The notes beneath the pieces were generated by a model. That model did no database searches. It saw only the letters and a program-made list of their open reading frames with translations, and had not been told where the DNA came from. This document shows, one piece after another, positions 1-35,310 of a stretch of DNA of 35,310 nucleotides. The translations under genes were made by a program, and so were the position numbers. The DNA comes from Deltaproteobacteria bacterium. GTDB lineage: Bacteria > Desulfobacterota > GWC2-55-46 > DRQE01. Each line of letters begins with the position of its first letter. Positions within the stretch are counted from its first letter, which is position 1. The stretch covers positions 1 to 35,310 of the forward strand of contig JACRCI010000064.1 of the NCBI GenBank assembly GCA_016219105.1. The letters run 5' to 3'.

Positions 1-223
1 AATAGAGGTACTCCATCTCGTGGTTTTCGAGCATGGCCTTTTCGACCTTGTCGTCGGAGCGGAACCTGTTCTCAACGCTTGAGCCGGTATGGAGGTTGCG
101 GAGTTTTGTCTGCACCATGCCCCTCCAGTTCCCCGGGGTGACGTGCTGGACGCTCAGAACCCTGTGCGGGGTGTTGTTAAACAGGATGGTCATGCCCACC
201 CTGAGCTGTGTTGCGGAAAGCAT
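1..223 (-). CDS. efp: Elongation factor P, N-terminal part (truncated by window edge)
   Basis: EF-P binds the ribosome beside the P-site tRNA and relieves stalling at proline runs. The visible N-terminal 74 residues form the first KOW-like beta barrel, recognisable by the segments RVLSVQHVTPG, VQTKLRNLHTG and ENRFRSDDKVEKA. The ATG at 223 is preceded by AAAGGAGA with an 11-nt gap, and an extended -10 lies upstream. The tip of the loop that carries the modified Lys34 in E. coli reads PGNWRG, so Asn32 occupies the modification position and neither lysylation nor arginine rhamnosylation would be possible at that residue. The rest of the gene lies outside the window. Family assignment is firm; the modification statement is inferred from alignment by eye. 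Confidence 0.9.
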   Translation of the reverse strand, partial: MLSATQLRVGMTILFNNTPHRVLSVQHVTPGNWRGMVQTKLRNLHTGSSVENRFRSDDKVEKAMLENHEMEYLY

Positions 224-263
224 AGGCCGTTGGTTCTCCTTTCAATGTATGTTTTATCGCAAT

Positions 264-272
264 ATTATAACA
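264..272 (-). promoter_or_regulatory. Extended -10 promoter element upstream of efp
   Basis: Read on the minus strand this is TGTTATAAT, a perfect -10 hexamer with the TGn extension. No good -35 hexamer is seen 16-18 nt upstream, which fits an extended -10 promoter. Transcription would start about 33 nt before the efp ATG. It suggests efp is transcribed separately from the aldolase gene behind it. Confidence 0.55.
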
Positions 273-327
273 CGGTTCGATTCTTTTTTGCCATAACGGA
301 TTGCGGAAAAAGGACGGGATCTGCCGC

Positions 328-348
328 CAACCAGCCGTCTTCGCCGGT
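328..348 (-). repeat. Palindromic 21-bp repeat unit at the aldolase stop codon
   Basis: On the minus strand this is ACCGGC-GAA-GACGGC followed by the linker TGGTTG, one 6-3-6 unit of the dispersed family described in the findings. The aldolase TGA (348-350) falls at its upstream edge, so the element lies at the end of that reading frame. Confidence 0.65.
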
Positions 349-1691
349 CAGCCGACCCACTTTTTGACCGCTCCAACGGTATTCACGGCGTTGAGTTTTC
401 TGAACAACAGGTCGAACCTTTCCTCGAGCTCGCGCATGAGCCTCTGCCTGTTTTCAGCCGGGATGTTCCATATCTTTTCCTTGAACGGCCCGAAACCCTT
501 TTTCCTCGTCTTGTAAATGAACTGCTCGTCCGTTTCCTTTTCCTTGCGCTCGTCCGCGCATTTTTCCGTGAGATACGCGTATATCTCTTTTTTAAGGTCC
601 TGGGGGAACGCGGGGCTGTCGTAAAGGAGGTTCTGGAAACCGGTCGCCAGATGGACCTCGGCCGCGCCTTTCTTCGGGAAGATGTCGAAGGCTTCGTCCG
701 GGAGCGTTGACGCGCCGTGCTGCACGACCCCGGCAAGCCCGTAGGCCTCCCTGGAGACATTTGAAAGCCTCTCTATGGTGTCGAAATCAACCTTGACCTT
801 TGCTATCGTGCCGTCCGGCAGGACGACCCCGCCGTGGGAAGTGCCCGTCTGCACGCTTATCTTGCTTATGCCCTTGAAATTGCCCCCGAGTATCCCGAGG
901 TAGCCGTCCATGAATGCCCTGAGTTCCGCTTCCGTGGAGTTCCTGCCGCCCACCTCGCCTATCTCCCCGCCTATGGAAACGGTCACCCCCTCCGGCTGTC
1001 TCTCCCTTATAAAAAGCGTAAGCGCGGCCGTTGTCTCGTAATTCGGCCTCTGCTGGCAGTCAACGTCCGGTTTGGAAAGGTCCACGATAGTTGAGGCGTC
1101 TATGTCTACATTGAAAAACCCGGCCTCGATCGCCTCGGCTATCAGACTTTTAAGGGCGTTTATCTCCGCGCTTTTATCCTGCGCGTACTTCTTGGCGTTT
1201 ATCTGAAAATGGTCGCCCTGTATGAACACCGGCCCATGGAAACCCTCTTTTATCGCCGCGGCCACGACCGCGGCCGAATACTCGCCCGGCCTCTGGCCGG
1301 TGTAGCCTATCTCGCTTTTGGCTATCTCGAATATGAACGCCGCGGACCTGTTCTTATGCGCGGCCCTGAACATCGCCCGCGCGGTGTCGTAGGTGAGCCC
1401 CCTTATGTTCACGGCCGGGACCGTGAAGCCGGAACATTCGCCCCTGCCCATGGCCTCATAGAGCCTCTGTATGGACGCGCACTCAATCCCCAGCGCCCTT
1501 GCGGAGCCCCTTATGATGCGGCGCGCCTCATCTCTTGCGCCCGCGTCATTGTTGAAGACCGCGTTGTATATCAAACCGTCAATAATCTCCCCCCTGAGAA
1601 GGGCGGGGTCTTTAACATCGAATCTCCCGGCCTTTTCCCTTGCCGCGCCCTTTAAAGAGTCATGCAGTTCTCCGGTTGATTTAAGCTCCAT
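348..1691 (-). CDS. Class II fructose-bisphosphate aldolase family protein
   Basis: This is a zinc-dependent class II aldolase-type TIM barrel of 447 residues, longer than the roughly 280-360 residues of the usual FbaA/GatY enzymes. Visible class II features are the metal-site region QGDHFQIN, the acidic segment NVDIDAST, GEIGEVGG, and the phosphate-binding stretch TGTSHGGVVLPDG followed by VQHGAST. About 90 extra N-terminal residues and a charged C-terminal tail flank the barrel. The ATG has AAGGAG five bases upstream. It probably acts on fructose 1,6-bisphosphate in the cytoplasm, but the long form could have another sugar-phosphate substrate. It lies 28 bp after gpsA on the same strand. 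Its stop codon abuts a palindromic repeat unit. Confidence 0.8.
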   Translation of the reverse strand: MELKSTGELHDSLKGAAREKAGRFDVKDPALLRGEIIDGLIYNAVFNNDAGARDEARRIIRGSARALGIECASIQRLYEAMGRGECSGFTVPAVNIRGLTYDTARAMFRAAHKNRSAAFIFEIAKSEIGYTGQRPGEYSAAVVAAAIKEGFHGPVFIQGDHFQINAKKYAQDKSAEINALKSLIAEAIEAGFFNVDIDASTIVDLSKPDVDCQQRPNYETTAALTLFIRERQPEGVTVSIGGEIGEVGGRNSTEAELRAFMDGYLGILGGNFKGISKISVQTGTSHGGVVLPDGTIAKVKVDFDTIERLSNVSREAYGLAGVVQHGASTLPDEAFDIFPKKGAAEVHLATGFQNLLYDSPAFPQDLKKEIYAYLTEKCADERKEKETDEQFIYKTRKKGFGPFKEKIWNIPAENRQRLMRELEERFDLLFRKLNAVNTVGAVKKWVG

Positions 1692-1719
1692 GGTAGCTCC
1701 TTTCTGAGATCAATTACCG

Positions 1720-2727
1720 TCACATCTCGCCCTTTAGTCCCCTTGTCATCAGTTCCATTACCGCCTCCCGCGGCGGTTTACCGTCGTAGAGGACTTTATA
1801 AACCCCCTCGGATATCGGCATCTCAACGCAATGCCTTCGAGCGAGTTCCATTACGGCCATGGCGGTCTTTACTCCCTCGGCAACCATATTCATGCCGGAA
1901 AGTATATCTTTAAGGCCGCGGCCCCTGCCGATCTCAAGACCGACCATGCGGTTTCTCGAAAGTTCCCCGGTGGAGGTCAGGACAAGGTCGCCCAGGCCGG
2001 AGAGGCCGTAGAACGTGCCGGGAGAGGCTTTCATCCTGACGCCGAGCCGGGCCATCTCCGCGAGACCGCGGGTGATGAGCGCGGCCCGCGCGTTAGCGCC
2101 GAGGTTAAGCCCGTCCGAGATGCCGGAGGCAATGGCAATGACGTTTTTCAACGCCCCTCCAAGCTCAACCCCGATGGGGTCGGGGTTCGTATATACGCGG
2201 AAACAGGCGGTTGAAAAGACGTCCTGCACGGCACGCGCGTCCTTTTCGGACCCGGACGCCGCGCATGCCGCGGCCGGCAACCCCCGGCTTACCTCTTTTG
2301 CGAACGTCGGGCCGGACATGACGACGATGCCCCTGGCGTTAAGCGCGTCACCCAATACTTCCCTGAGTATGCCGGAGCAGGTAAGAAGGGTTTTTTCTTC
2401 AATCCCCTTTGACGCATTCACGATGAGGCATCCGCCGGATATATGGCGGGACGCCTCTTTGAACACCTCCCTTACGCCGTGCGAAGGCACGGCGCACACG
2501 GCAATCGAGGCGCCTTTAAGCGCGTCCTGAAGCGAGGAGGTGGCAAAGAGATTTCCGGACAGCCTTACGCCCGGCAGGTAAGGGACGTTCTCGCGCGTCT
2601 TTTTTATGAGTTCGGTAATCCCGGGGCTGCGCGCCCAAAGCCTTACGCGGCCCACGCCCTTTTGAGCGAGCAGATTGGCCAGGGTCGTGCCCCAGCTTCC
2701 GGCGCCGACTATTGCAACGTTTTCCAT
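1720..2727 (-). CDS. gpsA: Glycerol-3-phosphate dehydrogenase [NAD(P)+]
   Basis: GpsA reduces dihydroxyacetone phosphate to sn-glycerol 3-phosphate, the backbone for phospholipids, in the cytoplasm. The 335-residue length is normal. The N-terminal Rossmann signature is VGAGSWGTTLANLLAQKG (residues 7-24). Further family motifs are SKGIEE, SGPTFAKEV and GGALKNVIAIASG, which carries the catalytic Lys, followed by NARAALITRG and GLSGLGDLVLT. The ATG is preceded by AAGGGA. It sits between gyrA and the aldolase gene on the same strand, separated from gyrA by 81 bp filled with palindromic repeat units. Confidence 0.95.
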   Translation of the reverse strand: MENVAIVGAGSWGTTLANLLAQKGVGRVRLWARSPGITELIKKTRENVPYLPGVRLSGNLFATSSLQDALKGASIAVCAVPSHGVREVFKEASRHISGGCLIVNASKGIEEKTLLTCSGILREVLGDALNARGIVVMSGPTFAKEVSRGLPAAACAASGSEKDARAVQDVFSTACFRVYTNPDPIGVELGGALKNVIAIASGISDGLNLGANARAALITRGLAEMARLGVRMKASPGTFYGLSGLGDLVLTSTGELSRNRMVGLEIGRGRGLKDILSGMNMVAEGVKTAMAVMELARRHCVEMPISEGVYKVLYDGKPPREAVMELMTRGLKGEM

Positions 2728-2743
2728 ATGTATTCCCTTGAAA

Positions 2744-2800
2744 CCGTCGGGGGACGGCTGGTAGGCCAGCGAGGCTGGCTGAAGGGCCGTCGAGGACGGC
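2744..2800 (+). repeat. Three palindromic units between gyrA and gpsA
   Basis: Three small hairpins occur in series: CCGTC-GGGG-GACGG, then GCCAGC-GAG-GCTGGC (2765-2779), then GCCGTC-GAG-GACGGC (2786-2800). They are separated by the 6-nt linkers TGGTAG and TGAAGG, giving a 21-bp period. The block fills the gyrA-gpsA gap. This is the clearest non-coding example of the repeat architecture. The hairpins have compensating arm changes (GCCGTC/GACGGC against GCCAGC/GCTGGC), which suggests the structure matters or was the unit of copying. Confidence 0.75.
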
Positions 2801-2808
2801 CGGGCCCG

Positions 2809-5259
2809 TTATTCCTCCGTGCCCCCCTCTTCCCCTTCCTCTTCCTTTTCCGCGATAGGGGCTATGCCCATCACCTCTTCGTCCTTCTCTATGTCCATGA
2901 GCCTGACGCCCTGCGTGCTCCGGCCGATGACCGAGACGTCCTTCATCTCTATCCTTATGATCTTGCCTTTATTGGTCGTGATCATTATCTCGTCGGTATC
3001 CCTCACCTGTTCCACGGCCACGACCGGGCCGTTCTTTTCGGTTATCTTTATGTTTATAATCCCCATCCCTCCCCTTGACTGCGCGCGGTATTCCGAAAGC
3101 TGGGTCCTTTTCCCGTAGCCCCTTTCCGTTACCGTGAGGATGGTGGTGTTTTCCTCAAGGGCCTCTATGCCGACGACGCGGTCGCCCTTCCTCAGATTTA
3201 TGCCCCTTACGCCCCTTGTCTGACGTCCCATCCCCCTGACCTCCTCCTCGTTGAACCTTATGGACATACCGGCGCGCGTGCCGAGGAATATGCCCCTTTT
3301 GCCGTCGGTCAGACGCGCCCCGACGAGACTGTCGCCTTCGTCGAGGTTCACCGCTATGATGCCGCCGGAACGGATGCTGGAAAAGGCCATGAGGTCGGTC
3401 TTTTTTATAACGCCGTGGGCCGTGCCCATGACGATGAAGTTATCGCCCTTGAATTCCCTCACGGGCAGAAACGCCGTTATACGCTCCTGGGGCGAGAGGT
3501 TCAAGATGTTCACTATGGCCTTGCCTTTTGCCACCCTCCCGGCCTGGGGTATGTCGTAGACCTTGAGGGAATAGACCTTGCCGCGGTCCGTGAAGAACAA
3601 TATGTAGCTGTGGGTCGAGGCGACGAACAGGCTCGACACGAAGTCCTCCTCGCCCGTGGTCATCCCCATCTTGCCCTTGCCCCCGCGCTTCTGAAGCCTG
3701 AAAAGGCTCGTGGGGTTTCGCTTTATGTAGCCCCTGTGCGAGATGTTGACGACCATGTCCTCCTCGGCAATGACGTCCTCGATGGTTATCTCCTCGGGGT
3801 TATAGATTATCTCGGTCCTCCTGTCGTCGCCGTAGGTCTCCTTTATCTCCGTCAATTCGCCCACGATGACGCCCATGAGGAGTTTTTCGCTCGCCAGTAT
3901 TTCCTCGTATTTCTTGATAAGGGCCTGGACCTCCCGGTATTCCTCGATTATCTTCTCCCTCTCGAGCGCCGTGAGCCTCTGCAGCTTCATGTCGAGGATT
4001 GCCTGCGTCTGAACAAGGGTCAGGCCGAATTTCTTTACGAGCCCCTCTCTGGCCTCCTCCGGCCCCTTTGACGCCCTTATGAGCTTTATGACGGCGTCAA
4101 GGTTGTCTATGGCTATCTTGAGCCCCTCGAGTATATGGGCGCGCTCCCTCGCCTTTTTAAGCTCGAACACCATACGCCTGGTCGTAATCTCCTTACGGAA
4201 CCTTACGAATTCCCTCAAAAGCTCGACAATTGGCAGCACCCTCGGCTGGCCGTCCACAATGGCGAGGTTTATGATGCCGAAGGAGGACTTCATCTGTGTA
4301 TGCACGTAGAGGTTATTGAGGACGACCTCCGCCATCTCGTCCCTTTTAAGCTCCACCACTATCCTCATCCCCTCCCTGTCGGACTCGTCCCTTATGTCCG
4401 ATATGCCCTCGATCTTCTTGTCCCTCACGAGGTCGGCTATCTTTTCGATGAGCCTGGCCTTGTTCACCATGTAGGGCAGTTCCGTCACGATTATGCTGTC
4501 CCTGCCTGTCCTCGGGTGCTTTTCGGTGTTGACGCGGGCCCTCAGCTGTATTACCCCCCTTCCGGTCCTCATCGCCTCATTTATGCCGCCGGAGCCGTAT
4601 ATGAACCCCCCGGTGGGGAAATCCGGACCGGGTATGAACTTCATTATCTCCTCCACCGCGGCGTCCGGTTTGCCTATCATGTATATAATGGCGTCCGTGA
4701 CCTCCCTCAGGTTGTGCGGCGGCATGTTGGTCGCCATGCCCACGGCGATGCCGGAGGAGCCGTTGACGAGCAGGTTCGGGAAGGCGGCCGGCATTACCAG
4801 CGGCTCCTCGAGCGAGCCGTCGTAGTTCGGCATGAAATCCACGGTCTCTTTTTCAATGTCCCTGAGGAGTTCCGCGGCGAGGCGTTTAAGCCGGACCTCG
4901 GTGTAACGCATCGCGGCCGGCGGGTCTCCGTCCACCGAGCCGAAGTTCCCCTGGCCGTCTATGAGGGGATAGCGCAGGGAAAAATCCTGCACCATCCTGG
5001 TTATGGCGTCGTATACCGCCACGTCTCCGTGCGGATGGTATTTGCCGATGACGTCACCGACCACGCGCGCGGACTTTTTGAAGGGCCTGTTCCACTCAAC
5101 GCCCATCTCGTGCATCGCGAAGAGGATCCTGCGGTGCACCGGTTTAAGGCCGTCTCTTACGTCCGGCAGGGCCCTGCCGACTATGACGCTCATCGCATAG
5201 GCGAGGTAGGAACCTTGCATTTCGTCTTCTATCGCAATGGGGATCTGTTCCTGGGCCAT
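2809..5259 (-). CDS. gyrA: DNA gyrase subunit A
   Basis: GyrA is the breakage-reunion subunit of DNA gyrase, which introduces negative supercoils with GyrB. From the ATG at 5259 it has 816 residues. The frame opens at a GTG (5271), but GGAGG lies directly against that GTG and 11 nt before the ATG, so the ATG is preferred. The winged-helix region holds KPVHRRIL, the quinolone-determining segment [15 protein letters not shown], and the catalytic Tyr in [10 protein letters not shown] (Tyr119). The C-terminal beta-pinwheel carries the GyrA box QKRGGKGK, which separates gyrase from ParC. The residue equivalent to E. coli Ser83 is Val. A strong promoter lies upstream. Confidence 0.97.
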
Positions 5260-5321
5260 CCCTTCAAACACCTCCGATTATTTACGGGAAAATACGGGAA
5301 GTCAGTATCGCATGACTATCT

Positions 5322-5350
5322 ATGATATTAAGGATTTACGGCACTGTCAA
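5322..5350 (-). promoter_or_regulatory. Sigma70 promoter of gyrA
   Basis: On the minus strand there is TTGACA (5345-5350), a 17-nt spacer and TATCAT (5322-5327), eleven of twelve consensus positions. The leader to the gyrA ATG is about 55 nt and contains GGAGG. It is divergent from the methyltransferase promoter 27 bp away. Confidence 0.85.
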
Positions 5351-5376
5351 GGCTTCAAATCTATGACACAAAATAT

Positions 5377-5405
5377 TTGATATCACCATTTCCGGGTGTT
5401 ACAAT
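5377..5405 (+). promoter_or_regulatory. Sigma70 promoter of the methyltransferase gene
   Basis: TTGATA (5377-5382), 17-nt spacer, TACAAT (5400-5405). Transcription would begin near 5412, about 24 nt before the GTG start. No clear Shine-Dalgarno follows. The first ATG of the transcript (5414) opens a 13-codon frame, ending at 5455, that is not in frame with the methyltransferase. Confidence 0.7.
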
Positions 5406-5435
5406 GGCCGGGCATGCCTGAAACGGCGTTGCCGG

Positions 5436-6122
5436 GTGTCTATCGTGGGCGATGAAAACCAACTTATCTTCATAAGAAAAAACGCCGGCAAGTTCGAGGG
5501 GCCGTTCCTTGAGGTCGGCTCAAGGGATTACGGGAGCACCCGGAACTTAAGGGCCGTATTTTACGGAAAAGGGGATTACGTTGGCGTTGACATGTCCGCC
5601 GGAAAGGGCGTTGACTTCGTCGTTGACCTTGCCGGAGACTTCGGGGCAACGGACAAGGCGCTCGGCGGGAGGCGTTTCAAGACAATTTTTTGCCTGAGCG
5701 TCCTTGAACATTGCGAGCAACCTTTCAAGATGGCGGAGAACCTCTCGCTCCTTATTGAACCGGGCGGCAGGATATGCGTCTCGGTGCCCTTCGCGTGGAA
5801 ATTTCACGGCTATCCCTCGGACTACTGGAGGTTTACGCGGGAGGGTGTAAAAAAACTCTTTCCGAACCTTATTTTCACCGCCGGCGAGGGGGGCGAGGCT
5901 TCATCGAGGGACAACGAATTCTTCCCGGTCTCGGAAGACACCGGAAGGATAGACTTCAGGGGAAGCCTCCACCGCAGAAGCGGCCATTGGCTGCGCGGCC
6001 TGAACGCCGACATATTCAAGATGCTCGCCGGACTGGGGCTTTTCCGGTGGGTCTTCGGCTACCCCTATGTCTTAAGACCTACCATTATCTACATGATTGG
6101 AGAATCAAAAGCCGCCGGATGA
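5436..6122 (+). CDS. Class I SAM-dependent methyltransferase
   Basis: A 228-residue protein with a Rossmann-type methyltransferase core. Motif I is FLEVGSRDYG (residues 24-33), the acidic end of strand 2 is YVGVDMS (48-54), and the strand-4 motif is IFCLSVLEHCEQPF (84-97), followed by LIEPGGRICVSVPF. The segment HGYPSDYWRFTREG is common in Methyltransf_11-like enzymes linked to polysaccharide or lipid modification, but the substrate cannot be read. GTG at 5436 is chosen as the most upstream start after the promoter; GTG 5445 is an alternative, and neither has a strong Shine-Dalgarno. It is monocistronic and convergent with the XRE regulator gene. Confidence 0.75.
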   Translation: MSIVGDENQLIFIRKNAGKFEGPFLEVGSRDYGSTRNLRAVFYGKGDYVGVDMSAGKGVDFVVDLAGDFGATDKALGGRRFKTIFCLSVLEHCEQPFKMAENLSLLIEPGGRICVSVPFAWKFHGYPSDYWRFTREGVKKLFPNLIFTAGEGGEASSRDNEFFPVSEDTGRIDFRGSLHRRSGHWLRGLNADIFKMLAGLGLFRWVFGYPYVLRPTIIYMIGESKAAG

Positions 6123-6215
6123 AATGCGCCCTGTCGGGGTCGGGGGTTTTAAAAAGGCGGGGACAAGCGCTTACGCGGACCGGGCATGATGATATCTGTT
6201 ACAGGCCGGCTATGG

Positions 6216-6683
6216 TTAATCCTTTTTCTTCTCTTCTTTTTCCTCTTTCGGCTCTTCCGAGGCTTTAACGAAAGCGTCAACGGTCCACTTCAGCACCGAG
6301 ACCGTGGCTCTATCAAGACCGCGCATGGCCTTAAGGAGTTTCCCGACGCAAACCAGTTCCTCGGGCGTCAACGCCGCCAATCCGGCGATGCCTGAAAGTC
6401 CGCCTTCCGTCCCGGCGCCGTATGGAGACGCCTCTTCGCGCGCGGCGGAGACATGCGCGCCCTCTCTTTTCACGCGCCCTTCTCCAGTGAGAAGCCAGTC
6501 AACGGAGAGGCCGTAAATAGAGGCGAACTTCAAGATGAGGTCCGAAGGAACCTTCCCCCTTTTTTTGTAATTGGAAAGCGCCTGCGGGGTTACATCGAGC
6601 GACCTCGCCACCTTTGAGTCGTTCTTGAGGCCGGCGGAGCGTTTCATCCTTTCAAGAACCTCTGTATATTTTACACTCATCAT
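6216..6683 (-). CDS. XRE-type regulator with CI-like helix-turn-helix, no peptidase domain
   Basis: The N-terminal 65 residues form a lambda-CI/XRE helix-turn-helix: SKVARSLDVTPQALSNYKKRG, written here as SKVARSLDVT then PQALSNYKKRG, followed by LSVDWLLTGEG. The remainder is a Gly/Ala-rich linker, a helical segment (EELVCVGKLLKAMRGLDRA) and a very charged Glu/Lys tail. It lacks the S24 peptidase domain found in its divergent neighbour. The frame is open from 6710, but AGGAGG lies just before the ATG at 6683 (6680 is also ATG), so the start is placed there, giving 155 residues. It may act as a Cro-like partner or competitor of the S24 protein; this is inference from the arrangement and from the shared DWLLTG motif. 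Confidence 0.75.
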   Translation of the reverse strand: MMSVKYTEVLERMKRSAGLKNDSKVARSLDVTPQALSNYKKRGKVPSDLILKFASIYGLSVDWLLTGEGRVKREGAHVSAAREEASPYGAGTEGGLSGIAGLAALTPEELVCVGKLLKAMRGLDRATVSVLKWTVDAFVKASEEPKEEKEEKKKD

Positions 6684-6900
6684 TAATCCTCCTCTTGACG
6701 GGTAAATCACCTCATGTTATAACTAAAATAGTTTTTCCGCTGTCCCGATTTGAAATATACCCTCAAACAACGTGAGTGACCTAAAACTGGAACCTGCTCT
6801 TTAGAATTCACAGTTTGCGTAAGTAAACACTGTCAAACTATAACCATAATATACCGTATTGCGTATTTTGTCAAAACATTTTTACGTTTGAGTGTAACTT
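6684..6900. promoter_or_regulatory. Divergent operator-promoter region between two repressor genes
   Basis: This AT-rich 217-bp gap separates the divergent regulators and contains several inverted repeats. They are AACTA-N3-TAGTT (6721-6733), TTTGA-N9-TCAAA (6749-6767), ACAGT...ACTGT with inner GTTT...AAAC (6812-6833), and TCAAA-N11-TTTGA (6871-6891). A possible plus-strand promoter is TTGCGT (6815-6820), 18 nt, TATAAC (6839-6844), which would overlap the third dyad. The arrangement resembles a phage immunity switch, but the operator assignments are candidates only. Confidence 0.5.
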
Positions 6901-7569
6901 ATGCTGACGCTCGGCGATAGAATAAAATATATAAGGGATGACATCCTGAAAATAAACCAGTCGGCCTTTGCCGACATGCTCGGCTTTTCGAGAATCGCCA
7001 CCATAAGCGATTATGAAAAGAACAAAAGAAATCCGGATATCTCAACCCTCTGCAAGATAGCCAACTTGAGCAGCATCTCGCTGGACTGGCTCCTTACCGG
7101 CAAGGAGCCTATCTTCATATCCGGCGCCGAGAAATCCCCCGGGGCAAACGATATTGGCAAACCCATTTATTTTGAAGAATACATGACAGTGGAAGTCTAC
7201 CCCATGGCCAGTTCGGGAAGGCCCAGGGAATTTCCCAAAGGCGAAGCCATCGGCGCCGTCTCTGTCCCCAAGAGGGACTTCAAGGCCGGCGTCGTGGCGA
7301 TAAGGGTCGAGGGCGAGAGCATGAGCCCCACCATCCTCGACGGCGCGATAGTGGGGATAGACACCACGGACCGCCATCTCCTCAGCGGAAAACTCTACGC
7401 GGTATGGCTCAACTATGAGGGCGTCACGATAAAGAGGGTTTTTGTCTACCCCGACAGGATTGTGCTTAAACCCGACAACCCAACATTCCCGGAGACCGCA
7501 ATCCCCACCGGGTCCGCCGGAGACGAATTTATAATCGGCAAAATCAAATGGGTGTTCCAGAGGTATTAA
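6901..7569 (+). CDS. HTH-S24 repressor (CI/LexA-like, self-cleaving type)
   Basis: A 222-residue transcription factor. Residues 1-68 form an XRE helix-turn-helix (QSAFADMLGFS, ATISDYEKNKRNPD, SLDWLLTG). Residues 92-220 form a signal-peptidase-like S24 domain. The catalytic Ser is Ser140 in VEGESMSPTI and the general base is Lys178 in GVTIKRVF. Proteins of this type autocleave when stimulated by activated RecA, or use the fold for dimerisation. The expected Ala-Gly or Cys-Gly cleavage pair is not obvious: the linker reads MASSGRP, so cleavage would be at Ser-Gly if it happens. The Old Yellow Enzyme gene starts only 26 bp downstream and is probably co-transcribed. Confidence 0.85.
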   Translation: MLTLGDRIKYIRDDILKINQSAFADMLGFSRIATISDYEKNKRNPDISTLCKIANLSSISLDWLLTGKEPIFISGAEKSPGANDIGKPIYFEEYMTVEVYPMASSGRPREFPKGEAIGAVSVPKRDFKAGVVAIRVEGESMSPTILDGAIVGIDTTDRHLLSGKLYAVWLNYEGVTIKRVFVYPDRIVLKPDNPTFPETAIPTGSAGDEFIIGKIKWVFQRY

Positions 7570-7594
7570 CGCATCGCGCCAAAGAGGATGCCGC

Positions 7595-8629
7595 GTGCCC
7601 ATGCTCTTCACCCCGATAACCCTGAGAGAGATGGACGTCAGGAACCGCGTCGTAATGCCGCCCATGTGCCAATATTCGGCGGCATCGGACGGCATGGCCA
7701 ACGACTGGCACCTCTCCCACTATATGTCAAGGGCCGTGGGCGGGGCCGGGCTTATCATAATGGAGGCCACGGCCGTTACACCGGGGGGCCGCATAACCGA
7801 CAATGACCTCGGCATATGGTCGGACGGGCATGTCCCGATGCTAAGGAGGATAGCCGCCAAAGTCCGGAGCGAGGGCGCGAGGGTCGGGATACAGATCGCC
7901 CACGCGGGAAGAAAATCCATGGCAACCGAGTCCACGCCGGTCGCGCCGAGCGCCGCGGCGTTTGACGACGGTTACAAAAACCCGGCGGAGCTGTCAACCG
8001 ATGAGATAAAAAAAATCGTTACGGCGTTTGCCGGAGCCGCAAAGCGGGCGCACACCGCCGGGTTCGACCTCGTGGAAATACACGCGGCCCACGGATATCT
8101 TTTGAACGAATTCATTTCTCCGATAACCAACAAACGCAGGGACAGATACGGCCCGACGCCCGAAGACCGCGTGAGGCTTTTAAAAGAGGTCATACGCGCC
8201 GTGAGGGAGCAGTGGCCGGAAGAAAAACCCGTGTCAGTGCGCATCTCGGCAATTGATTACGCCCCGGGCGGCATCGAGCTTAAAGACTCGCTCGACGTGG
8301 TAGGGAGACTCGAAAACGAGGGCGTGGACATCTGGCATATATCCTCCGGCGGAATAACTCCGGAGGCAGCCCCCTCTGACCATCCGGGCTATCAGGTCCC
8401 ATACTCGGACGAGATAAAAAACCGGCTCAACGTCAAAACCATAACCGTTGGGAAAATATGCTCCCCGGAGATGGCCGAGGAGATTGTGGCAAATTCAAGG
8501 GCCGATATGGTCGCCCTCGGAAGGGAATTGCTCAGAAACCCTTACTGGCCGCTCCATGCCGCAAGGAAACTCGGATATGACATGAAGTGGCCGAAGCAAT
8601 ACGAACGGGCGAAGATACAGGGGTCTTGA
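7595..8629 (+). CDS. namA: Old Yellow Enzyme family NADPH dehydrogenase (YqjM/NamA-like)
   Basis: An FMN-dependent ene-reductase that reduces activated C=C bonds and other electrophiles with NADPH in the cytoplasm. The 344 residues form a TIM barrel typical of the YqjM subfamily. It has Cys25 in PMCQYSA, which tunes FMN redox potential, and the substrate-binding pair His163 and His166 in EIHAAHGYL. Further motifs are IQIAHAGRKS and the FMN phosphate region DMVALGRELLRNPYWP. The start is GTG 7595 or ATG 7601. It lies 26 bp after the S24 repressor, so it may be part of that regulator's operon. The physiological substrate is unknown. Confidence 0.9.
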   Translation: MPMLFTPITLREMDVRNRVVMPPMCQYSAASDGMANDWHLSHYMSRAVGGAGLIIMEATAVTPGGRITDNDLGIWSDGHVPMLRRIAAKVRSEGARVGIQIAHAGRKSMATESTPVAPSAAAFDDGYKNPAELSTDEIKKIVTAFAGAAKRAHTAGFDLVEIHAAHGYLLNEFISPITNKRRDRYGPTPEDRVRLLKEVIRAVREQWPEEKPVSVRISAIDYAPGGIELKDSLDVVGRLENEGVDIWHISSGGITPEAAPSDHPGYQVPYSDEIKNRLNVKTITVGKICSPEMAEEIVANSRADMVALGRELLRNPYWPLHAARKLGYDMKWPKQYERAKIQGS

Positions 8630-8689
8630 GTATCACGGACAGAAGCCCGCTCCGGGGGTAAAGGCTGGAAACGGAAGGACGTAAAAAAA

Positions 8690-8765
8690 TGGAGGCGGCG
8701 AGCGGATTTGAACCGCTGAATGGCAGTTTTGCAGACTGCTCCCTTAGCCACTTGGGTACGCCGCC
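8690..8765 (-). tRNA. tRNA-Cys (GCA)
   Basis: Complete cloverleaf of 76 nt on the minus strand. The acceptor stem is GGCGGCG paired with CGCCGCC, with discriminator U and encoded CCA. The D arm follows, then anticodon stem GCAGT/ACTGC with loop CTGCAAA and anticodon GCA, a short variable region, and the T arm AGCGG-TTCAAAT-CCGCT. It sits alone, with a textbook promoter directly upstream and a T-run right after CCA. No hairpin terminator is visible downstream. Confidence 0.97.
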
Positions 8766-8782
8766 GTGTTTTTAGAGGGTTT

Positions 8783-8812
8783 ATTATAAGGCAGTAACGC
8801 TATTGCTGTCAA
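8783..8812 (-). promoter_or_regulatory. Consensus sigma70 promoter of tRNA-Cys
   Basis: On the minus strand TTGACA (8807-8812), an 18-nt spacer and TATAAT (8783-8788): both hexamers are perfect. Start of transcription would be about 10 nt before the mature tRNA 5' end. Confidence 0.9.
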
Positions 8813-8820
8813 GCAGGTAA

Positions 8821-8841
8821 GCCGTCATGGACGGCTATCTG
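8821..8841 (+). repeat. Palindromic unit at the 3' end of the nuclease gene
   Basis: GCCGTC-ATG-GACGGC followed by linker TATCTG. The nuclease gene, read on the other strand, takes its last residues and its TGA stop (8825-8827) from this unit. Confidence 0.75.
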
Positions 8842-9421
8842 GCCGAACCTGCCGTGTCATCCCCTTTCGTTCTTTCAGACCTTTCGCCCCCCAAATGCCC
8901 ATTTTCCCGGCCATTGCCACGGACTCAAGCGCCCTATACTCCCTCACCTTTTTAAGCCCGCACGGCGGGATCGTCAAGACCCTGGCGAGGCCCTCTTTCA
9001 GGAGCACGCCGCTTACGTCAACCCCGTCAACGTAGACCCAGGCAAGGAGCCTTCCGTATTTGTCCCTCGGCCTTTCATCGCATGCGACAACATTGACCTC
9101 TCTGTCCCTGACAAGCGCGATGTTCCGCCTTTTCGCTTCTTTATAGAAAGGCTCGCCTACCTCCGGCGCGTCAATCCCGGCATACCTTACCTTTTCGCCG
9201 TCCGGCAGAACTATGGTGTCGCCGTCTATGACCCACCTGACGATTACGGCCTCCGGGTGCCGGCCGGGACTCCTCGCGGCCGCGGTCAGGGAAAAACCCG
9301 CGCCCGTGAGGACAGGAAAAATAAGGATGAGGAACAGAAAAAGAAGCGCGCCTGAAAACCTTTTCACGCCGGGCGCCGGCCCGCCAGCCGGCCATGCCGG
9401 TGGCAAAGCCGGGACTACCAT
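8825..9421 (-). CDS. Secreted or membrane-anchored thermonuclease-family (SNase) protein
   Basis: A staphylococcal-nuclease fold enzyme of 198 residues, expected to cleave DNA or RNA with calcium outside the cytoplasm. A hydrophobic export segment covers residues 25-48. The nuclease core starts near 58, with IDGDTIVLPDGEKVRYAGID then APE. Catalytic equivalents of Arg35, Glu43 and Arg87 are Arg79, Glu87 and Arg124 (DKYGRLLAW). The ATG at 9421 overlaps the stop of the HAMP gene, suggesting coupling. The first 18 residues, however, are Pro/Ala/Gly-rich and derive from a palindromic repeat; GTG 9367 would give a conventional signal peptide instead. The C-terminal residues and stop codon also come from a repeat unit. 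Confidence 0.8.
   Translation of the reverse strand: MVVPALPPAWPAGGPAPGVKRFSGALLFLFLILIFPVLTGAGFSLTAAARSPGRHPEAVIVRWVIDGDTIVLPDGEKVRYAGIDAPEVGEPFYKEAKRRNIALVRDREVNVVACDERPRDKYGRLLAWVYVDGVDVSGVLLKEGLARVLTIPPCGLKKVREYRALESVAMAGKMGIWGAKGLKERKGMTRQVRPDSRP
9375..9401 (-). repeat. Palindromic unit inside the nuclease N-terminus
   Basis: On the minus strand: ACCGGC-ATG-GCCGGC, linker TGGCGG, then the start of a second arm GCCGGC. In the nuclease frame it reads PAWPAGG, the same codon phase as the units in Der and TsaE. Confidence 0.6.
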
Positions 9422-9972
9422 TTCTCCCTGTATCTGTGGATCTCCGCCTGGAGGGCCTTCAATTCGTCCGCCGCCCGTGCCGGGTCGAAACCTCCCCTGG
9501 ACATCTCCTCGACGACTTTTTCGAGCCTCAGCGAGATTGTGGAGTTGAGCTTGCTATAGGCCTCGCTCATCTCCTCGAATTTCCGCACAAGCTCGTTAAC
9601 CTCCTCTATGAATTTCCTCACGTGGAGGTCGTCTTTCGTGCGGACGGTAAGCCTCTGGTCAAGCTCCCCTGACTTGATGATGCCTATCTCGTATTCGAGC
9701 CTTTTGAACGGCCCTACCATCCTGTGGGAGAAAAATATCGCGAAAAAACCCACAAGCGCCACATAGCCCGCTATGAGGAATATCCCGAGGGCCGGAGTCC
9801 TCAAGCCAAAATAACTCGTCATTGCAGAGGCTATTGACTGGAGGAATATGCCGCCCAGGAGCGCAAGTATCACGAGCAGGGCAACCGAAAGCTGCAGCTC
9901 CCTCGCGACAAAATACCTCTGCCTCATATGCTTTTTTAGTCCGGAGGGTTTTTTATTGTCCATACCTGCCAT
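9415..9972 (-). CDS. Membrane protein with two TM segments and a HAMP domain
   Basis: A 185-residue inner-membrane protein with helices at about 27-50 and 60-82. They are followed by a HAMP linker (residues 83-135, starting HRMVGPFKRLEYEIGIIKSG) and a helical coiled-coil tail rich in Glu and Lys. HAMP domains relay signals to kinase or methyl-accepting modules, but none is present here, so it may be a partner for another sensor or a structural membrane protein. Such short HAMP-only proteins occur in deltaproteobacterial-type genomes. It starts at ATG 9972 or 9963, behind a good promoter, and its stop overlaps the nuclease start (ATGGTAG). Function unknown. Confidence 0.75.
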   Translation of the reverse strand: MAGMDNKKPSGLKKHMRQRYFVARELQLSVALLVILALLGGIFLQSIASAMTSYFGLRTPALGIFLIAGYVALVGFFAIFFSHRMVGPFKRLEYEIGIIKSGELDQRLTVRTKDDLHVRKFIEEVNELVRKFEEMSEAYSKLNSTISLRLEKVVEEMSRGGFDPARAADELKALQAEIHRYREKW

Positions 9973-9988
9973 CCCCGCAAATAATCAC

Positions 9989-10017
9989 ATTTAATACCCT
10001 TTCCTTTGATTTGTCAA
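9989..10017 (-). promoter_or_regulatory. Sigma70 promoter of the HAMP-nuclease operon
   Basis: On the minus strand TTGACA (10012-10017), 17-nt spacer, TTAAAT (9989-9994). Leader before the HAMP ATG is only about 10-20 nt. Confidence 0.65.
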
Positions 10018-10028
10018 GCCGCGAAAAG

Positions 10029-10049
10029 GCCGTCAAGGACGGCTAATTG
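10029..10049 (+). repeat. Palindromic unit between two divergent promoters
   Basis: GCCGTC-AAG-GACGGC followed by TAATTG. It lies between the HAMP promoter and the AbrB-like promoter. Confidence 0.75.
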
Positions 10050-10062
10050 GCTAATTTCCGGC

Positions 10063-10091
10063 TTGACTCCCTACCCTGATAAAACTATGAT
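10063..10091 (+). promoter_or_regulatory. Sigma70 promoter of the AbrB-like gene
   Basis: TTGACT (10063-10068), 17-nt spacer, TATGAT (10086-10091). Transcription would begin near 10098, giving a leader of about 80 nt with three possible stem-loops. Confidence 0.7.
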
Positions 10092-10105
10092 GATGATAAA
10101 ATAAT

Positions 10106-10120
10106 GCCGTCGAGAACGGC
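10106..10120 (+). repeat. Palindromic unit in the AbrB-like leader
   Basis: GCCGTC-GAG-AACGGC, one mismatch from the family core. It is followed by a second inverted repeat, CCTGCCT-N5-AGGCAGG (10121-10139). Confidence 0.6.
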
Positions 10121-10140
10121 CTGCCTACTGCAGGCAGGTT

Positions 10141-10168
10141 CTCCGGCGCCCAGCGCGAGGCGCCGGAG
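10141..10168 (+). promoter_or_regulatory. Strong leader hairpin immediately before the Shine-Dalgarno
   Basis: A perfect 10-bp GC-rich stem, CTCCGGCGCC and GGCGCCGGAG, with an 8-nt loop CAGCGCGA. AAGGAG (10171-10176) follows two bases later. AGCGC in the loop is complementary to GCGCT (10176-10180), the bases between Shine-Dalgarno and ATG, so a pseudoknot could cover the start site. It could also serve as an operator in DNA form. Confidence 0.55.
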
Positions 10169-10180
10169 AAAAGGAGCGCT

Positions 10181-10381
10181 ATGAGGGAAAAGATAGTCGC
10201 AATAAAAAAGGGCAAAGAAGGCGTGGCCCTTCCGGGGGAATACCTGAGGTTCCTCGAACTCATCCCTGGCGCCGAGGTCGAAATACATCTGGACAAAAAG
10301 CGGAAGTGGATAATAGTAAGACCCCTCCATGCCGAGGATTTCGTCGAGCATTTCAGGGATTCGATGGAGTCGATGGCCTGA
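10181..10381 (+). CDS. AbrB/MazE-like swapped-hairpin DNA-binding protein
   Basis: A 66-residue protein matching the AbrB/SpoVT/MazE-type swapped-hairpin pattern: KIVAIKKGKEGVALPGEYL, then LELIPGAEVEIHLDKKRKW, then IIVRP. Such dimers bind DNA as transition-state regulators or as antitoxins. No toxin gene (PIN or MazF type) follows; the next gene is metF on the other strand. It could therefore be an orphan antitoxin or a free-standing regulator. ATG at 10181 has AAGGAG four bases upstream. Its own promoter and structured leader suggest translational or autoregulatory control. Confidence 0.75.
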   Translation: MREKIVAIKKGKEGVALPGEYLRFLELIPGAEVEIHLDKKRKWIIVRPLHAEDFVEHFRDSMESMA

Positions 10382-10424
10382 AAGATCCGCGGCCCCGGCC
10401 GCGAGGATGCAGGGGGTATTGCGT

Positions 10425-11309
10425 TCAAGCCATGGCTATTATCTTCGGCACGCTCTCTTCCTGACCTATGGCCATTATGTGCGCGCCGTGACAGAAACCC
10501 TTTAATTCCTTTACCTGCCTTGCGGCTATCTCAATGCCTTTTTCGAGCTGGGCGCCTCCCTCCGGCGCCTTTTCGAGCTCTTCCACGAGTTCCCGCGGCA
10601 CCTTTACGCCGGGGACGTTGCTGTTGAGGTAATGCGCCATCTTCGCGGACTTTAAAAGCAGTATGCCGCCCAGAATCTTTGCGCCGAACGTCTCCGCGTC
10701 GTCAAAAAACCTCTTGAACCTCTCCATGTCGAATATGGCCTGCGTCTGAAAGAACCTCGCCCCGGCCTCCACCTTTTTCCTGAATTTAATCCATTCCGGC
10801 TCGAACGGCTCCGCCCCGGGCGCAACGACAGCGCCGAGAAAAAACCCGGTGCCGTTGCCGAGGGCCCTGTCTTTGAGGTTTTTCCCGTGGTTCAAAACGT
10901 CCACGGTATGCACGAGCTGGACGGAATCGAGGTCGTATACGGCCTTTGCCTCGCGGTGGTCGCCGAAAGAGACGTGGTCGCCGGTAAGGGCGAGTATGTT
11001 CCTTATCCCCAGAACCCACGCGCCGAGGAGGTCTGACTGCACGGCAAGGCGGTTACGGTCCCTGCAGGTCATCTGGAATACAGGCTCGACCCCTTCCCTC
11101 AAAAGCAGCACCGAGCAGGCGAGGCTCGACAGCCTCATGACGGCCCGCTGGTTGTCGGTCACGTTCGCGGCGACTATCCTGTCTTTGAGAAGACGCGCCT
11201 TGGCCAGAAACCCGGCCGTATCGCTCCCCCTCGGCGGGCATATCTCGGCCGTTATGACAAAACCGCCTCCATCGAGCGCTTTTTTTAATCCGCTCGCCTC
11301 TTCCATCAT
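10425..11309 (-). CDS. metF: Methylenetetrahydrofolate reductase family protein
   Basis: MetF reduces 5,10-methylene-THF to 5-methyl-THF, supplying methyl groups for methionine or, in acetyl-CoA-pathway organisms, for the methyl branch. The 294-residue TIM barrel carries TAEICPPRGSD near the N-terminus, NVTDNQRA, ILALTGDH, and ARFFQTQAIFD. GGAGG lies 9 bp before the ATG. The gene is last in the long minus-strand run after purQ, with an 18-bp gap, placing one-carbon metabolism next to purine synthesis. The sequence is of the type seen in anaerobes, but the redox partner cannot be read. Confidence 0.9.
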   Translation of the reverse strand: MMEEASGLKKALDGGGFVITAEICPPRGSDTAGFLAKARLLKDRIVAANVTDNQRAVMRLSSLACSVLLLREGVEPVFQMTCRDRNRLAVQSDLLGAWVLGIRNILALTGDHVSFGDHREAKAVYDLDSVQLVHTVDVLNHGKNLKDRALGNGTGFFLGAVVAPGAEPFEPEWIKFRKKVEAGARFFQTQAIFDMERFKRFFDDAETFGAKILGGILLLKSAKMAHYLNSNVPGVKVPRELVEELEKAPEGGAQLEKGIEIAARQVKELKGFCHGAHIMAIGQEESVPKIIAMA

Positions 11310-11326
11310 CCGCTAAAACCTCCAGT

Positions 11327-12037
11327 TTAAGACAGGTGGGTACCCCGCGCCTGAGCGGCCCTTACTATTGATTCGAATATCCCCCTTCCGTCAATTGAGC
11401 CGAGCACCTCCTCGCTCACCCTTTCCGGATGGGGCATAAGGCCGAGGACGTTGCCTCCCCGGTTTACTATCCCGGCGATATTGCCGAGCGAGCCGTTGGG
11501 GTTCGCCTCTGCCGAGACCTCCCCGTCCGGCGTGGAATATCTGAAGATTATCTGTCCGTTATCCTCAAGCCTTTTAAGCGTATCTCCGTCGGTAAAATAG
11601 TTTCCGTCCGCGTGGGCTATCGGCAGACGCAGCACACGCCCCTCCCTGTAAGACGAGGTAAAGGGCGTCTTTGCGTTTTCCACCCGGACGTAAACGCTGT
11701 CGCATATGAATTTCAAGTCCCTGTTTCTCATGAGCACCCCGGGCAGTATCCCGGCCTCGCAGAGTATCTGGAAGCCGTTACAGATGCCTACCACAAGCCC
11801 GCCTTTCTTGGCGAACCTCTCGACCTCGGCCATCACCGGGGAAAAGCGGGCGATTGCGCCGGTTCTCAGGTAATCGCCGTATGAAAACCCGCCGGGTAGT
11901 ATCACGCAGTCAAGGCCCTTGAGCCCGGCCGTCCTGTGCCACACATACTCGGCGGACTGCCCGGAGACGTGCCTTGCCACGTGGTAGCAGTCGTGGTCGC
12001 AGTTGGAGCCTGGAAATACTACTATGCCGAACTTCAT
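11327..12037 (-). CDS. purQ: Phosphoribosylformylglycinamidine synthase, glutaminase subunit
   Basis: PurQ hydrolyses glutamine and feeds ammonia to PurL in step four of purine synthesis. It is a class I glutamine amidotransferase: the nucleophile is Cys86 in GICNGFQIL, with the oxyanion region [12 protein letters not shown] and the His-x-Glu pair in MPHPERV. The frame opens at GTG 12046, but ATG 12037 preceded by GAGGGTGAG is the likelier start, giving 236 residues. It follows purS by 62 bp, as expected for the small-PurL, PurQ and PurS complex. No purL lies in this window. Confidence 0.95.
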
Positions 12038-12099
12038 GGCGCTCACCCTCGTCCGCGCGTCTTTTAAAAAACCCCGGCCACGGATGGACGGAAAGGGTC

Positions 12100-12342
12100 T
12101 TACCCTTCCACCTCGACCCTGAAGTCCTCTATGACCGTGTTTGCAAGGAGCTTACGGCACATCTCCTCGGCGAGCTTTCTTGCGTCTTGCGCGGTCTGGA
12201 CGTCGAGATCAAGCTCCATGAACTTGCCTATCTTAAGCCCCCTCAACCCCTTGAAGCCGAGCTCAACGAGCGCGCCGGCGACGGCCTTGCCCTGCGGGTC
12301 CAACACCCCTTTTTTAAGAGTAACGTATACGTTAACTTTCAT
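12100..12342 (-). CDS. purS: Phosphoribosylformylglycinamidine synthase subunit PurS
   Basis: PurS is the small structural subunit that joins PurQ to small PurL. The 80-residue length is normal, and the sequence has the familiar pattern [20 protein letters not shown] followed by a conserved [13 protein letters not shown]. It sits directly upstream of purQ. The ATG is preceded by GGAAGAGG at a suitable distance. Confidence 0.95.
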
Positions 12343-12366
12343 GCCCGCCTCTTCCCTCCGGCAGAT

Positions 12367-12804
12367 CTACAGCCTGTTTATCCTGTACTGGAGATAGAAT
12401 ATCGAAAAAAGGAACGTCCAGAGCCATGAAAACTTGACGTCCCTCTTCATGTTCTCGATAAAGTGGTCCATGAAGATCCTGCGCACCTTGAAGACCTGCA
12501 GCAGGAGCGTGATCTCGATGAGGAAACCCAGCACGTCCGAGATCCTGGATATGTTCGACATGGTCTCGGGGGCCGCGAGACCGTCAGAGAAAATCAGGAA
12601 AAGCACCATAGCCCAGTTCGCTATGCACCCGGCGATGATGAAACCGAAAACCCCCTGGCTGAGCTTCAGGGGCGAGGCCATGCCGTTTATCGCGTTGAGC
12701 CTTTTTACGAACCAGACGGCCGAATATATGCCCCCGGTGATAATAGTGAGGAAAACGAGTTTGACCACGTCCATTTTTTCAAGGCCTTCGCCTGCGGTTT
12801 CCAC
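12367..12804 (-). CDS. Small integral membrane protein, DUF4234-like
   Basis: A 145-residue protein with four likely membrane segments. The N-terminal part (VVKLVFLTIITGGIYSAVWF) resembles the repeated TxGIYxxxW motif of DUF4234 proteins, followed by KRLNAINGM. Function is unknown. It lies between purC and purS, 6 and 24 bp from its neighbours, so it is very likely co-transcribed with purine genes. GTG 12804 or ATG 12774 are possible starts. Whether it is related to purine metabolism, for instance transport, or is an accidental passenger cannot be told from the sequence. Confidence 0.7.
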   Translation of the reverse strand: METAGEGLEKMDVVKLVFLTIITGGIYSAVWFVKRLNAINGMASPLKLSQGVFGFIIAGCIANWAMVLFLIFSDGLAAPETMSNISRISDVLGFLIEITLLLQVFKVRRIFMDHFIENMKRDVKFSWLWTFLFSIFYLQYRINRL

Positions 12805-12810
12805 GGTCGC

Positions 12811-13515
12811 CTACCCCATCACCTTCCTCAAGACCTCCTCATACGCCTCCTCGACATGGCCGAGGTCTCTCCTGAACCTGTCCTTGTCCAATTTCTCGCG
12901 GGTCTCCTTGTCCCAGAGCCTGCAGCCGTCCGGGGTTATCTCGTCTCCGAGGAGGACCGCGCCCTTGTGGCGGCCGAATTCGAGCTTGAAGTCAACGAGC
13001 ATGATCCCGCGCTCGTCAAAGAACCTTGAAAGATGTCCGTTCACCTCAAGGGCCGCGGCGGTAATCTTCTTCATTTCCCCGTCCGTCGCGAAACCGAAGG
13101 CCATTATTATTGACTCGTTTATGAAAGGGTCCCCGAGCGGGTCGCTTTTATAGCAGAATTCGATTACCGTTTTCTTAAGCGCCGTCCCTTCGATAACCCC
13201 CATGCGTTTTGCGAGGCTTCCGGCCGCCAGGTTCCTCACTATGACCTCGACCGGGATGATATCGAGCCTCTTGACCAGCATCTCCCTCTCTCCCGTCTTC
13301 TCGACGAAATGGGTCTTTACCCCCTTATCCTCGAGGTAACTGAAAAGCCGCGACGACACCGCGTTATTTATCTCGCCTTTTTTCCGGATTATGCCCTTTT
13401 TCTGGGCGTTGAACGCCGTTGCCTCGTCCTTGAAATACTGGATTATGAGGTCCGGGTCGTCCGTGGCGTAGAGTATCTTCGCCTTGCCTTCGTAGATTTT
13501 TTCGAGCTTTTCCAT
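12811..13515 (-). CDS. purC: SAICAR synthetase
   Basis: PurC joins aspartate to CAIR using ATP in purine synthesis. The 234-residue length is typical of the short bacterial enzyme. Landmarks are [38 protein letters not shown] and the aspartate/nucleotide site [10 protein letters not shown], followed by [15 protein letters not shown]. Its ATG begins one base after the purB stop (TAGGATG), so the two are translated together. Confidence 0.96.
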
Positions 13516-13516
13516 C

Positions 13517-14818
13517 CTATCCTCTCCCTTTGAACACCCTTCCGAAGATATAATCCGCGTGTCTCAAGTAAGGTTTCATGTCGAAGCACCCCTCGACATC
13601 CGTTGCCTTCAGGTGCCTCAAGACCTCCCTGTCCTTTAAAAGGACCGTCTTGAAATCGTCCGCGCCCCTCCATACCTTCATGGCGTTTTTCTGGACTATC
13701 CCGTAGGCGTCCTCTCTCGATACGCCTTTCGCCGCAAGCTTAAGGAGCACCCTCTGCGAGAATACGAGTCCGCGGCTTATCTCCATGTTCTTTTTCATGT
13801 TCCGCGGGTATACCATGAGGCCATCTATAAGCTCTCTCGTCCGGGCGAGCATGAAGTCAACGAGTATGGTGGCATCCGGCCCTATGACCCTTTCCACCGA
13901 CGAATGGCTTATGTCGCGCTCGTGCCACAGGGCCACGTTTTCCACGGCGCTTATCGCATAGCCCCTCACGAGCCTCGCAAGGCCGGTAAGATTTTCGGAC
14001 AGGACGGGGTTACGCTTGTGCGGCATGGCGGATGAGCCTTTCTGCCCCTCGGTGAACGGCTCCTCGGCCTCCAGCACCTCGGTCCTCTGAAGGTGCCGTA
14101 TCTCAACCGCTATCTTCTCGATTGACGCGGCGATTACGGCGAGGGTCGAGAAAAACTCCGCGTGCCTGTCCCTCTGCACGACCTGGGTCGAGGCCGGTTC
14201 CGGCCTGAGACCGAGCCTTTTAAGCGAGTACCTCTCAACGAACGGGTCTATGCTCGAAAACGTCCCCACCGCGCCCGAGAGCTTCCCGTACGATATAATC
14301 TCCCTCGCCCTCGTCATTCGTTCGAGGTTCCTCCTCATCTCTCCGTAAAACATGGCGAGTTTCAGTCCGAACGTCGTGGGCTCGGCGTGCACCCCGTGCG
14401 TGCGCCCCATCATCACCGTGCGGCGGTGTTCATAGGCCTTCTTTTTAAGGGCCCTGAGGAGCCTCCTTATGCCTCCTATTATTATGGCGGAGGATTCCCT
14501 GAGTTGGAGCGCGAACGCGGTATCCAGCACGTCCGACGAGGTCATCCCTATATGGATGTAGCGCGAATCCCTGCCCACGTGTTCCGCCACCGAGGTCAGA
14601 AACGCTATCATGTCGTGCTTTACGGTCTTTTCTATCTCGGCTATCCTCTTTACGTCGAAGCCGGCCTTTTTTCGTATCCTCTCAAGCGCCTTTTTGGGGA
14701 CCCTGCCCTTTTTGTGCCACGCCTCGCACGCGCAGAGCTCGACCTCGAGCCACCGCCTGAACCGTGCCTGCGGCTCCCACACCCGCGCCATCTCTTTTCT
14801 CGTATAACGGCTTATCAT
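13517..14818 (-). CDS. purB: Adenylosuccinate lyase
   Basis: PurB removes fumarate from SAICAR and from adenylosuccinate, acting twice on the route to AMP. It belongs to the fumarase/aspartase superfamily; the signature loop is [11 protein letters not shown], with [16 protein letters not shown] and [14 protein letters not shown] as the substrate-binding segments. Length is 433 residues, as in the Bacillus type. It starts 5 bp after the zip stop and is followed at once by purC. Confidence 0.96.
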
Positions 14819-14823
14819 CCCTC

Positions 14824-15558
14824 TTAAGACCCTCCTTTGAGATAGACCATGATATATACCAGAGCAACGCCGGCCAGCACAAGAACTATGTTCGCGCGGC
14901 TCGTATTTTTGTGCGTCTCAGGCAAAAGGTGCGAGGCGCCGAAGTATATGAAAGAGCCGGCGCCGAAGGCCAGAAAGAGCCCGAGCGTGTTCGTGCCCAT
15001 GCCCTTCATGAAAAAATACGAGACAACAGCGCCGAGCGGGATGGCCAGGGAAACGACCCATCTCATGAAAACGCTCCTTGCCTTTGAAAAGCCCGCCTGC
15101 CTTAAAAGCGCGCTGAGCGTGATTCCGACCGGCAGCTGGTGGAGGAATATCGCGACGGCCGTGGCCACGCCTACCGTATAACCAACCTCGAAACCCACGC
15201 CTATCTGGATGCCGTCAACTATGGAATGGAGGCCGAACCCCACGAACGCCGGGATGCCTATATGGTGGACGTGACAGTCGCCCTCGGAGCATGTATGTAT
15301 GGCGATTGTATGCTCGAGCACATAGTAGCCTATGAGCGTAAAGAGCACCACCCCGAGGACGTTTTGATTTATCTCCATGGCCTCGGGCAGGAGATGCGTG
15401 AAGGCTATGGTAAGCACCACTCCGCCGGAAAAGCTCAGAAAGAAGACCGAGTTTTTCTTGGCCCACTCCTCGCTGAAATACAGCAGATACGCCCCCACGA
15501 GCGTGGCCAGACCGCCGATGCCGCTGAAAAACAACGTATTCCAGAACTGAGATCCCAT
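14824..15558 (-). CDS. ZIP family divalent metal transporter
   Basis: A 244-residue inner-membrane transporter expected to import zinc or a similar divalent cation. Eight membrane segments can be drawn. The metal-site helices TM4 and TM5 carry GFGLHSIVDGIQIG and AIFLHQLPVGITLS, and the long loop before them has CSEGDCHVHHIG, a metal-binding cluster. It lies between comEA and purB with gaps of 29 and 5 bp in the same run. Metal specificity is not readable; no metal-responsive regulator gene is nearby. Confidence 0.88.
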   Translation of the reverse strand: MGSQFWNTLFFSGIGGLATLVGAYLLYFSEEWAKKNSVFFLSFSGGVVLTIAFTHLLPEAMEINQNVLGVVLFTLIGYYVLEHTIAIHTCSEGDCHVHHIGIPAFVGFGLHSIVDGIQIGVGFEVGYTVGVATAVAIFLHQLPVGITLSALLRQAGFSKARSVFMRWVVSLAIPLGAVVSYFFMKGMGTNTLGLFLAFGAGSFIYFGASHLLPETHKNTSRANIVLVLAGVALVYIMVYLKGGS

Positions 15559-15587
15559 CTTCCCTCCGGAGATTCTTTGGTTTTACG

Positions 15588-16025
15588 TCAAAAACCGCGC
15601 CGCCCTGCTACCACATACCGGCGGAGGGCGCTGAGCTTCGCCTCGCCTATGCCCATTACCTCTTTCAGCTCGTCCGGGGACTTGAAACCGCCGATTGCCT
15701 TCCTCTTTTCGATTATCCTTTTCGCCAGACCCGTGCCTATGCCCGGCAGGGCCGAAAGCTCCTCGATACCGGCGCGGTTTATGTCAACCACGCCGGTGAG
15801 GACGAACCTCCCGGCCGGTCCCGCTTCTTTAAAGACCGGCCCGTCCGGCTCAGACAGAGGGACGGCCGGCCTGGCGGGCCATGACGTCTTTAAATAGAAA
15901 AAGAACAGAAGAAAAAAGACAAGCAGGCCGAGCGCGCCGCGGTTATAAGGCCAGCCCTGAGAGGTCTTGAAGAACCCCGCCATGAATGCCGGTGACGCAT
16001 CCATTCCATCGGACACCGGAATCAT
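15588..16025 (-). CDS. ComEA-like helix-hairpin-helix protein
   Basis: A 145-residue membrane-anchored protein. There is one N-terminal TM helix (about 31-45), a Pro-rich linker, and a C-terminal double helix-hairpin-helix domain. Its two hairpins are [20 protein letters not shown] and [18 protein letters not shown]. ComEA proteins bind DNA at the cell surface or in the periplasm during uptake, although small HhH proteins of this kind also occur in non-competent bacteria. The ATG at 16025 overlaps the cimA stop (ATGA), so coupling decides this start over longer options. No other competence gene is in the window. Confidence 0.82.
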
Positions 16026-17626
16026 TTCCACGGTTTCCTTTTCTTCCCGTCCGTGTAGAGTTTGAATTCGAGGCTGTCCACAAGGGCCTGACAGCTCGCC
16101 TCTATGACGTTCTCGGAAACTCCGACCGTGCCCCACCTGTCGAGCTTATCGCCGCTTTCGACCAGCACCCTCACCTTCGCGGAAGTGCCCTCTCCAGCGG
16201 CGAGCACCCTGACCTTGAAGTCGAGGAGCTTGACCTCCCTGAGCGACGGGTAGAACCTTTCAAGCGCCTTCCTGAGCGCCCTGTCAAGGGCGTTCACCGG
16301 GCCGTTGCCCTCGGCCGCGGTATGTTCCACCATATCGCCCACCCTGAGCATGATGGTGGCCTCGGAGTAAGGCGCCTTACCCTCCTCCTTCCTTTCGTCT
16401 ATGACGCGGAAGCCGAGGAGCTTGAAATATTTTTCCCTCTTTTTAAGCGCGTCCTGGATGAGAAGCTCAAAAGACGCCTCCGCCCCTTCGTACTGGAATC
16501 CCTGATGTTCGAGTTTTTTAAGCTCCTTGACCAGATGCCTCACCACTTCCCTGTTGCTCTTCAAGTCCACCCCGTATTCCCCGGCCTTGTAAAGGATGTT
16601 GGATCTTCCGGAGAGGTCGGAGACGAGCACCCGCTGGCGGTTGCCGACAAGCTCGGGCCTTATGTGCTCGTAGGTCTCGGCGCTTTTGACCACGGCGCTT
16701 ACGTGGACCCCCCCCTTGTGGGCGAACGCGCTCTCGCCCACGTAGGGCTGGTGCGTATAGTGCGGGAGGTTCGCGATCTCGTAGACGAACCCCGATAGTT
16801 CCCTGAGTTTTTTGAGGCCGGCCGGAGGCAGGCACCCGATACCCATCTTGAGCTTGAGCGCCGGGATTACTGCGCACAGGTCCGCGTTCCCGCACCTCTC
16901 GCCGAAACCGTTAATCGTGCCCTGGACGTGCGTCACCCCCTCCCTTACCGCGGCAAGTGTGCTGGCGACCGCAGTCGCGGAGTCGTTGTGCGCGTGTATG
17001 CCCAGCGGCGCCTTTACCCGCCTTCTGACATCCCTCACCGCGCCGGCCACGTCGAACGGAAGCGTTCCCCCGTTCGTATCGCAGAGCACGAGGCAGTTGG
17101 CCCCGGCCTCGGCGGCGGCGCCAAGAGTTGAGAGCGCATAGGACGGGTCTTCCCTGTATCCGTCGAAAAAATGCTCGGCGTCGTAAAAAACCGTATCAAC
17201 CCTCTTTTTGAGATAGCTTACCGAATCAAATATCATGTCGAGGTTCTCTTCGAGCGATACCCTGAGGGCCTTCCTTACGTGCAGCTTTGAGCTCTTGCCG
17301 AATATGGTCACGCACGGCGTGGAGGCCTTAAGGAGCGCCTTTATATTGGCGTCGTTGGATGCCCTGACGCCTGATTTCCTTGTTGAGCCGAAGGCCGCAA
17401 GCCGCGAGGTCTTGAGCCTCACCCGCCTCATCGCGCCGAAAAACTCGATGTCGCGCTGGTTGGAGCCGGGCCAGCCGCCCTCGATGTAGTGGATGCCGAG
17501 GTCGTCGAGGGCCCCGGCCACGCGCACCTTGTCCTCGACCGAGAACGCGATGTCCTCGGCCTGCGTCCCGTCCCTCAAGGTGGTGTCGTATAGGGTTACG
17601 GTATGTGGATTTTTTTTAGGCGGCAT
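16022..17626 (-). CDS. cimA: (R)-citramalate synthase
   Basis: CimA condenses pyruvate with acetyl-CoA to citramalate, the first step of the threonine-independent isoleucine route. The 534-residue protein has the DRE-TIM barrel signature [14 protein letters not shown], the catalytic and metal segments [11 protein letters not shown] and [12 protein letters not shown], and a C-terminal LeuA-type dimer regulatory domain. The long, roughly 530-residue form next to lysC is the CimA type rather than LeuA. The start is the ATG at 17626 after AAGGGA. It follows lysC by 26 bp and overlaps comEA by four bases. Confidence 0.92.
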
Positions 17627-17652
17627 AAATGGATTCCCTTCTTTAAAGCGCC

Positions 17653-18888
17653 CTACCTCTCCTCCGCGACCTCTTCCTTCCCGAGCGCGAACGCGTCGTG
17701 CAGGACCCGAACCGCGAGTTCCGTATACTTGACGTCTATGACGCAGGAGATCTTTATCTCGGTGGTCGAGATCATCTGTATGTTTATGCCTTCCCTGGCG
17801 AACGTGTCGAACATCATGGAGGCGACCCCGGCGTGGCTCCTCATCCCAGCGCCCACGATTGACACCTTGGCGATGTTCGTATCCCCGGCCACGTCCCCGG
17901 CGGCGATATCCTTCGCGGTCCCCTTCACGAGGGCCATGGCCTTTTTATAATCGCCCCTGGCGACCGTGAAGGTCAGGTCCGTGTGCGCGTCGTGGGATAT
18001 GTTCTGCACTATCATGTCAACGTTTATCCCGGCCTCGGTGAGCGGACGGAAGAGCTTGGCCGCCACGCCGGGCCTGTCCGGGACCCTCAGGACCGAGATC
18101 TTCGCCTCGTTCTTGTTGTATGTAACGCCCGAGACCATCACCTTTTCCATGTCCGCATCCTCCTTGCACACGAGCGTCCCCTCGGCGTCCGTGAAAGAAG
18201 ACTTCACCATCACCGGGACAGCGTATTTTTTCGCGAACTCGACCGACCTTGTCTGCAGGACCTTCGCGCCGAGGCTCGCCATCTCCAGCATCTCGTCATA
18301 GGATATCTTCTTAAGCTTCCTCGCGTCCGCGCATATGCCGGGGTCGGTGGTATACACCCCTTCCACGTCCGTGTATATCTCGCAGAGGTCCGCCCCCAGG
18401 GCCGCCGCGAGCGCGACGGCCGTCGTGTCCGACCCGCCGCGGCCGAGCGTGGTGATGTTGCCCTCCTTGTCCACGCCCTGAAAACCCGCCACGACGAGGA
18501 TGAAACCCTTCGAGAGTTCGTCCTTGATCCGGGCCGTGTCTATGCGCTCTATCCGGGCCGAGCCGAACCTCGAATCCGTCACGATCCTCAGTTGGTGCCC
18601 CAGGAGGCTCTTCGCCCTTAAGCCCATGTCCTCGAGCGCGATGGACAGTAGCCCTATGGTCACCTGCTCTCCGGTGGAGACGACGACGTCGTACTCCCTG
18701 GCGGAGGGGGACTCGGAGACCGCGTGCGCGAGGTTTATCAACCTGTCGGTCTCGCCCGCCATCGCGGACAGGACCACGACGACCCCGTGCCCCTCACTAC
18801 GCGTCCTGGCGACCCTGCGCGCGACGTTCTTTATCCTCTCGATAGTCCCCACGGACGTGCCGCCGTATTTCTGAACGATAAAACCCAA
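17653..18888 (-). CDS. lysC: Aspartate kinase, lysine/threonine-sensitive type
   Basis: LysC phosphorylates aspartate, committing it to lysine, threonine and methionine. It has 411 residues. The amino acid kinase domain (1-250) has KYGGTSVG near the start, [13 protein letters not shown], and [16 protein letters not shown]. Two ACT domains follow and normally bind the feedback inhibitor ([19 protein letters not shown]). The start is TTG at 18888, set by AGGAGG six bases upstream. A long imperfect inverted repeat lies 30-85 nt upstream. Together with cimA it forms a branched-chain/aspartate-family amino acid unit. Confidence 0.95.
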
Positions 18889-18918
18889 GGATATCCTCCT
18901 GGATCAAACGGTTATTCT

Positions 18919-18973
18919 ATACAGAGCGTCATAACTTTGCATACCTGCGTTGCTTTGTTCTGACGCTCCGTAT
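18919..18973. repeat. Imperfect inverted repeat upstream of lysC
   Basis: Two 17-nt arms, 18919-18935 (starting ATACAGAGCGTCATAAC) and 18957-18973, match as inverted copies at 15 of 17 positions around a 21-nt loop. It could be a leader hairpin for lysC or the end of a repeat element. No lysine-riboswitch core was recognised. Confidence 0.55.
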
Positions 18974-19005
18974 GCGCAACTACTTATGTCGCTGTATCTA
19001 ACAGG

Positions 19006-19262
19006 CTGCTGAAAAAGCCCCCGCAAGTTGATGAAAAAGTCGTAAAACGGCGAAGCTGTCATGCTGAACTTGTTTCAGCATCCCTTGCCTCAAGCACCTT
19101 CTGAAAACCCTTTTAGATCCTGAAATGAATTCAGAGCCTGCCCCGGACTCGATCCGGGGATGACAAAACCATGAAACAAGCCTGAAATACCCTGAAGCAA
19201 GTTCAGGGCAGGCCATGGTTCAGCACAAGGTCCAAGGTGACAGAATAGGACTTTTTCAGCAG
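19006..19262. repeat. Composite repeat element between lysC and lpdA
   Basis: The 379-bp gene-free gap at 18889-19267 contains this element, bounded by CTGCTGAAAAAG (19006-19017) and its perfect inverse (19251-19262). Inside are several inverted modules: CTGTCATGCTGAAC...TTTCAGCATCC (19056-19083), a GAATTCA-centred module near 19119-19136, and a CCCCGGA...TCCGGGG module (19132-19165). The last two also occur near 31.5 kb. It encodes no protein. It looks like a MITE-type or mosaic palindromic repeat, and ends six bases from the lpdA stop. Confidence 0.65.
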
Positions 19263-19267
19263 TCTTT

Positions 19268-20662
19268 TTACCTCTTTCTCCCTATCTTGTGCACGGCCAT
19301 GCCGTGCGCGTCCCCGGCCGCCTCCATGACTATCTCGGGCAGGGTCGGGTGCGCGTGCACGGTCTCGATTATATCCTTTACCTTGAGCCCGGCCTTTATC
19401 GCGAGCGCGGCCTCCCCTATCAGATCCGTCGCGTGAGCGCCCACAATCGTCGCGCCCAAGACCCTGTCGGTTGCCGGGTCAACGAGGACCTGCGCGAAAC
19501 CGTCCGCCTCGCCCATCGTAAGCGCCTTGCCGCTCGCGGCATAGGGGAACCTGCCGACGCTCACCTCCATGCCCTTTTCCTTCGCGTCCCTTTCCTTCAG
19601 GCCGACGGCGGCTATCTCCGGGTCGGTGAACACGCCGTAGGGTATCACGGAGTAGTCCATGAGCTTTTCCCTTCCGAGGGCGTTTGAGACCGCGACGTCC
19701 GCCTGGGCGCTCGCCACATGGGCCAAAAGCACCTTGCCGGTGACATCCCCTATGGCGTATATGCCTTCAACATTTGTCTCCATCCTGTCGTTCACCCTGA
19801 CGCGGCCCTTCTCGACCTCAACCCCGGCGTTATCGAGCCCGATCTTGCCGGAATTAAAGCTCCTCCCGATGGTGACGAGGACCTTTTCGGTCATAAACTC
19901 CGTGCCGTCCTTAAGCCGGGTCTTAACGCCGCCGTCCGTCGCCTCGACGTTGTCCACAATAACCCCGGTATACACCTCTATCGCGCTTTCCTTGAAAGAG
20001 CGCGCTATCACCCTCGTAACCTGCGCGTCTTCTCCGGAAAGTATTGACGGAAGCAGCTCGACAATCTTAACCGAACTCCCGAACTTTGAAAAGAGGTTTG
20101 CGAACTCGCAGCCCATCACCCCGCCGCCTATTATGAGGATGCTCCGGGGGGTTTTTTTAAGGCTGAGCGCCTCGGTGGAGGTTATGACGTTTTCCCCGTC
20201 CATGTTGAACGAGGGTATGAGCGCGGGCTCGCTCCCTGTCGCTATTATAATCCTCCTGGCCCCGATGGTTTCGGTTGCGCCGTCTTTTGTCCCGACCCTT
20301 ATCCTGCCGCGGCCTTCAATAAAACCGGCCCCGTAAATCACCTCGACGCCGTTGCCCTTGAGGAGCTGGCCCACGCCGCCAACGAGCTTGCCCACGACGT
20401 CGTCTTTTCTCGCGACCGCCTTTTCGAGGTCAAAGCCGACCTCCGCGGTATTCACGCCGAACGCGCTTGCCTTTTTTACGGCTGAGATCGCCTTTGCCGA
20501 ATAATAAAGCGCCTTTGTCGGTATGCACCCGCGGTTAAGGCACGTCCCGCCCAACTTATCCTTTTCGATGAGGCAGACCTTCGCGCCCATCTGCGCGGCC
20601 CTTATGGCCCCGACGTAACCGCCTGGCCCGGCGCCGACGATGACAATGTCGAATTCTTTCAC
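19268..20662 (-). CDS. lpdA: Dihydrolipoyl dehydrogenase
   Basis: The E3 flavoenzyme that reoxidises dihydrolipoamide in 2-oxoacid dehydrogenase complexes or the glycine cleavage system. The 464 residues contain the FAD site VGAGPGGYVGAIRAAQMG, the redox disulfide GGTCLNRGCIPTKAL and the NAD site IIGGGVMGCEFANLF. The second FAD motif is YAIGDVTGKVLLAHVAS, and the C-terminal His-Glu pair is in HAHPTLPE. No E1 or E2 gene is nearby, so its partner complex cannot be told. It ends next to the composite repeat. Confidence 0.95.
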   Translation of the reverse strand: MKEFDIVIVGAGPGGYVGAIRAAQMGAKVCLIEKDKLGGTCLNRGCIPTKALYYSAKAISAVKKASAFGVNTAEVGFDLEKAVARKDDVVGKLVGGVGQLLKGNGVEVIYGAGFIEGRGRIRVGTKDGATETIGARRIIIATGSEPALIPSFNMDGENVITSTEALSLKKTPRSILIIGGGVMGCEFANLFSKFGSSVKIVELLPSILSGEDAQVTRVIARSFKESAIEVYTGVIVDNVEATDGGVKTRLKDGTEFMTEKVLVTIGRSFNSGKIGLDNAGVEVEKGRVRVNDRMETNVEGIYAIGDVTGKVLLAHVASAQADVAVSNALGREKLMDYSVIPYGVFTDPEIAAVGLKERDAKEKGMEVSVGRFPYAASGKALTMGEADGFAQVLVDPATDRVLGATIVGAHATDLIGEAALAIKAGLKVKDIIETVHAHPTLPEIVMEAAGDAHGMAVHKIGRKR

Positions 20663-20683
20663 CTGAAATCTCCGGCCAAAATT

Positions 20684-20902
20684 CTAATTCCTGAAACTTT
20701 TCAGAAGTTTCTCTTTAACCCCTATGAGCGTCAAACCCACAACCTCGCCAGTCTCCTCCATATAGCGCACGATAGCCCCCTCGCCGATGTCAACCCCAAC
20801 AGCCTTACGTGGTTTCCCAATGCTTATATAAAGCACATCGGCTTCTTCGTCATAGTCCCAGTCGAGGTTTTCTTTCTTATCCAATATCTTTATCGCTTCC
20901 AT
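20684..20902 (-). CDS. DUF2283 family protein
   Basis: A 72-residue protein matching DUF2283: WDYDEEADVLYISIGKP, then VDIGEGAIVRYMEETGEVVG, then LTLIGV. Members are often found next to small toxin-like genes (for example DUF4258) and are suspected antitoxins; this role is not proven. Start ATG with AAGGAG nine bases upstream. It belongs to the small accessory cluster with hicA and hicB and may be the survivor of another toxin-antitoxin pair, since no partner toxin is seen next to it. Confidence 0.8.
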   Translation of the reverse strand: MEAIKILDKKENLDWDYDEEADVLYISIGKPRKAVGVDIGEGAIVRYMEETGEVVGLTLIGVKEKLLKSFRN

Positions 20903-20946
20903 AATGTTTTTCTCCTTACTACCGCCGTATAATCAAAAACCTTCAT
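20890..20946 (-). CDS. Possible 18-residue ORF overlapping the DUF2283 start
   Basis: ATG at 20946 has a strong GGAGG four bases upstream and opens MKVFDYTAVVRRKTLWKR, ending inside the DUF2283 gene. The first residues resemble the start of HicB-type or similar small proteins. It may be the remnant of a degraded toxin-antitoxin gene or a leader peptide that couples translation. Evidence is only the Shine-Dalgarno and the overlap. Confidence 0.3.
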   Translation of the reverse strand: MKVFDYTAVVRRKTLWKR

Positions 20947-20960
20947 AACGCCTCCATTTT

Positions 20961-21544
20961 TCAAGTGATTTTCTTAAAAAATTTTACCCCTTTTGAGTAA
21001 TAATTTAGCGGAACATAAATAATTGGGCATAGCATCAGCACAATAACAACTACTCCAAATTCTTTTGAAACTTTTCCCGTATCTGAAGACCAATATGAGA
21101 CGAATAATAAAATCTGGAAAACAGGAAACAACAAATAAAACAATACCATCATATCCGGCATCCAAGAAAAACACTTTAACGTGCGCCATTCCCTTTTTTC
21201 CGGAAACTTATGACGCGGGTCGTAACTCTCTGGAAAAATTTTACCCTTGCCAATAACTTTAGCATATTCCCGAATTTTAAAGTTGACAAACTGATCCCTT
21301 CTGAAATTCCATGCAATAATAACAATCATCCATGCGCCAAAAGTCAATAACACTTCGCTTGCCACTATCGCATAATGAATTTCATCTTTTTTATATTCAT
21401 AAACATACGCATAGGCAAAAATTACAGCGCCGAGAAAGCCTACAACTTGAATAATCTCTGTTGATTTGCTCTTTGATTCTCCGCAAATTGAAGATGAAAT
21501 CCTTCCAAAATCTTTTTTCTTATTTCACTTTTTTCCTCGAACAT
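20961..21544 (-). pseudogene. Frameshifted AT-rich membrane protein gene
   Basis: The downstream frame encodes at least 134 residues from GTG 21365, with three hydrophobic segments (VLLTFGAWMIVIIAW, MVLFYLLFPVFQILLFVSYW, VVVIVLMLCPIIYVPL). That frame stays open upstream of the GTG, through another TM segment (VVGFLGAVIFAYAYVYEY), but without a start codon. A second frame starts at ATG 21544 behind GGAGG and reads MFEEKSEIRKKILEGF, ending with QQRLFKL and a stop at 21440-21442. A one-base correction near 21440-21450 joins the two into one protein of about 190 residues. The gene is clearly poorer in GC than its neighbours (20 of 60 bases in 21001-21060). Function unknown; the frameshift could also be a sequencing error. 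Confidence 0.65.
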
Positions 21545-21576
21545 ATTCCGTGGAACCTCCGCTCCCTTGCGCCGTT

Positions 21577-21786
21577 TCACGCGTATGAAAGTTTCCCTTT
21601 AGGCGTCGGGGTCTCCCTGCCCAGTCTTTTTGCGGTTTCCATCCACTCGGCTATTACAATCTCTGCATTATGAAGCGCCTCCTCATATGTGCCCCCATCA
21701 GCCATACAGCCGGCAAGCTCCGGCACCTCCGCAATAAAGGCCCCGTCTTCTTCGCTCCAGTAAATTATTACCTCGTATTTGAACAT
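21577..21786 (-). CDS. hicB: HicB-like antitoxin
   Basis: A 69-residue protein with the HicB core: YEVIIYWSEEDGAFIAEVPE, then LAGCMADGGTYEEALHNAE, and a C-terminal IAEWMETAKRLG. HicB antitoxins carry a degraded RNase H-like fold that blocks HicA, and usually bind their own promoter through a C-terminal HTH or RHH; here the tail is short (TPTPKGKLSYA), so DNA binding may be absent. GGAGG lies six bases before the ATG. It starts two bases after the hicA stop. Confidence 0.85.
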   Translation of the reverse strand: MFKYEVIIYWSEEDGAFIAEVPELAGCMADGGTYEEALHNAEIVIAEWMETAKRLGRETPTPKGKLSYA

Positions 21787-21787
21787 C

Positions 21788-22039
21788 TCAAACCTCCTTG
21801 TGAAGTTGATACCCCAATATCACATTTCTCACCTGCTTCACCTGATATGGTTTGGCCTTCCCGTCCTTCAAGGGCTGGATATTTAAAATTTCCATCACGC
21901 CTTCCCTTGTAAATATGTGGTGGTCTCCCTTAATCCTTTCGTCAAAGCCTAATCTCGCAAGAACCCTTCTCAGGTCATCAAATCTGATGTTCCTGTCCGA
22001 AAGGCCCGTTAGAATTTTTTCGATAATTTTTTGTGCCAA
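21788..22039 (-). CDS. hicA: HicA-like toxin (mRNA interferase family)
   Basis: An 83-residue double-stranded-RNA-binding-fold protein. The HicA pattern is RFDDLRRVLARLGFDERIKG, then DHHIFTREG with the active-site His, then LNIQPLKDGKAKPYQVKQVR. HicA toxins cleave mRNA and are neutralised by HicB. Gene order toxin first, antitoxin second, is canonical. The start is TTG at 22039, after GAGGGGTGAGGG. It begins 27 bp after the tsaE stop, so the cluster is inserted behind a core operon. Confidence 0.82.
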   Translation of the reverse strand: MAQKIIEKILTGLSDRNIRFDDLRRVLARLGFDERIKGDHHIFTREGVMEILNIQPLKDGKAKPYQVKQVRNVILGYQLHKEV

Positions 22040-22065
22040 GCCCTCACCCCTCGTTTTTTAACCGC

Positions 22066-22503
22066 CTACCCCACCTCTATCCTTCTTTTCGTCTCGCCCT
22101 CGTAAAAAAACCTTATGGTTATCGCGTCTTCCGGCAAAAGGCCACCAGCCGTCCCTGACGGCCCCCCGGCCTTTTCAGCCCATTCTATTACGCTTACGCC
22201 GTCCCCGTAAATATATTCTTCCAATCCGAGGCCGTTGATCTCGGAGGCGCCCTTCAGCCTGTAAAGGTCTATGTGATAGAGCGGCAGCCTGCCGTCGCCG
22301 TATACGCGCACTATTGTGAAGCTCGGGCTTTTTACGTGATAACCCTTAACCCCGAGCCCCGCGGCAATGCCCCTTGTAAACTGCGTCTTGCCGGCCCCGA
22401 GTTCGCCCGTAAGCGCGACGACGCTTCCCTTTCCAAGCCCACTGGCAAACCTCTTCCCGAGTTCCTCGGTCTCCTCAGGGGAGTTTGTGGTAAAGACCTC
22501 CAC
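22066..22503 (-). CDS. tsaE: tRNA threonylcarbamoyladenosine biosynthesis ATPase TsaE
   Basis: TsaE is the P-loop ATPase that works with TsaB and TsaD to make t6A37 in ANN-reading tRNAs. The 145 residues have Walker A GELGAGKT (33-40), KSPSFTIVRVY, YHIDLYRL and the conserved GVSVIEWAEKA. Between EWAEK and the LPED motif lies an extra segment GGPSGTAGG (residues 113-121), which is encoded by a palindromic repeat unit. The start is GTG 22503. It follows nnr by four bases. Confidence 0.92.
   Translation of the reverse strand: MEVFTTNSPEETEELGKRFASGLGKGSVVALTGELGAGKTQFTRGIAAGLGVKGYHVKSPSFTIVRVYGDGRLPLYHIDLYRLKGASEINGLGLEEYIYGDGVSVIEWAEKAGGPSGTAGGLLPEDAITIRFFYEGETKRRIEVG
22142..22162 (-). repeat. 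Palindromic unit inside tsaE
   Basis: On the minus strand GCCGTC-AGG-GACGGC, linker TGGTGG. It lies in the tsaE frame in the same phase as the unit in der, encoding PSGTAGG. Confidence 0.75.
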
Positions 22504-22507
22504 GCCC

Positions 22508-24094
22508 TCACCCGCGTATGAAAGAATTTAAAATGGCCGGGACTTCCGCGAGGAGGTCCGTTGCCATCATCCCGGCCTCCCCTCTTTTTTTAGCGGCCTC
22601 GTCCCCGGACAACCCGTGTATATAGACCGCGGCAACCGCGGCCTCCGTCATATCCAGACCTTGCGATAGAAGGCCGCCCGTAATGCCCGAGAGCACGTCC
22701 CCGGTGCCGGCCGTGGCCATGCCGGGGTTGCCCGTTGGGTTGATGAAGACCTCTCCGCCAAAGGCAACAACGGTCGAGGCGCCCTTGAGCACAACGACCG
22801 AGCCAGTCTCCTTTGAGAGCCTGCCGGAAAAACCGACCCTGTCTCCCTGAACGTCTTTTACGGCCGCTCCGACGAGCCTCGCCATCTCTCCGGGGTGCGG
22901 GGTAAGGATTATCCCGGTCTTTCCGGACGCTTTTTTTAAAAACAACAGGCTGAGCGCCAGCCGTCCCTGACTGCCCCCCAGCGCGTTAAGACCGTCGGCG
23001 TCAATGACAATGGGTATGCGTTTCTCGGCGCATCTTCCAATAACCGCTTCCGTATATCCGGAAAGCCGCCCGGAAAGCCCCATGCCAGGACCGATGACGA
23101 CCGCTGTTTTCCCTTCTAATATCTTCAGCGTATCGTCAATGGAACTCTCGCCGAGGGTCGAGTCTTCGGTTTCCGGCAACGGGTGCGTCATGACCTCGGT
23201 CGTCTTGGCCTCCATAATGGGATTCAGACTCTCCGGCAACGCGATTGTGACAAGGCCCGCGCCGGCCCTCATCGCGCCGAGGGCCGCCATATACGGCGCC
23301 CCTGTCTTTCCCGGAGACCCGCCTATGACGAGGACGTGGCCGTATATGCCTTTATGCGTGTCCCTCTTTCTCGGCGAAAGGGCTCCTTTCACCTCCTGGG
23401 CGTCAATGAGGTTGTGCCTTATATCCATGCCTTCAAATATCTGCCGCGCCGCGCCTATGTCAACGACCTCGACCCTGCCGGCATAGTCCCTCCCCGGATA
23501 AAGCCACAGCCCGAGCTTTGCGAGCGCCATCGTGGCGGTCACCGTCGCCTTGACCGCGGCCCCGAGCGCGCGGCCGGTCGCGGCGTCAAGGCCGGACGGG
23601 ACGTCCACCGATACGACGGGCTTGTTGAGTTTATTTATAAGCTCTATAACGCTTGCGTATACGCCCGTAAGCGGCGTTGAAACGCCCGTGCCGAGTATCG
23701 CGTCAACGATGAGGGAGGAATGCCTCAACGTCAGGACGTGCTTTTTTAGCTCCCCGATGGTCCGCACGGGATATATCCCGCCGCCCATTTTTCCCCATAT
23801 CCGGGCGTTTATCCCAGCATCCCCTTTTATCCCGGACGGGGCGCTGAGGGAGAAGACCTCCACGTCAAACCCCCGGTTTTTCAAATGCCTCGCGCATACA
23901 AACCCGTCACCGCCGTTATTGCCCTTCCCGGCGATGACCGAAACCCTCCTGCCGCCGAGCCTCTTGAGTTCCCCGGTAACGATATCAGCCGCGCCCCTGC
24001 CCGCGTTCTCCATCAACACGATGCCGGGAATACCGTATCTGCGCACGGCGAGGGAGTCGAACTCTCTCATCTCCTCGGGCGTAACGAGTTTCAT
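22508..24094 (-). CDS. nnr: Bifunctional NAD(P)H-hydrate repair enzyme
   Basis: The 528-residue fusion repairs damaged NAD(P)H hydrates. The N-terminal YjeF_N domain (about 1-215) is the epimerase, with MENAGRG, GKGNNGGDGFVCARHL and VSVDVPSGLDA. The C-terminal domain (about 230-515) is the ADP- or ATP-dependent dehydratase, with VIGGSPGKTGAPYMAA, ILTPHPGEMARL and NPGMATAGTGDVLSGI. Around residues 373-381 (LGGSQGRLALS) a palindromic repeat unit has been incorporated. It overlaps acpS by four bases (ATGA) and precedes tsaE by four, a common order in several phyla. Confidence 0.94.
   Translation of the reverse strand: MKLVTPEEMREFDSLAVRRYGIPGIVLMENAGRGAADIVTGELKRLGGRRVSVIAGKGNNGGDGFVCARHLKNRGFDVEVFSLSAPSGIKGDAGINARIWGKMGGGIYPVRTIGELKKHVLTLRHSSLIVDAILGTGVSTPLTGVYASVIELINKLNKPVVSVDVPSGLDAATGRALGAAVKATVTATMALAKLGLWLYPGRDYAGRVEVVDIGAARQIFEGMDIRHNLIDAQEVKGALSPRKRDTHKGIYGHVLVIGGSPGKTGAPYMAALGAMRAGAGLVTIALPESLNPIMEAKTTEVMTHPLPETEDSTLGESSIDDTLKILEGKTAVVIGPGMGLSGRLSGYTEAVIGRCAEKRIPIVIDADGLNALGGSQGRLALSLLFLKKASGKTGIILTPHPGEMARLVGAAVKDVQGDRVGFSGRLSKETGSVVVLKGASTVVAFGGEVFINPTGNPGMATAGTGDVLSGITGGLLSQGLDMTEAAVAAVYIHGLSGDEAAKKRGEAGMMATDLLAEVPAILNSFIRG
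22954..22974 (-). repeat. Palindromic unit inside nnr
   Basis: On the minus strand GCAGTC-AGG-GACGGC, linker TGGCGC, preceded by a G-run like that before the tsaE copy. It is read in a different codon phase (GSQGRLA) from the tsaE and der copies. Confidence 0.65.
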
Positions 24095-24459
24095 TCTCCA
24101 AGCCTCTCGACCACGGTCTGCGAAACGGCGAAACTCCCGTCATGGGAAAGGGATATGAAAAACCTGAATCCTCCCTCAAGCCCCCGTATCCTTACCGACG
24201 GCCTGCCGCCCCCTCCTCCCCCTCCCATGCCCCTTGTTATCTCGACGTCTTTAAAAGGCACTGCCCTTCCAAGCGCCTTGAAAACACTCTCCTTTGCCGC
24301 GAACCGGACGGCGAGATGCCTTTCGGGATGCCTCTGCCTTGAGCAATATCCGACCTCATCCTCCGTAAAAAGCCGCCGGACGATTTTATCGCCCCATCTG
24401 TCAAGGGCCTTTTTGAACTTGTTGATATCAACTATGTCTATGCCGACGCCGTGTATCAT
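24091..24459 (-). CDS. acpS: Holo-[acyl-carrier-protein] synthase
   Basis: AcpS transfers 4'-phosphopantetheine from CoA to acyl carrier protein. The 122-residue enzyme shows GVGIDIVDINKF with the metal Asp, LAVRFAAKESVFKAL with the metal Glu, and the C-terminal FFISLSHDGSFAV. Between DVEITRG and the GRP motif there is a run of seven glycines (MGGGGGGGRP), longer than usual and encoded by a G-rich tract that may be slippage-prone. Overlaps nnr by four bases. Confidence 0.93.
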   Translation of the reverse strand: MIHGVGIDIVDINKFKKALDRWGDKIVRRLFTEDEVGYCSRQRHPERHLAVRFAAKESVFKALGRAVPFKDVEITRGMGGGGGGGRPSVRIRGLEGGFRFFISLSHDGSFAVSQTVVERLGE

Positions 24460-24463
24460 CTAA

Positions 24464-24490
24464 ATTGTTTCGCTCCTCTCGCAATGACGG
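24464..24490. repeat. Partial copy of a TCATTGCGAG-type dispersed repeat
   Basis: The 63-bp acpS-pdxJ gap contains TTTCGCTCCTCTCGCAATGA followed by CGG. It shares TCATTGCGAG (inverse strand) with the palindromic element at 31395-31536. It appears to be a decayed or partial copy. Confidence 0.45.
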
Positions 24491-24522
24491 AAAAAAGAAA
24501 GAACCATGATGATATTGCGCGC

Positions 24523-25236
24523 TCACCCCACCAGCCTTGTCCTCTCCCTCACGGCCTCTTCGATGCCGACATATACGCTCCGGGCAATGATGGAGAACCC
24601 TATGGCGAACTCCTCTATCTCCTTTATCCCGGCTATCGCCTTTACGTTGCGGTAATCAAGCCCGTGTCCGGCATGCACCCTGAGGTTGAGCCTGCGGGCA
24701 AGGAGCGCGCAGTCCTGTATCCTCTTAAGCTCCGATTCCCTTTCCCTGCCCGCGGCCGCGGCCGCGTAACGGCCCGTATGTATCTCAACGCCGTCCGAGC
24801 CTATCCTGTGGGCCATCTTGACGCTGTCCGGGAGAGGGTCTATGAAGAGGTTCACGGGAATGGACGCGTCTTTAAGGGAGGCCGCGAACTTCTTCAGGCC
24901 CTCGAAATGGGTCTTTACGTCCAGTCCGCCCTCGGTGGTAAGCTCCTGCCTTTTCTCAGGCACGAGCGTTACCATATCCGGCTTTACCTCAAAAGAGATG
25001 TCGAGCATCTCCTTTATGGAGGCCATCTCGAGGTTGAGCCTCGTCTTGACGGTCCTCCGAAGGATTTGGAGGTCCCTGTCCTGTATGTGTCTGCGGTCTT
25101 CCCTCAGGTGGACCGTTATGCCGTCGGCCCCGGCCAGCTCGGCCATGAGCGCGGCAAGAACCGGGTCGGGCTCCGAGGCCAGTCGGGCCTGCCTTACGGT
25201 CGCGACATGGTCAACGTTTACAGAAAGCCGTGCCAT
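24523..25236 (-). CDS. pdxJ: Pyridoxine 5'-phosphate synthase
   Basis: PdxJ forms the pyridine ring of vitamin B6 from 1-deoxyxylulose 5-phosphate and 3-amino-2-oxopropyl phosphate. The 237-residue TIM barrel begins with LSVNVDHVATVRQARL. It continues with ITVHLREDRRHIQDRD, a Glu-containing LNLEMA segment, and VHAGHGLDYRNV near the phosphate site. GGAGGGATTA precedes the ATG. The place between glmM and acpS is the usual one in deltaproteobacterial-type genomes. Confidence 0.96.
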   Translation of the reverse strand: MARLSVNVDHVATVRQARLASEPDPVLAALMAELAGADGITVHLREDRRHIQDRDLQILRRTVKTRLNLEMASIKEMLDISFEVKPDMVTLVPEKRQELTTEGGLDVKTHFEGLKKFAASLKDASIPVNLFIDPLPDSVKMAHRIGSDGVEIHTGRYAAAAAGRERESELKRIQDCALLARRLNLRVHAGHGLDYRNVKAIAGIKEIEEFAIGFSIIARSVYVGIEEAVRERTRLVG

Positions 25237-25266
25237 TAATCCCTCCGATCCACCTCGTAGATACCA

Positions 25267-26625
25267 TCAGCCGAGTTCCCTTTTTACGATATCGGCAAGC
25301 TCCCCGGCCATGGCCTCTATCTCGTCTCTACTCTCACCCTCGACCGTTATTCTCGCGAGCGGCTCGGTGCCGGAATAACGGACGAACGCCCGGCCCCTCG
25401 TCTTAAGCCTCTGGATGGTCTTTTTAAGCGCGTTCGCGATTGCCGGGACCTCAAGGAGCGGGACCTTCTTTTTTACCCTGACGTTCACGAGCACCTGTGG
25501 CCTCGGGGCCATGACCTTTGAAAGCTCAAAGAGCGTTTTGTTCTTCCTGACCATGACCGAGAGCACCTGCAGGGCCGAGATTATGCCGTCGCCGGTCGTG
25601 GTGTGGTCGAAAAACACAATGTGCCCGGACTGCTCGCCCCCGAGGTTGTAGCCGCCTTTGAGCATCTCTTCCACGACATACCTGTCTCCCACGTCGGTCC
25701 TTACGACCCTCCCGCCGGCCTTTTTAACAGCCTCGTCCAGCCCGGAATTGCTCATTATCGTCGTAACGAGCGTTTTGCCCCTCAAGCGGCCTTCCTTAAG
25801 CATGGTGCGCGCGCATATGGCCATGAGATGGTCTCCGTCAAGGACGTTGCCCTGTCCGTCAACGAGCACGCACCTGTCGCCGTCTCCGTCGAGCGCTATC
25901 CCGATGTCGGCGCCGGTCCTTTTCACCTCGTCCCTCAACGCCTCGGGGTGGAGCGAGCCGCAGTCGTGGTTGATATTCTCTCCGTCCGGCCTTACGCCTA
26001 TCGGAAAGACCTCGGCCCCCAGCTCGTAGAACACCTCGGGCGCGACTTTATATGCCGCGCCGTTGGCGCAGTCCACCGCGATCTTCAGACCATCGAGCGT
26101 CATCTCCTTCGGGAACGTATTTTTGGCGAACACCACGTACCTGCCGATGGCGTCGTCTATCCTGCAGGCCTTGCCTACCTCGCTCGCCGTGGGCCTGTGA
26201 CTCGGGTCCCTGAAGTCCGAGAGGAACCCTTCTATCTCCAGTTCGAGCTTATCCGGCAGCTTCAGCCCCTCCCTTGAGAAAAACTTTATGCCGTTATCCT
26301 GATAGGGGTTGTGGGAGGCCGATATGACGACCCCGGCGTCGGCCCTCATGCTCGATGTGATGAACGCTATGCCCGGAGTGGGCAGAGGGCCGACCAGGAG
26401 GACGTCCACCCCCATGGAGCACACCCCGGACAGCATCGCGCTCTCCAACATGTAGCCGGAAAGGCGCGTATCCTTGCCTATGACTATCCTGTGGCGCCGG
26501 GGCTCTTTTTTGAACACGTAGGCTATCGCCCGCCCCAGCCTCAGCGCCGTCTCCGCGGTCATCGGCTCGATATTGGCCACCCCCCTTATGCCGTCCGTCC
26601 CGAAAAGTTTTTTCGCCGTCTTCAT
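25267..26625 (-). CDS. glmM: Phosphoglucosamine mutase
   Basis: GlmM interconverts glucosamine 6-phosphate and glucosamine 1-phosphate for UDP-GlcNAc, peptidoglycan and LPS. The 452 residues contain [13 protein letters not shown] at the N-terminus and the phosphoserine loop [14 protein letters not shown] (active Ser104). The metal loop is [14 protein letters not shown], the sugar-binding GGEQSGHIV follows, and the C-terminal phosphate site is [15 protein letters not shown]. It overlaps the cdaR stop by four bases. CdaA and GlmM can interact physically in Firmicutes; the operon here is consistent with that, but this is inference. Confidence 0.96.
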
Positions 26626-27065
26626 GGCTGCCTCAGGCGTTCGATGCGTATGTCAACGGAAGAAGGCCTTACCCTTACGACCTTTATCCCGCCGGGCGTT
26701 TTTATGTCCCCCGCGCTTATCCTGTACGTGTTCATCCCCTCTTTCGCGCCGCTTACGTCCAGCGCCGCCTCTATCTCCGAAGGCGAAAGGTTCGTCATTA
26801 AACTCCTGGGGCCCGTCACCCTCACCTCTATGTCCATGTCCGCGTTGTCGGCTATCATCATGTCGTCCGGGATACCCCTGACGACAAGGGGCACGAAAAG
26901 CCCGACCTCGGACGATTTCTCGCCGATGACAAGAAACCACAGGGCCGCGGAAAAAACAAGGGCAAGGATTTTAAGCCTCAGGTTCCTAAAAACAAGGCCC
27001 CTTAAAACCCCTTCCGCTTCGTGGCCGGCTATCTGGCCGGCGCGGCCTGAACCTGAGGACTTCAT
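26622..27065 (-). CDS. cdaR: YbbR-domain protein, CdaA regulator-like
   Basis: A short CdaR of 147 residues from ATG 27065, which overlaps the cdaA stop (ATGA). It has a TM helix (about residues 25-45, [20 protein letters not shown]) and a single extracytoplasmic YbbR domain, whereas Bacillus CdaR has several. CdaR modulates the diadenylate cyclase CdaA. Residues 4-13 ([10 protein letters not shown]) before the TM come from a palindromic repeat and look dispensable. The order cdaA-cdaR-glmM matches the Firmicutes c-di-AMP operon. Confidence 0.85.
27021..27050 (+). repeat. Degenerate palindromic unit in the cdaR N-terminus
   Basis: GTG-GCCGGC, linker TATCTG, then GCCGGC-GCG-GCCTGA. The linker and flank match the unit at 8821. 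The left arm is degraded. Confidence 0.5.
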
Positions 27066-27847
27066 GCGCGCGGCCTCCACGGGAAAAAAACCCTGCCCTC
27101 GCCCCCTCCGGTCGAAATAATCCCTTTAAGCCTCGGCACCAGTTCCGTCAGGGCTATGCCGAGTTCGAGTTTTTCGTCAAAGACCAGCGACACCTCGCCG
27201 GTTTTCTCCGAGATCACTATGACGGCCGCGTCCGTTTCCTCGGAAAGCCCCACGGCCGCCATGTGTCTCGTGCCGATTTTCCCGGCGAGTTTTTTCTCGG
27301 TAAGCGGCAGTATGCAGCCTGCCCTTGCGATCCTGCCGCCCCTGACGAAAACCGCCCCGTCATGAAGCGGCGACGAAGGGTCGAATATGGTGAGTATAAG
27401 CTCCCTTGACACCTCCGCGTCTATATTGACCCCGCTTTCGAGGAAATCCCTCAGGTCAATCCCCCTCTCTATGACTATAAGCCCGCCCATCCTGTTTGAC
27501 GACATGGCCGCCACGGCGCCCGATATCTCGTCTAAAAAGCCGGTCGCGCCGGCCTCGTGGTTTGTAAAGGGACGACCCATCTGCACGAGCGCCCTCCTTA
27601 TGTCCTGCTGGAACACCACGATAATGACTATTACGATGCTCCCCAGAAAATTATTGAGTATCCAGTGGAGCGTCAGGAGTTCCATCCTCTCGGCCGCGAA
27701 GTAGACCAGCACCACGACCGCAAGCCCCCAGAGCATCCTCTCTCCCCTTGTCCCTTTCACAAGGAGCATGACCCAGTAAAGGACCACCGCCACGAGGGCT
27801 ATGTCAATCGCCGTAATAATCGGCAAGGCGGTAAACGTCTCAAACAC
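27062..27847 (-). CDS. cdaA: Diadenylate cyclase CdaA
   Basis: Membrane-bound enzyme making c-di-AMP from two ATP. It has 261 residues with three N-terminal TM helices (about 10-80), followed by a DisA_N domain with FQQDIRRALVQMG, the DGA motif (163-165 in SSPLHDGAVFVRGG) and CILPLT. The usual RHR motif reads GTRHMAAVGLSEETDA: the last Arg is Met196. The start is GTG 27847, which overlaps the folP stop by eight bases. The neighbouring cdaR and glmM support the role. Confidence 0.92.
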   Translation of the reverse strand: MFETFTALPIITAIDIALVAVVLYWVMLLVKGTRGERMLWGLAVVVLVYFAAERMELLTLHWILNNFLGSIVIVIIVVFQQDIRRALVQMGRPFTNHEAGATGFLDEISGAVAAMSSNRMGGLIVIERGIDLRDFLESGVNIDAEVSRELILTIFDPSSPLHDGAVFVRGGRIARAGCILPLTEKKLAGKIGTRHMAAVGLSEETDAAVIVISEKTGEVSLVFDEKLELGIALTELVPRLKGIISTGGGEGRVFFPWRPRA

Positions 27848-29123
27848 GCCCTTTCCCCCGTTCCTCTTCCGGCGAGGCCGGCTGGTTGACCGGCGAGGCC
27901 GGCTGGACGACGGCCGTCGTGGACGGCAGCGCCCCTGCGGTTATGGCGGAAATCATGTCCGCGGCTGAGCGCGCCTCTTTTACGTCATGGGCCCTTAAAA
28001 TGCGCGCGCCGTTAAACACCCCCAGAGACTCCGCGGCGATTGTAGCGCCGAGCCTCTGCTCCGGGGCAGCTCCGAGCGCGGCGCCGATAAACGATTTCCG
28101 GGACGCGCCGAGAACTATCGGGCGGCCGAGGGTTTTAAACTCCCTCACCCTCTTTATTATCTTCAGGTTATCCCCGGCCGACTTGGCGAAACCTATCCCC
28201 GGGTCTATCGCGGTTTTATCCATCTCTATGCCGGTTTTGCGCGCGTAGGCGAGCCTTCCGGCCAGATAATCGAATATCTCACCCATGAGGTCTCCGTAGG
28301 AGGCGTGCCCCCGCATGTCAGCGGGGGTTCCCCTCATGTGCATCAGGATTACCCCCGATCCGTATTTACTGACAACCTCCGCCATGGAGGCGTCCAGAGT
28401 CATCGCGCTTATGTCGTTGATTATCTCCGCGCCGTTTTTAAGCGCCTCCTCGGCAATAACTGCCTTCGTGGTATCAACCGAGACGGCTATACCCCTTTTC
28501 GCCAGTTCCTCGACCACGGGGATGACCCTCCTTAACTCCTCGTCGCTCCCGACCCCTTTTGAGCCGGGCCTCGTCGACTCTCCGCCTACGTCTATGACGT
28601 CAGCCCCCTCCCCGGCCATCTTGAGCGCCCTCTCGACGGCCCTTTCCCTGTCAAAGAACCGCCCGCCGTCATAGAATGAATCCGGAGTAACGTTGAGTAT
28701 GCCCATGACGAGGACCCTGCCTGAGAGATCCCATTGCCGGGTGCGGCCCTTGAAGGTAAGGCGCCCGGACGTGAGGTTTCCGATTGCCTCGTTTATCGCC
28801 CCCGCGATCCCGGCAAGGCCGTAAGGCTGGCGGCAAAGTTTTTCCGCAAGCCGCGCGAACTGTTTGAGCGTGGCCGACAGGATGCAGCCGGTATGCGCGA
28901 CCTCGCAGGCGGCAACCCCTTTTGAGACCGCGGCCTCGCCGCCTATCGAAAGCATGTCCTGTTTGATTATGTTGGCCTGGGCCGGGGTGAGCCTGTCGAG
29001 CTTGAGGTTGTAGTGGAACTGCTTCGGGGCCATGAGCGCTATACCGGCGGGATCCACCCCGATGCGTTCCATCTCGGAGGCGGCCTCTTCAATGGAGCCT
29101 ATCTCAATAAAGCGGACCTTCAA
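27840..29123 (-). CDS. folP: Dihydropteroate synthase with N-terminal extension and repeat-derived tail
   Basis: FolP condenses p-aminobenzoate with dihydropterin pyrophosphate, the sulfonamide target. Residues 133-395 form the TIM barrel with MGILNVTPDSFYDGG, VIDVGGESTRPGS, NDISAM, DPGIGFAKS and LGASRKSFIG. The first 130 residues form an extra domain (KQFHYNLKLDRLTPAQANII is typical), known from deltaproteobacterial and related FolPs, of unknown function. The last 30 residues (QPASPVN, QPASPEE) come from tandem palindromic units. It lies between ftsH (100 bp away) and cdaA (8-bp overlap). Confidence 0.93.
   Translation of the reverse strand: MKVRFIEIGSIEEAASEMERIGVDPAGIALMAPKQFHYNLKLDRLTPAQANIIKQDMLSIGGEAAVSKGVAACEVAHTGCILSATLKQFARLAEKLCRQPYGLAGIAGAINEAIGNLTSGRLTFKGRTRQWDLSGRVLVMGILNVTPDSFYDGGRFFDRERAVERALKMAGEGADVIDVGGESTRPGSKGVGSDEELRRVIPVVEELAKRGIAVSVDTTKAVIAEEALKNGAEIINDISAMTLDASMAEVVSKYGSGVILMHMRGTPADMRGHASYGDLMGEIFDYLAGRLAYARKTGIEMDKTAIDPGIGFAKSAGDNLKIIKRVREFKTLGRPIVLGASRKSFIGAALGAAPEQRLGATIAAESLGVFNGARILRAHDVKEARSAADMISAITAGALPSTTAVVQPASPVNQPASPEEERGKGRV
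27868..27927 (+). repeat. Three palindromic units in the folP tail
   Basis: TCCGGC-GAG-GCCGGC, linker TGGTTG, ACCGGC-GAG-GCCGGC, a 9-nt linker TGGACGACG, then GCCGTC-GTG-GACGGC. CCGGCGAGGCCGGCTGG is repeated exactly with a 21-bp period. All spacings are multiples of three, so the folP frame passes through. The stop lies 28 bp further on. Confidence 0.8.
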
Positions 29124-29222
29124 GCTCGATCAGTTCTCCGTTCAGGTTTGTTCGGAATGAAAGAGCGTTCGTAACCCGGTCAGGGGAAAAGAGGGAAAGG
29201 TCCTTCGCGCGCGTTAGCCAGC

Positions 29223-31124
29223 CTATGCCTTGGCCGCCTCGTCCTGCGGGGCCCCGGGGAGACTTCCGGGCCAGGGCGATGCGCCCTTCGCCGTCCCGGT
29301 CTTATCCTCCCTGGCCGTGGTGACCCCGGGCGGCGCGCTGTCCCCGAAGATTACCCTGTCTATCTCCTCTCCGCCGAGGACCTCTTTTTCGAGTATGGCC
29401 CTGGCGAGCCTGTGAAGGGTGTCAATCCTCTCGCCGAGGAGTTCCCTGGCCCTGAGCTGGCTGTCTCTCACTATCTTCTTTATCTCGTTGTCTATCTCGA
29501 CGGCCGTGGCCTCGCTGAAGTCCCTGGCCTGCCCCCTCTCCTTGCCGAGGAATATGTGCTCCTCTTTCTTCCCGAAGGTAAGGGGGCCTATCTTTTCGCT
29601 CATCCCCCACTCGCAGACCATCTTGCGCGCTATCTCGGTCGCCTTCTCTATGTCGTTGCCAGCGCCGGTGGTGAGGTGGTTGAGAACAAGCTCCTCGGCG
29701 ACCCTGCCGCCCATGAGCACCGCTATGTTGTTTTTGAGGTAGTCACTGCTGTAGGTGTGACGCTCGTCTATGGGGAGCTGCTGCGTCTGCCCCAGGGCCA
29801 TGCCCCTGGGTATTATGGACACCTTGTGTATCGGGTCGGTGCCGGGTATGAGCCTGGCCACAAGCGTGTGGCCGGCCTCGTGATAGGCGGTGCTTCTCTT
29901 CTCCTCCTCGCTTATTATCATGCTCTTCCGTTCCCTGCCCATCAGGAGCTTGTCCTTTGCCTCGTCGAACTCGGCCTTGCCGAGCTTCTCCTTGCCCCTC
30001 CTGACGGTCAGGAGCGCGGCCTCGTTCACGAGGTTCGACAGGTCCGCCCCGGAAAAGCCGGGCGTGCCCCTGGCTATGGTCTCTATGTCAACGTCCGCGT
30101 CGAGCGGCGTCTTTGCCGTATGCACCCTGAGTATCTCATGCCTTCCCTTTATGTCCGGCTTCGGCACGACCACCGTGCGGTCGAACCTGCCGGGCCTTAA
30201 AAGGGCCGGGTCGAGCACGTCCGGCCGGTTCGTGGCGGCTATGATTATAACGCCCTCGTTGCTCTCAAACCCGTCCATCTCGACGAGCAGCTGGTTGAGG
30301 GTCTGCTCCCGCTCGTCGTGGCCTCCGCCGAGACCCGCGCCCCTGTGGCGGCCGACCGCGTCTATCTCGTCTATGAATATTATACAGGGCGCGTTTTTCT
30401 TGCCCTGCATGAAAAGGTCCCTTACGCGCGAGGCCCCCACGCCCACGAACATCTCGACGAAATCACTGCCGGATATGCTGAAAAAAGGCACCCCGGCCTC
30501 TCCGGCTATGGCCTTGGCGAGCAGCGTTTTACCCGTGCCCGGCGCCCCGACGAGCAAAACCCCCTTGGGTATCCGCCCGCCGAGCTTCGTGAATTTTTTC
30601 GGGGCCTTGAGGAAATCTATTATCTCGCTTACCTCTTCCTTGGCCTCATCTATCCCGGCCACGTCCCTGAAGGTGACCGAATGCTGACTCTCGGTGAGGA
30701 GCTTGGCCTTGGATTTGCCGAAGCTCATGGCCTTGCCCCCTCCGCCCTGCATCTGACGCATGAAAAATATCCAGAGCGCTATCAAAAGGAGCATCGGGAA
30801 CCAGGAGACGAATATGGTGCCCCATCCCGGGGTGTCCACGTCCGGCTCGGCCGATATCCTTACCCCTTTGGCCTTGAGCTTGGCGACAAGCTCGGGGTCG
30901 TCAGGCGCGAACGTGCGGAACTCCTTGCCGCCCCTGTACATCCCGCTGATCTTATGCCCCTGTATGGTGACCTCGGAAACGTCCCCCTTCTCAAGGGACA
31001 CGAGGAAATCGCTGAAGATTACCTTGTTGGGCAACGGCTCCTTTGAGTTCAGGAAGACGAACATGAACACAAAGGCGGATATTATGATAATCCACAGCGC
31101 TATGTTCTTATATAGCTGGTTCAT
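29223..31124 (-). CDS. ftsH: ATP-dependent zinc metalloprotease FtsH
   Basis: Membrane AAA+ protease that degrades misfolded membrane proteins and regulatory proteins. The 633 residues have TM helices at about 8-26 and 105-123 flanking a periplasmic domain. Next come Walker A GAPGTGKT (194-201), Walker [12 protein letters not shown], the [23 protein letters not shown], and the zinc motif HEAGH (416-420). The TTG at 31127 is adjacent, but ATG 31124 after AAGGTAG is the likelier start. The C-terminal tail is Pro/Gly rich. The 544-bp region upstream is repeat DNA, and no tilS or hpt precedes it. Confidence 0.97.
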
Positions 31125-31334
31125 CAAACTCTACCTTTTTTGGTTTGGATACCGTTTCGGGATACCGGCAAAGCATAATTTTCTCATATAGTTAGGCATT
31201 TTACAACATAAATGTTGCGCCGCGCGCTTCGGGGTTAATTCCCTGCGGCTTGCCGCGCATGTCGTTTCCTCTCCCCTTGGGGGGGAGGACTATGGTGGGG
31301 GGTACATGCCCGCGGGCTACGGCGCCCCCTCACT

Positions 31335-31605
31335 CTGTCATGCTGAATTCATTTCAGCATCTCATATACTGAAACGAGTTCAGCACAAGTTTAGGGAAGG
31401 TCTGATTAATTCTCTTTTTGTCATTGCGAGCCGCGTTTTTGCGGCGAAGCAATCTCGTAACTTACTGATTTGCCTATAGGACGAGATTGCTTCGCTACGA
31501 TAGCAATGACGGGACTGGGAATTAATCAGACCTTCCTTAGACCCTGAAACAAGTTCAGAGCCTGCCCCGAACTTGTTTCGGGGGTGACACAACAGGACTT
31601 TTTCA
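31335..31605. repeat. Composite repeat block between ftsH and der
   Basis: The gene-free stretch 31128-31671 holds this mosaic. It has CTGTCATGCTGAATTC...TTTCAGCATC (31335-31363), a GAAACGAGTTCAGC palindrome, the nested element at 31395-31536, CAGAGCCTGCCCCG...CGGGG.TGACA (31556-31589) and AGGACTTTTTCA (31594-31605). The first and last two modules recur in the lysC-lpdA gap in the same order, so these are two copies of one mosaic, with the TCATTGCGAG element inserted in this one. No coding region or tRNA is seen. Confidence 0.65.
31395..31536. mobile_element. MITE-like palindromic element, 142 bp
   Basis: It is bounded by perfect 18-bp terminal inverted repeats starting GGAAGGTCTGATTAATTC (31395-31412) and inversely at 31519-31536. 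Internally it is also largely self-complementary (TCATTGC at one side, GCAATGA at the other; GAAGCAATCTCGT inverse to ACGAGATTGCTTC). It carries no ORF. A non-autonomous element is the simplest explanation; no target-site duplication could be established. Confidence 0.65.
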
Positions 31606-31671
31606 AAAGCCCCTCCCCGCCAATCTTTGCTTTTTTTATTTTTTTGCTTTGCCTGTCAGGCGGGCATTCGT

Positions 31672-33066
31672 TCAGCGCCTACTTCTGAAGACAACCCTCA
31701 CGGGCGCGTCCGTAAGGCCGAGGGATTCCCTGAAGCGGTTTACGAGGTATCTCCGGTAAGATTCCGTCACGCCTTTGGGGAGGTTCGCGAAGACGGCGAA
31801 TTTGACCGGGGCCGTTCCTGTCTGCGTCATGTAGTAGAGCTTCACCTCTTTGCCCCTGTAAGCGGACGGCCGTGTCTGCGCCACGAACCCCTCGAGCAGA
31901 CGGTTGAGCCTTGAGGTCGTGAACCTGCGCGTTGACTGCTCGAACACCTCGTCTATCCTGCCGAAGAGGTCCCTGATGCCCCTGCCGGTAAGCGCGGAGG
32001 TGAAGACAACGGGCGCGTATTGCAAAAACGGCATCGTCAAACGGATCCTTTCCGTATAAAGCCGGGTGCTGTCAACATCCTTTACCACGGTATCCCATTT
32101 GTTTACGACGATTACGCAGCCTTTGCCCCTGCGCTCTATGAACCCGGCTATCTTCTCGTCCTGCATCTTGAGCCCTTCCATGCCGTCTATCACGAGGAGC
32201 GCCACGTCGCTTCTTTCGATGGTCTTTATCGCCGCGAAGACGCAGTATGCCTCGAGGGTCCTCGTTATCCTGCCCTTTTTCCTTATGCCGGCGGTGTCTA
32301 TGAAAAGGTAGCCCTTCCCGTCTTTCTCGAAAGGCGTGTCAATGGAATCGCGCGTGGTGCCCGGCACATCGCTCACTATCGCCCTCTGCTTCCCGATGAG
32401 TTTATTCAGGAGGGACGATTTCCCGGCGTTGGGCCTGCCGACTATGGCGACCCTTACCCTCTCCGTCAAGGACGGCTGGTTGGCCGTCTGCCCGGCCTCC
32501 GTAGCCTCCGTCCTCGACGGCCCGACAGCCGACACTGCCGGCCAACCAGCCGTCCTTGACGGTTCCTCACGCGGGAGATTGGCGATGACGGCGTCGAGGA
32601 GCTCGTCAACGCCAAGCCCGCTCTCCGCGCTCACCGCGAGTACGTCGTCAATGCCGAGCGAATAAAAATCACTGACTGCCGGGATGAGCCTTTTGGTGTC
32701 AACCTTGTTAGCCGCGTAGATAACCTTCTTCCCGGTCCTGCGGAGCATAGCCACGAGCTCGCGGTCGCCGGGCATGACCCCTTGCCTGTTGTCCATGAGG
32801 AATATGATGACGTCCGCCTCTTCGACGGCGAGGGTCGCCTGCTCCTTTACCTTCCTGAGTATCGCCTCTTTCGCGGCCGGCTCAAACCCGCCGGTGTCAA
32901 CGAGGGTGAAACTCCTCCCCCCCTCCGAGCAGTCGGCGTAGTTCAAATCCCGCGTGACCCCGGGCTCGTCTTTGGTTATGGCCCTGCGCCTTCCTCCGAG
33001 GATCCTGTTGAAGAGCGCGGATTTGCCGACGTTGGGCCGGCCGACTATGGCTACAAGCGGTTTCAT
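31672..33066 (-). CDS. der: Ribosome-biogenesis GTPase Der (EngA)
   Basis: Der has two tandem GTPase domains and a KH-like domain and is needed for 50S assembly. GD1 has GRPNVGKSALFN (9-20), DTGG and NKVD; GD2 has GRPNAGKSSLLN (210-221), DTAGI and NKWD. The KH-like domain follows and ends VFRSRR. The linker between GD1 and GD2 (residues about 168-202) is unusual: it is built almost wholly from a 102-bp palindromic repeat block. Its start is separated from era by an era terminator, so a local promoter is expected; TACAAT at about 33085 is a possible -10. Confidence 0.96.
   Translation of the reverse strand: MKPLVAIVGRPNVGKSALFNRILGGRRRAITKDEPGVTRDLNYADCSEGGRSFTLVDTGGFEPAAKEAILRKVKEQATLAVEEADVIIFLMDNRQGVMPGDRELVAMLRRTGKKVIYAANKVDTKRLIPAVSDFYSLGIDDVLAVSAESGLGVDELLDAVIANLPREEPSRTAGWPAVSAVGPSRTEATEAGQTANQPSLTERVRVAIVGRPNAGKSSLLNKLIGKQRAIVSDVPGTTRDSIDTPFEKDGKGYLFIDTAGIRKKGRITRTLEAYCVFAAIKTIERSDVALLVIDGMEGLKMQDEKIAGFIERRGKGCVIVVNKWDTVVKDVDSTRLYTERIRLTMPFLQYAPVVFTSALTGRGIRDLFGRIDEVFEQSTRRFTTSRLNRLLEGFVAQTRPSAYRGKEVKLYYMTQTGTAPVKFAVFANLPKGVTESYRRYLVNRFRESLGLTDAPVRVVFRSRR
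32462..32563. repeat. Palindromic repeat block forming the Der interdomain linker
   Basis: The block is flanked by perfect 24-bp inverted repeats (32463-32486 and 32539-32562), each containing CCGTC-AAG-GACGG and TGGTTGGCC. On the minus strand the 21-bp period gives ACCGTC-AAG-GACGGC, GCCGGC-AGT-GTCGGC and GCCGTC-GAG-GACGGA, with linkers TGGTTG and TGTCGG; a final unit is in reverse orientation. Der reads through it as heptapeptides PSRTAGW, PAVSAVG, PSRTEAT, EAGQTAN and QPSLTE. Confidence 0.85.
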
Positions 33067-33120
33067 GGTTTCCCTGTTTCTATTGTATTATGGCCGGAAG
33101 ACGACTTACCTTGAAACTCC

Positions 33121-33144
33121 AAAAAACCGGCAAGTCGCCGGTTT
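33121..33144 (-). terminator. Rho-independent terminator of era
   Basis: On the minus strand AAACCGGC-GACTT-GCCGGTTT, directly after the era TAA, runs into six T residues. It separates era from der. Confidence 0.85.
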
Positions 33145-34036
33145 ACTCGTACCCGAACTCCTTCATCGCCCTCGAATCCCCGGTCCACCCCTTTTTAACC
33201 TTTACGAAAAGCTCCAGATAGACCCTCACGCCGAGGAGCTTCTCGATGTCCGCTCTTGCCGAGGCGCCTATGTCCTTGAGCATGGCGCCCCTTTTCCCTA
33301 TGATAATGGCCTTCTGCGAGTCCCTTTCAACGTTGATCACGGCGCTTATGTAGACGAGGTTTTTCTCCTCCCTCTCCTTGAACTCCTCCACGACGACTGC
33401 CGTTGAGTACGGTATTTCCTCCTTTGTAAGGATAAAGACCTTTTCCCTTATAATCTCGGACGCGATGAACCTTTCGGGCTGGTCCGTTATGATGTCCTCA
33501 GGGAAATACCTCGGGCCCTCGGGCAGGATCCTTGAAATCACCTCGACGAGCAACCCGGCGCCGTCCCCCTTGAGGGCCGAGACGGGCACTATCTCCTTGA
33601 AAGGAAAAAGGCCGGAGTATCTTTCCATGAGGGGGAGGAGCGACCTTTTGTCAACGAGGTCTATCTTGTTTATCGCGAGTATCACCGGGCATTTAAGGCC
33701 CCTGAGATTTTCCATTATAAAACGCTCGTCGTCCCCTATATCCCTCGTCGCCTCGACGAGGTAGACGATGCCGTCCGTATCTCTGATGGCCCTCAGGGCC
33801 GCGCCCACCATGAACTCGTTCAGAAGCCCCCTCGCCCTGTGGAGCCCCGGCGTGTCAATGAAAACAACCTGCCCGTCCCCGTCCTTAAGGTTTTTAACGC
33901 CCCGGATGACGTTGCGCGTCGTCTGGGGTTTTTTCGAGACGATGGAGATCTTCTCTCCGATTATGGAGTTCAGGAGCGTTGATTTGCCCGCGTTGGGGCG
34001 GCCTATTATGGCTATGAAACCTGATTTGAAAGGCAT
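33143..34036 (-). CDS. era: GTPase Era
   Basis: Era binds 16S rRNA 3' end and assists 30S maturation. The 297 residues include the GTPase domain with GRPNAGKSTLLNSI (10-23), TTRN, DTPG and NKID, then the KH domain region IIGKRGAMLKDIGASARADI, ending with GFGYE. Length is normal. The ATG has only a weak Shine-Dalgarno visible. It is followed at once by a terminator. Confidence 0.96.
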   Translation of the reverse strand: MPFKSGFIAIIGRPNAGKSTLLNSIIGEKISIVSKKPQTTRNVIRGVKNLKDGDGQVVFIDTPGLHRARGLLNEFMVGAALRAIRDTDGIVYLVEATRDIGDDERFIMENLRGLKCPVILAINKIDLVDKRSLLPLMERYSGLFPFKEIVPVSALKGDGAGLLVEVISRILPEGPRYFPEDIITDQPERFIASEIIREKVFILTKEEIPYSTAVVVEEFKEREEKNLVYISAVINVERDSQKAIIIGKRGAMLKDIGASARADIEKLLGVRVYLELFVKVKKGWTGDSRAMKEFGYE

Positions 34037-34114
34037 TGGATAAAGATAACATTAACAGAGGGGGGGTGTAAAGGGGGAGGGTGGTTTTAACGCCCCATTC
34101 AATTCATGCGCCGC

Positions 34115-34471
34115 CTATTTCATGCCCGCCATCAAACTCTTAAGCACGGCGAATGTGAGTTGGCTCGCCATCTCAACTATTTCCTCCTCCATCTTCACCG
34201 TCCTCTTCCTTCTCTTGCCGGTCTTGCCATGATGATAGTAATGGTGCGCCAGTTCGTGGAGCAGGGTTTTCACCCTTTCGCCATCATCGGGCAGGCTGTG
34301 ATCGGATAGATATATCACCTTTTCGTCTATGTCGTAACATCCCGTATCACAGGAGCACTTCCTATCCCGGCAATATTCTACCGGGACGGGAGACGACCTG
34401 ATTATCATGTCATATAAGTCGCCCGGGTCCGCTTTCTTGTGTCTTCCGAATATCTCGGACAGGAAATTCAT
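34115..34471 (-). CDS. HExxH zinc-peptidase-like small protein (ImmA/IrrE-like)
   Basis: A 118-residue protein with a gluzincin-like active site: VKTLLHELAHHYYHH followed by a helix with EEEIVEMASQLTF that supplies the third ligand Glu. It also has a Cys cluster (YCRDRKCSCDTGCYDID). ImmA/IrrE-type peptidases cut XRE repressors in mobile elements and stress systems; the length and layout fit this group but not decisively. The frame opens at TTG 34489; ATG 34471 is preferred because it has AAGAG. It is downstream of an AAA ATPase gene on the same strand. Confidence 0.55.
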   Translation of the reverse strand: MNFLSEIFGRHKKADPGDLYDMIIRSSPVPVEYCRDRKCSCDTGCYDIDEKVIYLSDHSLPDDGERVKTLLHELAHHYYHHGKTGKRRKRTVKMEEEIVEMASQLTFAVLKSLMAGMK

Positions 34472-34536
34472 GCCACTCTTTCTTTTCAAAACCCTTTTTC
34501 TCCTTACTCACCCTGTCTTAAACTTCACCAGGGAGA

Positions 34537-34647
34537 TTATTTCTCCCGGCACTCGATGACCCATGTCTTTGTCGTATGTCCCCTCCAGAAATTCGTAGTT
34601 GATAACTTATGCCGCGCTAAAACCCTATCGCGGCCGCGCGTTTTCAA
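34537..34647 (-). CDS. Possible 36-residue ORF between the AAA gene and peptidase gene
   Basis: A TTG start overlapping the stop of the AAA gene (TTGA) opens a short frame with NFWRGHTTKTWVIECREK at its end. It lies in an otherwise empty 170-bp gap that also has a GGGAGA...TCTCCC inverted repeat (34531-34547). No family is recognised; another short frame, ending at 34508, also looks protein-like. Weak evidence. Confidence 0.2.
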   Translation of the reverse strand: MKTRGRDRVLARHKLSTTNFWRGHTTKTWVIECREK

Positions 34648-35310
34648 AAGCCCGGGGATGCAGTCTGTGTCGTGAAATTTCTCTCCACAAATCTGACGGC
34701 GTCCCCGTATGTCTCGGCAATCGGGACTCCCCTTTTTAAAGACAGCATCTCCGCGGTCCGGTGTATTTCCTTTATATGGGCGCCGGTGAACTTTTTACCG
34801 CAGCAGAGTCCCGGCTCCACCCGCGTGTCCTTGAAATAAAGGGCTACGAGCCGACCTATCTCGCCGTCGGTCGGCAATTCTATCCTGAACTTCCGGTTGA
34901 ATCTGACGGGCCTTTTGGTTATGGCCCTGTCCAGATGCTCGATGTAGTTGGTCGTGGCTATGAACACTATGCCGTCCTCCCTTTCGTAGAGCCCGGATAT
35001 AAACTGCAGGAAGTCGGACAGATGGGAGTTCAACACATGTTCTCTGTCCTGCCCGATCGAATCAATATCCTCGAATATCACGATGCATCGCCCGAAGAAA
35101 GTGGTTAGAAATTCGCCGAGCATCGCATAGTTCACCCTGGTCGTCACAAAACAGGTTGAATACCCTTCTTTGAGCGCGGCGTTTATTATGGCCTGGCATA
35201 TCATGGACTTTCCCGTGCCGGGGTCTCCGTGGAGTATTATCCCGTTGTTGCCTTTGATGCTTTTAAGATGGAATATCGTGTTGTCATATATGTCCTCTTT
35301 CATGGCCCCG
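34644..35310 (-). CDS. AAA ATPase, C-terminal part (truncated by window edge)
   Basis: At least 219 residues of a classical AAA module. Walker A is ILHGDPGTGKSMICQAI (24-40) and Walker B CIVIFEDIDSIGQDRE. Sensor 1 is IVFIATTNYIEHLDRAI, then an Arg-finger-like RPVRFNRKF. It ends with a small helical lid (HIKEIHRTAEMLSLKRGVP). The frame remains open upstream of the ATG at 35303, so the N-terminal part, which decides function, is outside. It is not FtsH (no protease domain). Possible roles include a BCS1-like or a cluster-specific remodeller; its neighbour encodes a small peptidase. Confidence 0.75.
   Translation of the reverse strand, partial: GAMKEDIYDNTIFHLKSIKGNNGIILHGDPGTGKSMICQAIINAALKEGYSTCFVTTRVNYAMLGEFLTTFFGRCIVIFEDIDSIGQDREHVLNSHLSDFLQFISGLYEREDGIVFIATTNYIEHLDRAITKRPVRFNRKFRIELPTDGEIGRLVALYFKDTRVEPGLCCGKKFTGAHIKEIHRTAEMLSLKRGVPIAETYGDAVRFVERNFTTQTASPGF

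Follow-up and report, generated by a model that had tools for sequence, protein, structure and literature searches.

The window analysed here is a stretch of 35,310 nucleotides from the genome of an uncultured deltaproteobacterium, which is available as a draft in 137 contigs and is 95% complete. Its minus strand carries der (engA), which encodes a ribosome-biogenesis GTPase; the 464-amino-acid open reading frame (ORF) scores 532 bits against the Der/EngA equivalog TIGR03594 of NCBIfam (cutoff, 306.7) and aligns over its full length with Der in the PDB, with two G domains and a C-terminal domain. An earlier note on this DNA had pointed to exact 24-bp inverted ends in the segment encoding the linker between the G domains, and these were confirmed: the perfect arms lie at 32463-32486 and 32539-32562, are separated by 52 nt, and were the sole inverted repeat found by an inverted-repeat search of 32200-32800. 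The block that they enclose encodes the peptide PSRTAGW PAVSAVG PSRTEAT EAGQTAN QPSLTE between the two G domains and is made of four copies of a dispersed 21-nt unit, three on one strand and one on the other, as listed below (PWM, position weight matrix score).

31672-33066, minus strand: der (engA), ribosome-biogenesis GTPase, host of the insertion (464-amino-acid ORF; NCBIfam TIGR03594; PDB Der alignment)
32462-32563, minus strand: repeat block, about 34 amino acids of the GD1-GD2 linker (inverted arms, alignment of relatives, predicted disorder)
32463-32483, plus strand: unit 1 (CCGTCAAGGACGGCTGGTTGG), facing the other way from units 2 to 4, one arm of the inverted repeat (PWM 34.2)
32484-32499, minus strand: 16-nt junction between the opposed units (from the sequence), possibly an eroded unit
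32500-32520, minus strand: unit 2 (CCGTCGAGGACGGAGGCTACG), with a degenerate spacer (PWM 11.3)
32521-32541, minus strand: unit 3 (CCGGCAGTGTCGGCTGTCGGG), degenerate, sharing the 21-nt register of units 2 and 4 (PWM 10.6)
32542-32562, minus strand: unit 4 (CCGTCAAGGACGGCTGGTTGG), with the sequence of unit 1 but in reverse orientation, the other arm (PWM 34.2)

This layout accounts for what had been noticed in the linker. The inverted ends exist because the first and last units have the same sequence and point toward each other, and the three minus-strand units and one plus-strand unit support the earlier suggestion that units had been inserted in opposite orientations; the heptad pattern of the peptide is the 21-nt unit read in frame (PSRTAGW). 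The mRNA hairpin that had also been proposed is indeed predicted to be very stable (-78.3 kcal/mol, z = -9.45, with none of 200 shuffled sequences equally stable), as is expected as a by-product of two identical units placed face to face. A hairpin or ribosome-pausing role specific to Der found no such support and is disfavored because units are found within genes on either strand and are read in most of the possible frames. In the AlphaFold model, the insert (residues 169-199) has a pLDDT of <50 and no secondary structure, and both G domains outside it are mostly of high confidence. Since the insert lies in a flexible linker and is predicted to be disordered, it is probably tolerated rather than used.

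A 21-nt unit dispersed in tandem arrays

The consensus of the unit, CCGTC-RAG-GACGG-CTGGTTGG, comprises a 13-nt hairpin (5-bp stem and 3-nt loop) and an 8-nt spacer, 21 nt in all. The 102-base Der block, used as a query, gave about 90 matches in its own genome; the block is no peculiarity of Der, as the same units occur there hundreds of times. A strict one-unit pattern matched the genome 204 times (98 on the plus strand and 106 on the minus strand) and its reversed-pattern control not at all, and with up to two mismatches there were 571 matches genome-wide versus 61 in the control. Over the 239 kb of sampled stretches, a position weight matrix found 279 units versus about 11 in a third-order Markov control scored at the same threshold; densities from this sample are biased, because the stretches lie around matches and were selected for arrays. 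The window contains 12 units with a score of at least 13, which extrapolates to about 635 per genome, and pattern counts together with the window density place the genome total at about 500 to 650 units.

Arrays are mostly head to tail, with one to five units and an exact 21-nt period (120 cases of neighboring units spaced exactly 21 nt apart in the sampled stretches), and mixed orientation within a cluster, as in Der, is seen in 8 of 143. Because 21 nt is seven codons, the reading frame is preserved by any whole number of units, whichever strand they are on, and all six frames of the consensus unit are free of stop codons. Beside the main spacer type (CTGGNNGG), a second 8-nt type (AGTGCCGG/AGTGTTGG/AGTGCTGG) occurs at L039:3034, L044:4084, L045:3042, L048:3250, and L062:2982.

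Net insertion relative to orthologues

The distance between the two G1 motifs of Der is 201 amino acids here and 173 to 174 in 26 of 28 relatives, a net gain of 27 or 28 residues. The two exceptions, the nearest relative with 186 amino acids and one other with 195 (net differences of +15 and +6), carry linker extensions of their own that are unrelated and acidic. The earlier note had asked for exactly this alignment, with an identical old linker in close relatives as the sign of a selected protein segment; no such linker was found, and the relatives are without the segment.

Comparison with orthologues from members of the family and order gave net insertions in steps of seven amino acids elsewhere as well. 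The two units in trmFO add exactly 14 amino acids in six of six comparisons, and five single-unit sites each add exactly 7; one degenerate-unit site adds 6, and one two-unit site adds 13. Such insert-free orthologous sites give the net length of the element. In alignments with PDB structures, the inserts of MnmG, MnmE, Der, and TrmFO fall between conserved blocks. Some matrix hits show no net insertion (L055, window 27532, and window 28810) and are probably native sequence rather than members of the family; at L055, the matched GGACGGCTGG is native in a relative.

Placement in genes, at gene ends, and in intergenic DNA

By the positions from our own gene caller, which makes 89% of the sampled DNA coding, 90 of the 143 clusters lie wholly inside genes, 45 lie between genes, and 8 lie across gene ends. 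At the level of units, 171 of 279 (about 61%) are in genes, and intergenic DNA, about 11% of the sample, holds 39% of the units, an enrichment of about 3.5-fold. The other units of the window are as follows.

327-347, minus strand: unit, intergenic, beginning directly behind the stop codon of the gene upstream
2766-2807, plus strand: two units, intergenic, the first with the stem CCAGC/GCTGG
8822-8842, plus strand: unit at the 3' end of a gene
9380-9400, minus strand: unit, intergenic
10030-10050, plus strand: unit, intergenic
22141-22161, minus strand: unit within a 438-nt gene, +7 amino acids versus the orthologue in relative G006
22953-22973, minus strand: degenerate unit within a 1587-nt gene, net +6 amino acids versus G006
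27869-27910, plus strand: two units at the C terminus of folP (dihydropteroate synthase)
28810-28830, plus strand: doubtful unit within folP, net length change of 0 versus the orthologue, probably native sequence

Hosts identified with NCBIfam include Der, MnmG, MnmE, TrmFO, QueC, an RsmE family member, MtaB, and ParB, as well as DNA polymerase IV, ComEC, DprA, dihydropteroate synthase, and MltG; below the strict cutoff, the names are CCA/poly(A) transferase-like, FtsX-like, MetH-like, and CheA-like. The CCA/poly(A) transferase-like protein (L048:2472-4133) carries nine units at several places, and its nucleotidyltransferase part is still recognizable. Such a genome provides many natural experiments on the places where inserts are tolerated in essential proteins, and an odd linker in one protein may be a genome-wide repeat in disguise.

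Relative to the host gene, 107 units are on the same strand and 66 are on the opposite strand, and units are unevenly distributed over the six reading frames (49, 42, 32, 30, 16, and 4 of 173 units). The arginine-rich readings RRGRLVG and PTSRPRR account for the 16 and the 4, versus about 29 each if the frames were used evenly, a pattern that would fit random insertion followed by purging of harmful products.

Nine sampled arrays start right after the stop codon of an upstream gene on the same strand (L045:4466, L046:3008, L049:2505, L053:3003, L055:2956, L059:4572, L065:3019, L066:4670, and window:327), far more than at any other distance, and a stop triplet precedes 22 of 158 arrays. These arrays may point to a role, or to a preferred site, at gene ends.

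Covariation within the stem

At stem positions 4 and 10, 151 units carry T/A and 78 carry G/C; the mismatched combinations T/C and G/A occur in 23 and 13 units. The two positions covary within the unit (odds ratio [OR] of 39, P = 4e-32), with within-unit ORs of 31 in coding sequences and 59 in intergenic DNA, and stem positions 3 and 11 covary as well (P = 9e-12). Position 4 compared with position 10 of the neighboring unit gave an OR of 1.5 (P = 0.31), that is, no covariation between units. Either perfect hairpins are what spreads or some process keeps the arms complementary. Template switching is a documented process of the latter sort and is reported to create and repair hairpin stems (PMC8794818). 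The family offers a test of whether a transposase is needed for hairpins to spread and for their stems to stay paired.

Occurrence outside this genome

The strict pattern had no match in any of the other eight genomes in the taxonomic family, occurred once among 58 relatives, none of which had an array, and gave single stray matches in 5 of a further 394 genomes from across the phylum. The two-hairpin pattern had no match in IMG/VR and one stray match, in Dactylosporangium, among the GTDB species genomes, and the three-unit consensus matched nothing in phages or plasmids; these scans of public collections may leave out the present genome and genomes near it. Carriage by a phage, plasmid, or virus was ruled out on the lack of matches in those collections. 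Since the family is absent from relatives and public collections, it is, as far as can be seen, private to the species or genus.

Sampled DNA of three family members contained other repeats but not the 21-nt unit. Relative G007 has a dispersed long palindrome, TTGAGAGAACCTTTTTATAAAAAGGTTCTCTCAA, in several copies in 204 kb (L120, L122, L126, L129, and L137); it resembles an ordinary palindromic or MITE-like element. Relative G005 has dispersed REP-like elements (ACATGCATCGCGAGCGC...; CCTGCAGCAAGCTGCAGG) at L104, L107, L109, L110, L113, L114, and L115, and relative G006 has a CRISPR-like array at a contig end (L094:1-700), with 11 repeats that contain ACCAATGTCTGCGCACAACT.

How the unit might spread

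The search for mobility enzymes covered five profiles, and none was found in the 95% complete draft: Y1 (RAYT/IS200, PF01797), IS110 (PF01548), DDE_Tnp_1 (PF01609), reverse transcriptase (PF00078), and Cas1 (PF01867). The same Y1 profile gave hits in 5 of 14 control genomes. With no genes for them in the draft, these five were ruled out as drivers.

The 8 nt directly upstream of an array are more similar to the last spacer of that array than expected by chance (z = 4.2), and the match persisted, at offset 0 only, once arrays with a possible extra upstream unit had been removed (z = 3.8). The signal is statistically clear but weak: it averages about 0.3 nt per array, and good direct duplications are limited to about a dozen arrays. 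The first and last spacers of one array have no pair-specific similarity (z = 0.36), which rules out shared local spacer variants as a mimic of flank duplication. Insertion of a 13-nt hairpin with duplication of 8 nt of flank would account for the 21 nt exactly; we regard flank duplication upon insertion as a lead rather than a finding.

It is conceivable, if doubtful, that a 13-nt hairpin with its duplicated 8-nt flank constitutes an ultrashort mobile unit with a seven-codon footprint, spread by hairpin-templated replication or repair without a conventional transposase. If this were true, such a unit would equip proteins throughout the proteome of a single bacterium with in-frame, modular heptapeptides.

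Two sites were noted at which the hairpin overlaps sequence shared with a relative. At L063:175-2319, the new unit lies between two copies of GACGG, and the relative has a single copy at that place; in mnmG (L040:2750-4930), the stem is CCATC/GATGG, and its right arm coincides with a native GATGG of relative G013. To judge from these alignments, both sites look as if native sequence had seeded the hairpin.

Origin of the Der block and competing explanations

The Der block is quite probably explained by the insertion of four units of a dispersed tandem-hairpin repeat that is private to the species; the repeat itself would be a selfish or neutral palindromic element in the style of the Rickettsia palindromic elements (RPE) or REPs. 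That a dispersed family has inserted in frame we hold to be nearly certain; we have moderate confidence that this family is selfish or neutral and low confidence in any particular mechanism of spread. Units would insert in frame on either strand as whole seven-codon blocks, and insertions would survive where the peptide is harmless, namely, in loops, linkers, and termini of housekeeping proteins and in intergenic DNA; in Der, the 27 or 28 extra residues fall in the flexible linker between the G domains. Spread might proceed via some enzyme acting in trans or via a replication-based route, and at some sites about 8 bp of flank may be duplicated on insertion.

Two other explanations have some claim, although we think neither likely. 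The units could be functional DNA or RNA sites (for the nucleoid, repair, transcription termination, or mRNA stability) kept by selection, the covariation reflecting selection for the hairpin. Within-unit covariation that is equally strong inside and outside genes, the nine arrays directly after stop codons and the 22 of 158 arrays preceded by a stop triplet, the roughly 3.5-fold intergenic enrichment, and a length of 21 bp, which is two helical turns, all speak for such sites. However, most units are inside genes and on either strand of them (107 same and 66 opposite), the family is wholly missing from relatives, and no Rfam family matched in the region searched (27000-33500).

Equally improbable in our view is an origin in which replication template switching or ectopic gene conversion makes, extends, and perfects hairpins at short native landing sites resembling GACGG/CCGTC, with no transposase; the covariation of the stems would then have a mutational cause. 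It would agree with the lack of the tested transposase, reverse transcriptase, and Cas1 families in the draft, with compensation in rare stems too (A3-T11 in 11 of 18 units with A3), with the native arms preexisting at L063:175-2319 (GACGG) and in MnmG (GATGG in G013), and with the reported ability of template switching to create and repair stems (PMC8794818). Template switching is local, yet near-identical 21-mers occupy hundreds of unlinked sites, so that copying in trans would be needed, and the native-arm examples number only two.

Far less probable is a selected protein segment specific to Der, or a product of local slippage, with a regulatory mRNA hairpin. The very stable predicted fold and the essential nature of the host gene favor it, but the same units are found in dozens of unrelated genes and between genes, relatives lack the segment, the insert is predicted to be disordered, and copies that face opposite ways and belong to a genome-wide unit cannot be the work of local slippage; any explanation confined to Der was dropped once the block had matched about 90 places in the genome. 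An assembly or chance artifact of GC-rich sequence, which the draft state of the genome (137 contigs) might suggest, is hardly credible given reversed-pattern and Markov controls near zero and arrays across many contigs, on both strands, and inside otherwise intact genes with orthologues.

Comparison with known systems

The preferred reading, a selfish or neutral dispersed repeat, places the family next to several described systems. RPE were first reported as elements of about 150 bp in ten families, with 44 integrations in Rickettsia conorii (Ogata 2000, 2002; PMC10969869). As those accounts describe them, RPE are, like the present family, palindromic repeats dispersed in one lineage, placed in frame in unrelated housekeeping genes, and apparently tolerated, and in-frame palindromic insertion into unrelated protein genes is what we found here. 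The comparison is by described size and arrangement, and in these the two differ: the present unit has 21 nt, a 5-bp stem, hundreds of copies, head-to-tail arrays, and six frames.

GTAG REPs are likewise short palindromes in hundreds of copies, some of them intragenic, and Thauera GTAG-1 has 5-bp stems and is largely clustered, in clusters that can encode tens of residues (PMC3733652). The present units, however, have no terminal unpaired GTAG tag (GTAG is in the tail of 11 of 279 units), and no RAYT (PF01797) was found in the draft; GTAG REPs and REPINs are mainly extragenic and form head-head or tail-tail pairs, whereas here about 61% of units are in coding sequences and arrays are head to tail. 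CGTC REPs have a CGTC end tag, an 8- to 9-bp stem, a 4- to 5-nt loop, and negligible head-to-tail dimers (PMC3733652). They share with our family the palindrome, known intragenic copies, the lack of a known dedicated transposase, and the letters CGTC, but in our unit these letters are part of a 5-bp stem that closes a 3-nt loop, and head to tail is the rule.

PARCEL elements are also tandem protein-coding repeats with dyad symmetry in their DNA, but their unit is an amphipathic one of 25 residues in ORFs without assigned functions in many clades (PMC2996958), whereas here a 7-residue unit runs across the housekeeping genes of one species. CRISPR arrays resemble the family in palindromic repeats and regular spacing; here, however, the spacers are 8 nt long and mostly alike, arrays of one to five units lie inside genes, and there is no Cas1. 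As for MITEs, which would carry the terminal inverted repeats of a resident IS and a target-site duplication of constant length, no DDE_Tnp_1, IS110, or Y1 gene was found among the families tested in the draft, and what bears on a target-site duplication is the weak 8-nt match between flank and last spacer (z of 3.8, offset 0 only).

By analogy, the family behaves like RPE and intragenic REPs, especially the clustered, 5-bp-stem GTAG-1 of Thauera. It is not a REP, because the end tag, RAYT, a mainly extragenic location, and head-head pairs are all missing, and we file it as a variant of the small dispersed palindromic elements that are also intragenic. In-frame palindromic elements are already known from Rickettsia and from intragenic REPs; the present element is far shorter (21 nt), strictly periodic, and much denser.
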